From NCBI RefSeq assembly GCF_900142535.1, contig NZ_FRBE01000004.1:124001-188000 (forward strand): a stretch of DNA of 64,000 nucleotides, in the 5' to 3' direction. Within the stretch, counting starts at the first letter, position 1. Every line of letters begins with the position of its first letter. Below, piece after piece: positions 1 to 64,000 of the stretch. Source of the stretch: Fibrobacter sp. UWEL (GTDB lineage: Bacteria > Fibrobacterota > Fibrobacteria > Fibrobacterales > Fibrobacteraceae). The notes below the pieces were generated by a model that did no database searches, was not told the origin of the DNA, and saw only the letters and a list, made by a program, of their open reading frames with translations. The position numbers were made by a program, and so were the translations under genes.

Positions 1-124
1 CGTAATAAGCCTCCTCAGAATCTTCGTCCCAATCTACATTGGGTTTGGTGGCCGAACTGCAAGAAGCCATCTGCATTGCCAACACAGATGGAATAATATA
101 AGCCAGTGTTTTTTTGATACTCAT
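1..124 (-). CDS. Lipoprotein, N-terminal part only (runs off the window)
   Basis: The reading frame starts at an ATG (complement of 122-124) preceded by an AGGAG about 8 bases upstream and is open to the window edge, giving 41 codons. The translation has a basic start, a hydrophobic stretch and then a lipobox-like MASC at the mature end, followed by a short acidic linker with DWDEDSEE. It is therefore an exported, probably lipid-anchored protein. Nothing of the functional domain is inside the window, so no role can be given. Confidence 0.7.
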   Translation of the reverse strand, partial: MSIKKTLAYIIPSVLAMQMASCSSATKPNVDWDEDSEEAYY

Positions 125-216
125 AGTGAAGACTCCTTTCGCTGAAATTTATATAGAGAAGAAAGGAGCTTTTATTTCAAGTTTTCACTCTTGTATTCCA
201 ACTCGGAACAGCTTTT

Positions 217-241
217 CGGGGTGTTTATTCCCGTTTTTTTT
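217..241 (+). terminator. Terminator-like hairpin in the leader before the first pilin gene
   Basis: A CGGG/CCCG stem with a 9-base loop is followed by eight T residues. No plus-strand gene lies upstream in the window, so it could end a short RNA started between 125 and 217, act as an attenuator for the pilin gene at 340, or be chance. The stem is only 4 bp. Confidence 0.3.
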
Positions 242-339
242 GCTACACAAATTGGATTGTTCTCTTTCTTAGATATATTTGTAGAGGATGTAATGAGAAG
301 ATGCCTTTGGCGTCGTTTTTTTCTTGTGTAGAGGTTTTT

Positions 340-1914
340 ATGCATAAAAATCATAAAACAGGATTTACTCTTGTTGAGCTCATGGTCGTTATTGTGATCA
401 TGGGTATTCTTGCTGGTGTTGCAATACCCAAATTAACGAACTCCGTTACAAAGGCCAAGGCAAGTGAAGTTGCCCCCGCCGCCAATACCTATATCAAGCT
501 GCAGAATGCCTATGTCATGGAAAAGAAGCGAATCGGTTCTTGGAGAAAAATTGGGTATACCAAACCCAAGTCAGACGTGTTTACGTACGATAAGGCTGAT
601 ATTAAGGTTGCAACGAATGTGTCTAATCTCGGTGAGTCCGGCTTAGTAGGTTGGAAAGCTACAAATAAAGCTCCCCTTGGTGGCTGCACCATCGATAATG
701 AATGGACCGTGACTATCCTGAATAAGGGGGCCGATAGTGATGGCAACATTCAGCTTGAATACAAGTCGGATGTTTCCTCTAGCGAATGTGCCGCAATCTC
801 CGGCGATTGGGGTGTCGTTGGCGGGAATACTCAGGTGGCTGCGTCTAGTAATGAACCGAAAACAGAATGGTCTGCTGTGTCTAGGTATGAACTTAATACT
901 AACGCTGATGGAACGTTTAATTTTGGAGGAGCCCTTTGGAATGGACAAAGTTCGCAGAACGATAAATCTAAAGATAAAAATTTTTCCACGGCATCGGGAA
1001 CCTATTATTTGAATTATGGTTTATTGGGCGCAGATGCAAAACAAACGTTACTCGGAGGAACTTCTTCAACGGTAAAGATTCTTTCTGCAGTAGACTTAAA
1101 GGGTGATGAAACTTTGGTGAAGGGCCATACGTACGAAGTTACGCAAACTCTGTACTATGGGTATGCTAAAGAAGATATCATTATGGCTAATACATATGGA
1201 TCTAGGAAGGTGTATTTTACTGCAACTTCAGCAACGGGCGGCGATTATTGCTATAAATTGGACGCTAATGGAAAGTGTTCCGGCACCAACAAAATTGATA
1301 TGAGTACGGACACGTCTAATTGGGTTGAAACTACTGAAGATGAAAAAGATGACCCTATGAAACAGACTTGGAACTATCCTTCCCCTTTGCTGAAGGATAC
1401 GATTGAAGTAACCAAGGATGGCTATACTTCTGAAGGAAAAATGACATTGGCAAAGGCTATTGTGAGTGGATGCTCTTCTGATAATGATGGCAAAGCAAAA
1501 AGTTTGGATAAGAATGATCAGGATGAAACAACGTTTAACAGCCTTTATAATGTGAGTGGTTATGTTAAGAATGACAATGTCGCTGCGGGAACTGATTTAA
1601 ATAACTGGCTCAAAGACGAAGTAGGTTCTTCTGCGAATACCAGTAGTGTTAAAATTTTGTCGGAATTGCACACTACTGAAAGTGTTGTGCCAGGCAATAT
1701 ATATGCTGCAACACAAAGTCTTTATTATGGAGATGCAAATGGAGTCCGCATTTATGGAACTAGAGTTGTATATGCCGTGATGACTCAGACCACGACAAAA
1801 GCAAACCCAAGAGTTCGATATTATTATGATTTAGCATGCAAACAAGAAATCACCTTGACAACTGATACTACTCATTGGGTTAAGTCATCTACCACAGAAA
1901 CCTCTTCCGATTAA
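340..1914 (+). CDS. Type IV pilin-like protein with a duplicated C-terminal extension
   Basis: Prepilin of 524 residues. The ATG at 340 is chosen over an in-frame ATG at 301 because it has GAGG just upstream and gives the short leader MHKNHKTG before the processing site, with the glutamate at +5 of the mature protein and a hydrophobic helix. Residues up to about 165 form a pilin core shared with the genes at 2027 and 13398: an IGSW..IGY motif, a VGW motif, two conserved cysteines and a closing DWG motif. After the core come two related segments, each with a VKILS..L motif, then TQ.LYYG, then a short YYY/CYKL strand and a TDT..W motif. Surface role in adhesion or twitching is inferred from the family. 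A rho-independent terminator follows. Confidence 0.85.
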   Translation: MHKNHKTGFTLVELMVVIVIMGILAGVAIPKLTNSVTKAKASEVAPAANTYIKLQNAYVMEKKRIGSWRKIGYTKPKSDVFTYDKADIKVATNVSNLGESGLVGWKATNKAPLGGCTIDNEWTVTILNKGADSDGNIQLEYKSDVSSSECAAISGDWGVVGGNTQVAASSNEPKTEWSAVSRYELNTNADGTFNFGGALWNGQSSQNDKSKDKNFSTASGTYYLNYGLLGADAKQTLLGGTSSTVKILSAVDLKGDETLVKGHTYEVTQTLYYGYAKEDIIMANTYGSRKVYFTATSATGGDYCYKLDANGKCSGTNKIDMSTDTSNWVETTEDEKDDPMKQTWNYPSPLLKDTIEVTKDGYTSEGKMTLAKAIVSGCSSDNDGKAKSLDKNDQDETTFNSLYNVSGYVKNDNVAAGTDLNNWLKDEVGSSANTSSVKILSELHTTESVVPGNIYAATQSLYYGDANGVRIYGTRVVYAVMTQTTTKANPRVRYYYDLACKQEITLTTDTTHWVKSSTTETSSD

Positions 1915-1960
1915 GTTCTCGTACCTGTCCTAGGACTCCTTATCCTTCTTCACTCAAATT

Positions 1961-2002
1961 AGAAAAGCCAGCCCCCTGCTAAGGGCTGTCTTTTCTGTTT
2001 TT
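1961..2002. terminator. Bidirectional rho-independent terminator between convergent pilin genes
   Basis: A long stem (AGAAAAG.CAGCCC pairing with GGGCTG.CTTTTCT, one internal mismatch) is followed by a T-rich run on the plus strand, with an A-rich run on its other side. It sits between the plus-strand pilin gene ending at 1914 and the minus-strand pilin gene ending at 2027, so it can serve both. Confidence 0.7.
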
Positions 2003-2026
2003 AATCTGATTAGCGTCCGCCGAAAT

Positions 2027-2509
2027 TTATTTCTCCCACAGTCCCCAGCCTTTGGTGAGTTCTTCGCAGGAACCAGAAGTCACGTTTGACTTGAAATAGA
2101 CTGAGGTTTTACTTTGGGCGATAATGGAGATAGTCCATTTATTGCCTGATTTGCAGTTGTCTAGTGCTATGGTGTTTTCGGCCTGCCAGCCAATAACGCC
2201 ATCACCTGCCAGATCCTTGGCAAAATCACTTTGCTTTATGGAATGTTTGATGACTCCGCCATCATTGTAGTTGAAATGATCCCCACTGCGAGGAGCGCTG
2301 TAACCGATTCGTTTCCAGGTCCCGATTTTCTGCTTTTCTGTCAGATATGCTTTTTGCAGGGTAATGTAAGTCATGGCTGCGGGGGCTAGCTCCGCAGCCT
2401 TGGCCTTGGATGTCTGTCCAAAAAATTTGGGTACTGCAATGGCTGACAGAATCCCCATAATGGCAATCACAACCATCAATTCAACGAGTGTAAATCCATT
2501 TGTTTTCAT
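2027..2509 (-). CDS. Type IV pilin-like protein, compact form
   Basis: Prepilin of 160 residues with leader MKTNG, processing before Phe, glutamate at +5, and a hydrophobic N-terminal helix. It contains only the pilin core found in the genes at 340 and 13398: IGTWKRIGY, a GVIGWQAEN motif, two cysteines and a terminal GWG. It is thus the minimal form of a three-member paralogous family in this locus. It is transcribed away from the minor pilin operon that starts at 2743. A major pilin or a pseudopilin is possible; the sequence does not decide between them. Confidence 0.85.
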   Translation of the reverse strand: MKTNGFTLVELMVVIAIMGILSAIAVPKFFGQTSKAKAAELAPAAMTYITLQKAYLTEKQKIGTWKRIGYSAPRSGDHFNYNDGGVIKHSIKQSDFAKDLAGDGVIGWQAENTIALDNCKSGNKWTISIIAQSKTSVYFKSNVTSGSCEELTKGWGLWEK

Positions 2510-2644
2510 GTTCTACCCGATTTTGGCATAAATAATACCTTTTTTACGAGACAATGCTCAAAGTATAATGTTGTTAATAAAAGTTTACGTTTGTGGGAAA
2601 TTTTGCAAATATTTGTGATATATAGCCCATACACCCCTTAAAAG

Positions 2645-2660
2645 TAAACTGATGTTTACG
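2645..2660. promoter_or_regulatory. Palindrome in the divergent pilin promoter region
   Basis: A perfect inverted repeat GTAAAC-TGAT-GTTTAC lies in the gap between the divergent pilin transcription units (2509 minus and 2743 plus). A half site with the same GTTTAC core occurs near 2584. It is operator-like in form; no regulator is known for it. Confidence 0.35.
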
Positions 2661-2742
2661 AACTGAAGATTATTTATATATATTGGTGTCGTATACTGTA
2701 TGGCGCTCCTCGGAGCGTTCCTTTTGCGTATGGAGTGAAAAT

Positions 2743-3270
2743 TTGACACGCGTGCAGAAAAAAGGTTTTACTTTGGTGGAACTCATGGTAGTAGTCATTA
2801 TCATGGGGATTCTCTCTGCTATGGGTGTAGCAGGGCTTCAGGGTGCTGTGGAAAATTCTCGAGTAGACGATGCCGCCAAGAACATAACCGCCTTCTTGGA
2901 ACGAACCGCCACCGAAGCAAACAGATTGTCTACCACCCTGTGCTTGAAAGTGGGGACTAATGACAGAAGGCTGTTTGTTTATAAAGGCAGTGATTGTAGC
3001 AAACTTGCTGCAGGTTCTCCGTCCTTGTACTCTATGGAATTGGATACTCCTCTAAAGTTTGTGACGTCATGCCCCGATTTTACGGACGAAAAAAATTGGC
3101 TGACCGGAACAAATGGCGTATTTAAACCCAGGTTTGGGCTTTCTGCAGCTCCTGTAACTGGAGTTGTTTGCGCTCAGTATGGAAGTACGAAACATTATGC
3201 GGTCGCATTGAAGACTAACGAAGTCAATAATATACAGGCTTATTCCTGTGACGAAGGTGATTGCGACTAG
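2743..3270 (+). CDS. Minor pilin, FimT/GspH-like
   Basis: First gene of the minor pilin operon, 175 residues. I choose the TTG at 2743 because GGAG lies 7 bases upstream and the result is a short leader MTRVQKKG before the processing site; an in-frame ATG at 2683 would give an untypical 27-residue leader. The mature start has the glutamate at +5 and the long hydrophobic helix. The following region (AAKNITAFLERTATEANR) resembles the FimT/GspH helix, and there are several cysteines in the beta domain. FimT-type minor pilins prime pilus assembly in the inner membrane. The next gene starts 17 bases downstream. Confidence 0.75.
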   Translation: MTRVQKKGFTLVELMVVVIIMGILSAMGVAGLQGAVENSRVDDAAKNITAFLERTATEANRLSTTLCLKVGTNDRRLFVYKGSDCSKLAAGSPSLYSMELDTPLKFVTSCPDFTDEKNWLTGTNGVFKPRFGLSAAPVTGVVCAQYGSTKHYAVALKTNEVNNIQAYSCDEGDCD

Positions 3271-3287
3271 CTGGGCAGGATGTGATT

Positions 3288-3776
3288 ATGTGGAGAAAGT
3301 TACTTAACATTTTTGGTCATCAGAGTGCGCTTAGGAACCGTGGCTTCGGTATTGTGGAAGTCATGGTTTCCATTGTTGTATTAGGATTCTTGTATCTGGC
3401 CCTGCTTCATCTCCAAACTAGTAATGATGAGGCTGTTCTGCGTATGCGAGGTCGTGATGGTGCGGTACAGATTGCTCAGGAAATTATGGACTCCTTAAAA
3501 GCGGTAGGTAGTGCAGCAATCTCCTCAAGTCCAACCGCTGCAACGACTATTCAGCTTGGGGAAAAAACTAGGGAATGGAAGAGATCTCTAGGTGGTAAAG
3601 TCATTATGAAGTATTCCCCCAAAGTGATTGTTGAAAAAACAAATGACTACGTTGCAGAAAGCAAGTCGAATTATGAAACATACCAGAATGTCTATGCAAA
3701 ACAGGTGACGGTTTCTGTTCAATGGACATTCAAAGGATCGACACAGTCCATCAACGTAGCAGGAGTTGTCCGATGA
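3288..3776 (+). CDS. Minor pilin, PilV-like
   Basis: Prepilin-like protein of 162 residues. The ATG at 3288 has AGGA upstream and gives a 21-residue leader ending in RNRG before the processing site, followed by FGIVEVM with the glutamate at +5 and a hydrophobic helix. Leader length and the GIVEVMVS pattern fit the PilV group of minor pilins. Its stop codon overlaps the start of the next gene (ATGA at 3773-3776), which implies translational coupling. The C-terminal half is beta-rich and not otherwise recognisable. Confidence 0.7.
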   Translation: MWRKLLNIFGHQSALRNRGFGIVEVMVSIVVLGFLYLALLHLQTSNDEAVLRMRGRDGAVQIAQEIMDSLKAVGSAAISSSPTAATTIQLGEKTREWKRSLGGKVIMKYSPKVIVEKTNDYVAESKSNYETYQNVYAKQVTVSVQWTFKGSTQSINVAGVVR

Positions 3777-5059
3777 ATAAGCGCGGTATGACATTGATGG
3801 AACTGATTGTGTACATGGCGATTGTGGGAATCGTCGTGGTGATTGCTGGTACTGCATTTACCAGTAGCACTAAGATGCGCATCAGAACTGAAAGCAAGCT
3901 TACGGCTCTTGCTGCTGCCGAAGAGGTGGCTGCAATTCTTAAGGAAGATGTTGCTCAGATGGGTGCAAAGAGTTCTATGGAATCCAGAACGATTACATCG
4001 GACTCCTTTTATGTATCTGAGGATGTTTTTATTGACCCTTCAAATTCGGATCGTTCTTCTTATGTGTTGAAGAAGAGCAGCGATGGTAAGGATTCTCTGT
4101 ATTTCAGAAAGATTCGTTTTGATGACAACGGTTCCTATGCTGCAGTTGAAGAAATCTCCTGGTATATCGATGGTGACGAATTGGTTAGAAGCTGCCAAAC
4201 TAGGAATAAAAAGACTGCTGCCGATGAAATGTGTCCCGAAAATAGTGCACTGGAAATGGTCATGGCTCAGGGGGTTGATAGTTTTAAAGTGGTTCCCGCT
4301 ATTCCCAGCGTCTTGGAGGCGAATTCTAGTGCTGGCGTCTTATTCCCTAGCGGGTCCGATCAAAGTTTGTTTAGGCTTGTTCCTCGCTATGACGGTTCTA
4401 CCTATTTCCGAACAACGATTGATCCGGAATCTGGTGGAAGTTCTGTAATGTTGAGCGGTTTCGTATCAAATTATGACTACGAAAATGAAACAGTCGAAAG
4501 TACAAAGAAAGTAAATGAAGTTTATGCAGCAGAAGTGGGGGGCACAGACGGCTCTTTTGGAGAGTTGTGTACGCAGATGACATTTGATGTTGGCATGACT
4601 TATCAAATCATTTTTGGAATATCCAAGACGTCCATTTATGATAAGTCACAAATGTTTATCCCTGGTAGGGACCATTTGGCGGTTGGCTTTAGAACGACTG
4701 CTGGGGCAAAAACTGTCATTAAGGATATGATGTTTTACCCGCCCATGTCTTCCGAAATGGATCTTGTGAAGCGAAAAATCAACTTTAATGTTTCCCAAAA
4801 GGTTGAAAAAGTTTGCCTAGTGTTTGACGTTGCCGCGTATTCACCGGCATTGTCTTCTGGTACGTTCAATATTTCCGGCTTGCAGGTGGTAAAAATTCCG
4901 GAAGGATTCTACACATTTGATGAAAGCCAAGTAAATAGCATTACTGCTGCTGATAAAAAGAATGTTAAGGCTTTTAGATTAGTTGTTTCCTTAAGAAAGA
5001 ATGACGAAGAAGGTCGAGTTTCTGTTGATGTTGCCGTTCCCAGTAATGGCGCAGAATAA
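3773..5059 (+). CDS. Minor pilin, PilW-like, enlarged
   Basis: Prepilin-like protein of 428 residues starting at the ATGA overlap with the previous gene, with AGGAG 7 bases upstream. The leader is MNKRG, followed by MTLMELIVYMAIVG with the glutamate at +5. In the FimT-PilV-PilW-PilX order this is the PilW/GspJ position. Its length is about twice that of usual PilW proteins. The extra part (about 200-370) contains GGTDGSFGELCTQM and a beta-rich segment like a carbohydrate-binding jelly roll, but I cannot assign it to a family. It ends 9 bases before the giant pilin. Confidence 0.7.
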   Translation: MNKRGMTLMELIVYMAIVGIVVVIAGTAFTSSTKMRIRTESKLTALAAAEEVAAILKEDVAQMGAKSSMESRTITSDSFYVSEDVFIDPSNSDRSSYVLKKSSDGKDSLYFRKIRFDDNGSYAAVEEISWYIDGDELVRSCQTRNKKTAADEMCPENSALEMVMAQGVDSFKVVPAIPSVLEANSSAGVLFPSGSDQSLFRLVPRYDGSTYFRTTIDPESGGSSVMLSGFVSNYDYENETVESTKKVNEVYAAEVGGTDGSFGELCTQMTFDVGMTYQIIFGISKTSIYDKSQMFIPGRDHLAVGFRTTAGAKTVIKDMMFYPPMSSEMDLVKRKINFNVSQKVEKVCLVFDVAAYSPALSSGTFNISGLQVVKIPEGFYTFDESQVNSITAADKKNVKAFRLVVSLRKNDEEGRVSVDVAVPSNGAE

Positions 5060-5068
5060 GGAGTGTTT

Positions 5069-8000
5069 ATGCATTTCTACAGTAAAAAAGGTGTATCTCT
5101 TTTAACCGTTTTGATGTTTATGCTTGTTGCAACGATTGCTGCAACGGCTACATACAAGTGGTTGTCCTCTGCGGATCGTTCCTCTGCAGGTCGTTTGCAT
5201 ATGCGTCAGGCGGAGTTTGCTGCCGATGCAGGTATTGCTTCTGCTAGAAACTGGATGACCTATCATGGTAGCGAAACTGGCGCCTTGATTCGTCAGTTCT
5301 TAAAAGATTCCCAAAAACGTCCCATATCTCTGGATCCCATGCTGAATCCGCTAGATAAAGATAATCAGCAGTTTAAGGTTTGGTTTGTGGGTGCCGATGT
5401 TGAAACCAATCCCTACACGGTAAAGATTCTTTCTGAAGGAACATCTTCTGATGGCTCCACCTTTAAGAAAGTTTCCATTTTGAATGTGAACGGCTTGTAT
5501 CGCGCGAAAGTGCCGAAAATGCCGAAAATGTCTAACTACGAAGAAGCCGTCTTTGCTGGTGCAACGGATGGTATTAGCCTGGATGTGAGCTCGGGCGTTA
5601 TTAACGGAAGCGCCACATTTAATACCGCGGTAGATGTTGATAAAAGATTGATTGTGGCCGGTAACTTGAATGTGAACAGCAGTACTAGGGTTAATGACTT
5701 GTTTGTCTATGGAGACTTGTTTACCTGTACGAATTTTGAAGTGACCAATGATACCTATGTTAAGGGCAAGATTTATTTTAACGGCCTCCATACTTATGGT
5801 GGTGATATTTATGCTGAAAATGGTGTAGACATGTCTGGTACAGGAGCTCCTGCTGGTGCTCAGTGTAATACTGGCTCAGGTGGAGGCATTACTGTTGCTG
5901 GTAACATGACTTCTAATGGCGACGTGATTACTCCTCGCCACAATGCTGGTACCAAGTACACCATAAATGGCAACCTGGTTATCAATAAAGGGGGAGTTCT
6001 TAATTTCCCGGATATCGCTACCTATAGCGGAGTTATGGGGGCTCAGCCTTATGAAGTGAAATTCCTGGGTAACGTGTATCTGTCGGGTGGTATCAACAAC
6101 GATGGTTTCCACTTGAGATATAAAGATGCTCCTAATTTTGTTTTAGGTTCTACAGGCAAATATGTTTATTCGGGTACGAAGATTTTTCGAGTTTCCAGCT
6201 CTGAAGGAAAGGTAGATGCAACGACTGACTATGTATCCTATTGGGATGCAAATGACGTGAAAACAATTACAGGTCATACGCTTACCTACAAATCTAAGGG
6301 TGGCAACACTGTAACTGGTGGTGAGGCTCTTGCCTCTAATACGTTCTGTAACAAGTCTAATTGTGCCCCTACTGATAATAATGGTGCTAATTTTTGGAAG
6401 AACAGTACTTTTTACAGTTGTAGCGGAACTGAAACGGTTAGTGGCACAAATGTGGGCACGAACTGTAATGTTGCTCGAAATGAAGTTTTCTTCCAGGTGA
6501 ACGGAAACTATGTGGCCTCCATTGATACTAATGGTTGGGGTGCAAACAGTATGAGTGACCTTCAGGAATCCATTGATGAAAGTTCCAGCGGCAATTGCGT
6601 TGGCCCCCATGTTGCTGAAGCACTGCAGTTTAATGAAAATCTGCTGACCAATGCCAAAATGCATTCTGCAGAGAAGAAGGGCGCTTGTGCAGGTGGGGAT
6701 TTTGAACCTCAATACTCCGCAAGTTTTTGGGAAACAGGTAACTCTATAGATAGATGGTCCCTGCTGGAAAAATGTTATGACGAAGCAAAAAAAGCGGGTG
6801 AACTTTATAATGACGAATGGCTTTTGATAAAATTTGATGGTAGCGATTACCAGTTCCAGAATACTGGTTCCGGAGTTACTTTAAGAAAGAAGTACATTAT
6901 TGTTTTTGAAAATGCAGGTACTTTCAATCTTCCTCCGACCAGTTCCGACGCTAGCGTGATGATGTACTGGAAGAAGGGTGGGGTTATTCAGATGACCGCC
7001 AATTCTGCATTTAGAAATTATTTCATCTATAGCCTTGGGGATGTTGAATATAATGGCGGTACCGGTAAGGGCATTACAGGCTCCCTTTATCTTGCAGATT
7101 GTCATAAGGTTAAAGCTGTTAATACCATTGTTTCGGATTTTAATTCTACACTGGCTTCTGCTCTTTCCGAAGCCTCGGTCCTTTGTGAGTATGATGGCAC
7201 AAAGAAGTGTACAAAGAGCTCTAGTGGTAGTGGGTCATCGGGTCCTGCAGATACGTTTACGGATGCTGATTTTGATTCTTACATTATCTCTGTGGCTCCG
7301 CAGTTACTGCTAACTACGAAGTCTGAATATAAAAGCCGTGAAGGGGAATTTAACGTAAACAATACGTCTACGATAAATCCTTCTATTCTGATTATGCCTC
7401 GCGTTCTTTATTTGCCTCGACTTCCTTCGGGAAGACTGTCGGATTACTATGACGTCTTGAATTTAAATGGTGCAACAGAAACAAAGATTGCAAGCAATGT
7501 TTCTTGTACTCCGGATGGACTTCCTACAGTTGATAAGTTTGCGGATACTTTAAGCAAGGGTGTTTATACTTGTACTTACTCAAGTTCTACCTATGGCGAT
7601 GCGACATTCTATGCGCTGGTAGATGGAAATACCGAAGATGTGAAACTGAATTTCGAAAAGGATTTCTACGAGGTTTCTTCTGAGGTTACGGAAGTTGACG
7701 TGAAACTTGACATTCCCGGTATATCTAATGCTCAGGAAGTTGCCATTGATATTTATATGTCTGCGCCTCCTTCTGGATGGACTGTAACCGGATTGACTCC
7801 TATTTCTACAAATAGTGATGGCTCTGCCGTTTATACCTTGAAAGTAACTCCTTCTGATACAAAGCGCAAAGACGTTCTCTTCCATGTGACGAAATCTGGG
7901 GATATGCCTGGCTCCTTGTACTTCCAGCTTATTCCTCCCTATAGCGGTTGTAAGCCGGGTGCAGTCAGTATTACCCGTGTGGCCACCTCAGGATCCGTTA

Positions 8001-11000
8001 ATGTTATTCGCCAGGATATTAGCGAATACTGTAATAAGTATTATGCCAACTGCCAGAGTGATGAAGGCTTTGGTAACAAGTATTATTCTGCTATTAATGC
8101 TCCCAATTGCGACGAATTCCTGACTAAGGACGGTGTCACTGATGTGTGGGCATATGCTAAGGGTACGAATTGTACTGCCGATGCAACGGATCCCAATACA
8201 TATTGGATTTGCAGTATGTATTCTTCTGTTACATTGAAGGAGAAAACGGGTAAGAGTGCACTTGTTGACAAATACTGTGAAGTATTTATTCCTCAATTGG
8301 ACAATCAGTTTGATCCTACTCAGGATAATGAAACGGGTTACGTGTATGGTTCCATTGTTCGTAAGACGAAGGCTTTGACGGTTACTCTTTCCAACACAGA
8401 TAATTCAGGGACGGGTATTTTGCTTAAAATGAATGCTAGTGGTGGAGATGAACCTGACCCTGATGCAGAGGTAAAGGAATGCCGTGGCAGCGGTAGCGTC
8501 TGCCAGTTCTTGGTGTACCCGGGTTATAAGTATTTCCTTATTCCAGAGGCAAAAGGCACGGATAATTTCTCCTACTTTAAGTGTACTGGTAAGGACTGTA
8601 CCGAAGAAAATGCTGTAAATGTGGGTAGGTATCCCATCCTTATTTCAGATAATAACTCTTTCTATGTTGCATTTAATGATAAGGATACCCATTGCTTCTA
8701 CGAAGACTTTACACCGACTGAGGGCAAGGAAGATTTCACCTCCTTCTGCGGTAATGGAGCTACTAGATGTATCGATACTTGTGCGGTTTCACAGGCAAGT
8801 GGTTCTTCTTGTGTGGTTACAAAGGGAAAACAGGCTGAATCGGGTAACGAAACCGCGGACTGGGTGATGGTTTATAATAACCGTCCTGCAACTTGTGCAA
8901 ATTGGGTGAAAACGGATGAATGTTTGGAGTATTATACGGTTTGGCCTCTTGAAAATACATGCAAACGTAAAAAGGAGTATTGCGCTTCTTCCAGCAAGGT
9001 GAATGGATCTACTCAGTTGGCTCCGCAAATTTCGAATAACTATTTGCATGCCAATACTGCTGCTTACGAGAATCCCGCCGTGTCAAATTCCACTCAGGCC
9101 GTTGTCTTGAGTACGAGAGATGCAGGTTTCAATGGTACCATGACCTCGTACTTTACAACGGATGCTAATCCCCGTCACAATTCTGGCTTTATCTTCCGTT
9201 CAAATGATGATGCTTCTGAGTATTATCAATTGAGCATCTATGGTAATGCTTCCTTATTGGGAACGATTGGTCGCGTGTCTAATTTGCTTTATGCAGAACT
9301 TTGCCTAGTACATGGTCAGGGTACTCGAGATAATACCAAGGATATTTGCGTTGAAAAACAGTTGGAAACGTCGTCCTATTCTATTGGTAGTTCCATTATT
9401 ATCTCCGAGAATACTTCCATGACCTTGATTCTTAAGGTGAAGGGAGCAAAGGTGGATGTGAACCTTGGCTTGGATCGCGTATTCTTGAAGGATGGGGAAA
9501 GAGGAATTTCCTTTGACCTTGCAAATGAATTTGGTGGGAAGACTTTGGCGGATGACCTTCATAATCGAGTTGGTATGAAAATGTATAACAGCTCTTTCCG
9601 AGTGTTTGACATCTCCTGGATGAGTGATACTTACTCGGGAATGTGCTATGCTGCACCTAAGCTGTTATGTTCCTTTAAGGCCAATTACCTTGGTGGTAAT
9701 GTCCCCGCTAATTCTGATGTTACACCTTGGGTCGCCTATTCTTCCTTTGTTGAAAGTGATTCAAAGTATGAAGGTTGCGATTTGAAGTACTACTACAATG
9801 GCTGCGACCTTGCTCAAAATTACACTTCCTTTACTTGGAACGACTGGAGCGGCTGGTACCAATATTTCGCTTGTGGTTATTATTCTAATGACGGCTCTTA
9901 TTGGGATGTGGGTTCTACGTTGAAGGATAAATACTATAACTTTACGGAAGAAGGCCCTCATGGGTTTGCTTTTACTCCGGTTGCAACGAACTACAATCCC
10001 AATCCCTTCCCTGGAATTAAGAAAGATGCCAAGGTGAAGATGGAATGTCCTAGCGGTACTACTCCGCCTAGTTCCATGTTGGATACTAAAACTTGCGGAG
10101 AGTTCCTGGTAGGTGAGCTGAAATTCTGCTCTGAAAATTATGACTTCCGTAAGAATGCATCTGGAGCTATGTATTGCGAGGCGAATGAAGATTGCAACAT
10201 CCTGGTGACGGGTGCTGGACTTGCTGATGGTGAAACCTCCGTGAATTTGAGAGATGCCTTTGTTTCTCTGGAGTTCAATAATTCAAGTGCCGCAGATATT
10301 TCTGTATCTTTAGTGGATAACTCCGGAAGGACCAGTAGCATCCGTAATACGGACGGATCTTCAATTACCATTACTGTTGAAGATGTGGCAAATACGGATT
10401 TGTTCGATCCTCAGACTATTACGGCTATTCGCGTAAGGGGTACGCAGGGCTTCTATGTCACTAGCGCTATTAGCAGCTGTCCCTATGCATTGGGTGTAAC
10501 CGGTTGTACAGTTACCTACAATGGTTCCTCTTGGAGTGTATCTGTATCTGCCGCTAATGCCACTAGTTGCGACATTACGCCTTCCGATGGTTTGGATCAT
10601 TTGGGGACTTCTGCAAAGAAGACCGATGTGGTTTGCAGTGAAGAAGGTAACTCGTATACATTCGAAGATGGTTCGCTCTTTGAAAATGTTAGTGAAGAAG
10701 GCAAGTTCTATTTTGAAGTTGTTGCCAAGGATGGAGAAAAGACTTCTGATCCTCGACGTTGTGCTTCCGAAGTAATTCAACCTTTAACAGTGAGCTGCAA
10801 GGCTTTGACTCAAAACACAGTGGAGCCGGGAATGGGAGTTCCATCCTTCGGCTTTACGCTTGGTAATTGCGGACAGTTGTCTTCTGGAAAATGCCCTTAT
10901 GAGGTTTCTTTGGATGGAGTGGCTGCTAGTGGATCCGCTGCAAATGACGCGTCGGCTACACGAGCTACAGCCCCCTTTGATGGATTGAATACTCCTGGCA

Positions 11001-13180
11001 GCAAGTATGAAGCTGGTAGTACTCATACATGGACTGTCACTACGTTGGGCGGTGGATCTTGCTCTCAAACGTTTACGGTAGAGTCCAATGATGCTCACGC
11101 ATCTGCAGTTTGTTCTCTTGCAGATGATAAAAAGAGTTTTTCTGCTCAGGTAACTCCGGATAACCATACTTGGTCTGCTTATGTAAAAGTTCTTGATGCT
11201 CAGGGTGGCACTTATATGAATGAAGTAGGTCGCGTTAATAAGCAACCTGCTTCTGAATCCTCCTTCCGTGCGGATTGGACGGATGCGTTGCCTTCTGGTT
11301 ATACTGTTGCTTTTGTCCTCAATGGAGAAACTCAGAGCAACTGTACCTTTACGGTTGGTTCTTCTACTACAACTGAACCTGAAAAGACTCCTGATTTAGA
11401 TAATCCGACTGAACAGACTCCTTCTTCGGGAACCATTTGTATGGTTGCAAATTTGAATTCTAATACCCATGCGAGGGTTGATGACGATATTCCGTATGGA
11501 TCCTATACATTGAAACACAATTGTGGTGAAAATGCGAACTGGTGGATTTATTGTACCAAGGGCAAGACTATGACTGTTAACGGAACAGAAATAGAATGTA
11601 CTGGTTCAAAGGAAGAAGGTGCTAATACAAATAAGTTGCAGGATCGTTATTCGGGATTTAAGTCTCCCAAAACTGGATCCACGTTTACTGTTCCTGCTGG
11701 GGTAATCATATATAGTATGAGTTGCGATAAGGTGAGCGGAATTGGTCCTGCTGCTGGTGGTGCTGCTCCGGAAGGTTGTACGGATAGTGGCTTGCTAACG
11801 GGTTCTGGTTCTACCACTCCTACTACGCCTTCTACGTACAATACCACTTGTAACTTTGCCAATAGTTCCCATAACTGGGGTGATGGCGGTCAGTTCAAGT
11901 TTAAGACTACTTGTAAGGGCTGTGCATACACCATTAAGTCTCCCTCTGGAGAAACGAAGGCTAGTGGAACTACTCAGAATTCTGCTGATCAGGAAAATCA
12001 AGTGTACGTATCAACAATGATCGAAAAGGGTAAGTATAGTGTCTTCTTAGAAGGGGAAACTGCTGCAGCCTGTTCTGCAGATCCGAACTTCCCGGAAATG
12101 ACGGTGACTTACTGTACACCGGAAAAGACCACTCTTGCTCCGGGAGCAACTACAAAGTTCAAGGCGAACATTACGAATTGTAACAGTAATGCTTGTACAT
12201 GGTATTTGAAGAAGAATGGCTCCACCATCGCTCATAATAGCTATGGTAATTATATTGAACCCCAGATTACGGGGCCTGGAACCTACTCACTCCATCTTCT
12301 TGATGAGGGGGCGGATGCCGTATGCTCTGTGGATGTTTTGGAAACATCTCCTGCAGAAACCTGTAAGATGGACAATAGTTCTAGATCTTATGGAGAAAAG
12401 TCCAAGTTCCAGGTGGAACACATGAGTGTTGCTAGCGGTACTTCTTGGGAATTGTTTGATCCTAATGGAAACAGCCTTCAAAGTGGTTCATTTAACAATA
12501 ATTACAATTATAGTTGGTTTGAAACGGGTGAATTCTTTGCAAAGGTGAGTGGATCTTACAAGCTTGAAGTGGATGGTAAGGAGGCCTGCACTGCGAACCT
12601 TACTGTTGCTCAGCCTTCTGTTTCTAACTGCTCACTGGAAAGTTCTACGCTTACTGTGGGATCCAATACCAAGTTTAAGTTCAACTTGAATAACTGTAAG
12701 AATAATCAGTGTTCTTATGAACTCAAATTGGGTGATGATGTTGCTACAGCCAAGGAAAATGAATCTGATGGTTATAAGGAAGTTCAAGTTACTGCTGTCC
12801 AAAGCGGTACTTACAAGCTGTGGTTAAATGGTGTGGAAACAAGCTGTTCTGCCAATATCACAGTGACTGGAGAGTATGCTGATCCTGGTACGTATGATTA
12901 TTGCATCAATGAAAACAATTCCAATAAGACGGTTGAAGGTAAATTCAAAGATGGAGAATTTACGTTCAATTTCTGCAAGTCTTGTGCAAAAATCCAGGTG
13001 CATGCGAATACTACAGGTGGTTCATTTGAACATTATTATAAGGTTTCCAATATAGATGGATTTGACGACCTTACTTGTGGTTATCATGAACGTTCTTTTA
13101 GTACGCTTAGTACTTCTGTTAAGTTGAAGGTTGGTAAAAATTGCCTTGTGACAAAGGTTTATGTTTGGGATTGTAAGTAA
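5069..13180 (+). CDS. Giant PilX-like surface protein with repeated Ig-like modules
   Basis: Protein of 2703 residues; the ATG at 5069 is preceded by AAGGAG. The N-terminus is a basic start, a hydrophobic helix of about 20 residues, then RQAEFAADAGIASARNWM, the pattern of type IV pilus PilX-like proteins. Residues about 170-340 are glycine/asparagine-rich repeated strands suggesting a beta-helix. About 1330-1500 looks like a LamG-like jelly roll (FRSNDDASEYYQLSI). A cysteine-rich stretch follows. From about 1910 to the end there are several modules that begin with Cys and share TKFKFN..NC, CSYELKL and a closing Cys, like a chain of Ig-like domains. Position at the end of the minor pilin operon suggests a pilus-tip adhesin. 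Substrate is unknown; plant polysaccharide is a guess from the likely host. Confidence 0.75.
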   Translation: MHFYSKKGVSLLTVLMFMLVATIAATATYKWLSSADRSSAGRLHMRQAEFAADAGIASARNWMTYHGSETGALIRQFLKDSQKRPISLDPMLNPLDKDNQQFKVWFVGADVETNPYTVKILSEGTSSDGSTFKKVSILNVNGLYRAKVPKMPKMSNYEEAVFAGATDGISLDVSSGVINGSATFNTAVDVDKRLIVAGNLNVNSSTRVNDLFVYGDLFTCTNFEVTNDTYVKGKIYFNGLHTYGGDIYAENGVDMSGTGAPAGAQCNTGSGGGITVAGNMTSNGDVITPRHNAGTKYTINGNLVINKGGVLNFPDIATYSGVMGAQPYEVKFLGNVYLSGGINNDGFHLRYKDAPNFVLGSTGKYVYSGTKIFRVSSSEGKVDATTDYVSYWDANDVKTITGHTLTYKSKGGNTVTGGEALASNTFCNKSNCAPTDNNGANFWKNSTFYSCSGTETVSGTNVGTNCNVARNEVFFQVNGNYVASIDTNGWGANSMSDLQESIDESSSGNCVGPHVAEALQFNENLLTNAKMHSAEKKGACAGGDFEPQYSASFWETGNSIDRWSLLEKCYDEAKKAGELYNDEWLLIKFDGSDYQFQNTGSGVTLRKKYIIVFENAGTFNLPPTSSDASVMMYWKKGGVIQMTANSAFRNYFIYSLGDVEYNGGTGKGITGSLYLADCHKVKAVNTIVSDFNSTLASALSEASVLCEYDGTKKCTKSSSGSGSSGPADTFTDADFDSYIISVAPQLLLTTKSEYKSREGEFNVNNTSTINPSILIMPRVLYLPRLPSGRLSDYYDVLNLNGATETKIASNVSCTPDGLPTVDKFADTLSKGVYTCTYSSSTYGDATFYALVDGNTEDVKLNFEKDFYEVSSEVTEVDVKLDIPGISNAQEVAIDIYMSAPPSGWTVTGLTPISTNSDGSAVYTLKVTPSDTKRKDVLFHVTKSGDMPGSLYFQLIPPYSGCKPGAVSITRVATSGSVNVIRQDISEYCNKYYANCQSDEGFGNKYYSAINAPNCDEFLTKDGVTDVWAYAKGTNCTADATDPNTYWICSMYSSVTLKEKTGKSALVDKYCEVFIPQLDNQFDPTQDNETGYVYGSIVRKTKALTVTLSNTDNSGTGILLKMNASGGDEPDPDAEVKECRGSGSVCQFLVYPGYKYFLIPEAKGTDNFSYFKCTGKDCTEENAVNVGRYPILISDNNSFYVAFNDKDTHCFYEDFTPTEGKEDFTSFCGNGATRCIDTCAVSQASGSSCVVTKGKQAESGNETADWVMVYNNRPATCANWVKTDECLEYYTVWPLENTCKRKKEYCASSSKVNGSTQLAPQISNNYLHANTAAYENPAVSNSTQAVVLSTRDAGFNGTMTSYFTTDANPRHNSGFIFRSNDDASEYYQLSIYGNASLLGTIGRVSNLLYAELCLVHGQGTRDNTKDICVEKQLETSSYSIGSSIIISENTSMTLILKVKGAKVDVNLGLDRVFLKDGERGISFDLANEFGGKTLADDLHNRVGMKMYNSSFRVFDISWMSDTYSGMCYAAPKLLCSFKANYLGGNVPANSDVTPWVAYSSFVESDSKYEGCDLKYYYNGCDLAQNYTSFTWNDWSGWYQYFACGYYSNDGSYWDVGSTLKDKYYNFTEEGPHGFAFTPVATNYNPNPFPGIKKDAKVKMECPSGTTPPSSMLDTKTCGEFLVGELKFCSENYDFRKNASGAMYCEANEDCNILVTGAGLADGETSVNLRDAFVSLEFNNSSAADISVSLVDNSGRTSSIRNTDGSSITITVEDVANTDLFDPQTITAIRVRGTQGFYVTSAISSCPYALGVTGCTVTYNGSSWSVSVSAANATSCDITPSDGLDHLGTSAKKTDVVCSEEGNSYTFEDGSLFENVSEEGKFYFEVVAKDGEKTSDPRRCASEVIQPLTVSCKALTQNTVEPGMGVPSFGFTLGNCGQLSSGKCPYEVSLDGVAASGSAANDASATRATAPFDGLNTPGSKYEAGSTHTWTVTTLGGGSCSQTFTVESNDAHASAVCSLADDKKSFSAQVTPDNHTWSAYVKVLDAQGGTYMNEVGRVNKQPASESSFRADWTDALPSGYTVAFVLNGETQSNCTFTVGSSTTTEPEKTPDLDNPTEQTPSSGTICMVANLNSNTHARVDDDIPYGSYTLKHNCGENANWWIYCTKGKTMTVNGTEIECTGSKEEGANTNKLQDRYSGFKSPKTGSTFTVPAGVIIYSMSCDKVSGIGPAAGGAAPEGCTDSGLLTGSGSTTPTTPSTYNTTCNFANSSHNWGDGGQFKFKTTCKGCAYTIKSPSGETKASGTTQNSADQENQVYVSTMIEKGKYSVFLEGETAAACSADPNFPEMTVTYCTPEKTTLAPGATTKFKANITNCNSNACTWYLKKNGSTIAHNSYGNYIEPQITGPGTYSLHLLDEGADAVCSVDVLETSPAETCKMDNSSRSYGEKSKFQVEHMSVASGTSWELFDPNGNSLQSGSFNNNYNYSWFETGEFFAKVSGSYKLEVDGKEACTANLTVAQPSVSNCSLESSTLTVGSNTKFKFNLNNCKNNQCSYELKLGDDVATAKENESDGYKEVQVTAVQSGTYKLWLNGVETSCSANITVTGEYADPGTYDYCINENNSNKTVEGKFKDGEFTFNFCKSCAKIQVHANTTGGSFEHYYKVSNIDGFDDLTCGYHERSFSTLSTSVKLKVGKNCLVTKVYVWDCK

Positions 13181-13209
13181 TCATCTCCTTCAATAAACAA
13201 GAACTTCAA

Positions 13210-13236
13210 AGGCCCCCGCAAGGGGGCCTTTTCCTT
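13210..13236 (+). terminator. Rho-independent terminator after the minor pilin operon
   Basis: A GC-rich stem AGGCCCCC / GGGGGCCT with a short loop is followed by TTTTCCTTTT, 30 bases after the stop codon of the giant pilin gene. Confidence 0.8.
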
Positions 13237-13397
13237 TTCATACTGGCTTATTTCCGCTTGCTGAGTAATTTGTTTTGGATTCCAAGTTGGAACTTTGTAA
13301 TAAGAAAAAATATGTAACGTAAGTAAAATGTGATATTACATTTAGAATATAACGGAAATATTACAGACGTTTTTTTATTTGAGCTTTGGGGGTTCTT

Positions 13398-14657
13398 ATG
13401 AGAAAGCAAGGGTTTACAATCGTGGAGCTGATGGTGGTGGTGATCATCATGGGCATCCTGGCATCCGTGGTGGTGCCGAAGGTGGCGGGGGCTGTGGTTA
13501 AGGCCAAGGCTAGCGAGATTTCGCCGGCGGCTTCGACTTATACTAAGCTGCAGTCCGCATACCTGTACGAACACAAGTCTTTTGGTACCTGGAAGAAGAT
13601 TGGTTACCAGTCTCCGGGTGGCAAGAAGGGTAGGACGGACGTCTTTAAGTACTCCAAAGGCGACGTCACCACCTCCATCAAGGGTAGGAACTTGAGTTCT
13701 GCCCTGGGTGGGGAGGGTCAAGTGGCCTGGCAGGCCGAAAATCGCGTGGGTCTGGGCAATTGCCATGTGGGGAACCAGTGGCAGATCCGAGTAGTGGCTT
13801 TGAACGCTACTGAGATTGAATTCCGCCCGGAAATCGTGCAATCACAGACTTCAGCAGGTTGTGTGTCGCTGGCAAAGGACTGGGGCAACTTCAACTTGCA
13901 GGCTTCTATGATTACGGCGCCCAACAACTATGCCGGCCACACTCCTTCTTCCAGCGCTGCGGGTAATCCTGCTGGTACCTTGAATCCGGAAACTCCGGAT
14001 GACGAAATCGTCGTGGCGGGAGGACCTACCGGCGGCTCGGGCTCTGGCCTTGATCCTGAGGAAAAGTCTTCTTCTTCTGTTGTGTCTTCCTCCTCTGCTG
14101 AATCTAGTAGTTCCAATAAGAAGTTCTATGACGAGGAAGAGGGCTTTGAGGATGAAGACGACGGCAGCTGCGGCGTGATGTACACGAAGGCTGGAAATCG
14201 CTGCCCGCCCAGCTGGTGTAAACTGAACGGTAACGTGGCCAAGAATCACGGCGGCTGGAGCAATGCCGGCCATAAGTGGAATGAATGTTACGTTGCTCGT
14301 CAGGACTTGATTCAGGAAGCCGCCAACCAGGGCCTGGTTTCCTGCAACAAGAACGGCAATGTGTGCAAGGTGGCTAAGACTGCTAAGGGGACGACCATTA
14401 CCATCAAGGGAAATAAGATCAGCACCGCTGCAGAAGAAGCCTCTGACGATGACGAAGTTACGTCCAGTTCCTCCACGGTCGTATCTAGTTCCTCTACTCT
14501 GGTGTATTCCGGCAAGGGCCGTGCAAATGCCGAGAAGGCTCTGGGCGACAAGGTCATGTGCGCTGATAGCAAGAACGACAATGCCTGCCAAAGCTGGCGC
14601 CTGGCAAGTGAATGTCCCATGCCGAATAAGGACTATACTGCATGTACTAGCTGGTAG
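13398..14657 (+). CDS. Type IV pilin-like protein with polyserine linkers and a Cys-rich tail
   Basis: Prepilin of 419 residues. The ATG at 13398 gives the leader MRKQG before FTIVELM, with a G-rich ribosome site upstream. Residues 1-165 are the pilin core shared with the genes at 340 and 2027 (FGTWKKIGY, VAWQAEN, two Cys, DWGNF). Then come a proline/serine linker, the runs SSSS and SSSSAESSSS, an acidic patch, a module with at least six cysteines (CGVMYTKAGNRCPPSWCK), a second serine linker, and a short module with three cysteines. Extra modules on a pilin core are odd; they suggest a decorated or substrate-binding pilin. The codon use is more GC-rich than that of the giant pilin upstream. 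A terminator follows. Confidence 0.8.
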   Translation: MRKQGFTIVELMVVVIIMGILASVVVPKVAGAVVKAKASEISPAASTYTKLQSAYLYEHKSFGTWKKIGYQSPGGKKGRTDVFKYSKGDVTTSIKGRNLSSALGGEGQVAWQAENRVGLGNCHVGNQWQIRVVALNATEIEFRPEIVQSQTSAGCVSLAKDWGNFNLQASMITAPNNYAGHTPSSSAAGNPAGTLNPETPDDEIVVAGGPTGGSGSGLDPEEKSSSSVVSSSSAESSSSNKKFYDEEEGFEDEDDGSCGVMYTKAGNRCPPSWCKLNGNVAKNHGGWSNAGHKWNECYVARQDLIQEAANQGLVSCNKNGNVCKVAKTAKGTTITIKGNKISTAAEEASDDDEVTSSSSTVVSSSSTLVYSGKGRANAEKALGDKVMCADSKNDNACQSWRLASECPMPNKDYTACTSW

Positions 14658-14686
14658 TTTCTTCAAAATTCCCCCCCCCAAACAAG

Positions 14687-14715
14687 GGTCGCGTGGTTAA
14701 TCCTCGCGGCCTTTT
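14687..14715 (+). terminator. Rho-independent terminator after the modular pilin gene
   Basis: Stem GGTCGCG pairing with CGCGGCC around a loop of 11 bases, followed by TTTT, 30 bases downstream of the stop codon. Confidence 0.6.
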
Positions 14716-14806
14716 GTGTTGTAACGGCGTTTTTTCCTTATTTTGCCTTGCCGTAGGCCTTGTTTATGAAATTTGGAGTGCGTTTTTGGGCGATTTTTGA
14801 AAATCC

Positions 14807-15053
14807 TAGTGTGAATTATGATTTTTGAGGGAATTTGCACTAGTCATTTTGCGGGAGCGGCGATTTTGGGGTGGTTGCGCTAGTGCGAATTTGACATTTT
14901 CCCGGTTTTAACACTAGTCTGCTATTTTGTGGCGTTGATTTGCTAGTGCGAATTTCTTTAATTACCCGTTTTGATACTAGCCTAATGTTAGTTTGTTTGT
15001 GATTTTGGCGAAAACCCTAGTGCAAATGTTGTGTTTTTTGCAGATTTGCACTA
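14807..15053 (+). repeat. Four-hairpin repeat array, copy 1 (diverged)
   Basis: This covers most of the 555-base gap 14658-15212. Four imperfect palindromes, each exactly 36 nt from TAGTGY to RYACTA, lie at 14807-14842, 14881-14916, 14944-14979 and 15018-15053. Start-to-start distances are 74, 63 and 74 nt. The arms read TAGTGCGAATTT or TAGTGCAAAT and pair with ATTTGCACTA or degenerate forms; loops differ. The same architecture occurs at 46388, 51221 and 52528. GC-rich repetitive sequence follows at about 15055-15160, as it does after the other plus-strand copies. Confidence 0.75.
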
Positions 15054-15179
15054 GCATTTGGGCGAATTGCCTTCCCGGCGGCCCGAATCTTGCTTGCGGC
15101 GACCCGATTTGCGGTCAAACGGCGCTCTCCCGACGTGGTGGGGTATTCCAGCTTGTAGTAAAAATCACTGGCGGATGGT

Positions 15180-15197
15180 GCCCCGACGGGCTTTTTT
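15180..15197 (+). terminator. Terminator-like hairpin upstream of the OLD nuclease gene
   Basis: Stem GCCC-CGAC-GGGC followed by TTTTTT, ending 15 bases before the start codon at 15213. Because it lies after the hairpin array and before a gene, it could end an RNA covering the array or attenuate the nuclease gene. Confidence 0.5.
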
Positions 15198-15212
15198 ATA
15201 TACATTCCAAGT

Positions 15213-17006
15213 ATGCAGCCACAAGCTTTAAGACTTTCTGAGATTACGATTTCGAATTTGAGATCTATTCAGCGGCAACGTTTCCCGCTGAGTAGTTTTA
15301 CGGCGTTGATTGGCTATAATAATGCGGGTAAGACCAACATCCTGATGGGGATTCGTTGGCTCTTGGCTCATTTTTCTCTGGATATTTCGTATTTCGATGA
15401 CCCGAACCGCCCGGTAGAGGTGGAGGGTGTATTTGATGGTATTTCGGATCAGGTCCTGGCGCGACTGGGCGAAGAATCTGCGCTGGAGATTAACCCGTTC
15501 CTGGTAAATGCGGGGCCTAATGTGGGCCAGCTGAGAGTGAAAAAGGTGCAGCGCATCCCGGGGGAGAACCCTGACTGCATGGAATTTTTTGCTTTCGTGC
15601 CCAGCAACAAGCGGAATGGCGCCAACCGGAAGGAATGGGTCCGAGTGAGCGATGGCTTTATGGCGGCCTTTAGCCGCATGTTCCCGGAATCCATTGCCAT
15701 ATGGGATTTCGAGGGGAACCAGGCCTTCGTTAAGCTGCTGCACGAGATTTTCAAACCGCTGGAACGGCGCTTTGGCGGTGAAATCACCATGTTGCTGGCA
15801 AAGTTCAGCGACCTGCTTTCGCCGGATAGTGAAAACCGGGCGGAAGAGATTTCTTCCTTCGACAAGGACGTGAACGAGAAGTTGCGCCCGCTGTTCCCCA
15901 GCGTGAAGGTGGAGCTGGATATTCCTGTGCCCACCATGGAAACGTTCCTGAAGAAGGCCAACCTGAAGGTCATCGACGAAGATGATGGCTTCGAGCGTGA
16001 TATTAACCGCATGGGGGCGGGCTCCCAGCGCGCTATCCAGATGGCCTTGATCCGCTATCTGGCGGACATCAAGAAGCATCATAACAATCACTACCTGAGC
16101 CGCACCATGCTGCTCATCGACTCGCCGGAGCTGTACTTGCACCCGCAGGCAGTGGAACTGGTGCGCGTCGCCCTGAAGAACTTGTCCAACGAGGGCTATC
16201 AAGTGGTGTTCGCCACCCACAGCGCCCAGATGGTCACTAGCGAAGACGTGAGCACGTCCCTCCTGATTCGAAAGAACAAGGAGCGCGGTACCTTCATGCG
16301 GAAGAGGATGGAAGACGCAGTCCACCAGGTGGTTCAGGATGCTCCCAGCCAGCTTCAGATGTTGTTCAGCCTGAGCAACAGTAACGAATTTTTGTTCGCT
16401 GACTATGTGCTCCTGACGGAAGGGAAGACGGAACTTCGTGTTCTGCCTGCCTTGTTTGAGCGCATCACGGGGCAGAGCTTCGCTCTCATCAAGTGTGCCT
16501 TGGTTCGCCAGGGAGGGGTCAGCAATACCCGCAAGAGTATGCAAGTCCTAGGGGCTATGGATATGCCTGTCCGGGCCATCGTGGACTTGGATTACGCATT
16601 TACAACTGCTACTCACGACGGGTTCCTGGATTACAACGATCCGGATATCCGCTACTGCCAGAATCTGTTTAGGGAGTTGGCTTTCCAGCATCATCTGCGG
16701 TTGGTCAATGGACTTCCCGTGAGCAAGCATAGCAATACTACTGCCGCACAGGCTTACGCCATGATGGCCGCCATGCCAGAAGCGGAACGTCCTATCCGCA
16801 GCATTCACGCCAAGCTCCGCAGCCAGGGTATCTGGGTGTGGACCAAGGGTGCCATCGAGGAACATCTGGGTCTTGAATCCAAGAGTGAGGCCGCCTGGAG
16901 CAAGTTCATTGAACGTAGCAGGTCGGCAAATTTCACCAAGACTTTGCCGGATTACAACAGTATCGAGGAATTGTGCCGCTGGATTATTGAAGGGGCGCAT
17001 GGCTAA
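15213..17006 (+). CDS. OLD-family ATPase/TOPRIM endonuclease
   Basis: Protein of 597 residues. The N-terminal ABC-type ATPase domain has a P-loop GYNNAGKT (34-41), a signature-like GAGSQRAIQMALIRYLA, and a Walker B LLIDSPELYLHP followed by an ATHSAQM switch. The C-terminal TOPRIM domain has LLTEGKTELRVLP with the catalytic glutamate and AIVDLDYAF with the acidic pair. This order is that of OLD (overcoming lysogenization defect) nucleases. No UvrD-like helicase follows, so it is a solitary class 1-type OLD rather than a Gabija pair. Defence against phage is the usual role; DNA repair is possible. The start lacks a clear ribosome site. A four-hairpin repeat array lies directly upstream. Confidence 0.85.
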   Translation: MQPQALRLSEITISNLRSIQRQRFPLSSFTALIGYNNAGKTNILMGIRWLLAHFSLDISYFDDPNRPVEVEGVFDGISDQVLARLGEESALEINPFLVNAGPNVGQLRVKKVQRIPGENPDCMEFFAFVPSNKRNGANRKEWVRVSDGFMAAFSRMFPESIAIWDFEGNQAFVKLLHEIFKPLERRFGGEITMLLAKFSDLLSPDSENRAEEISSFDKDVNEKLRPLFPSVKVELDIPVPTMETFLKKANLKVIDEDDGFERDINRMGAGSQRAIQMALIRYLADIKKHHNNHYLSRTMLLIDSPELYLHPQAVELVRVALKNLSNEGYQVVFATHSAQMVTSEDVSTSLLIRKNKERGTFMRKRMEDAVHQVVQDAPSQLQMLFSLSNSNEFLFADYVLLTEGKTELRVLPALFERITGQSFALIKCALVRQGGVSNTRKSMQVLGAMDMPVRAIVDLDYAFTTATHDGFLDYNDPDIRYCQNLFRELAFQHHLRLVNGLPVSKHSNTTAAQAYAMMAAMPEAERPIRSIHAKLRSQGIWVWTKGAIEEHLGLESKSEAAWSKFIERSRSANFTKTLPDYNSIEELCRWIIEGAHG

Positions 17007-17030
17007 TGTCAATGTAGTCTGCTTTCGGGG

Positions 17031-17087
17031 CGTTGTCTGTGGGCAACGGATTGTAAATTAATCGTTGTCTGGACTCCAGGCAACGAT
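17031..17087. promoter_or_regulatory. Two related stem-loops between the OLD gene and a lipoprotein gene
   Basis: A first stem CGTTG/CAACG spans 17031-17048. A second, stronger stem ATCGTTGTCTGG pairing with CCAGGCAACGAT (one G-T pair, 3-base loop) spans 17061-17087. Both contain CGTTGTCTG and GCAACG. They may terminate the OLD transcript (no T run follows) or regulate the downstream gene, whose start is 19 bases on. Confidence 0.4.
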
Positions 17088-17105
17088 GTTATATTTATAT
17101 TGGTG

Positions 17106-18839
17106 ATGATGAGATTGGATAAAGCAAAGCAACGTTTTGCGACTTTTGGAGTTGCGCTGGCTGGAATTCTAGCTGGTTCTGCCTTTATGGGCTGCTCCGA
17201 TAGTAACGTTGCGGGTAATAGTGCAGAAACGGGCTCTCCGGAGTTGGCTGGCGTGCTTTATCTGGATGGGGGTAAACCTGCGGCTCTTGCCCGGGTGCAA
17301 TGCGTTCCCTCTCATTTTGATGTTCTTCACGATACATTGCCGGGATTTTTCCAGACGGTGGCAGATGATTCTGGCGCCTACGTGCTGGATTCTGTCCCCA
17401 CGGGTACGTACTCTCTGGAGGCTTTTGACCCTGAATCGGGCAAGATGCTGTTGGTGCAGCATATTGAGGTTCCCGATAGTGGGCGGGTAGCTATTAGCGA
17501 TACCTTGCAGTCTTCCGGCTATTTTGCCTTGACTTTGGAAGACGAATCTTTGGACGGTGTCGAAGGTTCCGCCCTGGTGGTGGGCACTACCATCCTGCGC
17601 CATATTAAGGTGGTGGACGGTGTGATTTTGGTGGATTCCCTGCCTGCGGATTCCATGGACATTGTGCTGCAACTGAACGATGGGGCGGGTGAATTCCACT
17701 TTGGCGTGAATGTTCCTGCTGCTGATACGGTGGAAATTGTGCTGGAGCCCGATACTGTGGCGGCCCCCGTAGATACTATCATCAAGCGTTACGTGGCATC
17801 TCTGGCTTGGCCTGTGGAGGTGGATTCTTCTGTGGATACTTACTCCAGCGATATCCCTCTGGCTATTCGACTGGATAGTTCCAATTGTGACTTTGCTGAA
17901 CTGGACAGCCTGACGGGACGCTGGGAAGCTTATCGCTTTACTAAGAGCGGGTCTCGCAGTGCGTCTCTGCCTATTTCCTTAAGTTATTTCGATACGGAAT
18001 CCCAACAGGCTTTGTTCTGGGTTCGCGTAGATTCCTTGAACGTTTCTGACTCTCTGGAACTGGTTTTCAATACTAGCCGACAGCCAGTTTATGCGCTGGA
18101 TGTGTTCCCCACAAGCCGCGCCTATACGGCGGTGTACCACTTTGACGATGGGGTGGAAACCATATCTGACGAAGCGGAAAAGCAGGGTTACGTAGCTACC
18201 GGCCATGGCTTGAAATCGGTGGATGGAGTGCTGGGTAATGCCGCTTCCTTCGATGGTAGCAGCTACATGGTGGTGGATAGTTCCGCTGCCTGCGATACTA
18301 TCCGCAAGACTCATCTGAACTACGCTTTTAAGGATAATTTCAATTTGTCTCTCTGGGTGAAATTGGATCGGGTGGATACCATCCAGACGATTGTTGCCAA
18401 GGGACAGAGTCAGTATGATTTACGCTTCTCTCCGGATTCTGGCATTGTGGCTCAGTTCTACCATAAGGCGGAAGACTATAAGGACTCTACCAGCGATACT
18501 ACCAGCTACCGTATGGTAATCGCTGCGGGTGCAAGTCTGGTGAAGGCTGGCCAATGGATGTTCGTATCTGTCAATGGCTACTGGAATTACAAGATGTTTA
18601 TTGATGGTGTAGTTCAGGATGCCAAGGCCGCCAAGGTGGATTGGCCCGAGGGAAACCGCAGCGAAGGTGCTGACCTTGAGGTGGGCCGCATGAATGCCAA
18701 GACGGGCGATGTGGAATATTTCAAGGGGGCTGTGGATGAGCTGTTCATCTCAAGAAGCGTCCGCAACGATGCCTGGATTTCTGCATCCTACTACAATCAA
18801 AAGCCTGGTAGCGTCTGGCCCAAGATCGTCGCGAAGTAG
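17106..18839 (+). CDS. Lipoprotein with carboxypeptidase-regulatory-like, DUF2341-like and LamG domains
   Basis: Protein of 577 residues; two ATGs (17106, 17109) are possible and no ribosome site is clear. A hydrophobic signal ends in the lipobox FMGC. Residues about 45-130 resemble a carboxypeptidase regulatory-like fold (GKPAALARVQC, DDSGAYVLDSVPTGTYSLEA). The middle, with WPVEVDSS, DIPLAIRL and FWVRVDSL, fits DUF2341. Residues about 360-570 form a LamG/concanavalin-like lectin domain (NAASFDGSSYMVV, FNLSLWVKLD, GAVDELFISRS). The architecture suggests a surface glycan-binding lipoprotein. It is convergent with the next gene, with 2 bases between the stop codons. Confidence 0.75.
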   Translation: MMRLDKAKQRFATFGVALAGILAGSAFMGCSDSNVAGNSAETGSPELAGVLYLDGGKPAALARVQCVPSHFDVLHDTLPGFFQTVADDSGAYVLDSVPTGTYSLEAFDPESGKMLLVQHIEVPDSGRVAISDTLQSSGYFALTLEDESLDGVEGSALVVGTTILRHIKVVDGVILVDSLPADSMDIVLQLNDGAGEFHFGVNVPAADTVEIVLEPDTVAAPVDTIIKRYVASLAWPVEVDSSVDTYSSDIPLAIRLDSSNCDFAELDSLTGRWEAYRFTKSGSRSASLPISLSYFDTESQQALFWVRVDSLNVSDSLELVFNTSRQPVYALDVFPTSRAYTAVYHFDDGVETISDEAEKQGYVATGHGLKSVDGVLGNAASFDGSSYMVVDSSAACDTIRKTHLNYAFKDNFNLSLWVKLDRVDTIQTIVAKGQSQYDLRFSPDSGIVAQFYHKAEDYKDSTSDTTSYRMVIAAGASLVKAGQWMFVSVNGYWNYKMFIDGVVQDAKAAKVDWPEGNRSEGADLEVGRMNAKTGDVEYFKGAVDELFISRSVRNDAWISASYYNQKPGSVWPKIVAK

Positions 18840-18841
18840 AC

Positions 18842-20449
18842 TTACCCGAAGGCTTTGCCTAGATTTTTAATGACATCGCTGGGGAGCATGGCGTATGCGC
18901 CCATCTGTTCGCGGGTAATGCGACCTGCTTTCTGATGGATCAGAGCGCCTAATACAGCTGCTTCGGGAGCGGGAACGCCTTGTGCCAGCAGGGCTACAAT
19001 AATGCCTGTCAGGACATCGCCGGAACCGCCCTTTGCAAGACCAGAATTGCGGGCGGGCACCACAAATACGCGGCCATCTGGCGTAGCGATGTACGTGGGG
19101 GAGCCTTTCAGCAGGATTACAAGGCCAAATTGTGCGGCCACCTGCTTTAAGTATTCCGGATAGTAGTTTTCACTAGAGGGTAGCGGCCCGAAGTTACGTT
19201 CCCATTCACGTTTGTGTGGGGTGATAATCACTTCCTTGTGGGAACTATCCATACAGAAGAAGGAGGAGCCGCAGGCGTTGATGGCGTCTGCGTCAATGAC
19301 CACAGGGAGATTAAGGCCCGAGAGGAAAATGCGGACGGCGTCCTGAGTCTCGGGATCTGTGCCAAGGCCTGGCCCGATGGCCACTGCGTGCTGGTGGCGG
19401 GCCACATCCTGCAGCTGCATGATGTGTGTCATGGACAGGTTGCAACTGTCGGAGGTTCCAAGCCCGCAAAAGACGGGTTCGGAAAGCTTTGTCTGCAGTA
19501 CCGGCAGGATGGCCTTGGGCGTTGCCAGCGTGACTAAGCCTGCGCCGCTCCGGAGGGTGGATTCCGTACACAGCGCGGCGGCGCCTGTCATATTGGAAGA
19601 GCCCGCGATAATCAACGCACAACCCTGAGAACGCTTTTCGCCTGCTTCATTACGGCTGGGCAGAAGCTGTTCAATCAAGCTTTCTTCTGCAAGGTACAGA
19701 CCCTGATCGTAGCGGCGGATTAAGTCTTCCTGATAGCTGAGCGGCGCAATAGTGACGTCGCCGAAACAGCGTGAACCTTCCTGAGTGTAGGGGTCCAGAC
19801 GGGGGAGGCCAAACAGCATTGTTTCTTTTGCTTTAATGCTGATCTCGCCCGTGTGGTGGTAAGAGGAATCGTATCCGGTGGGTGCGTCTGCGGCAAGGAC
19901 CGGAATGTTCCAGCCGTTGATGGTCTGGACGACTTGAGCGAAAGCCGGACGGAGTTCGCCGGAGGCGCCGTTACCCAGCATGCAGTCAACCACCAGTTTA
20001 AAGGTGGGGACAGCGGGAAGGCCGCCAGCTACACTGACCAGCGAGCCGCCGTTAGCCACCAGATCGTCATAGGCGAGCTTTGCCTCGTTCTTGAAAGTCT
20101 CTGCTTTTGCCAGGGAGTATACAACACAATGGACGCCGTTTTCCAGCAGCAACTTGGCCAGGACTAGACCGTCGCCGCCGTTGTTGCCCCCACCTACGAA
20201 GATGGCGACCGATGTTCCGTAAGTCTCTTGTGGCAACATCTGGCGGACTCTCTTATAAAGAGCGTCCCCTGCCTGAAGCATTAAGGCATATCCCGCGTCT
20301 ACGGGAGAGTTGCCCGGAGCGAAATCGCCTGCTCCGAACCCGTTGTTTCTGCTGTTGAAAGTCTTTGTGTCATTGTCCAGGGCGCGCATTCCTTCGGTAG
20401 AAAGGATGGGCCTGCAATTGTCCAAGGCGGACTGCCTAAAAACTCCCAT
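18842..20449 (-). CDS. nnr: Bifunctional NAD(P)H-hydrate epimerase / ADP-dependent dehydratase
   Basis: Protein of 535 residues repairing hydrated NAD(P)H. The N-terminal YjeF domain (about 1-220) carries VGGGNNGGDGLV and the DAPTGYDSS motif of the epimerase. The C-terminal ribokinase-like domain has GPGLGTDPETQ, VIDADAINAC, ITPHKREW and KGGSGDVLTGII, which bind ADP and form the catalytic Asp site of the dehydratase. Length and order match bacterial fused enzymes. The ATG at 20447-20449 has GGGGA upstream. It is downstream of the outer-membrane gene on the same strand (16-base gap), so the two are probably co-transcribed. Confidence 0.95.
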   Translation of the reverse strand: MGVFRQSALDNCRPILSTEGMRALDNDTKTFNSRNNGFGAGDFAPGNSPVDAGYALMLQAGDALYKRVRQMLPQETYGTSVAIFVGGGNNGGDGLVLAKLLLENGVHCVVYSLAKAETFKNEAKLAYDDLVANGGSLVSVAGGLPAVPTFKLVVDCMLGNGASGELRPAFAQVVQTINGWNIPVLAADAPTGYDSSYHHTGEISIKAKETMLFGLPRLDPYTQEGSRCFGDVTIAPLSYQEDLIRRYDQGLYLAEESLIEQLLPSRNEAGEKRSQGCALIIAGSSNMTGAAALCTESTLRSGAGLVTLATPKAILPVLQTKLSEPVFCGLGTSDSCNLSMTHIMQLQDVARHQHAVAIGPGLGTDPETQDAVRIFLSGLNLPVVIDADAINACGSSFFCMDSSHKEVIITPHKREWERNFGPLPSSENYYPEYLKQVAAQFGLVILLKGSPTYIATPDGRVFVVPARNSGLAKGGSGDVLTGIIVALLAQGVPAPEAAVLGALIHQKAGRITREQMGAYAMLPSDVIKNLGKAFG

Positions 20450-20465
20450 GGTGTCCCCGTTTATC

Positions 20466-21149
20466 TTAGATAAACCAGTAGCTGATGCCGAACTTGAATT
20501 TCAGGTTCTTGGCGCCGGACATGTCGATGGAGGACCAGCCGGTAGTCTTGCTGGGATCCTTGTCGAAGTTGTCATCCCACATGTAATCTACATCGGGGAA
20601 CAGCTCGGTCATGCCCATGTAAATGCGGAGGTCCACAAACAGGCCTGCGGCAACTTTGACGCCTGCGCCCACGGCCACGCCGAATTCAAAGAAGGCCTGG
20701 TCAAAATCTTCGGAAATTTCCATACCGATGGCTTCTGCTTTATTTTTGTTGGAGAGGTTCAGTCCCAGCTGGGGGCCGAAGGTTCCGTAGAAGCGCTCTG
20801 CCACAACGCCGCGCAACATCAGGGGTATTTCCAGATCCATGCGGGTGTAACGGCGGGTGGTGTTAATGTACTTGTGTTCGGTCTTGATGTAGGCGAAGTT
20901 TAATTCCGGAGCAAAGTAGAAGTTGTTTGTCAGCTCTACGCTGAGCATAAGGCCTGCATCAAAGCCCATGCCGGAGGGGCTGCCGTCCACGTCGTCCTGC
21001 TCGTCATCCATGCCGTAAATCATGCCGTAGTCGAATGCGACCTTTGCGCCTACACCCACGGTGGCTTTCTTTGCTGCGGGGGCTTCGTCTTGTGCGAATG
21101 CGGCTGCGGTCAGTGCGATGGAAAGAATAAGGGCGGAAAGCTTCCTCAT
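20466..21149 (-). CDS. Outer-membrane beta-barrel protein, PorT/OmpW-like size
   Basis: Protein of 227 residues with a classical signal peptide (MRKLSALILSIALTAAAFA, cleavage before QDE). The rest is an alternating pattern of strands ending in ISYWFI, an aromatic C-terminus typical of barrel insertion signals, with AFDYGMIYG and FYGTFGPQLGLN strands. It fits the generic outer-membrane beta-barrel families with eight strands. Function is unknown. It is the first gene of a probable two-gene unit with nnr. Confidence 0.75.
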   Translation of the reverse strand: MRKLSALILSIALTAAAFAQDEAPAAKKATVGVGAKVAFDYGMIYGMDDEQDDVDGSPSGMGFDAGLMLSVELTNNFYFAPELNFAYIKTEHKYINTTRRYTRMDLEIPLMLRGVVAERFYGTFGPQLGLNLSNKNKAEAIGMEISEDFDQAFFEFGVAVGAGVKVAAGLFVDLRIYMGMTELFPDVDYMWDDNFDKDPSKTTGWSSIDMSGAKNLKFKFGISYWFI

Positions 21150-21319
21150 GGGATCTCCTAAAAATGCCTGTTATAATCGTTTTACGTAAGTTAAATGTAG
21201 CAAAGGATGGGGCTTCTGGCTATAATCCGCAAGGATTATGGGGTTCCGCCGACGGCAGAAATACGGGAAAATCTTAGAAAAGTTATCCAAGACTAAAATT
21301 TTTAACCTTTTCTAACATA

Positions 21320-21366
21320 TTAGCCTTGACTAATTAGTTTTGGCTTACTAAATTTACCTCGGCTAA
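21320..21366. promoter_or_regulatory. Operator-like TTAG-N6-CTAA boxes upstream of the Feo operon
   Basis: The first box, TTAGCCTTGACTAA (21320-21333), is a TTAG-N6-CTAA inverted repeat. Two degenerate relatives follow at 21334-21347 and 21353-21366, the last ending 15 bases before the regulator's ATG. The same box occurs before four other units of the iron island. The form recalls half-sites of DtxR/IdeR operators; binding by the DtxR-type protein encoded next door is inferred. Confidence 0.55.
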
Positions 21367-21381
21367 CAAAAAAGAGGTAAC

Positions 21382-21813
21382 ATGGAAAACGAAAACACTA
21401 AACTCACGCAGAGTCTGGAAGATTATCTGGAAATGGTGCACATGCTTAAGATGGCTCATGGCATTGCCCGCGTCAAGGATATTGCTGCAGCTCTGTCTGT
21501 TAAGATGCCTTCTGTGGCAAAGGCCATTCTTGAACTGAAGAAGCTGGGCCTGGTCACTCAGGAACCTTATAGTGGCGTGGAATTGACGGAAGCGGGGGAG
21601 AAGGCTGCGGCCGATGTCCTGAATCGCCATATTCTACTGAAAGGATTTTTAATTCGTCTCGGCGTCTCCGAAGCTATTGCTGATAAGGACGCCTGCTGCA
21701 TGGAACACATCCTGTCGGCGGAGACTCTGTCTAAAATCGAAGACTTCATGAAGCCTTCCAATATCACTGTGACCGCAAGCCTTAAGAAGCCCAAGGTTGC
21801 AAGGAGTAAGTAA
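21382..21813 (+). CDS. DtxR-family iron-dependent repressor
   Basis: Protein of 143 residues: winged helix (about 10-65, SLEDYLEMVH then VKDIAAALSVKMPSVAKAILELKKLGLV) and the dimerisation/metal domain (about 70-125). Visible ligands are D14, E17, H83 and the motif C105-x-x-E108-H109. A cysteine at this place corresponds to Cys102 of DtxR rather than to the glutamate of MntR, which points to iron. There is no C-terminal SH3-like domain, as in MntR-size family members. Its stop overlaps the feoA start (TAATG), so it is encoded in the feo operon and probably controls it through the boxes at 21320-21366. Confidence 0.85.
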   Translation: MENENTKLTQSLEDYLEMVHMLKMAHGIARVKDIAAALSVKMPSVAKAILELKKLGLVTQEPYSGVELTEAGEKAAADVLNRHILLKGFLIRLGVSEAIADKDACCMEHILSAETLSKIEDFMKPSNITVTASLKKPKVARSK

Positions 21814-22097
21814 TGAGCTGTAATTGCGGCTGCGGTTCTCCCAAGTCCACCAAGAAGTGGAATGCGGATCCGAAATTCTCTGAACTGAAGAAGGGCGACA
21901 AGGTGGAAATCGTCGGCTATAACGAAGGTGATTCCCGTTATAAGTCCAAGCTCCTTTCCATGGGCCTTGTCCGCGGCGTCACTCTTGAAGTGATGCAGAT
22001 TGCTCCTCTGGGTGATCCCATCGAAGTGAGTGTGTTGAGCTACCGCCTTTCTTTGCGTCGTGAAGAAGGCAATGTATTGAATCTGAAGAGAGTTTAA
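21813..22097 (+). CDS. feoA: Ferrous iron transport protein A
   Basis: Protein of 94 residues. A cysteine-rich N-terminal tail (SCNCGCGSPKS) of about 18 residues precedes an SH3-like FeoA domain: LKKGDKVEIVGY, KLLSMGLVRGVTLEVMQIAPLGDPIEV and the closing LSLRREEGNVLNL. FeoA is a small cytosolic partner of FeoB. The Cys cluster at the front is an extra that could bind metal or a cluster. It starts inside the stop codon of the DtxR-type gene and ends 14 bases before feoB. Confidence 0.95.
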   Translation: MSCNCGCGSPKSTKKWNADPKFSELKKGDKVEIVGYNEGDSRYKSKLLSMGLVRGVTLEVMQIAPLGDPIEVSVLSYRLSLRREEGNVLNLKRV

Positions 22098-22111
22098 GAG
22101 AAGAGTATTCC

Positions 22112-24862
22112 ATGTCACCGAAACCGTTTACAATTGCAATTGCAGGTAACCCCAACTGCGGTAAGACTGCTTTATTCAACGCCCTTACGGGCTCCCGCCA
22201 GAGTGTGGGCAACTGGCCCGGCGTTACCGTCGAAAAGAAAGAAGGCTTTTTCGATCTGGGCGCCCGCCACATCCGTGTGGTGGACCTTCCGGGTACTTAC
22301 GCCATCTTCGCCAACTCCGAAGATGAACGTGCTGCTGTTGACTTCCTCCTGACTCGGGAAGCCGACCTGATTGTAAACATCATGGACGCCACCAACATCG
22401 AACGCAATATGTTCCTGACTTCCCAGCTGGTGGATATGCGCCAGCCCATGGTGATTGCGGTGAACATGATGGATATTGCCGAAAAGCGCGGCCTCCATAT
22501 TGATCTTGAAGCTTTGTCCAAACGTTTTGGCGTACCCGCCATCCCTCTCTCTGCGGTGAGCGAAAAGAGCGTTACCAATTTCATTAGCCAGATGGCCCAT
22601 GTTATCTCTAGCCAAATTGCCATCCCCACTGAATTCACCTATGGTGAAAAGGTGGAAAACATGGTGAAGGAATTGGAACCTCAAGTAGCTCCCGTAGCAG
22701 AGATGTTGGACGCAAGCCCCCGTTGGGTTTCCCTCATGTACTTGGGTCACAGCGGCTGCTATGCCGATAAGTTTGCTGCTGCAGGCGTTAAGCTGGACAA
22801 GGCTACTGTTACTGCAAAGCTTGGTGAAGAATCTGAATTCGTTATGGCTGATGCCCGCTACAGTATGGCCCATGAAATCGCTGGCGAAGTGATTGTTGGC
22901 GATCGAACCAAGAAGACCAATTCCGACAAGTTCGATTCCATTTTGCTGAACCGTTGGCTGGCTCTGCCTATCTTCCTGTTGGTCATGTATCTGGTATTCT
23001 GGATTGCGGTGACTATCGGTAGCGCCTTCATTGACTTCTTCGATATTACCTTCGGTGCAATCTTTGTAGATGGCCTTGGTTACCTGCTGGGTGACGTCAT
23101 TGGCGCTCCTGCTTGGGTGACTGCAATTCTCGCTGACGGTGTGGGTGCCGGTATCCAGACGGTGTCTACCTTCATCCCGGTCATCTTCTTCATGTTCCTG
23201 TGCCTTACCTTCCTGGAAGACTCTGGCTACATGGCTCGCGCTGCCTTCGTGGCGGACCGCTTTATGCGATTCCTGGGGTTGCCTGGTCGGGCATTCGTCC
23301 CCATGATGGTGGGCTTTGGTTGTGGCGTTCCCGGCATTATGGGCTCCCGCGTTCTTGAAAGTAAGCGTGAGCGCTTCCTCACTATATTCCTTGTACCTTT
23401 CATGAGCTGTGGCGCCCGCTTGCCGGTGTACGCACTGTTTGCTGCAGCCTTCTTTGGTAAGCAGGCTGGAACCATTGTGTTCCTGCTGTACCTGGTGGGT
23501 ATTGTATTTGCTATCGTGTACGGTTTGTTCCTGAAGAAGTCCCTCTTTATGGGTCAATCCAGCAACTTTGTGATGGAACTTCCCAATTATCATCTGCCCA
23601 AGTTTAAGTCCCTGATGATCCATTCCTGGCTCAAGCTGAAGGACTACGTGCTTCGCGCTGGTAAGGTGATTACTATTGCTGTGGCTGTTCTTGGCTTCCT
23701 CAATGCCTTTGGCTATGTGGATGGCAAGTTTACCGCCGGCAACGCAGATTCCGAAAACAGCCTGCTCTCCTCTGTAGGCAAGACTATTACCCCGGTGTTC
23801 GAACCCTTTGGTGTTGAAGAAGACAACTGGCCTGCATCCGTTTCCCTCTTTACCGGCTTGCTGGCCAAGGAAGCTGTCATCGGTACCATGAATTCCCTCT
23901 ACGCCATGGCCCCGAAGGATGAAGCCGCTGGTGTAGAAGTAGGACCTAAGGCAGAACCCGCCTCCGCTGTCATTCCGAGCGATTCCTCTAACGTCATTCT
24001 GAACGAAGGCGTAGCCGCAGTCGAAGAATCCAGTGCGGAACCCGCTCCAGTTGACTCGACTGTCATTCCGAGCGAAGGCGTAGCCGCAGTCGAGGAATCT
24101 ACTGAAGCCTCCGCGGAACAGCCTGCCGAAGCACCTGCAGAAGAAAATCCTCTTATCGCCGGCGTCGATGAATGCCCTGCAGAAGAAGAGGAAGAAGGTG
24201 CTCCGGATATCAAGGGTGCGTTCATTGAAGCCTTCCAGTCTATTCCTGCAAACCTGAGCGAAGTGGTTGGATCTCTTACCGATATTCTGGGTACCTCTGG
24301 CGAATTGGAAGGTCAGGCTGCCGCAGAACTGAAGAAGGAAACTCTGGACAAGATTCAGGAATCCAAGACCTTGACTTGTGAAGAATATGCCGCCATCGAA
24401 ACCTTCGGTGAAGAGGAAGGCGACGAAAAGACTCGCGAAGAAGTATTTGCAAAGCTTGCTGCCGCCGGTGTAGAACTGAGTGAAGATGAAATGGGTGCCC
24501 TTGAAGAAGGCGACCTGAGCGAAACCGCAGATATCTACGCAAACCTCCGCTCTTACTTCCATAACGGCGGTCACGATGGATTCAACTGGCAGGTGTTTGC
24601 ATTCCTGGTGTTCATCCTGCTGTACGTGCCTTGCCTGGCTGCCATGGGCGTTGTGGTTCGTGAAATCGGCCTGGGTCTCGGTATCCTCATGGCAACGGTT
24701 CAAACCATCATCGCTTGGTCTGTAGCGGTACTCCTCTATCAGATTCCTGTAGGTGGCGATACTAAGTGGTCTGTAATCGCTGTGATCGTCTTGATTGGAA
24801 CTGGAATCTTCCTGAAGTTCTTTGGCATCAAGGCAAACAAGCAAAAGAGATTTGAGGACTGA
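22112..24862 (+). CDS. feoB: Ferrous iron transporter FeoB with a long variable loop
   Basis: Protein of 916 residues, longer than the usual 600-800. It has an N-terminal G domain (GNPNCGKT, DLPGTYA, NMMD), a helical GDI-like region, then the membrane part with two Gate motifs (GCGVPGIMGSR and AKEAVIGTMNSLY). Between Gate 2 (about residue 590) and the next membrane helix (about 828) lies a loop of roughly 235 residues that is Glu/Ala/Pro-rich; in E. coli the same loop is much shorter. Its first part (about 620-665) is encoded by a dispersed intergenic repeat read in frame (VIPSEGVAAVEES and relatives). It imports Fe2+ at the inner membrane. It is the last gene of the operon; a hairpin follows. 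Confidence 0.95.
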   Translation: MSPKPFTIAIAGNPNCGKTALFNALTGSRQSVGNWPGVTVEKKEGFFDLGARHIRVVDLPGTYAIFANSEDERAAVDFLLTREADLIVNIMDATNIERNMFLTSQLVDMRQPMVIAVNMMDIAEKRGLHIDLEALSKRFGVPAIPLSAVSEKSVTNFISQMAHVISSQIAIPTEFTYGEKVENMVKELEPQVAPVAEMLDASPRWVSLMYLGHSGCYADKFAAAGVKLDKATVTAKLGEESEFVMADARYSMAHEIAGEVIVGDRTKKTNSDKFDSILLNRWLALPIFLLVMYLVFWIAVTIGSAFIDFFDITFGAIFVDGLGYLLGDVIGAPAWVTAILADGVGAGIQTVSTFIPVIFFMFLCLTFLEDSGYMARAAFVADRFMRFLGLPGRAFVPMMVGFGCGVPGIMGSRVLESKRERFLTIFLVPFMSCGARLPVYALFAAAFFGKQAGTIVFLLYLVGIVFAIVYGLFLKKSLFMGQSSNFVMELPNYHLPKFKSLMIHSWLKLKDYVLRAGKVITIAVAVLGFLNAFGYVDGKFTAGNADSENSLLSSVGKTITPVFEPFGVEEDNWPASVSLFTGLLAKEAVIGTMNSLYAMAPKDEAAGVEVGPKAEPASAVIPSDSSNVILNEGVAAVEESSAEPAPVDSTVIPSEGVAAVEESTEASAEQPAEAPAEENPLIAGVDECPAEEEEEGAPDIKGAFIEAFQSIPANLSEVVGSLTDILGTSGELEGQAAAELKKETLDKIQESKTLTCEEYAAIETFGEEEGDEKTREEVFAKLAAAGVELSEDEMGALEEGDLSETADIYANLRSYFHNGGHDGFNWQVFAFLVFILLYVPCLAAMGVVVREIGLGLGILMATVQTIIAWSVAVLLYQIPVGGDTKWSVIAVIVLIGTGIFLKFFGIKANKQKRFED
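23968..24100 (+). repeat. Dispersed GTCATTCY-type repeat translated inside feoB
   Basis: Two near-full copies (23991-24031 and 24061-24100) and one truncated copy (23968-23987) of the sequence type GTCATTCYGAGCGAAGG..GAATCT found between genes elsewhere in this window (for example 55352-55378). Here they are in frame in feoB and code for V-I-x-x-EGVAAVEES. Confidence 0.7.
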
Positions 24863-24881
24863 TCTTTCTTAAGTCAAAAAC

Positions 24882-24929
24882 GTAAATCGGGGCCGTTGGA
24901 ACGTGTCTCCACCAACGGCCCTAATTTAC
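24882..24929. terminator. Long hairpin after feoB
   Basis: A stem of GTAAAT and GGGCCGTTGG pairing with CCAACGGCCC and ATTTAC spans 48 bases, 20 bases after the feoB stop. It lacks a clear T run, so termination is probable but not certain. Confidence 0.5.
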
Positions 24930-24939
24930 AAACTGCGAG

Positions 24940-24953
24940 TTAGCTAACTCTAA
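24940..24953. promoter_or_regulatory. TTAG-N6-CTAA box upstream of the porin gene
   Basis: TTAGCTAACTCTAA fits the box seen before feoA/B, embedded in the perfect palindrome GAGTTAGCTAACTC (24937-24950), with a further TAAC-AAA-GTTA behind it. Confidence 0.55.
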
Positions 24954-24988
24954 CAAAGTTAAATCTATCTAAAAATATTGTTAAAAAA

Positions 24989-25030
24989 GATCCTTCGGCT
25001 TCGCACCTTCGGTGCTTCGCTCAGGATGAC
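24989..25030. repeat. Dispersed intergenic repeat (GATCCTTCG...AGGATGAC type)
   Basis: One copy of the repeat family also seen at 54152-54194 and 54209-54250. It contains the hairpin GCACCTTCGGTGC and ends in TCAGGATGAC. It lies 27 bases before the porin start codon. Confidence 0.7.
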
Positions 25031-25057
25031 GTTTAAACAAAAAAAGGAAAAATAAAA

Positions 25058-26182
25058 ATGAAAAAGAAATATGTATTTGGTTTGATGATGGTGTCCCTTT
25101 TGTCTGCAGGCGCAATGGCTGAAGAAGCTCCCGCTGCTGCAGAATCTAAGGGTCCGGAAGTCGCCTTCTCTGGTGAAGTTGAATTTGACGCCTATACTGG
25201 CGACTTGTTCAGCGATGGCGCCAAGACTCATAGCTACGCCTCCACTTTTGATTTCAATGTGGGTGTGAAGTTTAATGACCAGTGGTCCGCAGAAGTTCAG
25301 CTGGAAGCTGATGGCGAAACTACTGATCCCGCTGCAGTATACAATGGCGCATTCATTCAGTATACTAAAAGCGAAAACTTTGTTGTTAAGGCTGGCGACC
25401 TGACTTTCTCTGAAGGCGCTTTCCTGAACTACTATGGTTATGACGATCCTGCCGACAATGCTGCAGGTATGGCTGAACACGATATTCGAGGAGTTGAAGT
25501 TGACTTTAACGGCTTTATTTTTGGCCTCGGTTTTGGTCGGGGTGACAACGACAATCAAGTATGCGTTGAAGAAGATGGTGAAGAAACATGCGTAGGCGTT
25601 GCCTATGATGCTCACCTGGCTTATGAACTGGGCTTGGGTGAACACACCCTGCGTCCCTATGTGGATTATAAGTCCTACCAGGAACCGAAACACAACGAAC
25701 TTCACGCTGGCTTGGATGCAAACCTGAAGTTTGGTGGCTTTGGTCTTCACGCTGTTTATGGCCTCCATGCGGATGCCCTTGGCGAAGACGAACCGGGTGC
25801 AACTCACGCCTTCTTGCTGGAACCTTCTTTCGAAGTAGGTGGCTTTAATATTAAGGCAACCGTTTTCTACGCTCTGTTTGACGAAGACGCCCCCATTGAT
25901 CACGGCGAAGAAATTCCTGAATACATGCTTGCCTATGTGGAACCTAGCCTGAACTTGGTTGGATCTCTGACTCTTGGCATCCCTCTGGAATATCATACCA
26001 ACTCCACGGATGAAAACACCGATCTGGAATCTTTCGCAGCAGGTGCTCGCCTGTACTTTGCTCCGGTGGAAGGCCTTGAAATGACCGGCTTTGCCATGTT
26101 CAACGTACCTCTGGGCGATGATTACGGCGACGATGATGACGTAAGCCTCACTCTGGGTGTGGAAACCGTCTTCTCCTTCTAA
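25058..26182 (+). CDS. Outer-membrane porin-like beta-barrel, iron island
   Basis: Protein of 374 residues with signal peptide ending at AMA-EEAP. The mature part is a chain of amphipathic strands (FSGEVEFDAYTGDLF, WSAEVQLEAD, FGLHAVYGLH) and ends in VETVFSF with a C-terminal Phe, the usual barrel signature. It is very acidic, with patches such as EDGEE and YGDDDDV. It sits just after feoB with its own TTAG-N6-CTAA box, so iron-controlled expression and a role in divalent cation passage across the outer membrane are plausible but inferred. Confidence 0.75.
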   Translation: MKKKYVFGLMMVSLLSAGAMAEEAPAAAESKGPEVAFSGEVEFDAYTGDLFSDGAKTHSYASTFDFNVGVKFNDQWSAEVQLEADGETTDPAAVYNGAFIQYTKSENFVVKAGDLTFSEGAFLNYYGYDDPADNAAGMAEHDIRGVEVDFNGFIFGLGFGRGDNDNQVCVEEDGEETCVGVAYDAHLAYELGLGEHTLRPYVDYKSYQEPKHNELHAGLDANLKFGGFGLHAVYGLHADALGEDEPGATHAFLLEPSFEVGGFNIKATVFYALFDEDAPIDHGEEIPEYMLAYVEPSLNLVGSLTLGIPLEYHTNSTDENTDLESFAAGARLYFAPVEGLEMTGFAMFNVPLGDDYGDDDDVSLTLGVETVFSF

Positions 26183-26203
26183 AGAAACTCATAGAATGCC
26201 ATA

Positions 26204-26281
26204 AAACCTCCACCAGCTTTCAACGTTACCTCAGAAAAAAGCTGGATGGGTTTCCCGCCCCGGTTGTGTCCCGCGGGCGGG
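26204..26281 (+). terminator. Two hairpins after the porin gene
   Basis: The first pairs CCAGCTTT with AAAGCTGG across 26211-26245 with outer AAACC/GGTTT pairing to 26252. The second pairs CCCGCC with GGCGGG (26254-26281). Neither has a long T run. Confidence 0.4.
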
Positions 26282-26304
26282 ATATATTTGGCAAAAAACA
26301 AAAG

Positions 26305-26318
26305 TTAGACTAGACTAA
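26305..26318. promoter_or_regulatory. TTAG-N6-CTAA box upstream of the DUF3793 gene
   Basis: TTAGACTAGACTAA lies 3 bases before the ATG at 26321. So close to the start codon, repressor binding would block transcription of the leader, or the transcript is nearly leaderless. Confidence 0.5.
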
Positions 26319-26320
26319 TT

Positions 26321-26881
26321 ATGGCAAAAATGTTTGATTCCTGTCTTGTTCGGCAATGCGCTCCCACCCTTGCTGGGCTGAAGCTTGGTAATCTATTTTG
26401 CATGGACGCTGTGGATGGTCTTTTGCTTTGCAGGATCATGTCTCGATGGAATGAGATTTTGAATCCGCGAGGTGTGTATGCTCGTATTTTAGCGGAAAAG
26501 AAGGGGCGTTATTATATCTACGTCTTTCGAAATAGCCTGCTCTGCCATCTTTGCGAATCTAGCGAAGTACGTTCTTTCTTGAATGGCTTCGGGTATGATC
26601 GTTTTGATGTGGAGTCGCTGCTGAAATGCTTTCAGACCCGTATGGCGAAATCCGTTTGCTTTCCTCACGAGGTGGGCGTTTTTCTCGGGTACCCGCTGGA
26701 AGATGTCCGTGATTTTATCGTGTACGGCGGTAAGAATTACAAGCAGATTGGCTGCTGGAAAGTCTATAACGATGTTCAGAATTCTATGCACATTTTTGAA
26801 GTCTACAAAAAATGCAATAAGGATTTGTGGAATCGTTTCGAGCAGGGAATGCCCCTGGATCTCTTGACCGTTGCAAGTTAA
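26321..26881 (+). CDS. DUF3793 family protein
   Basis: Protein of 186 residues matching the DUF3793 pattern: an RNSLLCHL strand, then CFPHEVGVFLGYPLEDVRDFI, GKNYKQIGCWKVYNDVQNSMHIFEVYKKC near the end. The biochemical role is unknown; members often sit beside flavodoxin and Feo genes in anaerobes, and that context is repeated here. It has a TTAG-N6-CTAA box immediately upstream and a flavodoxin gene downstream. No ribosome site is evident. Confidence 0.8.
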   Translation: MAKMFDSCLVRQCAPTLAGLKLGNLFCMDAVDGLLLCRIMSRWNEILNPRGVYARILAEKKGRYYIYVFRNSLLCHLCESSEVRSFLNGFGYDRFDVESLLKCFQTRMAKSVCFPHEVGVFLGYPLEDVRDFIVYGGKNYKQIGCWKVYNDVQNSMHIFEVYKKCNKDLWNRFEQGMPLDLLTVAS

Positions 26882-26886
26882 CACAA

Positions 26887-26955
26887 CGTCATCCTCGACT
26901 TGATCGAGGATCTAGCAGTAAGAACGTTTAGATCCCCGATTGAATCGGGGATGAC
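26887..26955. repeat. Pair of short palindromic dispersed repeats
   Basis: Two hairpins in one gap: CGTCATCCTCGACTTGATCG-type (26887-26912) and GATCCCCGATTGAATCGGGG-type (26931-26950, continuing to ATGAC at 26955). They belong to the same GTCATYC...ATGAC family as the copies near 54 kb, 58 kb and 60 kb. Confidence 0.65.
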
Positions 26956-26975
26956 ATTAATAAGGAAAAATAAAA

Positions 26976-27404
26976 ATGAGTAAAATCGCAATTGTTTACT
27001 GGACTGGAACTGGAAACACAGAAATCATGGCAAATGAAATTGCCGCAGGTGCCCGCGCAGCTGGTGCAGATGTTTCCGTATTCCTCACTTCTGGATTCAC
27101 TGTCAGTGATGCTGCTGAATTCGACAAGTTTGCCTTGGGTTGCCCCGCCATGGGCGCAGAAGAACTGGAAGATTCTGAATTCCTGCCGCTGTACGTGAAG
27201 ATGAAGCCTGTTCTTGCTGGTAAGAAGGCTGTTCTTTTCGGTTCTTACGGCTGGGGCGGCGGCGAATATATGAACGGCTGGAAGGAAGATGCAACTGGAG
27301 CTGGTTTGGTTCTGGTGGATGATCCGCTGGCTCTTGAAAATGCACCTGATGATGATGGAAAAAATAAGTGCCAGGAATTGGGCAAGGTACTGGCTCTGGC
27401 GTGA
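26976..27404 (+). CDS. Short-chain flavodoxin
   Basis: Protein of 142 residues with the FMN phosphate loop TGTGNT (10-15), a second loop GSYGWGGGEYM and the length of short-chain flavodoxins. It transfers electrons in the cytosol and commonly replaces ferredoxin when iron is scarce, which fits its place in the iron island. AAGGA lies upstream of the ATG. A membrane transporter gene follows after 57 bases. Confidence 0.92.
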   Translation: MSKIAIVYWTGTGNTEIMANEIAAGARAAGADVSVFLTSGFTVSDAAEFDKFALGCPAMGAEELEDSEFLPLYVKMKPVLAGKKAVLFGSYGWGGGEYMNGWKEDATGAGLVLVDDPLALENAPDDDGKNKCQELGKVLALA

Positions 27405-27461
27405 CAAAAAAAGAAAAATGCTATAGCGAACCTCGATCGGAAACGATTTGAGGAGGGAAAT

Positions 27462-29849
27462 ATGGTTGTTTCAGACATCAATAAATTCTTCGATAAGTTG
27501 GGTCGAAAGCAAATCAAGTATCGGTGGCCAATACTGTTGGCCATTTTTCTATTCACTGTAATTTCATGCATTGGCCTGGGCCAGTTGAAATTGTCTGCCA
27601 ACGAAGAAAACTGGTTTGACAACTGGGATTCTATAAAAGAAGACACAGATCGTTTCAAGGAGATTTTCGGCAACGACGATTACTTCTCCTTGATGGTGCG
27701 GGCCAACGATGTGATGGCCCCCGAAGTTCTCAAGGCCATTGATCGTGTTAGCAAGCGATTGGAAGAAGAAATACCTTACGCAGATAAGGTAGTCTCCTTG
27801 ACCAGGCATCTTTCTATTCCGGTGGCCAACGACGAAGGCTTTGAAATTATCGACCCTTTCGAAAAAGGAATTCCTGAGGATGCGGATTCCTTGAAGGCTA
27901 AGGTGGACTTGATTATGAGCCGCGCATCATTGGTGAACAATGTGGTTTCTGATGACCGTAAGGAATGCTGGCTTATATTGTCTTTTTTGCCTTATGAAGG
28001 GGGTCTGGAATTTGCCACCCAAAATATTACTCCGAAAATTCGTGACGTTGTTTATTCCGAAGAATTTAAAAGCGACAAGTATGATTTTCTACCCGCTGGC
28101 ATGAGCTATACTGAAATGGAGGAAGATGAGGCTGCTGGCAGTGAATGTGCCGTACGCGTCGGCCTGGGCTTCCTTGTCATGTTGATTTGCTTGATTGCCT
28201 TTGTCCGTTCCTTGCGAGGCGTGGTCGTTCCTGCGGTTTCTACCATTTTTGCCATTGCTTCGGTGATGGGAATTAATGGTTGGCTGGGCCTCATTGGTGA
28301 CAGCAATATGGTGGCCTTGCCGGTTCTCTTGGGCATGGCTCTTTCCGTTGGTTACTCCGTCCATTATATTAATTCATTCCGCCAAAAGTTCAGGGTTTCG
28401 GGCTTGCGTATGGAATCTGCCATCGGCGCTGTTGAAGAAACGGGCTGGCCCATCTTCTTTACTGTGTTGACCACTATGGTGTCCCTCCTTTCTTTCCTCT
28501 TTGCGGGTATTAAGCCCATTCGTTGGATTGGCGGAATTTCTGCGGCCATAGTCTTTATGGTCTTTGTCTATGTCATGGTTTTGATTCCTATTCTGATGAG
28601 CTTTGGTAAAAATGGAACTCCTGATTCCGGAGCAGTCCTTGCCAAGGGTGCCACCAAGGTTGACTTGGGATTTAGAAAGTTGGCTTTGAGAGTGTGCCGT
28701 CGTTCCGCTTCTGTGGCTGTAATTCTTGGGGCGTTTATAATCCTGCAGATTCCCGGTGCCATGAATATTGATGTGAATATGGATTACACCAAAACGATGG
28801 GCGCTAAGATACCCTATGTTGCCCGTTTGCTGGATATGCTTGATGGAAAACTGGGAAGCTTGTATAGTTACGATGTGATGATTGAATTCCCGGAGAATGA
28901 TGCGTTGAAAAATCCTGAGAACATGCTTGCGATAGAAAAGTTGGAAACAGCTCTAGGAGCCCTAAGCTTGACCAAGATTTCTGGCGATAGTCCTAGAATC
29001 ACATCTGTTACCCAGATGGTGAAAGAGATTAATCGAACTCTTAACGGAGATTCCCTGGAGTACTACAAGATTCCTGAAGATACGGATATGTTGACCCAGC
29101 TCTTGTTCCTTTATGAAATTTCCGATGGGGATGCGCTCTTTGATAAAATCGATGAAGATTACAAGACTCTTTACATTCATGTGGAAATGTCTGGTTACGA
29201 TGCCAATGAAATCGTAGCAAATATGGATTCCATCTACAAATTCACGGAAGAAATCCTGCCTAACGCCAAGACTTCTGTAGTAGGCGAAGTTATGAATTAC
29301 GCCACCATGAACGGTCGCTTGGTAAAGGGACTTTTGCGTTCCTTTGCGGGTTCCTTCGTGATGATCGCCATCCTTATGATTCTTGCCTTTGGCAGTGTGA
29401 CTGCTGGCCTTATCGGTATGATTCCTAATGTGGCTCCAGTGTTTGTCATCGGCGGGATTATGGGCTATTTTGAAATGCCGCTGGATATGATTACCATGAT
29501 TGTGATGCCCATGATCTTGGGTATCGCAGTGGATGACACGATCCATATGACAAACCATATTAAGTATGAACTGGAACGAGCTGGTGGATTTAGTCATGAA
29601 TGCTACAGAAAGGCAATTTGCACTACATTCCAGAGCATTGGCAAGACTTTGACCATGACCACGATCATTCTTTGCACCATGTTCTTTGTCTTTGTGTTCA
29701 GCCCAATGAATGCCCTCTCTAGAATCGGAATTCTTTCTATTGCAGGCTTATTTGCGGCCTTGATTGCGGACTACACTTTGACTCCTGCGTTAATCTACAT
29801 GTTCCGTCCATTTCACAAGAAGAAAAATAAACAAGGAGAAGAAAAATGA
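27462..29849 (+). CDS. MMPL/RND-family membrane transporter
   Basis: Protein of 795 residues with the RND plan in duplicate: one helix near 25-45, a periplasmic domain, a block of five to six helices (about 225-365), another single helix near 410, a second periplasmic domain and a final block of helices (about 625-785). The helices contain [14 protein letters not shown] and [13 protein letters not shown], the latter with the acidic residues of proton relay. This is the MMPL/HpnN type that moves lipids or hydrophobic molecules. The stop overlaps the next start (ATGA at 29846), so it is coupled to the LolA-like gene. GGAGGG precedes the ATG. Confidence 0.85.
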
Positions 29850-30619
29850 AGAAGATATTTGTAACAACCGTATTGGCGTTATCCACTATGATTTTTGCTG
29901 TGGAACTTACTGGTCGTGACATTATGGTGAAGGTGGACCAGGTTCCCGAAGGAGATACCCGTTATTCCGAATTGGAAATGAAATTGATTAGCAAGAACGG
30001 CAGCGTTCGTGAACGTAAAATAACCTCCTTTGCCATGGACGAAGGAAAGGTGACGAAGCAAGTGATGTTTTTTACTTATCCAAAGGATGTAAAGGGCACC
30101 GGGTTCTTGACTGTGGACTACGACGAAGCGGGAAAGCCTGATGACCAGTGGCTTTATCTACCTGCCATGAAGAAGACTCGTCGCATTAGTGGCAGCAGCT
30201 CCAAGACCGATTACTTCATGGGTTCCGACTTTACTTACGATGACATTGGTGAACGTAATGTAGATGAGGATAATCACAAGTACCTTCGAGATGAAAGGAT
30301 GGAAGGAGTGGACTGCTACGTAGTGGAATCTACGCCCAAGAATCCTGCAGACGAAGTTTTCTCCAAGAAAATTGTATGGATCCGTAAGGATATTTTGAAG
30401 GTGGTGAAGGTGGATTATTTTGATAAAATGGGAAATCTCCAGCGCAAGTTCGTAACCGGTGACATCAAGCAAATTGATGGTTTCTGGACTATTGGAAAAA
30501 TGCACGTGGATAACGTGCAGACAGGCCATTCTACGGAACTGATATTCAACAACGTAAAGTACAATATTAAGGTAGATGCCAAGACGTTTACGGTGAATAA
30601 ACTGGAACGGGGCCTGTAA
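29846..30619 (+). CDS. Outer-membrane lipoprotein-sorting (LolA-like) periplasmic protein
   Basis: Protein of 257 residues with signal peptide [18 protein letters not shown]. The body has the pattern of the family that accompanies MMPL transporters: DIMVKVDQ at the start, [39 protein letters not shown] and YYVVESTP-like strands, a LolA-type half barrel. It probably shuttles a lipidic substrate through the periplasm. It overlaps the transporter gene by 4 bases and is followed after 1 base by the barrel gene, so all three form one operon. Confidence 0.85.
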
Positions 30620-30620
30620 A

Positions 30621-31802
30621 ATGAAAGCCTTCAAATTCATGTTGATTTTGGGAGTGTTTCTTTTGACGTTTGCTCAGGAGGAATCACCTTTTCAATTTAA
30701 CGGTTTTGTAGATTCCTACCATGCCCTGCAACGTGAATACCCTCATGACTGGATTTCTTCTCGCACACGCGTTCGCGGTGAATTGAAGGGATCCTACGAT
30801 AACGCTTCTTTTTTTGTAAGCGCGAACGCTGTGTACAATAAAATCCTTGAAAGCGAAAACGGTTTCAGCCTGAACGAAGCCTATTTGGATTATGCCAATG
30901 ATTTTATTCAGGTGAAGGTGGGTAAGCAAATTGTGGTCTGGGGCGTGGCCGATGAATCCCGCGTGACAGACCTGATTTCGCCTTTGGATTACACCGAATT
31001 TATTGCAAACGATTATGACGATATCCGTATGGCGATAAATGCGGCCGATTTCAAGTTCCTGGGAAGTTTCTTTGAAGCCGAAATGATTTTTGTACCTGTG
31101 GCTAGTTTCGATAAACTGCCTACGGATTCCAAGAATCCTTGGCGCGTTCGAATTCCCGAAAATATGGAACTGCAGTTGGAAACGCCTGAGGCTCGTATCA
31201 AGAATTGCGAATATGGCAGCCGTCTGCGATTCTTTACGGAATATCTGGATTTCTCGTTGACAGCATTGCACACATTTAATAAGACTCCTGTGACTTATGC
31301 CGAGATAGATTCCTTGGGAAGTGTTAGCCTTGTGGGCGTTTACGAGAGTATGACGGTGCTGGGTGGGGATGTGTCCATCCCGCTAGACGCTTTTGTTATT
31401 CGCGGGGAGGCTGCGGAATACTTTGACGAGGCCATCGCCCATAAGAATGGCATGGGCTACAGTCGAAAGAATACGTTTAATGGCGTCTTAGGCGTTGACT
31501 GGAACGGCCCTCATGACTGGACGTTGATGGCTCAGTATAGCTACAAGTACACTGGGGAACATTTGTCCTCCGCCAGTTTCCAAATTGCAAAATCCTTGCT
31601 GGGTAGCACCTTGGAATTATCCGTTTCCGGCCAGTATGACATTAGCGATAAAGGCTTTTTCGGAAGAGCAGCGGCCCAGTATGCCCTCAATGATCAAATT
31701 ACACTGTACCTAGGTTACGACCACATCTTTGGGGATGACGGATTCTTCGGAATGTACAAACACAACTCTGAATTCTGGGCCAAGGGAAAGTTCTTTTTCT
31801 AA
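30621..31802 (+). CDS. DUF1302-like outer-membrane barrel protein
   Basis: Protein of 393 residues with signal peptide (MKAFKFMLILGVFLLTFA) and many amphipathic strands, ending in AKGKFFF. FNGFVDSYHALQREY, ISSRTRVRGEL, LNEAYLDYANDFIQVKVGKQIVVWGVADESRVTDLISP match the pattern of DUF1302-type proteins. These are encoded with MMPL and LolA-like genes, as here. Together they would form an inner membrane-periplasm-outer membrane path. The substrate is unknown. Confidence 0.78.
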   Translation: MKAFKFMLILGVFLLTFAQEESPFQFNGFVDSYHALQREYPHDWISSRTRVRGELKGSYDNASFFVSANAVYNKILESENGFSLNEAYLDYANDFIQVKVGKQIVVWGVADESRVTDLISPLDYTEFIANDYDDIRMAINAADFKFLGSFFEAEMIFVPVASFDKLPTDSKNPWRVRIPENMELQLETPEARIKNCEYGSRLRFFTEYLDFSLTALHTFNKTPVTYAEIDSLGSVSLVGVYESMTVLGGDVSIPLDAFVIRGEAAEYFDEAIAHKNGMGYSRKNTFNGVLGVDWNGPHDWTLMAQYSYKYTGEHLSSASFQIAKSLLGSTLELSVSGQYDISDKGFFGRAAAQYALNDQITLYLGYDHIFGDDGFFGMYKHNSEFWAKGKFFF

Positions 31803-31823
31803 AAGGAGTGCTTGCTTCGAAAA

Positions 31824-31915
31824 GTTAGTTAGGTAAACAAAGTTAGAATTTCTAACAAAATTAGGGCGTCTAACTTAGTTGTTTACTAACTAACTTAGTT
31901 AGCTTGAACCTAAGT
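31824..31915. promoter_or_regulatory. Cluster of TTAG/CTAA boxes in a large inverted repeat before the fezA-like gene
   Basis: About ten GTTAG or CTAAC half-sites lie within 90 bases. Clear pairs are TTAG-N5-CTAA at 31843-31855 and 31861-31873 and TTAG-N7-CTAA near its end. Two outer arms, GTTAGTTAGGTAAACAA and TTGTTTACTAACTAAC, are near-perfect inverted repeats. The region is 120 bases before the next ATG. It is the densest block of the box family found in the iron island. Confidence 0.5.
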
Positions 31916-32031
31916 AGAACCTGGCTTAGAAGACGGTTGCTTTACTTTGTGTGTAATTTGCTTTTTTTATTTAAAACTCTAAATTATAACATAAGCGGGG
32001 ATTGTCCTGCGCAAAAATAAGGAGCATTCTT

Positions 32032-32259
32032 ATGTCTATTTTCAAAAATGAAAAGTTCTGGTTGGTTATTGCTGGCGCGGTTGGCTCTGCCGTTACCAAG
32101 AAGGTTCTCAAGGCCAAGAAGACTCGTGAACTTGCAGTAACTGGTCTTGCACACGGCATGAAATTTACTGCCGACGCCAAGGCTACCTTCCAGGATATGA
32201 AGGATGAAGCTAGCGACATTTGCAACGATGCAAAGTCCGAAGCTGGTCTCGACAAATAA
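32032..32259 (+). CDS. fezA: Small membrane-associated protein, FezA/DUF6110-like
   Basis: Protein of 75 residues starting at ATG 32032 with AAGGAG 8 bases upstream. It has a short N-terminal hydrophobic segment (WLVIAGAVGSAVT), a basic KKVLKAKKTRE stretch and a C-terminal helix (DAKATFQDMKDEASDICNDAK). A small protein of this plan directly before a P-type ATPase of the SCA type is the arrangement of ferrosome operons, where it is called FezA (DUF6110-like). The name rests on layout and general pattern; I could not align it. The ATPase gene starts 34 bases downstream. Confidence 0.6.
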   Translation: MSIFKNEKFWLVIAGAVGSAVTKKVLKAKKTRELAVTGLAHGMKFTADAKATFQDMKDEASDICNDAKSEAGLDK

Positions 32260-32293
32260 TTGTCCCTACAAGTAATCTTGCGTAGGTAAGTTT

Positions 32294-34378
32294 ATGAAGT
32301 TCAGAATCGTTTACGATCAGCCGGGACGTATCCGTTTCCGCTGTGGGCCATACGCCTTTGAACCTGAGTTTGAAGGGCGTATCCACAAGGCTTGCGTAGG
32401 GTTATCCTGCGTCAAATCTGCGGTAGTTCATAGCGCCAATGGCGGCATTTTGCTGGATTACGTAGAGGATGCAGCAAATCGCCAGACGATTTTGAATTTC
32501 ATTGCTTTATTGAATCCTAAGGATTTGCCAGAAGTGGATCCGGAAACGGATTTTCAGTTGCAGTCTCTGGATGACAATTTCCAGAACAACCTGTGCAAAA
32601 TGATTGCCCGTCGCTATCTGATGCGATGGTTTGTTCCGCTGCCCATCCGTACGGCAATTACCGTTTTTCGCGGCCTCAAATATGTGGCCAAGGGTTTGTC
32701 GACACTGGCAAGCGGGCATTTGACGGTCGATGTCTTGGACGGTGCCGCCATCGGTGCGTCCATGCTCCAGAAAAATTACGAGTCTGCAGGTACGGTCATG
32801 TTCCTGCTAGGTGTTTCTGGCTTGCTGGAGGACTACACCAAGGCACGTACCCGCACGGCACTTACAGGCAGCCTTGCGGTTAAGGTGGACAAGGTCTGGG
32901 TCGTAAAGGATGGCGTAGACACGTTAGTGGATCTGAAGAATGTTCAGGTGGATGACATGGTCCGCATCCGTTCCGGTGCCATGATTCCTGTGGACGGAAC
33001 CGTCGTTGAAGGCGAAGCTTTTGTCAACGAATCTACCATGACAGGGGAATCCAGGGCTGTTCTCAAGAATGAAGGGAAAACTGTTTTCGCAGGCACCATT
33101 TTGGACGAAGGTTCCATTGTGGTGAAGGTCCGTGCGGTAAATGGCAATACCAAAATCCAGAAGATTATTGAGCTGATTGACCATAGCGAAGATCTGAAGG
33201 CTGGTATCCAGAGCCGTGCGGAACATTTGGCGGATCGCATTGTTCCCTTCAGTTTCCTTGGCTTTGGATTGACGCTCCTGTTTACTCGAAACATTACCAA
33301 GGCCGTTTCCATCTTGATGGTGGATTATTCCTGTGCCATTAAGCTTTCCACTCCCATTTCTGTTATTTCTGCACTGCGGGAAGCCGCGGACAGGAATATG
33401 ACGGTAAAGGGAGGCAAGTATCTAGAAGAATTCGCCCTGGCAGATACCATCGTTTTCGATAAAACCGGAACCTTGACCAAGGCGGAACCGAAACTTCAGA
33501 AGGTGATTGCCTTTGATGGTCGCGCTGAAGATGAAATCTTGAAAATAGCAGCCTGCATTGAGGAACATTTCCCCCACAGTATGGCTCGCGCTATTGTAAA
33601 CGGTGCTGCGGAACGTGGCATCGACCACGCCGAAGAACATGCGGATGTGAAGTACATTGTGGCCCATGGCATTGCAACTGCCTTGAATGGCGAACGCGCT
33701 GTTATCGGTAGCAGACATTTTGTGATAGAAGACGAATGCGTGACCATGACGGCGGAACAGCAATCCCGCATTGATTCCGAGGGCGGTGCTGCTTCTGTCA
33801 TTTACCTGGGCATTGGCGGAAAGTTGGCCGGTGTTCTGTGCATTAGCGATCCCCCGCGAGAAGAGGCTGCCGTGGCTATCAAGCGCCTGCGGGAAACGGG
33901 CATCAAGAATGTGGTCATGATAACAGGCGATAGCCACAAGGCTGCAGAACGTACCGCTCAAATTCTTGGGATAGACACGTTCTACGCGCAGGTTTTGCCC
34001 GAAGATAAGCACAATTATGTGGAACGCATGAAAGCAGAAGGCAAGCGGGTGATTATGGTGGGGGACGGTATCAACGATGCTCCCGCCCTGGCTGCAGCCA
34101 ATGTTTCTGTTGCCATGAGTGACGCTTCTGATATTGCCCGAGAAACTGCGGACGTAACTCTCCGAGGAGAAAATCTAGAAGATTTGGCAGAACTTCGCGT
34201 TCTTAGCCAAAAGTTGATGAATCGAATTCAGACCAACTACAAGTTCATCGTCGCCTTTAATACGGGGCTACTTGCGGGCGGTTTCTTCGGATTTCTTTCT
34301 CCCACCACGTCGGCATTCTTGCACAATGCTTCAACCATGGCCATATGCGCCAAGAGCATGACGAAACTGAGAACCTAA
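32294..34378 (+). CDS. fezB: P1B-type metal ATPase with SCA motif, probable ferrosome FezB
   Basis: Protein of 694 residues. Actuator motif TGES at 250-253, phosphorylated D389 in DKTGT, and hinge GDGIND at 590-595 are intact. The membrane metal motif is S346-C347-A348 (DYSCAIKLSTP) in place of CPC or SPC; SCA marks the P1B-6 group to which ferrosome FezB belongs. The first 100 residues are HMA-like but lack CxxC. It would load Fe into a membrane-bound storage organelle. It follows the FezA-like gene and a cluster of TTAG/CTAA boxes, close to feoAB. Another P1B ATPase exporting Mn, Zn or Fe to the outside is the alternative. Its stop abuts the stop of the next convergent gene with no base between. 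Confidence 0.8.
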   Translation: MKFRIVYDQPGRIRFRCGPYAFEPEFEGRIHKACVGLSCVKSAVVHSANGGILLDYVEDAANRQTILNFIALLNPKDLPEVDPETDFQLQSLDDNFQNNLCKMIARRYLMRWFVPLPIRTAITVFRGLKYVAKGLSTLASGHLTVDVLDGAAIGASMLQKNYESAGTVMFLLGVSGLLEDYTKARTRTALTGSLAVKVDKVWVVKDGVDTLVDLKNVQVDDMVRIRSGAMIPVDGTVVEGEAFVNESTMTGESRAVLKNEGKTVFAGTILDEGSIVVKVRAVNGNTKIQKIIELIDHSEDLKAGIQSRAEHLADRIVPFSFLGFGLTLLFTRNITKAVSILMVDYSCAIKLSTPISVISALREAADRNMTVKGGKYLEEFALADTIVFDKTGTLTKAEPKLQKVIAFDGRAEDEILKIAACIEEHFPHSMARAIVNGAAERGIDHAEEHADVKYIVAHGIATALNGERAVIGSRHFVIEDECVTMTAEQQSRIDSEGGAASVIYLGIGGKLAGVLCISDPPREEAAVAIKRLRETGIKNVVMITGDSHKAAERTAQILGIDTFYAQVLPEDKHNYVERMKAEGKRVIMVGDGINDAPALAAANVSVAMSDASDIARETADVTLRGENLEDLAELRVLSQKLMNRIQTNYKFIVAFNTGLLAGGFFGFLSPTTSAFLHNASTMAICAKSMTKLRT

Positions 34379-34984
34379 TTATTTCTGCATCGTGCAGATG
34401 GCAGTTCCTGCCTTAATTAATTCTTCCCAGTTTTCTAATGCGACTTTAACTACGTCGGGATCGTACATGATTCCGGCGTTCTTTTCAATTTCTGAACGGC
34501 ATATAGAAACGTCCATTCCCTTGCGATAGGGACGATCTGAAATCATGGCGTCGATGGAATCGGCGATTGCGATAATTCTTGAACCCAGGGGAATGTTTGC
34601 GCCGGACAGACCATCGGGATAACCTTTACCGCCCCAGCGTTCGTGGTGTCCGCGTACAATGATGGCTACGTCCTCAAATAGCTTTGCCTTCCGTAAAATT
34701 TCGTAACCTTGCAAAGAATGGGATTTCATGATTTCCCATTCTTCATCATTCAATCGTCCTGCTTTTAAAAGAACGTCATCTCGGATACCGATTTTCCCAA
34801 CGTCATGCAAGTGTGCCGAAATATGGAATAGTTCTTCCTGATCGCCTGAAATGCCAAGGAACTTGCATAGGGCTTCCACCATTTCCGCTACGCGGGAGGA
34901 ATGGAAACTGGTGTAGGAATCTCTTGCTTCCAGGGCGGAAACGACGCACAAGATTAAGTCATGGTATTGAGATAAGGCTGACAT
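34379..34984 (-). CDS. HD-GYP domain phosphodiesterase
   Basis: Protein of 201 residues consisting of one HD-GYP domain: H28, H60-D61 in HLHDVGKIG, HH at 113-114, the GYP at 121-123 and the closing IAIADSIDAMISDRPYR. HD-GYP enzymes hydrolyse cyclic di-GMP and hold an iron-containing metal centre. No sensory or membrane domain is attached. It has GGAGG upstream of the ATG and a TTAG-N6-CTAA box in its own short leader, so it may be part of the iron regulon. It converges with the fezB-like gene. Confidence 0.88.
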   Translation of the reverse strand: MSALSQYHDLILCVVSALEARDSYTSFHSSRVAEMVEALCKFLGISGDQEELFHISAHLHDVGKIGIRDDVLLKAGRLNDEEWEIMKSHSLQGYEILRKAKLFEDVAIIVRGHHERWGGKGYPDGLSGANIPLGSRIIAIADSIDAMISDRPYRKGMDVSICRSEIEKNAGIMYDPDVVKVALENWEELIKAGTAICTMQK

Positions 34985-35010
34985 GTGACCCTCCTTCCGA
35001 TGACTTAAAG

Positions 35011-35024
35011 TTAGTTAAAGCTAA
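35011..35024. promoter_or_regulatory. TTAG-N6-CTAA box upstream of the HD-GYP gene
   Basis: TTAGTTAAAGCTAA lies 27 bases upstream of the minus-strand ATG at 34984, inside the wider inverted repeat AGTTAG-N6-CTAACT. It is the fifth example of the box in this region. Confidence 0.5.
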
Positions 35025-35069
35025 CTATTTTGTAAATACATTCCCATCATTTTCTTTGTGTTTGCTTTT

Positions 35070-35519
35070 TTAGTCAAGCAGCGTCATTCGGCTGATCGTT
35101 ATGTTTGTTGCATCTACGCCGTTTTCTGGGGCACTGAGTTCTAACATATGTTTCTCTTGGGGGTCAAAATTAGTGAACTGCTCTTTTAATTCATCCCATA
35201 GCACAAATACAACCCTTTGATTTCCCTTACCAACTTCGCGTTCAGCATAATTGTTTGTTCTTTTGTTGCTTTTTTCGTACTGGGTAAGTGACAGCAGGAA
35301 ATAGTTGTCTGAAGAATATTCCATGCAGAAACCATGGGCATTTGCTAGTTCTTGCTTAATAGCTTCTTCATTATCGGGAGTTGCGGAATTGCCTCCCGAC
35401 AATGTAATATCGTATTTGTCGTTGGATGGAGTTATTCTGCCTATTGGTCCTGTGGATGACCAGATGGTGAATGCATTGAAGATACTTCTGCCCTTTGGGA
35501 AAATTTCCGAGCGTCGCAT
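35070..35519 (-). CDS. C-terminal part of a frameshifted repeat lipoprotein
   Basis: An open frame of 149 residues in the -1 frame relative to the gene upstream and overlapping its end. It encodes what looks like a third copy of the domain repeated in that gene: a KGRSIFNAF start, an AHGFCMEYSSD motif (compare WGGFCVEYSSE) and a terminal ITISRMTLLD (compare ITIHKITTL). It has no ribosome site or signal peptide of its own, so it is best read as the detached end of the lipoprotein, by mutation or sequencing error near 35485-35520. Confidence 0.6.
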   Translation of the reverse strand: MRRSEIFPKGRSIFNAFTIWSSTGPIGRITPSNDKYDITLSGGNSATPDNEEAIKQELANAHGFCMEYSSDNYFLLSLTQYEKSNKRTNNYAEREVGKGNQRVVFVLWDELKEQFTNFDPQEKHMLELSAPENGVDATNITISRMTLLD

Positions 35520-36715
35520 TTGAAATGAACATCGGAATTCAATGTTGTGATTTTATGAATGGTTATAGAGCTATTGCTTGAATGGCTGGTAAAATTGATT
35601 GATTCTACCTTTTCTATTGAAAATCCGTCTGACACGCCATTGTCTTTTTGTTTCTCCATCAAACCTTCATTTTCATTCCATGACCACCTGAATGAACTTT
35701 TTACACCATTTGTACTTGGCTTTTCTTTGTAAATTAAGGAGGCTTCAAGTCCAACAAATGGACTGACTACATCTGCGCTTATACTTCCTTCGCTAGAGTA
35801 TTCTACGCAGAAACCGCCCCAAGATTGAATGTTCACGGGTTTGTCTTCTGTTGCCAACTGCATCGCCAAAGAGCCGCTTTGAGAAAGATTTGATGTTATA
35901 CCATTAGAACTAGCCTCTTTTTCGGAAAGGGGATCGTATACTACGAATCCATATCCAAAAACATTATAATTTGGAGCTTCAGAAGCATCGTAAATTATTG
36001 AACCTTTACAAGGAGTTGTATCGAGGGTGGGGCTATTGGCGCTCGTGTCTACCTCAGCGATGGTCGTAATCCTGGAAATGACCATGTTTATTTCATCGGA
36101 GAAGTCAAAAAAGAACTTTCTAAAATCATTGAATGAAATATTTTCTTTATATGCAGGGTCGTCCCATTTGATTTCTTTGAAATTGTCGTTTGCAGATAGA
36201 TTGACCTTTTCTGTTTTTTCGCTGTCGCCAAGATAAAGAGAAACGTCTTTGTCCGTTGTATATTCTATGCAAATGCCTTCCCATGATGAAACGTCGTAAC
36301 TTCCGTTCCATCGGAAGCCTGCGTAATCTTTTTCTTCTGAGCTTGAAAAAACAATTCCACGTTCGTTTTCTGGCAAAGTTGAGGAATAATCTGACCTAAA
36401 AAACTGCAAATCAAACCCTAGTTTTCCTTGCACTTTGTAATCATAAATAACGGTTCCGCCCTTGCAAAGGTTCTCTTGGTCTGCGACGCTGCTGGAACTG
36501 CTCTTACTGCTGGAAGAATCGGCATCGTCGTTGCCCTTGCTGGAAGAACTGAGTTTGCTGTCGCTGCTGCCGTCGTCGTCACCATTGTCGCTGTCGCTAG
36601 AAATTTCTGCGAAGGCGTTACCATTGTCATACTTGTCCTGAAAGTCGTCCAGGTAGTCGGTGCAGGCTACAAGTGCGACGAGGGTGGTTGCGAGGACTAG
36701 GTGGTTCAATTTCAT
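35441..36715 (-). CDS. Lipoprotein with polyserine linker and repeated beta domain (frameshifted end)
   Basis: Protein of 424 residues with lipobox VACT, a linker of Asp and Ser (several SSSS runs) and two copies of a roughly 140-residue domain. Each copy starts with a CKG..IYD motif, has W-x-G-x-C-x-EY in the middle and ends in ISRITTI or IHKITTL, like a carbohydrate-binding jelly roll. The third copy follows in another frame (35070-35519), so the intact gene would span 35070-36715. The last 30 residues here (from about KCDARKFS) are probably out-of-frame sequence. AAGGAGAGG precedes the ATG. It is 12 bases downstream of the next gene on the same strand. Confidence 0.75.
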   Translation of the reverse strand: MKLNHLVLATTLVALVACTDYLDDFQDKYDNGNAFAEISSDSDNGDDDGSSDSKLSSSSKGNDDADSSSSKSSSSSVADQENLCKGGTVIYDYKVQGKLGFDLQFFRSDYSSTLPENERGIVFSSSEEKDYAGFRWNGSYDVSSWEGICIEYTTDKDVSLYLGDSEKTEKVNLSANDNFKEIKWDDPAYKENISFNDFRKFFFDFSDEINMVISRITTIAEVDTSANSPTLDTTPCKGSIIYDASEAPNYNVFGYGFVVYDPLSEKEASSNGITSNLSQSGSLAMQLATEDKPVNIQSWGGFCVEYSSEGSISADVVSPFVGLEASLIYKEKPSTNGVKSSFRWSWNENEGLMEKQKDNGVSDGFSIEKVESINFTSHSSNSSITIHKITTLNSDVHFKCDARKFSQRAEVSSMHSPSGHPQDQ

Positions 36716-36727
36716 ATCATCCTCTCC

Positions 36728-38110
36728 TTAGAAAAGCAGTGTGACGCCTACGCCTACAAGGCCCACGGCGGCTATACCAAAACCAACGGCGCGCAACGTC
36801 TGTGCGTTTTCAATCTTATCACAACGGTCGTCGTATTCTTTACGGGTAAGCGTTTTCTTTTCGCTTTCCTTCTTGGCCTTGCTGTTGAAGACTGCGGCCA
36901 TGACGCCACCGCCAATCATGACAGCCCCTGCGATAGCGGGCGGAATCCAGGATTTCTTGCTTCCCTTGTCCTGTGCGGAAGCGTCCTTGGCTGCATCGCT
37001 GGCGGCAGTGTTCTTGCCGTTTTCCTGTTCCGTTGAGTCTGCCACAGAGGGCACTAGGGCAGTGGAATCTCTGGATGCTAATTTCTTGACGATGGGGGCG
37101 GGCTTAGTAGAATCGCCGACAATGGCGTTGGAGGTGATTTCTCCCTTTACCTTGGCACGGTTGATCGCTTTCTTGTTGCCCCAGAACCAACGGCCCATAA
37201 GGTCCTTTTCCTGGTAGGCGGCGGTGAATTCTACGCGGCCTCTAAAGTTCTGCATTTTTCCGCTGGTACCTAAAGGCAGCTGAACTTGTTGGTCCAGAAT
37301 GTTGACGATCACATGGGAAAAGTTTCTGCCGGTAGGTAAGGATGCCACGTTAAAGAGCTCCGCACCGTTTAGGTAATAAGCTCCTGCCACGTTCTTGTTA
37401 AGGTCTAAGTAAAAGTCCAGATATTCCGGTTCAAGAACGATTTTCACGTTGGCGCTGCTCTTTTCCAGGGAATCGTTTATGACGTTGATCCGGTCTACGA
37501 AAAGAGGTGCAAATTCATCGCGAGCCTTTCGGACGACGACTTCGCCGCACTTATCTACCCAGCGGTCCAGCAGGCTTTTCTGCTGGTTCATTAAGACCTC
37601 ATCGTAGTACAAGTTGAAATCGTAGGTGGCGTCAAATGCACCTTCCAAGTCAAGAGGTTCCAGGTCCACGTTGCCGCTCAGTTTCAAAAGCCTATCCTTG
37701 GATACCAGAATGCCTCCAAGTGCATTTGCACAAACTTGAATCTGCTCCGTTCTTTCCGCCAGGGAGTTTCCCATCTTTACGGTACTCAGTCGCACTTCGC
37801 CGGTTACTTCCATGTACTGGTTTTCAAATTCGGGAAGGTCGATGGAATAGAAATGTCCGCATTCCTCGTCCAACACGTCGTTGATGGAAATCATGGAGCA
37901 GCGGTCGTTCATCTCGGCGATTTTCTTTGCCCGGGAGAGCAAATTGTCCAGCTGGGGATTTTCTGCACCCATCTCCAGCTTGAGACTTTCCAGGTTTCGC
38001 TGCAGGTTTTGCAGTTCGCTGGGATCCTTGACGAACACGGAGACGGTCTGGCTTGCAAAAGAAGCCATGGCCAGAGCGCTTACAATTTTTGCGACTTTAA
38101 AAAAGCTCAT
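36728..38110 (-). CDS. Hypothetical envelope protein with two C-terminal membrane helices
   Basis: Protein of 460 residues from the ATG at 38110 (a TTG 6 bases earlier is possible). It has a signal-like N-terminus (KVAKIVSALAMASFASQTVS), a mixed helical/beta body with four spaced cysteines, a Ser/Lys/Asp-rich linker (about 335-375), then a hydrophobic segment IPPAIAGAVMIGGGVMAAV, a charged loop and a second helix at the very end (VGFGIAAVGLVGVGVTLLF). I do not recognise a family. It lies between ispD and the repeat lipoprotein on the same strand. Confidence 0.6.
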   Translation of the reverse strand: MSFFKVAKIVSALAMASFASQTVSVFVKDPSELQNLQRNLESLKLEMGAENPQLDNLLSRAKKIAEMNDRCSMISINDVLDEECGHFYSIDLPEFENQYMEVTGEVRLSTVKMGNSLAERTEQIQVCANALGGILVSKDRLLKLSGNVDLEPLDLEGAFDATYDFNLYYDEVLMNQQKSLLDRWVDKCGEVVVRKARDEFAPLFVDRINVINDSLEKSSANVKIVLEPEYLDFYLDLNKNVAGAYYLNGAELFNVASLPTGRNFSHVIVNILDQQVQLPLGTSGKMQNFRGRVEFTAAYQEKDLMGRWFWGNKKAINRAKVKGEITSNAIVGDSTKPAPIVKKLASRDSTALVPSVADSTEQENGKNTAASDAAKDASAQDKGSKKSWIPPAIAGAVMIGGGVMAAVFNSKAKKESEKKTLTRKEYDDRCDKIENAQTLRAVGFGIAAVGLVGVGVTLLF

Positions 38111-38164
38111 ATCCAAAAACCACGATGCTTGAGTTGGCCCAAAACAAATCCCTCAAATACGAAT

Positions 38165-38890
38165 TTAATAAAAATGGGCGAAGGTTGCGAAACGTTCGAA
38201 ATCTTCGGGGGTGGTTAGCTTGTCGTTCATGGCGGCGCCCTTCACGATATAGACCGGTTCGCCAAAAAATTCCAGGATGCTAGCCTCGTCGGTGGGGACA
38301 AAGTTCAGGGGCTCTGCGGCAATTCGTTTGTACAAAGTCTTAAGTACGTCAATGCGGGCGGCCTGTGGGGTCTGGGCCATCCAGACGGTATTGCGGTCGA
38401 TGGTTTTCTGGACTTGTCCGTCAACGGCAATTTTAATGGTATCTACGGCGGGTTTTGCCACCAGGCAAGCACCCTTCTCCACAAGAGTGCGGCAGACGTC
38501 CAGAATGATTTCCCTGCTGATGAAGGGGCGGGCAACGTCATGTACGAGAACGTACTTTGCGGAACTGGTCAGGGCGTTGACGCCATTTTCTACGGACTGC
38601 CAGCGTTCTGCACCGCCCACAACAATTTTCAGCTTGGCCCGCATTTCTGGAGTGAGGCTGGCGCAGTTCTTGTCTGCTGCCGATCCGAAAAGCTCGTTTT
38701 CAAAATGGCTTTTCCAGTCGGCAGGTACGGCCATGACGACTTCGGCAATTTCGTCCATCTGCAGGAAGGTTTCCAGACAGTAGCGATACACTGGCTTGCC
38801 GCCCATGAGCATCAGCTGCTTGGGGATGTTTCCGCCCATACGCTTGCCTAAGCCACCTGCGGGCAAAACCACTGCAAACTTCTTATCCAT
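38165..38890 (-). CDS. ispD: 2-C-methyl-D-erythritol 4-phosphate cytidylyltransferase
   Basis: Protein of 241 residues making CDP-methylerythritol in the MEP isoprenoid pathway. The nucleotide-binding motif LPAGGLGKRMGGNIPKQ lies at the start, followed by VVGGAERWQSVENG, VLVHDVARPF and TPQAAR, all typical of IspD. The ATG at 38890 is preferred over upstream codons because the family begins just before the AAGG loop and AGGCGG lies upstream. No ispF is adjacent. It is the first gene of the minus-strand group ending at 35070. Confidence 0.93.
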   Translation of the reverse strand: MDKKFAVVLPAGGLGKRMGGNIPKQLMLMGGKPVYRYCLETFLQMDEIAEVVMAVPADWKSHFENELFGSAADKNCASLTPEMRAKLKIVVGGAERWQSVENGVNALTSSAKYVLVHDVARPFISREIILDVCRTLVEKGACLVAKPAVDTIKIAVDGQVQKTIDRNTVWMAQTPQAARIDVLKTLYKRIAAEPLNFVPTDEASILEFFGEPVYIVKGAAMNDKLTTPEDFERFATFAHFY

Positions 38891-39108
38891 AAAAACCGCC
38901 TGAAAGAGCTTGATGAAATGTGTGCTACAAGGTAGAAAATGTTTATGGTTCAGCAATTTTCTTTTGGACAATTTTCTTGTTTAAATCTTTTTACGAAAAT
39001 AATTCAAATAAATCCACCCATTAGAACGTGTATAGAAATAGGTGGGAGGTTCTCTCTTGCCTAGCCTTGACAGGCTTATGTCTATAACTTATCTTAAGGA
39101 GGTGGTAT

Positions 39109-39354
39109 TTGCCCACGCTTTTAAAAATTTTTGGTTTAAGGTTCTTTTTCTATTCAGCAGAGCATGAACCCGTTCACATTCATGTCGAAAATGCTGATGG
39201 AATGGCAAAATTTGATATTCAGGATGGTAACGTATCTTTGACGTCGAATGATGGTCTTAAACCAAAGGATTTGAAACTTGCGGAGTCTATTGTGGAAGAG
39301 AATAAGACTATTTTCGAACACGAATGGATTAAGTATTTTGGAAAGGAAAAATGA
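39109..39354 (+). CDS. DUF4160 family protein, TTG start
   Basis: Protein of 81 residues. TTG at 39109 is the start because AAGGAGG lies 6 bases upstream and no ATG fits. It has the DUF4160 pattern: a LKIFGLRFFFYSAEHEPVHIHV strand with the EH.PVHIHV motif, a middle FDIQDG and the end FEHEWIKYF. DUF4160 and DUF2442 genes often form pairs considered toxin-antitoxin-like; the activity is unknown. The stop overlaps the next start (ATGA at 39351). Confidence 0.85.
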   Translation: MPTLLKIFGLRFFFYSAEHEPVHIHVENADGMAKFDIQDGNVSLTSNDGLKPKDLKLAESIVEENKTIFEHEWIKYFGKEK

Positions 39355-39593
39355 AGAAAAGCGATTTGAAAAATATTCGTCTTGTAAGTGACGGAATAGA
39401 ATTGACTGCAGGAGATGGCTCTCTTGCAACGCTTTCCTTTTCGGACTTTCCTCGATTGAATCAGGCTGAGGATTCTTTGCGGAATGATTTTTCTGTTGGG
39501 GATTTTGGATTAAGATGGGAGTCTTTGGATGAAGACATTTCCTTTGATTCAATATTCTATCCAGAACGTTATCCTTTAAAAGCGAAGCTTTAA
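39351..39593 (+). CDS. DUF2442 family protein
   Basis: Protein of 80 residues with the DUF2442 pattern: SDGIELTAGDGSLATLSFSDFPRLNQA and the closing RWESLDEDISFDSIFY. It is translationally coupled to the DUF4160 gene. In such pairs this is taken to be the antitoxin or DNA-binding partner, which is an inference. A terminator follows directly. Confidence 0.85.
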   Translation: MKKSDLKNIRLVSDGIELTAGDGSLATLSFSDFPRLNQAEDSLRNDFSVGDFGLRWESLDEDISFDSIFYPERYPLKAKL

Positions 39594-39595
39594 TA

Positions 39596-39628
39596 AAAAA
39601 ACAGATGGTTCATCACCATCTGTTTTTT
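39596..39628. terminator. Bidirectional terminator
   Basis: ACAGATGG pairs with CCATCTGT around a 5-base loop, with A run before and T run after. It serves the DUF2442 gene and, on the other strand, the symporter gene ending at 39695. Confidence 0.8.
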
Positions 39629-39694
39629 ATCACTTGCTTATTATTCCTGCGGAATAAAAATCTGCGGCGGAGCCCGCGACGATCTAGCCGGTGT

Positions 39695-41137
39695 TTATTC
39701 GCCTACCTTGCCGTCGTGCAAACGGTCCAGGAAGTCCTTGGTTTCCAGAGCCACAATGCCGCTCAACAGAATCAGGGCCACCAGGTTGGGGAATGCCATG
39801 AGGCCGTTGAAAATGTCTGCGCAGGTCCACACAGCACTTACGGTCAGGTAGGGGCCTACGAAGATTGCCAAGATGTAAATCCAGCGGTAGGTGAGGATTG
39901 CCTTGTGGTTCTTGCGGCCAATCAGGTACTGCAGGCACTTTTCAGAATAGTAAGCCCAGCCGAGAATGGTGGTGAATGCAAAGAACACCAGGGCGATTGC
40001 CAGGAAGTAAGGAGCAATCATTGCACCGCCGGGGATAATTGCCAAGCCGCGGGAGAATGCTTCCATAGTGATGTTCACGCCTTCAAGGCCAAGCTTCGGG
40101 TCCCAAGCGCCGGAGACCACAATGGCAAGGCCCGTCATGGTACAAATGATGATGGTGTCAAAGAAAGTACCGGTCATGCAGACAAGACCCTGACGGACAG
40201 GTTCCTTAGTCTTTGCGGCTGCAGCTGCAATAGGTGCAGAGCCAAGGCCAGCTTCGTTACTAAAGATGCCGCGGGCGATACCCTTCTGCATGGCGATAAA
40301 GATGGTGCCCACCACACCGCCGGTTACTGCGCTGGGGTTGAAAGCTGCCTTCACGATAGTTTCGATGGCTTCAGAAATGTGAGAGAAGTTCAGGAGGAGC
40401 AACAGCACGCAAGCCACGATGTAAAGGATGGCCATCACGGGAACGATGTAGGTAGAAACCTTGGCGATGCGCTTCAAACCGCCGATGATCACGAATGCGG
40501 CGAAAGCGGTGACGAATACGCCTGCGATTGCGGTAGTGATGCTGACGGAGTTACCGCCGATGTTCACGAATTCAGAAGCGTTGGGAGTCAGGCGAGCCAT
40601 GGCGCTGGTAATGCCGTTCACCTGAGTGATAGTACCGATGCCCATGACGCCGGCGCAAACACCGAAGATGGCGAACAAGGTAGCGAGCCACTTCATGTTC
40701 CAGCCAAAGCGTTCCTTAAGACCGTGTTCAATGTAGAAGAAGGGGCCGCCCAGAACCTTGCCGTCCTTATCCATGGAGCGGTACTTCACAGCCAGCAAAC
40801 CTTCGGCATACTTGGTGGCCATGCCCAGGAATGCGGCCACTTCCATCCAGAAGAGAGCGCCGGGTCCGCCGGTACCGATTGCGGTTGCAACACCCACGAT
40901 GTTACCCGTACCGATGGTAGCGGCAAGTGCGGTGCAGAGTGCGCCAAAGCTAGAGACTTCGCCTTCGCCGCCCTTTTCGTTGTGCAGCATGTAGCGGAGG
41001 GCGTTGGGCAGGTTCATGACCTGCAGGCAGCCCAAGCGGATGGTTAAGAGGAAACCGACAAAGAGAACGATCAGGATCAGGGGAATTCCCCAGACATAAC
41101 CGTCAATGGTATCTAGAAAAGCGGTAAAAGCTTCCAT
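39695..41137 (-). CDS. Sodium:alanine/glycine symporter (AGCS family)
   Basis: Protein of 480 residues from the ATG at 41137 (AAGG upstream; upstream codons would add an unrelated tail). The pattern is AGCS: GIPLILIVLFVGFLLTIRLG, then the signature SSFGALCTALAATIGTGNIVGVATAI, GALFWMEVAAFLGMATKYAE, and GIARGIFSNEAGLGSAPIAAAAAKT, with about ten membrane helices. It imports alanine or glycine with sodium. The gene stands alone. Confidence 0.93.
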   Translation of the reverse strand: MEAFTAFLDTIDGYVWGIPLILIVLFVGFLLTIRLGCLQVMNLPNALRYMLHNEKGGEGEVSSFGALCTALAATIGTGNIVGVATAIGTGGPGALFWMEVAAFLGMATKYAEGLLAVKYRSMDKDGKVLGGPFFYIEHGLKERFGWNMKWLATLFAIFGVCAGVMGIGTITQVNGITSAMARLTPNASEFVNIGGNSVSITTAIAGVFVTAFAAFVIIGGLKRIAKVSTYIVPVMAILYIVACVLLLLLNFSHISEAIETIVKAAFNPSAVTGGVVGTIFIAMQKGIARGIFSNEAGLGSAPIAAAAAKTKEPVRQGLVCMTGTFFDTIIICTMTGLAIVVSGAWDPKLGLEGVNITMEAFSRGLAIIPGGAMIAPYFLAIALVFFAFTTILGWAYYSEKCLQYLIGRKNHKAILTYRWIYILAIFVGPYLTVSAVWTCADIFNGLMAFPNLVALILLSGIVALETKDFLDRLHDGKVGE

Positions 41138-41477
41138 TTTGAACCTTTTGGTTGTGCGGGTGGCGCAAACGCCTAACTCGCTATGAATAGAACATATGCA
41201 AAAAAAGATAGCAACAAATATGCCAACTTGTTGACAGTCAATAAGAAACAACAGCTATAAGGTTGGTGGGCTTGCATAGCAAGTGATTGAACTTTACATT
41301 TTGTGTAGTGCGTTATGGCCCTCTTGTAAAAAAACTGCGGGCTGAGCGTTTGTAGAAAGTTGCTAAATTTTGTCACAGAAAAATTTAACCCCGCGGCAGC
41401 CCCGCGGGACCCTCGCGACGAAATCCTGTCAAAAAATTCAAGACCTGGAATTCTGCGGGGACACAAAGGAATGAAAT

Positions 41478-42950
41478 ATGTGCGATTGCTGCAATAATAA
41501 GCGTCCGGTCCGTGTACGTTTTGCCCCTAGCCCCACTGGCTACCTCCACGTTGGCGGTGCCCGTACTGCTATTTACAACTACTTCTTTGCAAAGGCTATG
41601 GGTGGCGTTTTCTACCTGCGTATCGAAGATACCGACCGTAAGCGCTATAACGAAACTGCGCTCCACGACCTGATGCGCGACCTGAAGTGGTTGGGCCTCC
41701 AGTGGGACGAAGGTCCGGGTTGCGAAGGCAGCTGCGGTCCTTACTTCCAGAGCGATCGTCTGGCTATCTATAACGAACAGATCAAGAAGTTGCTGGATTC
41801 CGGCGACGCCTACTACTGCTTCTGCACCGAAGAACGCCTGCAGGAAGTTCGTGCCGAACAGGAAAAGGCCGGCGTTTCTGTGACTGGTTATGACCGTCAC
41901 TGCCGTAGCATTTCCCGCGAAGAAGCTGAAGCCCGCATTGCCGCTGGCGAAAAGGCTGTGATCCGCTTCAAGGTTCCCGAAACTGGCGTTACCGAATTCG
42001 ATGACGTGATCCGCGGTCACATTGCTTACCAGAACGAACTGCTGGACGACTTGGTCTTGATCAAGCGCGACGGCTATCCCACTTATCATTTTGCATCTGT
42101 TGTGGACGACCACCTGATGGGTACTTCTCATGTGCTCCGTGGTGACGAATGGATTTCTTCTACTCCCAAGCACGAATTGCTGTACAAGGCTTTCGGTTGG
42201 GAACCTCCTGTATGGTGCCACCTGCCGGTGATTCTCGACAAGAACGGCGGTAAGCTTTCCAAGCGTAAGGGTGCCGCTTCCGTCGGTGACTTCCGCGATC
42301 TGGGCTACCTGCCCGAAACTCTCGTGAACTACCTGGCTCTCCTGGGCTGGAATCCGGGTGACGACCGCGAAGTCATGAAGCTGCAGGAAATGATCGATGC
42401 CTTCAAGCTGGAACGCATCAATCCCAAGTCCGCTATGTTCGACGAAAAGAAACTGCAGTGGATGAACGGCCAGCACATTCACATGTGCGACGACGCAGCT
42501 CTCCTCTCTATCATGAAGGAAGGCCTTGCCGCCAAGGGCTTTGACCTGTCCAACGAACCGGAAGCACGTCTCCTGGAAATCGTTAAGAACCTGAAGCCTC
42601 GTGCACACTTCGTCCAGGATTTGGCTGAAATGTCCACCTACTTCTTCAAGGCTCCGGAAACCTACGACGAAAAGGGCGCCAAGAAGCACTTCGGCGAAGG
42701 CTCCAAGGCTCTGTGCCTGCAGGTTCGCGACATGCTTGCTTCCATCGAAGATTTCAAGACTCCGGTGATCGAAAAGGAATTCTACGCTCTCGCAGAACGT
42801 ATCGGCCACAAGGTGGGCGAACTGGTGGGCGCTCCTCGTTTGGCTGTGTCTGGCGTTACCGCTGGTCCTGGCCTGTGGGAACTTTTCGAACTGCTGGGTA
42901 AGGAAGAAACCCTCCGCCGTATCGACGTGGCTCTGCCCCTGATGGGCTAA
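41478..42950 (+). CDS. gltX: Glutamyl-tRNA synthetase
   Basis: Protein of 490 residues with RFAPSPTGYLHVGGARTA (the HIGH-type motif) and KLSKRKGAASV (the KMSKS-type motif). A short Cys-rich start (CDCCNNK) precedes the catalytic domain. The tRNA-binding C-terminal region ends normally. AAGGA precedes the ATG. About 225 bases lie upstream without a gene; they contain a CCCGCGG/CCGCGGG hairpin (41390-41407) but no T-box that I can see. Confidence 0.95.
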   Translation: MCDCCNNKRPVRVRFAPSPTGYLHVGGARTAIYNYFFAKAMGGVFYLRIEDTDRKRYNETALHDLMRDLKWLGLQWDEGPGCEGSCGPYFQSDRLAIYNEQIKKLLDSGDAYYCFCTEERLQEVRAEQEKAGVSVTGYDRHCRSISREEAEARIAAGEKAVIRFKVPETGVTEFDDVIRGHIAYQNELLDDLVLIKRDGYPTYHFASVVDDHLMGTSHVLRGDEWISSTPKHELLYKAFGWEPPVWCHLPVILDKNGGKLSKRKGAASVGDFRDLGYLPETLVNYLALLGWNPGDDREVMKLQEMIDAFKLERINPKSAMFDEKKLQWMNGQHIHMCDDAALLSIMKEGLAAKGFDLSNEPEARLLEIVKNLKPRAHFVQDLAEMSTYFFKAPETYDEKGAKKHFGEGSKALCLQVRDMLASIEDFKTPVIEKEFYALAERIGHKVGELVGAPRLAVSGVTAGPGLWELFELLGKEETLRRIDVALPLMG

Positions 42951-42983
42951 TCACCTCGGCGAGCTCGGCGACCTGGAAAAAAC

Positions 42984-44228
42984 ATGAAGAATCAGTTCCC
43001 TCATAAGTTGTACACTCATAGGCTGTTCTGCCGCCGTTGCCAGCAGGTGACGGACCACGGCATTTATGCCCGCGAGATGTATACGACCCTTGGGGGAATG
43101 GAAGCGAACATTCCGCTGCTGTGTACCTGCAATGGATGCCAGACGCTCTTTGTAGCTTTCTCCAACGAATTCGTTTTCTGCAGACCCGATCAGGTGAACC
43201 AGGATTACTCCAAGGTTTTCGGTGTAAACCGCATTATTCCTGGGAACTGGCTTTACTTTAAGGGTGCGCAGAAACCCTGCGTCGTCAAGAGTGTGTTTCA
43301 TGCGCCGGACAAGGATGTGGTGAACATCTTTTACGATAACGGACCGGTCCAGACGGTGGAATGTCCCAAAGTGGAAATCCAGCAGGAAGAGGCTCCCGGC
43401 GGCTACCGTCTGTTGCCTGCCCAGAGTGCCCAGACGCTGATTGGCGATCACATCTATCACACCATACGAGATCAGTTTGGCGTTGCCGTCGGTCTTGTGT
43501 GGGATGGGGAGAAGGATAAGCTGGCGGTGCTCCTGAAGGATGGCATCCTGGTGTTGATTACCTTGCCCGATGCGGTCCAGAATATGCCCAACGACAAAAT
43601 GCTTGAAATGGTCCGCGGTAAGTTGACTCAAGTGTTCCCTCAGGAAGTGGGCAATATTACTCTGGACTCCAGCCGCGGTATTGTTTTCCTAAACGGCTTC
43701 ACCAAGAACTTGTCCATCAAACGTGCGATGGTGGCGTGCATCAACAGCCTTCCTAAGGTTCGTGGCTGCGTTGACTTCGTGAAGATTCAGCCCGAGGATT
43801 ACGCAACGGACGCGCAGATTGAACGCTTTGTCCTGACTCAATTGGAGCAGCCCTCGTCTAGATTGTTCGATTATCACGTAACGGTCCGTGCCGGCAAGGT
43901 CGAAGTGGACGCCCGTTGTGCGGAAAAATATTATTCCAAGGATTTGGAAAACAAATTGGCTGAATTGCCCGGGGTCATGGATTTGAATTGTCGCATCGAA
44001 AGGATTCCCGACGATGCCATGGAAAATGACTTGCTGTGCAAACAGATCGAAGCGGATTTGGCCTTGCATTCCATGCTCCAGGATACGTGTATTAAAGTTT
44101 CCTTCTCCCAGAAAAAATTCTTGCTGGAAGGTTTTGTCCATACCACATTCCAAAAGCAGTTGGCGTCTCTTTCTGTGATGAAGAAGGCGGTGACGACTGC
44201 GGTGGATAACCGTCTGCGACAGGTATAA
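42984..44228 (+). CDS. Zinc-ribbon protein with three BON-like modules
   Basis: Protein of 414 residues. The front holds a CxxC (16-19) and CxCxxC (47-52), a likely zinc ribbon. About 205-275, 275-345 and 345-414 look like three BON-type modules (alpha-beta units with GIVFLNGFTKN, GKVEVDARC and KFLLEGFV strands). There is no signal peptide, so it is probably cytosolic, which is unusual because BON domains are mostly periplasmic. Function unknown. It is followed after 15 bases by a WYL regulator, and may be co-transcribed with it. Confidence 0.6.
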   Translation: MKNQFPHKLYTHRLFCRRCQQVTDHGIYAREMYTTLGGMEANIPLLCTCNGCQTLFVAFSNEFVFCRPDQVNQDYSKVFGVNRIIPGNWLYFKGAQKPCVVKSVFHAPDKDVVNIFYDNGPVQTVECPKVEIQQEEAPGGYRLLPAQSAQTLIGDHIYHTIRDQFGVAVGLVWDGEKDKLAVLLKDGILVLITLPDAVQNMPNDKMLEMVRGKLTQVFPQEVGNITLDSSRGIVFLNGFTKNLSIKRAMVACINSLPKVRGCVDFVKIQPEDYATDAQIERFVLTQLEQPSSRLFDYHVTVRAGKVEVDARCAEKYYSKDLENKLAELPGVMDLNCRIERIPDDAMENDLLCKQIEADLALHSMLQDTCIKVSFSQKKFLLEGFVHTTFQKQLASLSVMKKAVTTAVDNRLRQV

Positions 44229-44243
44229 ATTTGAGGTGTCTCA

Positions 44244-45224
44244 ATGGCAACTGGATACGAAAAAATTAACGCAATCAAGAGTCTTTTGAAAACCAAGATG
44301 ACTGTGACTCAGCTGGCAAATTTGCTGGACTGCGGCCCCCGTACGGTGTTTCGCCATCTTGAAGTTTTGACCAAGGAAAACTGCGGCCTGCGCCGCACCA
44401 AGGAAAATGGCCAGACTTATTATGTTATTCAAACTGACAGGGAAGTGAACCTCAATCAGACCGTGGTGAAGCAGCTGGAAAAAATCAAGAAGAACATGTC
44501 CGGCGCCAACGCACAAGACATCAAGAATGTGAAATTGGTGGATCGGATCATCGAGCAGCTGAGTACGACAAATCCCGATGAGTTCAAGCCCGAAGCCATT
44601 ACCACCGACCCGGATTACATCCTGGATTACGGTCCCTTCAGCGACAACAAACTGCAGACCACCAGCATCAACCGCGTGCTGAAGGCAATCCACGATCACT
44701 TCATGGTCAAGATTTCCTACAAGCCGTCCTCTCACGAGGCTGAGCCCAGTATTTTTGAACTGCGTCCGGTGAAGATCATTATGCGTATGGATACATTGTA
44801 TCTAGTTGCGGCGGATGAAACCTACGAAACCACCGGCATTTTCAAGAATTTCCTTTTTGAAAATATCATTAACGTTCAAGAAACCAACACGGCGTTCCAG
44901 AAGATTGCTTTTGACGCAGGTCTGCATTACAAGCATGCATTTGGAAAGTATACGGATCCCAAGATGAAGCCGGAGGAAGTTTCCCTGCTGGTGAAGAACA
45001 AATGGCTGCAGACGCAGTTTGAACGTTCGCACTTTACGCCGGAAGCTATGCGCCGTATGGATAAGGATGGCAACATGATTGTGGATCTGAAGTTGCGCTT
45101 GACTCCGGATTTCAAGACTTGGCTGTTGGGCGTTTCTCCCGATGTGAAGATCTTGAAGCCCGCTTCCTTGAAGGATGAAATCAAGGAAATGTTGAAGAAG
45201 ACTTTAGCAGAGATGGACGATTAA
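44244..45224 (+). CDS. WYL-domain transcriptional regulator
   Basis: Protein of 326 residues. An N-terminal helix-turn-helix (VTQLANLLDCGPRTVFRHLEVL, about 14-40) is followed by a WYL domain (about 145-215, ISYKPSS...FELRPVKIIMRMDTLYLVAAD) and a WCX-type end. WYL proteins sense ligands such as oligonucleotides or nucleotides and often control repair or defence genes. The ligand here is unknown. It is packed between the BON protein and queA, 9 bases before the latter's ATG. Confidence 0.85.
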   Translation: MATGYEKINAIKSLLKTKMTVTQLANLLDCGPRTVFRHLEVLTKENCGLRRTKENGQTYYVIQTDREVNLNQTVVKQLEKIKKNMSGANAQDIKNVKLVDRIIEQLSTTNPDEFKPEAITTDPDYILDYGPFSDNKLQTTSINRVLKAIHDHFMVKISYKPSSHEAEPSIFELRPVKIIMRMDTLYLVAADETYETTGIFKNFLFENIINVQETNTAFQKIAFDAGLHYKHAFGKYTDPKMKPEEVSLLVKNKWLQTQFERSHFTPEAMRRMDKDGNMIVDLKLRLTPDFKTWLLGVSPDVKILKPASLKDEIKEMLKKTLAEMDD

Positions 45225-45233
45225 GCGTTGGCT

Positions 45234-46277
45234 ATGGAACACAATCTTTCTGATTACAGCTTTGAATTTCCGCCGGAACTGATTGCCAGCCGAACTGCTG
45301 GTAAGGGCAAGACCCGCATTTTGCACTGCCCTAAAAATGGCGGCGAGCGCCGCATTATGAAGGCTCCCGAAATTGTGGATCTTTTTAGGGCTGGCGATTG
45401 TCTGGTGGTGAACAACACGAAGGTGATTCCCGCCCGATTGTACGGCAAGACTATGCACGATGGGGAAGTGGAAACCCTGCTGGTTCAGGCTATGATTCCT
45501 GCTCCCTCGGGCGAGGCCCGTTATGAGGCGCAGGTCCGCCCGGGCAAGGCTTTTAAGGTTGGCCGCGAGTTGATCATCGCCGGCGTGAAGACTACGGTGG
45601 AATCCATCAACGAAGATGGTAGCCGCGTGCTGCGTTTTGCGGTTACGCCCATCGAGTTGGAAGCGGTCATGAATGCTCAAGGTCATGTCCCGCTGCCGCC
45701 CTACATAAACCGTCCGGATGACGAAGAAGACAAGAAGGCCTATCAGACTATTTTCGCGAAGTATTCTGGCGCAGTGGCCGCACCGACGGCTAGCCTCCAC
45801 TTCAGTGAGGAAATGCTGGACGCGTTAAAGGCGAAGGGCGTGTACGTCGCCGAAGTGACACTTCATGTGGGGCCTGGCACCTTCCAGAATATTTCCGTAG
45901 AGGATTTCACCCAGCATAAGATGCACGGGGAACACTACGAGCTGACTCAGGAAAACGCCGACATTATCAATAAGGCAAAGGCTGCAGGCGGCCGCGTGGT
46001 GACCGTGGGTACTACAAGCACTCGCGTGGTGGAAACCATTGCATCTGAGGATGGCGTGGTGCGGGCTCAGGCGGGCGTCACACATGCGTTCTTCTATCCG
46101 GGTTACCGCTACAAGATTGTGGATGGGCTGCTGACCAATTTCCACTGGCCCAAGAGTTCCCTGATCCTTCTGGTGTCCGCGTTCTATGGACGTGAAAACA
46201 CGCTGGCCGCTTATAAGATGGCCGTGGAGAATCAGCTGAAACTCTTTAGCTACGGCGACGGAATGCTGATCCTTTAA
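45234..46277 (+). CDS. queA: S-adenosylmethionine:tRNA ribosyltransferase-isomerase
   Basis: Protein of 347 residues that adds the cyclopentene ring precursor to queuosine in tRNA. Family motifs: LSDYSFEFPPELIA at the start, VVNNTKVIPARL, HVPLPPYI, TASLHFSEEM, HVGPGTFQ and FHWPKSSLILLVSAF. The ATG at 45234 matches the usual start; an in-frame TTG at 45228 is possible. A strong terminator follows. Confidence 0.95.
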   Translation: MEHNLSDYSFEFPPELIASRTAGKGKTRILHCPKNGGERRIMKAPEIVDLFRAGDCLVVNNTKVIPARLYGKTMHDGEVETLLVQAMIPAPSGEARYEAQVRPGKAFKVGRELIIAGVKTTVESINEDGSRVLRFAVTPIELEAVMNAQGHVPLPPYINRPDDEEDKKAYQTIFAKYSGAVAAPTASLHFSEEMLDALKAKGVYVAEVTLHVGPGTFQNISVEDFTQHKMHGEHYELTQENADIINKAKAAGGRVVTVGTTSTRVVETIASEDGVVRAQAGVTHAFFYPGYRYKIVDGLLTNFHWPKSSLILLVSAFYGRENTLAAYKMAVENQLKLFSYGDGMLIL

Positions 46278-46281
46278 AAGT

Positions 46282-46304
46282 GGCCCCCTGGGGGCCCTTT
46301 TTTT
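46282..46304 (+). terminator. Rho-independent terminator after queA
   Basis: GGCCCCCTGGGGGCC palindrome followed by CTTTTTTT, 5 bases after the stop. Confidence 0.85.
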
Positions 46305-46387
46305 GTGGGCGCAGGGTGCCGCGCTGGTTCTCGCGGGGGGCTTTGGGTGGCGCGCGGGTGTTAAAAACAGGTGTTTTCGGGATTTCG

Positions 46388-46614
46388 TAGTGCAAATGCT
46401 AAAAAAACACGGGTTTTGCACTAGGGTTTTTGCCTTGCAAAGGGAAATCCCTTGGGTGGCGTAGTGTTGGAAACGGGTATTATCCTCTTTTTGCACTAGT
46501 GGACTAGTGCAAAAAACAAAAGATTACAACTATCGCACTAGCCTACAAATTAACTTGTCCTGAATTTTGCGAAAATCGTAGTGCGAATATTGATGTTTGC
46601 GAGGTTTTGCACTA
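46388..46614 (-). repeat. Four-hairpin repeat array, copy 2 (inverted)
   Basis: This fills most of the 433-base gap 46278-46710. Palindromes TAGTGN...NCACTA lie at 46388-46423 (36 nt), 46462-46498 (37 nt), 46505-46540 (36 nt) and 46579-46614 (36 nt); starts are 74, 43 and 74 apart. Read on the minus strand it aligns along its whole length with copies 3 and 4, including the spacers. The middle also forms a tight hairpin, TTTTTGCACTAG with CTAGTGCAAAAA. GC-rich repetitive sequence lies on both sides. Confidence 0.8.
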
Positions 46615-46710
46615 CGTTTTCGGGAAAACGGGCGTCGCGAGGACCCTGAAATGCAGTGCGGGGGCCCCGAAATACCCCTGCGGTGCTTGCGGTAACCCTG
46701 AAATGCGGCC

Positions 46711-47076
46711 TTATTTCGCTTTGGGTTGCGGTAGGGGGCTGAAATAGCCTTGCTGCCTGAGGGTGGCGAGGATTTTCAGCTGGTTGGCCTGGGTTTCCTG
46801 GAGGATTCCGTCTAGAACGAACTGCGGGAGGCGTTTTTGAGGGCGGAATTCCGGCGGGATGTCTTCCATATTGGCGAGCTGCCAGCCTACCAGCATTTTC
46901 TCGATGAATTGACCCCAGGGGAAGTTGTCCTTCGGGGTTAAATAGAATTGGGCGGGCTTCTTGCCGTCCTTGCCGTCGATGAGGAGGGAGCCGTCGCGGA
47001 AACAACCTAACACGCTGCCCTGACGTTCTTGATTTTGCGTGGCGGCCTGCGGGGGAATGACGAGAACGATCTTCAC
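46711..47076 (-). CDS. Hypothetical protein
   Basis: Protein of 121 residues, no signal peptide, no recognised motif. It has an N-terminal strand (KIVLVIPPQ), a CFRDGSLLIDGKDG hairpin and a helical end with QANQLKILATLRQQGYFSPLP. It starts 12 bases after the amidase gene on the same strand, so the two are probably one operon. Length and position make it a real gene; function unknown. Confidence 0.6.
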   Translation of the reverse strand: MKIVLVIPPQAATQNQERQGSVLGCFRDGSLLIDGKDGKKPAQFYLTPKDNFPWGQFIEKMLVGWQLANMEDIPPEFRPQKRLPQFVLDGILQETQANQLKILATLRQQGYFSPLPQPKAK

Positions 47077-47088
47077 GGGGCGACCACC

Positions 47089-47949
47089 TTACGAACCAAC
47101 CTGCGGGGCGATGCCTTGCAGGACGGGGAATTCCTGGCGGTACTTTTCCAGCGGGGCCAGCGTCACTTGCCCGCGGATGACTTCTTCCTGATGGTCAGAA
47201 CCGGAGGTGATGACGTTTCCCTGCGGGTCAATGAGCATGGAGGTGCCGGCCAGACGCTTCGTGGGGTCTTGTTCCGAGGGGGAGACTCCATTGACGGCGG
47301 CGATGTACACCTGATTCTCGATGGCGCGGGCCTTGAGCAAGGTAACCCAATGTTCCTTGCGGACAAGAGGCCATGCCGCCTGAACTGTTATGAGGTTAGC
47401 GCCCCTCTTGACTGCATCGCGGAACAGTTCCGGAAACCGCACGTCGTAACAGATGACGGAAGCGATCTTCCAACCGCCTATCTCAAATAAATTAACGGAC
47501 TCGCCGGCGGCAAAACCGCGCTTGAGTTCCGGAAAGAAGGGGTGAACCTTATTGTAACTTGCGGCGACGTTTCCATCGGGAAGGATGGCGCAAGAGTGAT
47601 TGCCTAGACTGCCGTCTGCGTTCTTTGCGATGTATGCTCCCAGCACGACGCTTCCGGATGCCTTTGCGATTTCCCGAAGGAATATCTCGGTTTCGCTGTT
47701 GGCGGGGGTCTCCGCGAGTGTGGCGCAATCCTGAGGAATATAACCTACGTTAAACATTTCCGGCAGAAGTATCAGGCGGGGACACTTGCATCCTGCAGCC
47801 GACCCAACGCTATTCGCGGCGGACCCGACGGAACCTGCGGCGGACCCGACGCCGGCCAGCAATTTCTTGACTTTGTCAAAATTCTTGACCTTGCTACTTG
47901 CTGGGTCACCTAAAACGGATTCCATCTGCACTAAAAGAACGTCTAACAT
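47089..47949 (-). CDS. Carbon-nitrogen hydrolase (nitrilase superfamily)
   Basis: Protein of 286 residues with the catalytic triad of the superfamily: Glu in LLPEMFNVGY, Lys in YNKVHPF and Cys in VICYDVRFPEL. Pattern and size fit the omega-amidase/YafV branch, which hydrolyses omega-amides such as alpha-ketoglutaramate; the exact substrate is not decided. Between the first helix and the strand carrying the Glu is an insert of heptapeptide repeats (GSAAGSV, GSAANSV, GSAAGCK) encoded by a 21-base tandem repeat. It is upstream of the small hypothetical gene. Confidence 0.85.
   Translation of the reverse strand: MLDVLLVQMESVLGDPASSKVKNFDKVKKLLAGVGSAAGSVGSAANSVGSAAGCKCPRLILLPEMFNVGYIPQDCATLAETPANSETEIFLREIAKASGSVVLGAYIAKNADGSLGNHSCAILPDGNVAASYNKVHPFFPELKRGFAAGESVNLFEIGGWKIASVICYDVRFPELFRDAVKRGANLITVQAAWPLVRKEHWVTLLKARAIENQVYIAAVNGVSPSEQDPTKRLAGTSMLIDPQGNVITSGSDHQEEVIRGQVTLAPLEKYRQEFPVLQGIAPQVGS
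47795..47857. repeat. 21-base tandem repeat inside the amidase gene
   Basis: Three 21-base units starting at 47795, 47816 and 47837 with the core GCGGCGGACCCGACG. The core resembles GC-rich intergenic sequence near the hairpin arrays (GCGGCGACCCGATT at 15096 and GCGGTGACCCGATC near 52890). In frame it codes for a 7-residue repeat. Confidence 0.7.
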
Positions 47950-48037
47950 ACGTCGAAAATATAAAATATGCTGAGTTGGACGTTTTCCGCTGGGTTTGGG
48001 GTGTGCGCCTTTGCGGTTAAAATTCTAATTTGAACGC

Positions 48038-50386
48038 ATGATGTTTCGTTCCGTAATTTGCGTTCTCTTTGCTGTCTGCGCTGTTTTCGCTGCGACCCCC
48101 ACGTTGATTTCCGGTGTGGTTCTGGAAGCGGAAACGGACCTGCCTATTAAGGGTGTTTCCATCACGTATGCTTCCGGCAAGTCCGTGGGCGAGACGAATT
48201 CCCAAGGCCGCTTCGAATATACGGTCAGTGCTTCCAATGCATCGCTGGTTTTCAAGAAGGATGGTTTCGACAGTGTCCTAGTGGAACTGCAGGACTTCGC
48301 GGATCTCTTCGACATGGTGGTGACCCTCAGTACTAACGTGCGCAACTTGGGCGCCAGCACCATCATTGGAGGCGGTGCGGAAAAAGTTCAATGGAACGTG
48401 GAACGCAAGATTAATCTGGACAAGCTGGAAGATGCAGCGGGCATGCGCTTCGACCTGACGGAACATTTAAGCCAGATGCCGGGTATCTCCGGACAGAAAG
48501 ATTTTAGTAGCGCGTTGTATTACGATGGCTCCCGCGCCAGTGACGTTGCCTATCATTTGGGCCGCCTCCGCATTCCCAATATGCGCCATCTGGATGTTGG
48601 CTTTCCGGGAAATCTCTCCATCGTGAATCCGCATATCTTGAGCGGCATCGAAATTCATGATCATTACGGCGAAGGTCCTATCGGGCAGGGCCTGGCAACT
48701 TCCGTCCAATACCTGCCGGAACAAACCGCGGGGGAATGGGGCCTGAAGGGCGCCGCCGGCATTACCATGCAGGAAGTTGTGGTGGACGCTCCCTGGATGT
48801 TCTGGGATAGTTTCCGCTTTGCCTTCCGCCGCCTGGATGCGGAGATGCTCAAGAACTTGGGCGAAAAGTTCTTCACCGAGTTCCGCAAGCGCTCCGACGA
48901 CTGCAAGGAATGTAAGGTCAAGAATTCCGATCCCTTCGATCTGGAAGCCTTCGATGTTTACGCCCAGTTTAACGGGTCCGATTCCTTGGGCAACACCTGG
49001 GCCATCCGCACCCTCTATAGCTCCGACGTGTATAGCATTAGCCAGGACACTTCTACTTCCTACGCAGAAGTGAACAACATCGACATTATCTCCGGCGAGC
49101 AGAACTATCTGGTGGTGGGCCTGGAGTACGATTCCCGCTTTGGTACGAGCTTCCACGGCGGCATCGTCCGCGAATACTTGAGCGATACTCTTCGCGATAC
49201 CATCGGCTTCCGCAATACTGCCAACTCCGCTGCCAACCAGACGTTCATCGACGGTTACGAACAGACCCACACGACTATTACCGGCGGCCTGGATAAGAAG
49301 TACGACGAAAAACTTTTTGGCGCAAACCTGAGCGGCGCGCTGCTTTACGAACACCATATTTTGGAACGTGAATACCCCGGCTTTGGTGCTCCTGTTAGCG
49401 AAGACTATCAGACTGGCGTTCTCTCCGGCGTGGGTCGCTTCAACTGGAAGCAGGACTACTCTCAGGAAATTTTCTCCGTAGGTGCTGTGGCCGACTGGGG
49501 CGAACATGACGCCGCTCCTACGGTCTCCCTGGATTTCGAGCAGAATCTTTCCAAGGTGGACACCGCCTACTGGCGCCTGTTTGCAAACGCTGCCTACCGC
49601 GGCGACTGGAAGCCCTATCTGGATGACGGCGAACTGACGGGCCGCCTGGAAACCGGCGCCTCCGCGAAGGTGGGCTTGGGCTACAACTCCAAGTACATCG
49701 TGGGTCAGGGCGCGGTCTTTGGCCGCTACTACGTGGATCCTCTGCTGCCGATGCCCAAGGCCTACGCCCAGTACAAGGACATCACTCCCGTGGATTACGC
49801 CTGGGTCATGGGCGCTTCCGGCAATCTTGAATTCAAGACCAGCCATCACTTCTCCATGGCGACCAACGTAAGCTCCGTCTATGGCGAGTACGAACTGGAT
49901 GGCGGCAAGTCCCTCCCGTGGGAAGCCAACTCCCGCTTTGACATCGTGTCCCATTTCCGTTATTACCCGCGCAAGGACTCCATCGTGTCCGTGATCCTCA
50001 CGCATCACGCTGCACTGCATCGCCCGCTGTACTACTACGAGATTACTCCCACCAATTCTCAGACCCGCGAGAACGGCACCCGCTGCCTCAAGGACTACAA
50101 CAAGTTCACCGACCTGTATCGCACGGACCTCCGCGTGAACCTGGATCTGAAGGGCAAGAAGTCCTTCTTCCGCAGCGCCCGCTTCTACCTGGAAGTGGAT
50201 AACATCTTCGCCAACCTGGGCGTGGATGCCCTGGAATTCCTGGGCTCCGAGAACGGCCGCGAACGCTCCTGGGTCACCCGCGATGACGACAAGAACGTCA
50301 CCAACGGCTACGACCTGGTCCCCTTCATCGCCAAGGGCATGGGCCTCTACGTACAATTCGGCGTGGAAGTCATGCTGGGGATTTAA
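48038..50386 (+). CDS. TonB-dependent-receptor-like outer-membrane protein
   Basis: Protein of 782 residues. Signal peptide, then a carboxypeptidase regulatory-like domain (about 22-100, ISGVVLEAETDLPIKGVSI...SQGRFEYTV), a plug-like domain (about 130-230, LTEHLSQMPGISGQ, YYDGSRASDVAYHLGRLRIPN) and a long beta-barrel ending in QFGVEVMLGI. The architecture is that of SusC/TonB receptors, but I see no clear TonB box and the barrel is short for that class. It likely imports or binds a large ligand at the outer membrane. The gene stands alone; an antisense frame of 661 codons on the other strand is a codon-bias shadow. Confidence 0.8.
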   Translation: MMFRSVICVLFAVCAVFAATPTLISGVVLEAETDLPIKGVSITYASGKSVGETNSQGRFEYTVSASNASLVFKKDGFDSVLVELQDFADLFDMVVTLSTNVRNLGASTIIGGGAEKVQWNVERKINLDKLEDAAGMRFDLTEHLSQMPGISGQKDFSSALYYDGSRASDVAYHLGRLRIPNMRHLDVGFPGNLSIVNPHILSGIEIHDHYGEGPIGQGLATSVQYLPEQTAGEWGLKGAAGITMQEVVVDAPWMFWDSFRFAFRRLDAEMLKNLGEKFFTEFRKRSDDCKECKVKNSDPFDLEAFDVYAQFNGSDSLGNTWAIRTLYSSDVYSISQDTSTSYAEVNNIDIISGEQNYLVVGLEYDSRFGTSFHGGIVREYLSDTLRDTIGFRNTANSAANQTFIDGYEQTHTTITGGLDKKYDEKLFGANLSGALLYEHHILEREYPGFGAPVSEDYQTGVLSGVGRFNWKQDYSQEIFSVGAVADWGEHDAAPTVSLDFEQNLSKVDTAYWRLFANAAYRGDWKPYLDDGELTGRLETGASAKVGLGYNSKYIVGQGAVFGRYYVDPLLPMPKAYAQYKDITPVDYAWVMGASGNLEFKTSHHFSMATNVSSVYGEYELDGGKSLPWEANSRFDIVSHFRYYPRKDSIVSVILTHHAALHRPLYYYEITPTNSQTRENGTRCLKDYNKFTDLYRTDLRVNLDLKGKKSFFRSARFYLEVDNIFANLGVDALEFLGSENGRERSWVTRDDDKNVTNGYDLVPFIAKGMGLYVQFGVEVMLGI

Positions 50387-50430
50387 TAAAGAGCTGTGAG
50401 CAATGGGCTGTGAGCTATGAGCGGTGGGCG

Positions 50431-51159
50431 GTGAAAATTCTGCTTTCGACATTGGTGTTTTTCCTGCTGGCGGGTGCGTGTGCGGCTCACCCTACGGACA
50501 GCTTGTTTGTCCCGCCAAAGCCCGCGGAACCTAAGCGCTTTTGCGAAGAAGTCAAACGCTGGATTGCCTATGCGGAAAAAAGCAAGGACCTGGTGGAGAT
50601 TACAAACTTGGACGGAGTCCGCATGGACTTACGTTACGGGACTTTTAACAACGTAACGGGTCACGATTTGTACTGCGGGGAACAGCGGGCCTTTATCCGC
50701 AAGGAAGCTTTTGCGATGCTCCAAAAGAGCATCGCCTACATGAGGAAAACTATGCCGGGTTCCCAGCTGGTAATCTTCGACGCTTCTCGCCCGATATACG
50801 CTCAGGCCGCCCTCAAGAAAACAGTCCAGGGCACCGCATACTCCGCCTATGTTTCGTCCCCCATAAAAGGCGGTCTCCATAATTTCGGGCTAGCTCTGGA
50901 CCTGTCCATCACCGATGGCGACGGCAACCTTCTGGATATGGGCACCGATTTTGACTCCTTTGAACGTTGTGCCGGATCCGTAGGGGAGGCCGACGCATTA
51001 AAGAGCGGCAGGCTAACGCCCCAGCAGATTGAAAACCGCAATAAGCTGCGCCGCGTCATGGGGCGCGCTGGCTGGGTACCGCTCAACAGCGAGTGGTGGC
51101 ACTTCAACGCATACACCCGCGCCTATACCTACGAAAACTACAGCAAGTTCCCGCTATAG
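50431..51159 (+). CDS. D-alanyl-D-alanine dipeptidase, VanX/DdpX type
   Basis: Protein of 242 residues from GTG 50431 (an earlier GTG at 50410 is possible); it starts with a signal peptide (MKILLSTLVFFLLAGACA). Motifs of the zinc peptidase: RMDLRYGTFNN, FDASRP, GGLHNFGLALDLSI with the zinc His and Asp, and SEWWHF with the catalytic Glu and zinc His. It cleaves D-Ala-D-Ala, probably in periplasmic peptidoglycan turnover rather than in vancomycin resistance, as no vanHA genes are near. The start lies in a GAGCTRTGAGC-type repeat (50391-50420). Confidence 0.88.
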   Translation: MKILLSTLVFFLLAGACAAHPTDSLFVPPKPAEPKRFCEEVKRWIAYAEKSKDLVEITNLDGVRMDLRYGTFNNVTGHDLYCGEQRAFIRKEAFAMLQKSIAYMRKTMPGSQLVIFDASRPIYAQAALKKTVQGTAYSAYVSSPIKGGLHNFGLALDLSITDGDGNLLDMGTDFDSFERCAGSVGEADALKSGRLTPQQIENRNKLRRVMGRAGWVPLNSEWWHFNAYTRAYTYENYSKFPL

Positions 51160-51220
51160 CAATTGAGGTCATGCTGGGCGGCCGTTTTTGGAGTTCTGGA
51201 AGGGCGTTTTCGCGAAATCG

Positions 51221-51447
51221 TAGTGCAAATCCTCGCAAACACAAAAATCTGCACTACGATTTTTGGTGATTTTAGGATAAATTAATTTGTAGGCTAGTGT
51301 GATAGTTGTAATCTTTTGTTTTTTGCACTAGTGCGCTAGTGCAAAAAGATGAAAATACCCGTATCCGACACTACGCCACCCGAGGGATTATCCTTTGCGG
51401 GGCGAAAACCCTAGTGCAAAACCCGAGTTTTTTAAGCGTTTGCACTA
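51221..51447 (+). repeat. Four-hairpin repeat array, copy 3
   Basis: This lies in the 506-base gap 51160-51665. Palindromes at 51221-51256, 51295-51330, 51337-51373 and 51412-51447 (36, 36, 37 and 36 nt), starts 74, 42 and 75 apart. It is nearly identical to copy 4 (six or so differences in about 230 bases) in the same orientation. GC-rich sequence with GCCCGCGGCGG follows. The remainder of the gap, to 51665, shows no gene. Confidence 0.85.
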
Positions 51448-51665
51448 CGAAATCCGGAAATCGCCTGTTTTCGAGGGCCCGCGGCGGGGTGATATCCCGA
51501 AATATCCCCACGAAACAGCCTGTGCGGTTGACCTGAGTCTTGCCGCGGGCTCCCGAGAGTTGCTTTGCCTGCCCTGCGGTCATCCTAAAAGTTTTTTTAC
51601 ACAAAAATTTCGTACAAACGGGGGGAAAAAAGCGTGTATAGAATACACACTAAAAAAGGACCCTT

Positions 51666-52472
51666 ATGTACTCTTTACTTTCAGAAGACTTTCTCGCGGA
51701 GTTTCAACACCAACAGTCTATGGTAAACAAGCTTTGCAATGCGAAACAGAAATCTTTGGATAAATCCCCCGCGGGGCATCTTCGCATGATTCTGCAGGGG
51801 AAAAACAAAATTCCGCGTTTCTATCACGTTAAGGAAAAGCTCTCCCGCGGCGTCTACCTCAACAGTGATCATCAAGCTGTAGCCAAAAAGCTTGCCCAGA
51901 AGGAATACGACAGAAGGCTTCTTTCCGCGTTAGGTGCAATTCAGCCGTTGATGTCTTCTCTGGGGAAGGCACTCGAGAAAACGCATCTCGACGGAATATA
52001 CCGCCAGATGCCCGCCTTGCAGGACCTCGTCACGCCGTTCCGCCCCGATAGAAAAAGATTTGTCGAGACTTGGCTCGCCAAGAAATATGTGGGGAGGCCG
52101 TTTTTCGCGGACGAAGCCGAACATTTCACTGTCAAGGGACTTCGCATCAGATCTAAATCCGAATCGTTTATCGCAGACATGTTGGATTCATTGAAGGTTC
52201 CATATCGCTATGAATTTCCTCATAAGATAAACGGCGTCACGACGTATCCGGATTTCACCTGCTTGAACGTCCGGACGGGAGCTGAAATCATCTGGGAACA
52301 TTTCGGTCTAGTCGAGAAGGATGCGTATGCAGAAGATGTCGTCAGGAAAATCAACGGGCTTGTCAATGAGGGGTATATCTTCGGGCGAGATTTTATTTTT
52401 ACAGTGGAAACTTTGCAACAACCTCTGACCTCCGCGCTAGTGATGAAAGTTGTCAAGCAATATCTTATGTAG
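51666..52472 (+). CDS. PD-(D/E)XK nuclease-like protein between two repeat arrays
   Basis: Protein of 268 residues; ATG 51666 with AAGGA upstream. The N-terminal half (1-150) is helical and basic, of no known family. The C-terminal half has RSKSESFIADMLDSLKVPY (E167), then YPDF (D196) and EIIWEHFG (E207/E211), a spacing and pattern of PD-(D/E)XK restriction-like nucleases with a variant third motif. The gene sits alone between array copies 3 and 4, which are direct repeats. Its base composition is more even than that of its surroundings. It could be a defence or transposition nuclease, or cargo of a mobile unit; none of these is proven. Confidence 0.65.
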   Translation: MYSLLSEDFLAEFQHQQSMVNKLCNAKQKSLDKSPAGHLRMILQGKNKIPRFYHVKEKLSRGVYLNSDHQAVAKKLAQKEYDRRLLSALGAIQPLMSSLGKALEKTHLDGIYRQMPALQDLVTPFRPDRKRFVETWLAKKYVGRPFFADEAEHFTVKGLRIRSKSESFIADMLDSLKVPYRYEFPHKINGVTTYPDFTCLNVRTGAEIIWEHFGLVEKDAYAEDVVRKINGLVNEGYIFGRDFIFTVETLQQPLTSALVMKVVKQYLM

Positions 52473-52527
52473 GAGGGGCGCCGCCGCGGGATTGTGCCCC
52501 CGCCAGAACCTCGTTTTCACAAAATCG

Positions 52528-52754
52528 TAGTGCAAATCCTCGCAAACACAAAAATCTGCACTACGATTTTTGGTGATTTTAGGATAAATTAATTTGTAGG
52601 CTAGTGTGATAGTTGTAATCTTTTGTTTTTTGCACTAGTGCGCTAGTGCAAAAAGATGAAAATACCCGTATCCGACACTACGCCACCCGAGGGATCATCC
52701 TTTGCGGGGCGAAAACCCTAGTGCAAAACCCGAGGTTTTTAGGCATTTGCACTA
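52528..52754 (+). repeat. Four-hairpin repeat array, copy 4
   Basis: Palindromes at 52528-52563, 52602-52637, 52644-52680 and 52719-52754 (36, 36, 37 and 36 nt). Same orientation and almost the same sequence as copy 3, 1307 bases away. It lies in the 698-base gap 52473-53170, which otherwise holds only the tandem repeats described next. Confidence 0.85.
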
Positions 52755-52770
52755 CGAAATCCCGAAATCG

Positions 52771-52980
52771 CCTGATTTTGATGCCCGCGGCGGCACGCAT
52801 TTCCCGAAATTGCTTGATTTTGATGCCCGCGGCGGCACGCATTTCCCGAAATTGCCTGATTTTGATGCCCGCGGTGCGGCGATTGCCCGCGGTGACCCGA
52901 TCTTAAAGCCTGCGGGGGCCTGCGATTGCCCGCGGTAACCCGATTTGAAGGGCCCGCGGCGCGATGATATCCCTGCGGGG
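52771..52980. repeat. GC-rich tandem repeats after array copy 4
   Basis: Two full 42-base units (52771-52812 and 52813-52854) and a partial third begin with CYTGATTTTGATGCCCGCGG. Further on, GCCCGCGG recurs five times at irregular spacing in the contexts TGACCCGATC and TAACCCGATTT. Confidence 0.7.
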
Positions 52981-53046
52981 GGCTCTTGCGGCCCTGCAGT
53001 GTCCTTAATTATGTTATAATTGTAACCAAAAGTTGACGGTCGGCGC

Positions 53047-53140
53047 GCGGAACCCTCCCGACGTGGGTGATGTACCAACCAAACGGTGGGTGTGCGGAAC
53101 CCTCCCGAAGTGGGCAACGTACCAACCCGACGGTCCCAGC
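53047..53140 (+). repeat. 47-base direct repeat in the rfbD leader
   Basis: Two copies begin with GCGGAACCCTCCCGA at 53047 and 53094 and run through GTGGG..AYGTACCAACC. Confidence 0.7.
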
Positions 53141-53170
53141 GGAACCAGCCTGACGGTCATAGGAGAAAAA

Positions 53171-54082
53171 ATGAAGTTTTTTGTAACTGGTGTGAATGGT
53201 CAATTGGGCCATGATGTGATGAACGAGTTGCTGAAGCGGGGCCACCAGGGTGTGGGTTCCGACATTGCGCCTGCGTATGCAGGCGTGGCTGATGGTTCTG
53301 CGGTTACGACTGCGGAATATCGCCAGCTGGACATTACGGACTCTGTGGCGGTAGACCGCGTTCTCTCGGAAGTCAAGCCCGACGCTGTGATTCACTGCGC
53401 CGCCTGGACTGCGGTGGACATGGCCGAAGACGATGAACTGGTCTCTAAGGTCCGCGCCATCAACGCCGGCGGCACCCAGAACATCGCAGATGTCTGCCAT
53501 CGCCTGGATTGCAAGATGACCTACATCAGCACGGACTACGTCTTTAACGGCCAGGGCACCGAACCTTGGCAGCCGGACTGCAAGGACTACAAGCCCCTGA
53601 ACGTCTACGGTCAGACCAAGCTGGAAGGGGAGTTGGCTGTGGCTAACACCCTGAGCAAGTATTTCATCGTGCGAATTGCCTGGGTCTTCGGCCTGAACGG
53701 CAAGAACTTCATCAAGACGATGATCAACGTGGGCAAGACCCACGACACCGTCCGCGTGGTGAACGACCAGATCGGCACCCCCACCTACACCTTTGACTTG
53801 GCCCGCCTGCTGGTGGACATGAACGAGACGGAAAAGTACGGCTACTATCACGCCACCAACGAAGGGGGCTTCATCAGCTGGTATGACTTCACCTGCGAAA
53901 TCTACAAGCAGGCTGGCATGAGCACGAAGGTGGTGCCCGTGACTACCGCCGAGTACGGCCTCTCCAAGGCAGCGCGCCCCTTCAACAGCCGACTGGACAA
54001 GAGCAAACTGGTGGCCGCCGGCTTTAAACCCCTGCCCACCTGGCAGGACGCTCTGAACCGCTATTTGAAGGAGTTGTCTTAA
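53171..54082 (+). CDS. rfbD: dTDP-4-dehydrorhamnose reductase
   Basis: Protein of 303 residues from ATG 53171 (AGGAG upstream), the last step of dTDP-L-rhamnose synthesis. Short-chain dehydrogenase pattern: TGVNGQLGHD at the start, HCAAWTAVDMAEDD, ISTDYVFNGQG and the catalytic YGQTKLEGE. It ends a leader rich in repeats. The other rhamnose genes (rfbA, rfbC, rfbB) follow downstream on the same strand, in an unusual spread order with other genes between. Confidence 0.94.
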   Translation: MKFFVTGVNGQLGHDVMNELLKRGHQGVGSDIAPAYAGVADGSAVTTAEYRQLDITDSVAVDRVLSEVKPDAVIHCAAWTAVDMAEDDELVSKVRAINAGGTQNIADVCHRLDCKMTYISTDYVFNGQGTEPWQPDCKDYKPLNVYGQTKLEGELAVANTLSKYFIVRIAWVFGLNGKNFIKTMINVGKTHDTVRVVNDQIGTPTYTFDLARLLVDMNETEKYGYYHATNEGGFISWYDFTCEIYKQAGMSTKVVPVTTAEYGLSKAARPFNSRLDKSKLVAAGFKPLPTWQDALNRYLKELS

Positions 54083-54250
54083 CGTCATTCTGAGCCCCGT
54101 AGGGGCGAAGAATCTAGTGATTGAGTATTCGTTACGAAACGGAACGTCCCTGGATCCTTCGACTACGCACCTTCGGTGCTTCGCTCAGGATGACATAGGG
54201 TAAGTAAAGATCTTTCGACTACGCACCTTCGGTGCTTCGCTCAGGATGAC
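54083..54250. repeat. Three dispersed intergenic repeats filling the rfbD-epimerase gap
   Basis: Copy 1 (54083-54115) is GTCATTCTGAGC...GAAGAATCT with an internal CCCCGTAGGGG hairpin. Copies 2 (54152-54194) and 3 (54209-54250) are the opposite orientation, TTCGACTACGCACCTTCGG to AGGATGAC, nearly identical to each other. They fill the 179-base gap except for short spacers. Confidence 0.75.
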
Positions 54251-54261
54251 AAAGAGGAATT

Positions 54262-55299
54262 ATGAAGATTTTAGTAACTGGTGCCGCAGGTTTTATCGGC
54301 TCGAAATTGATGTTTATGCTCTCCCAGCGTGGTGACACGGTGGTGGGTGTGGATAACATCAACGACTATTACGACGTGCGCCTGAAGTACGGCCGCCTGC
54401 GTGAGTGTGGCATCGAATACCACAATGCAGAGATCCCTTTCGGTACGGAAATCCAGAGCAAGAAGTTCGACAACTGCCGCTTTGTGCGCCTGTCCATCGA
54501 CGACAAGGCATCCGTAGATGAACTGTTCCAGAAGGAAAACTTCGACAAGGTGGTGAACCTGGCTGCCCAGGCCGGCGTTCGCTATTCCATTACCAATCCC
54601 TACGCCTACATGCAGAGCAACCTGGTGGGCTTCCTCAACATCCTGGAAGCTTGCCGCCACTTCAAGGTCAAGCACCTGGTGTTCGCCTCTTCCAGTTCCG
54701 TATACGGCCTGAATACCAAGGTCCCCTACAACGAAATGGACAAGGTGGATTCCCCGGTGAGCCTGTACGCCGCCAGCAAAAAGAGCAACGAGCTGATGGC
54801 ACATTCCTACAGCAAGCTTTATGGTCTGCCGGTAACAGGGTTAAGATTTTTTACTGTGTACGGCCCCTGGGGCCGCCCCGACATGTCTCCCATGCTGTTC
54901 GCCAAGGCTATCAGTAAGGGCGAGCCCATCAAAGTCTTTAACAACGGGGACATGATCCGCGACTTTACCTACATCGATGACATCGTAGAAGGAACCATCC
55001 ATGTGGTGGACCGCACCCCCGATGCCGCCGCCTGCGAAAACAACGTGGCCTACAAGATCTATAACATCGGTTGCAGCCATCCCGTAAAGCTCATGGATTT
55101 CATCAGCGAAATCGAAAATGCCTACGGCGAACCCGCCAAAAAGGAATTTTTGCCCATGCAGCCCGGCGACGTTTACCAGACCAATGCAGACACCACCCGA
55201 CTGGAAACCGAGTGCGGCTACAAACCCCACTGGAGTCTCCACGACGGAATTTCCCAGTTCATGCAGTGGTACAAGAGCGACAAAAACCCTCTAAAGTGA
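54262..55299 (+). CDS. NAD-dependent epimerase, probable UDP-glucuronate 4-epimerase
   Basis: Protein of 345 residues, extended SDR fold: GAAGFIGSKL at the start, VVGVDNINDYYDVRLKYGRL (a pattern of UDP-glucuronate epimerases), FASSSSVYG, catalytic YAASKK, and TVYGPWGRPDM. It would supply UDP-galacturonate for surface polysaccharide. GAGG lies upstream of the ATG. UDP-glucose-type epimerase is the alternative. Confidence 0.88.
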   Translation: MKILVTGAAGFIGSKLMFMLSQRGDTVVGVDNINDYYDVRLKYGRLRECGIEYHNAEIPFGTEIQSKKFDNCRFVRLSIDDKASVDELFQKENFDKVVNLAAQAGVRYSITNPYAYMQSNLVGFLNILEACRHFKVKHLVFASSSSVYGLNTKVPYNEMDKVDSPVSLYAASKKSNELMAHSYSKLYGLPVTGLRFFTVYGPWGRPDMSPMLFAKAISKGEPIKVFNNGDMIRDFTYIDDIVEGTIHVVDRTPDAAACENNVAYKIYNIGCSHPVKLMDFISEIENAYGEPAKKEFLPMQPGDVYQTNADTTRLETECGYKPHWSLHDGISQFMQWYKSDKNPLK

Positions 55300-55328
55300 C
55301 GAATTCCGATTAAAACAGGTCCTTTTTT

Positions 55329-55378
55329 CGTCATCCTGAGCTTTTTTTTCACGTCATTCTGAGCGAAGCGAAGAATCC
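55329..55378. repeat. Dispersed repeat before the OmpA-family gene
   Basis: A truncated GTCATCCTGAGC followed by TTTTTTTT (55329-55349) and a complete GTCATTCTGAGCGAAGCGAA copy (55352-55378). This is the same sequence type translated inside feoB. Confidence 0.7.
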
Positions 55379-55420
55379 AGACTTATATTTATAACGATTT
55401 TTTTACAAAAAGGTGGATTA

Positions 55421-57484
55421 ATGAAGAATACTCTTAAAACCGTAGTGGCTGGCTCCCTGGTGGCAGCTGGCCTGGCATGCGCCCAGACGGGCCTTGCAGG
55501 TGGTTCTGAAGGTTTGCACCAGATGAACGCCAATACCTTGGGCCAGTGGGGCGTCACTTTTGGCGCCGGTGGTGACCTCTCCTTTGATAGCTGGGCTTTG
55601 GCCAGCGGTGGTTACATCTACGATAAGACTGCCAAGCAGGGCCTTTCCCTTAATGAATCCGCCATTTCCATTAGCGGTAACGCAAACGCCGCCATCGGTC
55701 TTACCAACTGGATGGACGTTGGTGTGAACCTGCCCATCTACTTTGATATGGGTACCGACAACAAGAACCGCATTGGCGATAACGGCATGACCGACGTTGC
55801 CATCGGTGACATTGAAGCCTGGTTGAAGTTGAACCTGGTAGGCCGTAACGAAGGTTTCTTTAGAATGGCCTTGATGGCTAACGTCTATTTCCCCACCGGA
55901 TCTGACGAAGCTGGTTTCCGCCCCCGTCATTCCTGGTACCTGAGCGACTACACCACTCCGTACACCCTGGGTGATTACGCTGCCGGTGGTAGCTTGATTT
56001 TCTCCTTTAACGGTCGTAAGGTTCACTGGAATACCCAGATTGGTTACGTACAGCCCTTCGATACCGACAACTACTCTGGTGCTATCACTTATAGTACTGG
56101 CTTTAACTACCTGCCGGCCAAGTTCATTGACCTGTTCCTGGAATTCTCCGGCGAAGCACACATCAACGACATGCGCGCACCTATCGACCCCACTGTTGAT
56201 CCTATGATCATCACCCCGGGTTTCCGCCTCCACCTGTCTGATAACATCGACCTGGCAATGGGCGTGGATGTGGGCGCACGTATCTTCAAGAACCTTGAAA
56301 TGGATGGCGAAAAGGATCGCGAAGAAAAGAACGGCTTCGAAATCAACGTGAAGGACAAGAAGGGTACCCTGACCTACGGTTACTCCTCTAGCCCGCTGCT
56401 GGCAGCAACTGCCGCTGTGACCTGGAACTTCGGTGGCTACAACAACAAGGCCGAAGAAGAAAAGGCTCGCGTCAAGGAACTGATCGAAAAGCGCGCCCAG
56501 GAAAAGCTGGACTCCGCTATGGCAACTGTTAAGCCCGATACCCTGACCCTCACCAAGGTGGATTCCATCGTAGTGACGGACACTATCGCTAAGCTGGATA
56601 CCCTGAAGACCATCGACACCGTGAAGACTGTTGACACCGTGACCGTGAAGGACCTGGTGGCTGACTCTCTGAACAAGGCCAAGATGGACTCCGTGGCTGC
56701 CGTGAACGACTCCCTGGCTAAGCTCAGTGCTGACGCTGACGGTGATGGCGTTCCCAACATGGTTGACCGCTGCCCGGATACTCCGGCTGGTATTAAGGTT
56801 GGCGCCGACGGTTGCGAAGTGGATACCGATAACGATGGCGTTGTGGATTCCAAGGACGCTTGCCCCGCTTCTAACCCCGGCGCACCGGTAGACGAAAAGG
56901 GCTGCGAAATTGACGAAGACATGGACGGCGTTGTGGACGTTCTGGACAAGTGCCCCGTGACCCTGAGCGAAGTGGAAGTGGATGCCGAAGGCTGCCCCAC
57001 CAACAAGGACGAAGACCTGACCAAGCTCCAGGCACAGATCAAGTTTGCCAAGGGCAAGGCAAAGCTCACCAAGCCCACCATGAAGGTGCTGGACAAGGTT
57101 GTTGCTTTGAAGATGAGCCGTAAGGACCTCCGCATTGAAGTCCAGGCACACACCGACGAAATGGGCGTGGATGCCGAAGACAACCAGGAACTCTCCGAAA
57201 AGCGCGCCAAGGCAATCATGGATTACATGGTCAAGAAGGGCGTTCCCTCTAAGCATGTACGTGCCGTAGGCCTGGGCGATACCCAGCTGGTTGTTCCTGT
57301 TAAGGCTCCCAAGAAGGGCAAGAAGTTCAAGGCTAACCCCAAGAACACCCGTGTGGTCCTGGCACCCCACGTAAAGAAGCCCAAGGCAGAAAAGCCTGCC
57401 GAAGCAGCACCTGCTGCAGAAGCACCTGCCGCAGCCCCGGCAGCAGCACCTGCTCCTGCTGAAGCACCGGCCGCCGCTAAGTAA
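55421..57484 (+). CDS. OmpA-family protein with barrel, TSP3 repeats and Ala/Pro tail
   Basis: Protein of 687 residues. Signal peptide ending ACA-QT, a beta-barrel of about 320 residues, a coiled linker (KEEEK-like, then repeated TDTV/DTLK motifs, about 340-440), three thrombospondin type 3 repeats (DADGDGVPNMVDRCP and relatives, 440-525) and an OmpA peptidoglycan-binding domain (about 535-650, VQAHTDEMG). A tail rich in Ala and Pro ends the protein. It links outer membrane and peptidoglycan. A terminator follows. Confidence 0.9.
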   Translation: MKNTLKTVVAGSLVAAGLACAQTGLAGGSEGLHQMNANTLGQWGVTFGAGGDLSFDSWALASGGYIYDKTAKQGLSLNESAISISGNANAAIGLTNWMDVGVNLPIYFDMGTDNKNRIGDNGMTDVAIGDIEAWLKLNLVGRNEGFFRMALMANVYFPTGSDEAGFRPRHSWYLSDYTTPYTLGDYAAGGSLIFSFNGRKVHWNTQIGYVQPFDTDNYSGAITYSTGFNYLPAKFIDLFLEFSGEAHINDMRAPIDPTVDPMIITPGFRLHLSDNIDLAMGVDVGARIFKNLEMDGEKDREEKNGFEINVKDKKGTLTYGYSSSPLLAATAAVTWNFGGYNNKAEEEKARVKELIEKRAQEKLDSAMATVKPDTLTLTKVDSIVVTDTIAKLDTLKTIDTVKTVDTVTVKDLVADSLNKAKMDSVAAVNDSLAKLSADADGDGVPNMVDRCPDTPAGIKVGADGCEVDTDNDGVVDSKDACPASNPGAPVDEKGCEIDEDMDGVVDVLDKCPVTLSEVEVDAEGCPTNKDEDLTKLQAQIKFAKGKAKLTKPTMKVLDKVVALKMSRKDLRIEVQAHTDEMGVDAEDNQELSEKRAKAIMDYMVKKGVPSKHVRAVGLGDTQLVVPVKAPKKGKKFKANPKNTRVVLAPHVKKPKAEKPAEAAPAAEAPAAAPAAAPAPAEAPAAAK

Positions 57485-57522
57485 GTCCACTGAGCTCGCC
57501 GAAGTGCTGAGCGTCTAAAATC

Positions 57523-57559
57523 AAAGTCCGTTTCCTTGAAAGGGAGCGGACTTTTTTTT
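57523..57559 (+). terminator. Rho-independent terminator after the OmpA-family gene
   Basis: AAGTCCG pairs with CGGACTT, with an inner TTCCTT/AGGGA pairing, followed by eight T. Confidence 0.85.
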
Positions 57560-57587
57560 ACATTTTGCTTACAAAATAGGAGCAACA

Positions 57588-58475
57588 ATGAAAGGTATTG
57601 TTCTTGCCGGTGGTTCTGGCACCCGCCTTTATCCTTTGACCATGGTCACCTCTAAGCAGCTTTTGCCTGTTTACGATAAACCCATGATCTATTACCCCCT
57701 GTCCACCTTGATGCTGGCAGGCATTCGGGATATCCTGATTATCTCCACTCCTACTGACTTGCCTAACTTCGAACGCCTGCTGGGCGATGGTAGCTCCATG
57801 GGTTTGAACTTGAGCTACAAGGTTCAGCCTAGCCCCGATGGCTTGGCACAGGCCTTTATCTTGGGCGAAGAATTCATTGGCGACGATTGCTGCGCCATGG
57901 TGCTGGGTGATAACATTTTCTATGGCAACGGCTTTAGCCCCCTGTTAAAGGCCGCCGTCAAGAACGCCGAAGAAAACGGCCGCGCCAGCGTGTTTGGCTA
58001 CTATGTAGAAGACCCCGAACGCTTTGGCGTGGTGGAATTCGATAACAACGGCAAGGTGATCTCCGTAGAAGAAAAGCCCAAGGAACCCAAGAGTAACTAC
58101 GCCATTACCGGCCTGTACTTCTATGACAACCGTGTGAGCAAGTTTGCCAAGGAACAGAAACCCAGTGCCCGTGGGGAACTGGAAATCACGGATTTGAACA
58201 AGACTTATTTGGACATGGGCGAACTGGACGTGAAGCTCCTGGGTCGCGGTTTCGCCTGGCTGGATACCGGTACCATGGATAGCCTCATTGAAGCAGGTGA
58301 TTTCGTGAAGATGGTAGAAAGCCGCCAAGGCATCCAGATCTCCGCCGTAGAAGAAATCGCCTACATCAACGGATGGATCACCAAGGAAAAGTTACTAGAA
58401 TCCGCCGCCAAGTACGGCAAAAGTCCCTATGGACAACACCTAAGAAAAGTCGCAGAAGGTAAAATCAAATATTAA
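57588..58475 (+). CDS. rfbA: Glucose-1-phosphate thymidylyltransferase
   Basis: Protein of 295 residues, first step of dTDP-rhamnose synthesis. Motifs: [64 protein letters not shown], all typical of RmlA. TAGGAG lies upstream of the ATG. Gaps between it and rfbC hold a dispersed repeat. Confidence 0.96.
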
Positions 58476-58527
58476 CGTCATTCTCGCGAAAGCGAGAATC
58501 TAGATTCCCGGTCAAGCCGGGAATGAC
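58476..58527. repeat. Dispersed repeat pair in the rfbA-rfbC gap
   Basis: Two short palindromes, CTCGCGAAAGCGAG and TTCCCGGTCAAGCCGGGAA, framed by CGTCATT and ATGAC. Same family as 26887-26955. Confidence 0.7.
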
Positions 58528-58539
58528 AACAGGAAAAAA

Positions 58540-59103
58540 ATGGGAAAGTTCAATTTCATTAAAACCAGCATTGATGGTGTGACTATCGTAGAGCCTACTG
58601 TCTACGGTGATCATCGTGGTTATTTTATGGAAACTTATAACAAGGCGGAGTTTGATGCTGCTGGCTTGGATATGGTTTTCGTTCAGGATAATGAATCCCG
58701 CTCCAAGAAGGGCGTGCTTCGCGGCTTGCACTTCCAGAAGCAGAACCCTCAGGGTAAGCTGGTCCGCGTGCTGGAAGGCGAAGTCTACGACGTAGCCGTG
58801 GACCTGCGTAAGGGCAGCCCCACCTTCGGTAAGTATGAAGGCGTTGTGCTCTCTGCGGAAAACAAGAAGCAGTTCTACATCCCCGAAGGCTTTGCCCACG
58901 GCTTCGTAGTCCTCTCTGAAACCGCCACCTTCGTGTACAAGTGCACCCGCCTCTACGACCCCAAGGACGAAGGCGGCCTCTTCTGGAACGACCCCGCCAT
59001 CGGCATCAACTGGCCCGTAGGCAACGGCTTTGAACCCCTCCTCAGTGAGAAGGACACTAAGAATCCTCTCTTGAAGGATCTTGGCTTCGCGTTTGAACTG
59101 TAA
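58540..59103 (+). CDS. rfbC: dTDP-4-dehydrorhamnose 3,5-epimerase
   Basis: Protein of 187 residues, cupin fold. Motifs: EPTVYGDHRGYFMETYNK, SKKGVLRGLHFQKQNPQGKLVRVLEG, IPEGFAHGFVVLSE. It acts between RfbB and RfbD. An S23-like element follows and separates it from rfbB. Confidence 0.95.
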   Translation: MGKFNFIKTSIDGVTIVEPTVYGDHRGYFMETYNKAEFDAAGLDMVFVQDNESRSKKGVLRGLHFQKQNPQGKLVRVLEGEVYDVAVDLRKGSPTFGKYEGVVLSAENKKQFYIPEGFAHGFVVLSETATFVYKCTRLYDPKDEGGLFWNDPAIGINWPVGNGFEPLLSEKDTKNPLLKDLGFAFEL

Positions 59104-59105
59104 GA

Positions 59106-59506
59106 GGGTCTAGGGGACAGGGTATAGGGTATAGTAATGCCGGTTCAGAACTTTAGGGAATTGATTGTTTGGCAAAAGTCTATTCAGCTTGTTGTTGCTG
59201 TATATGAATTAGTTAAAGAATTTCCTAAGAGCGAATTATATGCCTTGTCTGACCAGATGCGTAGAGCAGCAGTGTCTATACCCTCGAATATCGCTGAAGG
59301 TTATGAGCGAAAATCTGTTAATGAGTATATTCACTTCTTATCTATAGCGAGAGGATCGAAAGCTGAATTAGAAACTCAACTATTTATCTGTGAACAGCTA
59401 AATTTTGGAAATAAAGAAAAATTAAAAGAAATGGAAGGTCTGTGTTTAGAAATAGGGAAAATGCTTAATCGAATGATTAGCTCCCTATCCCCTAACCCCT
59501 AGACCC
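59106..59506. mobile_element. S23-type element with terminal inverted repeats inside the rfb locus
   Basis: Two 24-base arms, 59106-59129 (GGGTCTAGGGGACAGGG..) and 59483-59506, are inverted repeats with 21 matches of 24. They frame the four-helix-bundle gene; its last codons (LSPNP and stop) are inside the right arm. The compact plan resembles the intervening-sequence elements that carry S23 proteins elsewhere. No transposase is encoded. Confidence 0.55.
59137..59502 (+). CDS. Four-helix-bundle protein, S23/bAvd family
   Basis: Protein of 121 residues matching the S23 family: FRELIVWQKSIQLVVAVYEL, LSDQMRRAAVSIPSNIAEGYER, EYIHFLSIARGSKAELETQL and MLNRMISSL. It binds nucleic acid; relatives are found in 23S rRNA intervening sequences and as accessory proteins of diversity-generating retroelements. 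No reverse transcriptase is nearby. It interrupts the rhamnose genes between rfbC and rfbB and is framed by inverted repeats. Confidence 0.88.
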   Translation: MPVQNFRELIVWQKSIQLVVAVYELVKEFPKSELYALSDQMRRAAVSIPSNIAEGYERKSVNEYIHFLSIARGSKAELETQLFICEQLNFGNKEKLKEMEGLCLEIGKMLNRMISSLSPNP

Positions 59507-59532
59507 TATCCCCTTAGGAAGGAGTATTCCTC

Positions 59533-60666
59533 ATGAAAAACATTGTAATCACTGGCGGAGCAGGCTTTATTGGTAGCCACGTTGTTCGCTTGTTTGTTAA
59601 CAAGTATCCTGAATACAATATCATTAACTTGGATAAGCTTACTTATGCAGGTAACTTGGCTAACTTGAAGGACTTGGAAGGCAAGCCTAACTATAAGTTC
59701 GTGAAGATGGACATCTGCGACTTTGATGCTTTCTACAAGTTGATGCAGGACGAGAAGATCGACGGCATTATTCATTTGGCTGCCGAAAGTCATGTGGACC
59801 GTTCCATTAAGGATCCGTTTACTTTTGCACGTACCAACGTGATGGGTACTCTTTCCTTGCTGCAGGCTGCAAAGCTTTACTGGGAAGCTCAGCCCGAAAA
59901 GTACGAAGGCAAGCGCTTCTACCATATCTCCACTGACGAAGTTTATGGCGCCTTGAAGATGAACCACCCGGAAGGTATTGAACCGCCGTTCACTACCACC
60001 GCTTCTTCTAGCGAACATCACCTGGCTTACGGTGACGACTTCTTCTACGAAACCACCAAGTATACTCCGCATTCTCCGTACTCTGCAAGTAAGGCTGGCT
60101 CCGATCACTTCGTGCGCGCCTTCCACGACACTTACGGCATGCCCACCATCGTGACCAACTGCTCCAACAACTATGGCCCGTACCAGTTCCCGGAAAAGTT
60201 GATCCCGCTGTTCATCAACAACATTCGCCACAAGAAGCCGCTGCCGGTTTATGGCAAGGGCGAAAACGTACGTGACTGGCTCTTTGTCGAAGACCATGCC
60301 CGCGCTATCGACGTGATTTTCCACAATGGTAAGATCGCAGAAACCTACAACATCGGTGGCTTCAACGAATGGAAGAACATCGACATCATTAAGGTTGTGA
60401 TCAAGACTGTAGATAAGCTCCTTGGCCGCGCCGAAGGCGAAGACCTGGACCTGATCACCTATGTGACCGACCGCCTGGGCCACGACGCCCGCTACGCCAT
60501 CGATTCTACCAAGCTCCAGAAGGAACTTGGATGGGAACCCAGCCTGCAGTTCGAAGAAGGTATCGAAAAGACCGTTCGCTGGTACCTGGACAACCAGGAA
60601 TGGTTGGACAACATTACAAGCGGTGATTACGAAAAGTACTACGAAAATATGTACAAAGGCCGCTAA
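59533..60666 (+). CDS. rfbB: dTDP-glucose 4,6-dehydratase
   Basis: Protein of 377 residues, second step of dTDP-rhamnose synthesis. GGAGFIGSHV at the start, HLAAESHVDRSI, STDEVYG with the catalytic Asp-Glu pair, catalytic YSASKAGSDHF, and NCSNNYGPYQFPEKLIP. GGAAGGAG lies upstream of the ATG. An insertion of about 20 residues (EPPFTTTASSSEHHLAYG) after the STDEVYG region is longer than usual. Confidence 0.95.
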   Translation: MKNIVITGGAGFIGSHVVRLFVNKYPEYNIINLDKLTYAGNLANLKDLEGKPNYKFVKMDICDFDAFYKLMQDEKIDGIIHLAAESHVDRSIKDPFTFARTNVMGTLSLLQAAKLYWEAQPEKYEGKRFYHISTDEVYGALKMNHPEGIEPPFTTTASSSEHHLAYGDDFFYETTKYTPHSPYSASKAGSDHFVRAFHDTYGMPTIVTNCSNNYGPYQFPEKLIPLFINNIRHKKPLPVYGKGENVRDWLFVEDHARAIDVIFHNGKIAETYNIGGFNEWKNIDIIKVVIKTVDKLLGRAEGEDLDLITYVTDRLGHDARYAIDSTKLQKELGWEPSLQFEEGIEKTVRWYLDNQEWLDNITSGDYEKYYENMYKGR

Positions 60667-60667
60667 G

Positions 60668-60722
60668 GTCCCTGAGCGAAGCCGAAGGGCTCCCATGTCA
60701 TCCTCGCGTAGGCGAGGATCTA
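60668..60722. repeat. Dispersed repeat after rfbB
   Basis: A partial copy (CCTGAGCGAAGCCGAAGGGC, 60671-60690) and a palindromic copy, GTCATCCTCGCGTAGGCGAG to GATCTA (60698-60722). Confidence 0.65.
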
Positions 60723-60736
60723 GCACTATAACGAAA

Positions 60737-60762
60737 GCCCCAGTCGTTTGACTGGGACTTTT
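60737..60762. terminator. Terminator with CCCAGTC-GTTT-GACTGGG stem
   Basis: Stem of 7 bp with a 4-base loop followed by ACTTTT. The same hairpin recurs at 61364-61381 and, with variation, at 63194-63217. Confidence 0.65.
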
Positions 60763-60767
60763 AAAAT

Positions 60768-61215
60768 TTAAAGCGCTTTAATTTGCTCTTCGGTCAGGCC
60801 GGAACTTATTGCGATAGCAGAGATTGCAACTCCGTTTTCTTTAAGACTCTTAGCCATCTTTTTCTTAGCAGACAGCTCTCCGTCTGCTTTTCCCTGCAGG
60901 TAGGAACCTTGCTTTTCATAAAGCATGTCTGTCATATTGTCTACCTCCAGCAGTAAAAGTTCATCGGTGTACCCCATAAAAGATACATCTTTTGCGAAGT
61001 CGCTGTCAAGTAGCTTGCTGGCCTTTTCTTCGTCCACGGATTTCTTGGCACTGATGGAAATATGTATCGTCCTCATTTGGAAACTGGTCCTCGCACAAGA
61101 GCGAAAGAACGTAAATGCGGGGGAGGTTGTAATCCTTTGATTTCTTCACCTGGTTACACACAACGCGAGATGTGTAATAGGTTAGCCGATGGATACACGT
61201 TTTTAAATTGCTCAC
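60768..61215 (-). pseudogene. Broken Rpn/PD-(D/E)XK nuclease family transposase
   Basis: Fragments in two frames add up to the C-terminal part of a Rpn-type protein. The upstream frame (61006-61215) encodes YYTSRVVCNQVKKSKDYNLPRIYVLSLL, a typical stretch before the family end. The second frame (60768-61076) has DELLLLEVDNMTDM and the closing AKSLKENGVAISAIAISSGLT. The N-terminal catalytic region is missing. It is read as a relic of a mobile nuclease gene. Coding remnants may reach 61285. Confidence 0.65.
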
Positions 61216-61357
61216 GGTACTTCGTCAGATTTTGGGGATTGTCTTTCAAGTCGAGGACCATTGCCCTAAACTGATATCTATTCATGATGTTGTTGAGTGG
61301 GAGTTGCTCTTGCGTTCTTGAGCACTATTTGTCAAGTGTTTTTTCAACTTAAACAAA

Positions 61358-61390
61358 AGAAGCCCCAGTCGTTTGACTGGGACTTTTAAA
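61358..61390. terminator. Second CCCAGTC-GTTT-GACTGGG terminator
   Basis: Stem at 61364-61381 followed by ACTTTTAAAATTTT; downstream of the minus-strand pair ending at 61419. The flanks (AACAAAAGAAGCCCC) match the copy at 63190. Confidence 0.7.
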
Positions 61391-61418
61391 ATTTTAGAGA
61401 ACTTTAAAGAAGGACGAA

Positions 61419-61928
61419 CTATGTTTGATAAAAATTGTGTTCTGGGTCAATGAACACCACGTAGAACGTATTTTTGTCAAATCGAATTCCTGACTTTCCA
61501 TGTTCCTTGCCTTCCAATTCACTGGGTACAAAGAACCCGCACAATCGAAAATCACTTTCTAAACGCAGTCGTGCCCAGTCTGCATCAACAGGTACGGATT
61601 TTGGACGCACCGCTTTTGTGTTGGCGGGGAAATCGCGGTATACCGCAAGTACGGTTTGACGATGCTTCCCTGAACCTATAGGCATTTTTTCAAGTTCTGC
61701 CCTGGAATGCCTGCTTAGTTCCTGAAGCTTGCCGAAAACCATGTCCTTTTGTTCCTGAGACAGTTTGCAAAAAGGAGTAAAACCATTTTGTTCTTGGTCA
61801 TCACAAACAAAACTGAAATTGAATTTCATTCTTGCGGCGACATTACATTCTAACGATGCAAAACATAAATCGGCTGTATTTGCTAAAAAAGCATCGCGGC
61901 CAGAATTGCCAAATTTATTCTTACTCAT
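61419..61928 (-). CDS. Small partner protein of the AAA ATPase, unknown family
   Basis: Protein of 169 residues, coupled to the ATPase gene by an ATGA overlap (61925-61928). It starts with polar sequence, has MKFNFSFVCDD, a helical stretch (LSQEQKDMVFGKLQELSRHS), RLRLESDFRLCGFFVP and ends in FYVVFIDPEHNFYQT. Short proteins with such an F/Y-V-x-F/W-x-D-x-x-H-x-F/Y end next to AAA ATPases are familiar from accessory regions, but I cannot name the family. It may be the effector of a two-gene defence module. Not a TOPRIM RloB by sight. Confidence 0.6.
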   Translation of the reverse strand: MSKNKFGNSGRDAFLANTADLCFASLECNVAARMKFNFSFVCDDQEQNGFTPFCKLSQEQKDMVFGKLQELSRHSRAELEKMPIGSGKHRQTVLAVYRDFPANTKAVRPKSVPVDADWARLRLESDFRLCGFFVPSELEGKEHGKSGIRFDKNTFYVVFIDPEHNFYQT

Positions 61929-63076
61929 ACGAAATTGGGAACTCCTCCAATCTTACGGCGTCTATATAACGGAGTAATCTTGCGATCATTCCTCAAAATC
62001 TCGGAAGGCAGTTCGTCTAACCGATAAATGTAACTTGCGTTATTTTTCTTGTTTACAAGGTAAACCCTGTACTTTCCAAGTTCATCCATTATGGATGTGT
62101 CGTGTGTACTAAAAATAAACTGGGCGTGGTTCGGATTTGATTCTTCGGAACTGAACAATTCTACCAACTTTGGCAAGAGATCCGGATGCAGGTTGCAGTC
62201 GAATTCGTCTACAGCAAGGATTCCGCCCAAGTCCAACGTATAGAAATATAACCACAAAATTTGGAATAGTTTCAACGAGCCCAAAGCCTCATGATGGGCA
62301 AGGATGCCTGCACGGTGGCCATCTTCGGTTTTATGGAAGAATACAGGGTAGAAGAATTCTTCTCCAGCACCATTTGTTTCGCTACGAATTTCAATATCAG
62401 CGATTCCTGAGTCACAAAAGGAGAGAAAAGTCTTGACCCTGTTAAACACCTGCGGTTTTTCCTTATAGAATTTTGAGACGGAAGACAGGTCGAAACGAAA
62501 ACCGGTCATACCAGCGTCGGTGACGTTTGTGGCCATACGTGCAAAGAAGGCATAAATCGGCTTGACGCACTCGAAGCCGTACTGGTATGCAGTGCTGATA
62601 ACGGAGGCGTTGGATCGCAAATTCATTTTCTTTAAATCAACAAAATCCATTCCGTCCTTGCTGACTGTCAGTTTGTTTTCTTTGCGTTTGAAAATAGTTT
62701 TGCCTGAGCGACCATCGAATTTAAGGACCTCTGAAACAATTCTTTGCCTTGTAGTTTCGAACTCGTAATAATATGTGCGGCTATCCAGTGAAAAATTGCA
62801 AAAGAATGACGAAGATTCCTCACTGTCTAGAAATGGTTGAACCAAAATCGGTTCGTCAGGTCTGAGTGCAAAAGTTGAATTGGCAAAGTATCCAATAAAG
62901 GCAAGAGCCCTTAGCACATTAGTCTTACCAGATGCATTAGCTCCCTTGATGCCCATGATATTTGCTGTTGGTAACCCCTTTGAAACTTCGATGGGGCAGT
63001 TCTTATCAAGTTTGAAAGTGAATTCGAAACCTTCAGCAAAAGAAAAAAAGTTCTGTGCACCAAATGATAAAAGCAT
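61925..63076 (-). CDS. AAA (AAA_15/AAA_21-like) ATPase
   Basis: Protein of 383 residues, SMC/ABC-like ATPase. P-loop GANASGKT at 45-52, Walker B GGILAVDEFDCNLHPDLLPKLVELF, and FSTHDTSIMDELGKYRVYLV switch region. Middle part helical. Such ATPases with a small second gene (AbiL-, RloB- or PARIS-like plan) serve in phage defence. A GGAG ribosome site lies partly inside a CCGTCA/TGACGG hairpin (63084-63099) just before the ATG. The neighbourhood (Rpn relic, DUF6261) also looks accessory. Confidence 0.82.
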   Translation of the reverse strand: MLLSFGAQNFFSFAEGFEFTFKLDKNCPIEVSKGLPTANIMGIKGANASGKTNVLRALAFIGYFANSTFALRPDEPILVQPFLDSEESSSFFCNFSLDSRTYYYEFETTRQRIVSEVLKFDGRSGKTIFKRKENKLTVSKDGMDFVDLKKMNLRSNASVISTAYQYGFECVKPIYAFFARMATNVTDAGMTGFRFDLSSVSKFYKEKPQVFNRVKTFLSFCDSGIADIEIRSETNGAGEEFFYPVFFHKTEDGHRAGILAHHEALGSLKLFQILWLYFYTLDLGGILAVDEFDCNLHPDLLPKLVELFSSEESNPNHAQFIFSTHDTSIMDELGKYRVYLVNKKNNASYIYRLDELPSEILRNDRKITPLYRRRKIGGVPNFV

Positions 63077-63083
63077 AAAATCT

Positions 63084-63099
63084 CCGTCACTTTTGACGG
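63084..63099 (-). promoter_or_regulatory. Hairpin overlapping the ribosome site of the AAA ATPase gene
   Basis: CCGTCA-N4-TGACGG lies 8-23 bases upstream of the ATG; the GGAG Shine-Dalgarno (complement of 63082-63085) shares its last two bases with the stem, so folding could limit ribosome access. Confidence 0.35.
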
Positions 63100-63193
63100 A
63101 AAATTATAAAAAAACGACGTGAAAAGCAATACTTTTGATGAAATTACGTCATTATTGTGTTGAAAAAAGTATTTTTCCAAGTTAAACAAAAGA

Positions 63194-63225
63194 AGCCCCG
63201 GTCGTTTGACTGGGGCTTTCTTTTT
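63194..63225. terminator. Bidirectional terminator after the DUF6261 gene
   Basis: AGCCCCGGTC-GTTT-GACTGGGGCT (one G-T pair) with T runs on both strands. Confidence 0.8.
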
Positions 63226-63236
63226 GACCTGATCCT

Positions 63237-64000
63237 TTAAGCTACGTTTTTTTCTGCGACTTTAATGGGTTCGGTTTTTTGGGTTGTTTCCTGTGAGGTG
63301 TCGGTACCTTGTTTACTTCGCTCCTTGCGGAGCTTGAGCTGAATCTTCTTGGCGGAGATTGCGGCGTTCATGTTGTCGATGAAGTTGCTGCATGCTTCGT
63401 CACCCAGGGAGCTCTTGACTGTGGCCATTGCGGCAAGCAGGTTGAATGCTTCCACACAGGCCTGGCGCAGCCTCTTGCCCTGTTCCAGTTCGTGGAGGGC
63501 CTTTTCGGTGAAGCGCTTCCTGTCGGCTTCCTGGAACTGGTTGTTGATTTCTTCCAGCTTGTCCAGCCAGACCTTGAAACCGCAGGATTCCAGGATGTCG
63601 TCCCCCAGGTTGCGGAGGGTCTGGATGATGTTCAGGATTATACCCGTAGACTGCGCCTGGTTCAGCCCGATGGGGCTTGCGTTTTCTTCGAAAGCCTTCC
63701 AGATCTTTGCGCCGTTTGCGGCAGCGGTTTCGTCCGGGAAGTTCTGCAGGCTCCTTGCAGTGTTCCTGCAACTTGCGTAGTACTTGTTGCGTTCTGCATC
63801 CAGCTCGCTTGCCTGGCGTGCCGCCGTTTCGGAAAGGTTCGTTTCCAGGAAGTTGGAAAGTTCCTTTACGGAGGCCTCGTAAGAAGTAATCAAGGGAAGC
63901 ACGGTCTTGTCCGTGATGGCCTTGGCGAAATCCACCGCTTCGCTATGGATACCGTAAAATTCGTCGTTGCGGAGATTTCTAAAAGCGATTGCGTTAATAG
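63237..64000 (-). CDS. DUF6261 family protein, start beyond the window
   Basis: The frame is open to the window edge (254 codons seen). FRNLRNDEFYGIHSEAVDFAKAI at the front and LEELNNQF-like helices, a SRNTARSL region and the serine/threonine/lysine-rich end (QGTDTSQETTQKT) fit DUF6261. It is helical with no signal peptide. The role is unknown. It is the last gene in the window and the terminator at 63194 ends its transcript. Confidence 0.75.
   Translation of the reverse strand, partial: INAIAFRNLRNDEFYGIHSEAVDFAKAITDKTVLPLITSYEASVKELSNFLETNLSETAARQASELDAERNKYYASCRNTARSLQNFPDETAAANGAKIWKAFEENASPIGLNQAQSTGIILNIIQTLRNLGDDILESCGFKVWLDKLEEINNQFQEADRKRFTEKALHELEQGKRLRQACVEAFNLLAAMATVKSSLGDEACSNFIDNMNAAISAKKIQLKLRKERSKQGTDTSQETTQKTEPIKVAEKNVA

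Follow-up and report, generated by a model that had tools for sequence, protein, structure and literature searches.

Known ferrosome loci and related pumps

Very few bacteria have been proved to form ferrosomes. Knowledge of their loci goes back to 2022, and that of the minimal fezXAB locus of C. difficile to 2023 (PMC10979944, PMC11651100, PMC11533511). In ferrosome bacteria the membrane encloses an iron store (PMC12574912, PMC10979944). Six fez genes are found in R. palustris CGA009; the locus of C. difficile is described as fezXAB, of which fezC is not part (PMC11533511), or as fezAB (PMC11651100). P1B-6 pumps carry an HN motif in M6 and are encoded beside DUF6110 proteins, and CtpC also has HN but combines it with CPC (PMC9374683). 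The substrate of the P1B-6 group is listed as Fe(II) (PMC7558416). DUF6110 and DUF1490 have been described as related, and a superfamily link between FezA-type proteins and PacL has already been noted (PMC9374683). A literature search with Fibrobacter and ferrosome retrieved no report for this group, an earlier listing of a Fibrobacter FezB in a supplementary table being possible.

The fezA-fezB gene pair

The window analysed here, a stretch of 64,000 nucleotides from Fibrobacter sp. UWEL (contig NZ_FRBE01000004.1, positions 124,001 to 188,000), contains two adjacent genes that probably constitute a minimal ferrosome-type locus (Table 1). The first-pass annotation had described a 75-residue protein with one hydrophobic segment encoded just before a P-type ATPase, the latter with SCA at residues 346-348 and lacking CxxC. 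Both open reading frames were found again, SCA is present in the translation, and the cysteines of the ATPase (17, 34, 39, 101, 347, 421, 482, 516, and 685) form no CxxC. An AAGGAG ribosome site lies just 5' of the ATG of the small gene. Its product (MSIFKNEKFWLVIAGAVGSAVTKKVLKAKKTRELAVTGLAHGMKFTADAKATFQDMKDEASDICNDAKSEAGLDK) has its single hydrophobic segment at residues 10-26, corresponding to an N-terminal membrane helix with a G-x2-G motif, and continues as a charged cytoplasmic helix. The C-terminus ends in EAGLDK and harbors no His-rich metal-binding tail.

Table 1. Features of the iron locus in the window
Feature	Coordinates	Strand	Remarks
Box TTAGCCTTGACTAA	21320..21333	+	before dtxR-feoAB
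DtxR-family iron-dependent repressor	21382..21813	+	both Pfam domains; first gene of feo operon
feoA	21813..22097	+	
feoB	22112..24862	+	ferrous iron uptake; assigned by sequence and synteny
Box TTAG-N6-CTAA	24940..24953	+	before OMP gene
Probable outer membrane protein (OMP) gene	25058-26182		374 aa
Box TTAGACTAGACTAA	26305..26318	+	before DUF3793 gene
DUF3793 protein gene	26321..26881	+	conserved member of iron locus
Short-chain flavodoxin gene	26976..27404	+	directly 5' of fezA in many relatives
MMPL/RND transporter, LolA-like, and DUF1302 genes	27462..31802	+	between flavodoxin and fezA
Four boxes TTAG-N5-8-CTAA	31843..31913	+	fezA promoter; at 31843, 31861, 31875, 31899
fezA-like gene	32032..32259	+	75 aa; ATG 32032, stop 32259
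fezB-like gene	32294..34378	+	694 aa P1B ATPase; ATG 32294

FezA is present in 50 of the 168 genomes of the phylum, each of which also encodes FezB, and a single further genome contains a FezB fragment without FezA. The two genes are thus adjacent and co-inherited in 50 of 51 genomes. Within the genus, the ATPase is found in 47 other genomes at about 76-91% identity, paired with the small gene every time. This strict pairing, together with the conservation across these 47 genomes, indicates that the gene pair is more than a chance association. A tblastn search of plasmids with the small protein gave no match. The 3.53 Mb genome also contains 70 Fib_succ_major domain matches, in keeping with Fibrobacter.

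The pump belongs to the SC(A/V) clade of P1B ATPases

The ATPase is complete and matches TIGR01525, the P1B ATPase family, with an E-value of 6e-145. Besides SCA in M4, where it replaces CPC or SPC, it carries TGES (250-253), DKTGT (389-393), and GDG (590-592), and its last helix (M6) contains HN at 677-678, the signature of P1B-6 pumps. Neither SCA nor HN varies when ten distant relatives are aligned. The N-domain is HMA-like, free of CxxC, and contains PGRIRFR. The structure was predicted with AlphaFold from an alignment of ten sequences, giving a model of modest quality (mean pLDDT 76). Its N-terminal domain (residues 3-72) has a beta-beta-alpha-beta-beta-alpha topology and resembles a heavy-metal-associated fold from which the CxxC has been lost; some eight membrane helices follow, along with the A, P, and N domains typical of such pumps. 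A structure search with the model retrieved other P-type pumps alone, the nearest solved ones being copper, zinc, and cadmium P1B pumps.

Relatives were gathered from the phylum, from plasmids, and from one scan of species genomes, which yielded other Shewanella species rather than S. putrefaciens, and a tree was built from 42 P1B pumps; the verified FezB proteins of C. difficile, D. magneticus, and R. palustris are not among these 42. One clade with a support of 100/99 unites all the SCA and SCV pumps. It includes the Fibrobacter ATPase alongside pumps of proteobacterial fez-like loci, in line with the first-pass annotation, which had proposed the FezB type of P1B-6 ATPases for the protein. 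The Fibrobacter pumps are sister to pumps of Deinococcus (100/99), where the gene upstream of the pump is annotated as DUF6110. CtpC-like pumps with DUF1490 partners fall outside the SC(A/V) clade, and forcing the Fibrobacter pumps together with this PacL/CtpC zinc-efflux type costs 85 log units and is rejected (AU p 3e-6). These results support a FezB-like P1B-6 pump, the likeness to ferrosome pumps being drawn from clade, motif, and partner.

The tree and the motifs also bear on another type of iron pump. FrvA and PfeT are assigned to P1B-4. Such Fe(II) exporters also relieve iron excess, as described for Listeria FrvA (PMC3283593), and a function of this kind could be considered for the Fibrobacter protein. 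It is very improbable, given that M4 reads SCA and not SPC, that M6 has HN, and that the ATPase does not fall with any of the remaining P1B types present in the phylum.

On a conjugative plasmid of Cereibacter azotoformans, a P1B-6-like pump with ACP replacing SCA is encoded near an HMA2 gene and a divergent FeoA gene, a neighbourhood resembling feo-fez loci.

The small protein is a remote relative of FezA and PacL

By Pfam, the small protein of the window matches DUF1490 with E-values of 2.9e-4 to 3.8e-4, under the curated cut-off, and does not match DUF6110 even at E 5; a DUF6110 search over the whole genome found nothing either. Its homologue in a sister genus reaches DUF6110 at E 3.3e-3, also below the cut-off, and matches DUF6110 and DUF1490 alike (E 0.003-0.006). 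A FezA profile made from 55 phylum sequences was searched against 10,966 ORFs of loci that do not belong to the family, and the top ranks were taken by DUF1490 proteins, DUF6110 proteins, and small proteins adjacent to proteobacterial FezB, each match being weak on its own (E 0.01 to 1). Eight of the 12 top matches lie just before a pump gene, against 0.8 expected (p 1.6e-7), under a strict adjacency rule that misses two Azospirillum partners. In addition, hhalign aligned FezA to Deinococcus DUF6110 with P 2.9e-4. A comparison of two-row profiles of DUF6110 and DUF1490 gave nothing, and is too thin to carry meaning. Finally, the Fibrobacter FezA-like proteins retain K-x6-7-G-x2-G, a pattern described for the helix of PacL (PMC13043812).

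Profile ranking, hhalign, and co-occurrence thus support a remote membership of the DUF6110/DUF1490 (FezA/PacL) superfamily. The relation to FezA that had been proposed for this protein holds at the level of the superfamily; membership of Pfam DUF6110 by threshold does not. Since the Pfam matches are below cut-off and the profile, hhalign, and gene position agree, the protein is here called FezA-like rather than a DUF6110 member.

This kinship also speaks in favor of the main rival to the ferrosome reading, in which FezA would cluster FezB into an efflux platform of the plasma membrane that exports Fe(II) to the periplasm without any organelle. PacL, a relative of DUF6110, forms efflux platforms in the membrane together with its pump (PMC9374683, PMC13043812), and the protein of the window is closer by Pfam to DUF1490 than to DUF6110. 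Against such a platform, which we regard as unlikely, the CPC of CtpC-type pumps and the His-rich tail of their partners are both missing here, and a common clade with these pumps is rejected.

An iron-related neighbourhood conserved in two gene orders

The surroundings of fezAB are rich in iron genes, as the earlier annotation had noted: a DtxR-family regulator, feoA, feoB, and a flavodoxin gene were all confirmed. That annotation had also placed fezAB beside feoAB. They do share a neighbourhood, but are not adjacent in the window, where feoB ends 7.2 kb 5' of fezA; the arrangement is tighter in relatives. The MMPL-LolA-DUF1302 block separating the flavodoxin gene from fezA is peculiar to the window, the 19 related loci of the genus that were compared with it having no such block. 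It looks like a transport operon inserted into the iron locus, and is not thought to be part of the fez system. FeoB contains a long acidic insert between its membrane domains, with repeated stretches resembling VIPSEGVAAVEES.

Across 20 genus loci, the order dtxR-feoA-feoB-OMP-DUF3793-flavodoxin-fezA-fezB is found in nine, window included, and fezA-fezB-dtxR-feoA-feoB-OMP in four. Three others have DUF3793-flavodoxin-fezAB without feoAB in reach, one of them ending at a contig edge, and in the remaining four fezAB stands apart. feoAB therefore lies within about 11 kb of fezAB in 13 loci and out of reach in seven. The flavodoxin-fezA-fezB arrangement is retained in another genus of the family. 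That feo and fez are brought together in two differing orders points to a working link rather than to a merely inherited gene order. This placement of fezAB near a DtxR-feoA-feoB operon with a flavodoxin gene, seen in most relatives, is new here.

The recurrence of this linkage also weighs on the reading in which the ATPase would be a P1B-6 pump with a different substrate (Zn, Mn, or Co) that lies near feo by chance. For P1B-6 pumps the substrates are for the most part inferred, and the metal cannot be read from FezA, which lacks a metal-binding tail; a chance association is nevertheless improbable given that the feo/flavodoxin linkage is repeated in two alternative orders, and that fez and feo have promoter boxes in common.

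No fezC-like gene was found next to fezAB, in agreement with the minimal cluster first described, and because C. difficile uses fezXAB, the missing fezC is no defect of a two-gene type. Two genes of the cytochrome-type DUF4405 family, to which FezC belongs, occur elsewhere in the genome (C13:63355 and C10:56530). They were set aside as FezC candidates, being unlinked to fezAB.

Promoter boxes common to feo and fez

The window contains eight TTAG-N5-8-CTAA boxes against 2.9 expected, and none of 100 shuffles reached eight. Seven of them precede dtxR, the OMP gene, the DUF3793 gene (one each), and fezA (four). Over the genus, 38 boxes were counted before fezA, spread over 13 of 20 loci (shuffle mean 0.9, maximum 4), the exact box missing from the other seven promoters; 31 before dtxR (12 of 13 loci, 0.9 expected); 11 before the OMP gene (11 of 14); and 17 before DUF3793 (16 of 18). 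None precedes feoA, which is internal to the operon. As the genus sequences are related and not independent, these counts overstate the evidence. The interior of the box varies while its ends stay, which is how an operator would behave.

The boxes before fezA are thus a likely operator of an iron regulator. Their spacing is N6 at feo and N5 or N7 at fezA; given this difference, a single regulator for feo and fez is no more than likely, and the DtxR-type repressor is the proposed candidate. No earlier report of a regulatory link between fez and feo was found, and the one suggested by these boxes appears to be new.

A strict palindrome, GTTAGN5CTAAC, was discarded as a regulon finder, with two places in the genome, fewer than its reversed control. 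A search with TTAGNCTWGNCTAA returned just three sites, of which two fall within the feo region and the third has no clear iron gene near it. A further box, TTAGTTAAAGCTAA, lies at 35011-35024, 27 bp before a minus-strand HD-GYP-type gene (34379-34984), and could belong to the same regulon or be due to chance.

The boxes common to fezA and feo suggest expression on iron starvation. For a pump that merely removes excess iron at the plasma membrane, one would instead expect induction by high iron, a further point against an efflux platform.

Iron storage and proposed function

A search with Pfam Ferritin revealed no recognisable dedicated ferritin, bacterioferritin, or Dps in the genome, and its one weak match is a rubrerythrin gene (C13, 2966-3508 of locus L174). 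Ferritin matches are similarly weak across the genus, in genomes with and without fezAB, so that the genus as a whole seems to do without these three proteins. The lack of a recognisable ferritin leaves room for a ferrosome-type store; as some genomes of the genus have no fezAB, such a store would not be essential.

The proposal of a ferrosome-type locus made in the first annotation is borne out at the level of the genes, by the pair, its motifs, the clade, and the co-occurrence. That the locus actually forms ferrosomes is somewhat more likely than not. FezB would then pump Fe(II) from the cytoplasm into membrane compartments, the transport ligands being Cys347 of M4 together with His677 and Asn678 of M6. 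FezA, whose G-x2-G helix allows packing, would bring FezB together and give the compartment membrane its shape or stability. In plentiful iron, the DtxR-type repressor would keep both fezAB and feoAB off; starvation would release them, so that FeoB and FezAB would be made together. When ferrous iron returns, FeoB would import Fe(II) and FezB would pack the surplus away across the membrane.

Fibrobacterota are abundant cellulose degraders of herbivore guts. If ferrosome formation holds true, ferrosomes extend to this phylum, and the way in which bacteria without ferritin hold iron would be explained. With its two genes and its promoter link to feo, the locus offers a simple system for studying the role of FezA and the dispensability of FezC, and allows one to ask whether FezA acts as a scaffold in the same way as PacL. 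More tentatively, and with somewhat less than even confidence, we propose a wider picture: ferritin-free iron storage in a two-gene organelle, a DtxR-type regulon joining feo and fez, a partner within the PacL superfamily, and ferrosomes and efflux platforms as two outcomes of one ancestral pump-plus-scaffold module.

Comparison with known systems

Like fezXAB of C. difficile, the Fibrobacter locus has two structural genes, for a small membrane protein and a pump, and no fezC, a likeness drawn from published descriptions of that locus. Regulation by iron goes through Fur there and would probably go through a DtxR-type regulator here, in a locus that also includes feoAB and a flavodoxin gene. 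With fezABC of D. magneticus and RPA2333-2338 of R. palustris, it has in common a FezB-class pump and a small membrane partner, but it has neither the FezC cytochrome (DUF4405-like; PMC10979944) nor the extra genes.

The P1B-6 loci of Shewanella, Vibrio, Chromatiaceae, and Azospirillum belong to the same 100/99 clade, with SCA, HN, and a small transmembrane protein encoded before the pump. Their pumps are only 32-34% identical to the ATPase of the window, and several added small genes, for Pro/Tyr/Gln-rich and HMA2-like proteins, are absent here. In three of these proteobacterial loci (L055, L087, L121), the genes before the pump encode an HMA2-like protein with PGRIR, Pro/Tyr/Gln-rich one-helix proteins, and a glycine-rich two-helix protein.

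The DUF6110-P1B-6 pairs of Deinococcus, the nearest clade outside the family, have the same two-gene layout, but their pumps carry SCV instead of SCA, their partners are 160-167 aa long, and no iron genes are annotated in their 3 kb flanks. Finally, mycobacterial PacL1-CtpC likewise joins a small transmembrane partner (DUF1490) to a P1B pump with HN, and differs by its CPC, its zinc substrate, its metal-binding tail, and its separate clade. Set beside these systems, the Fibrobacter locus is a well-supported addition to a recently discovered system, and not a new kind of system.
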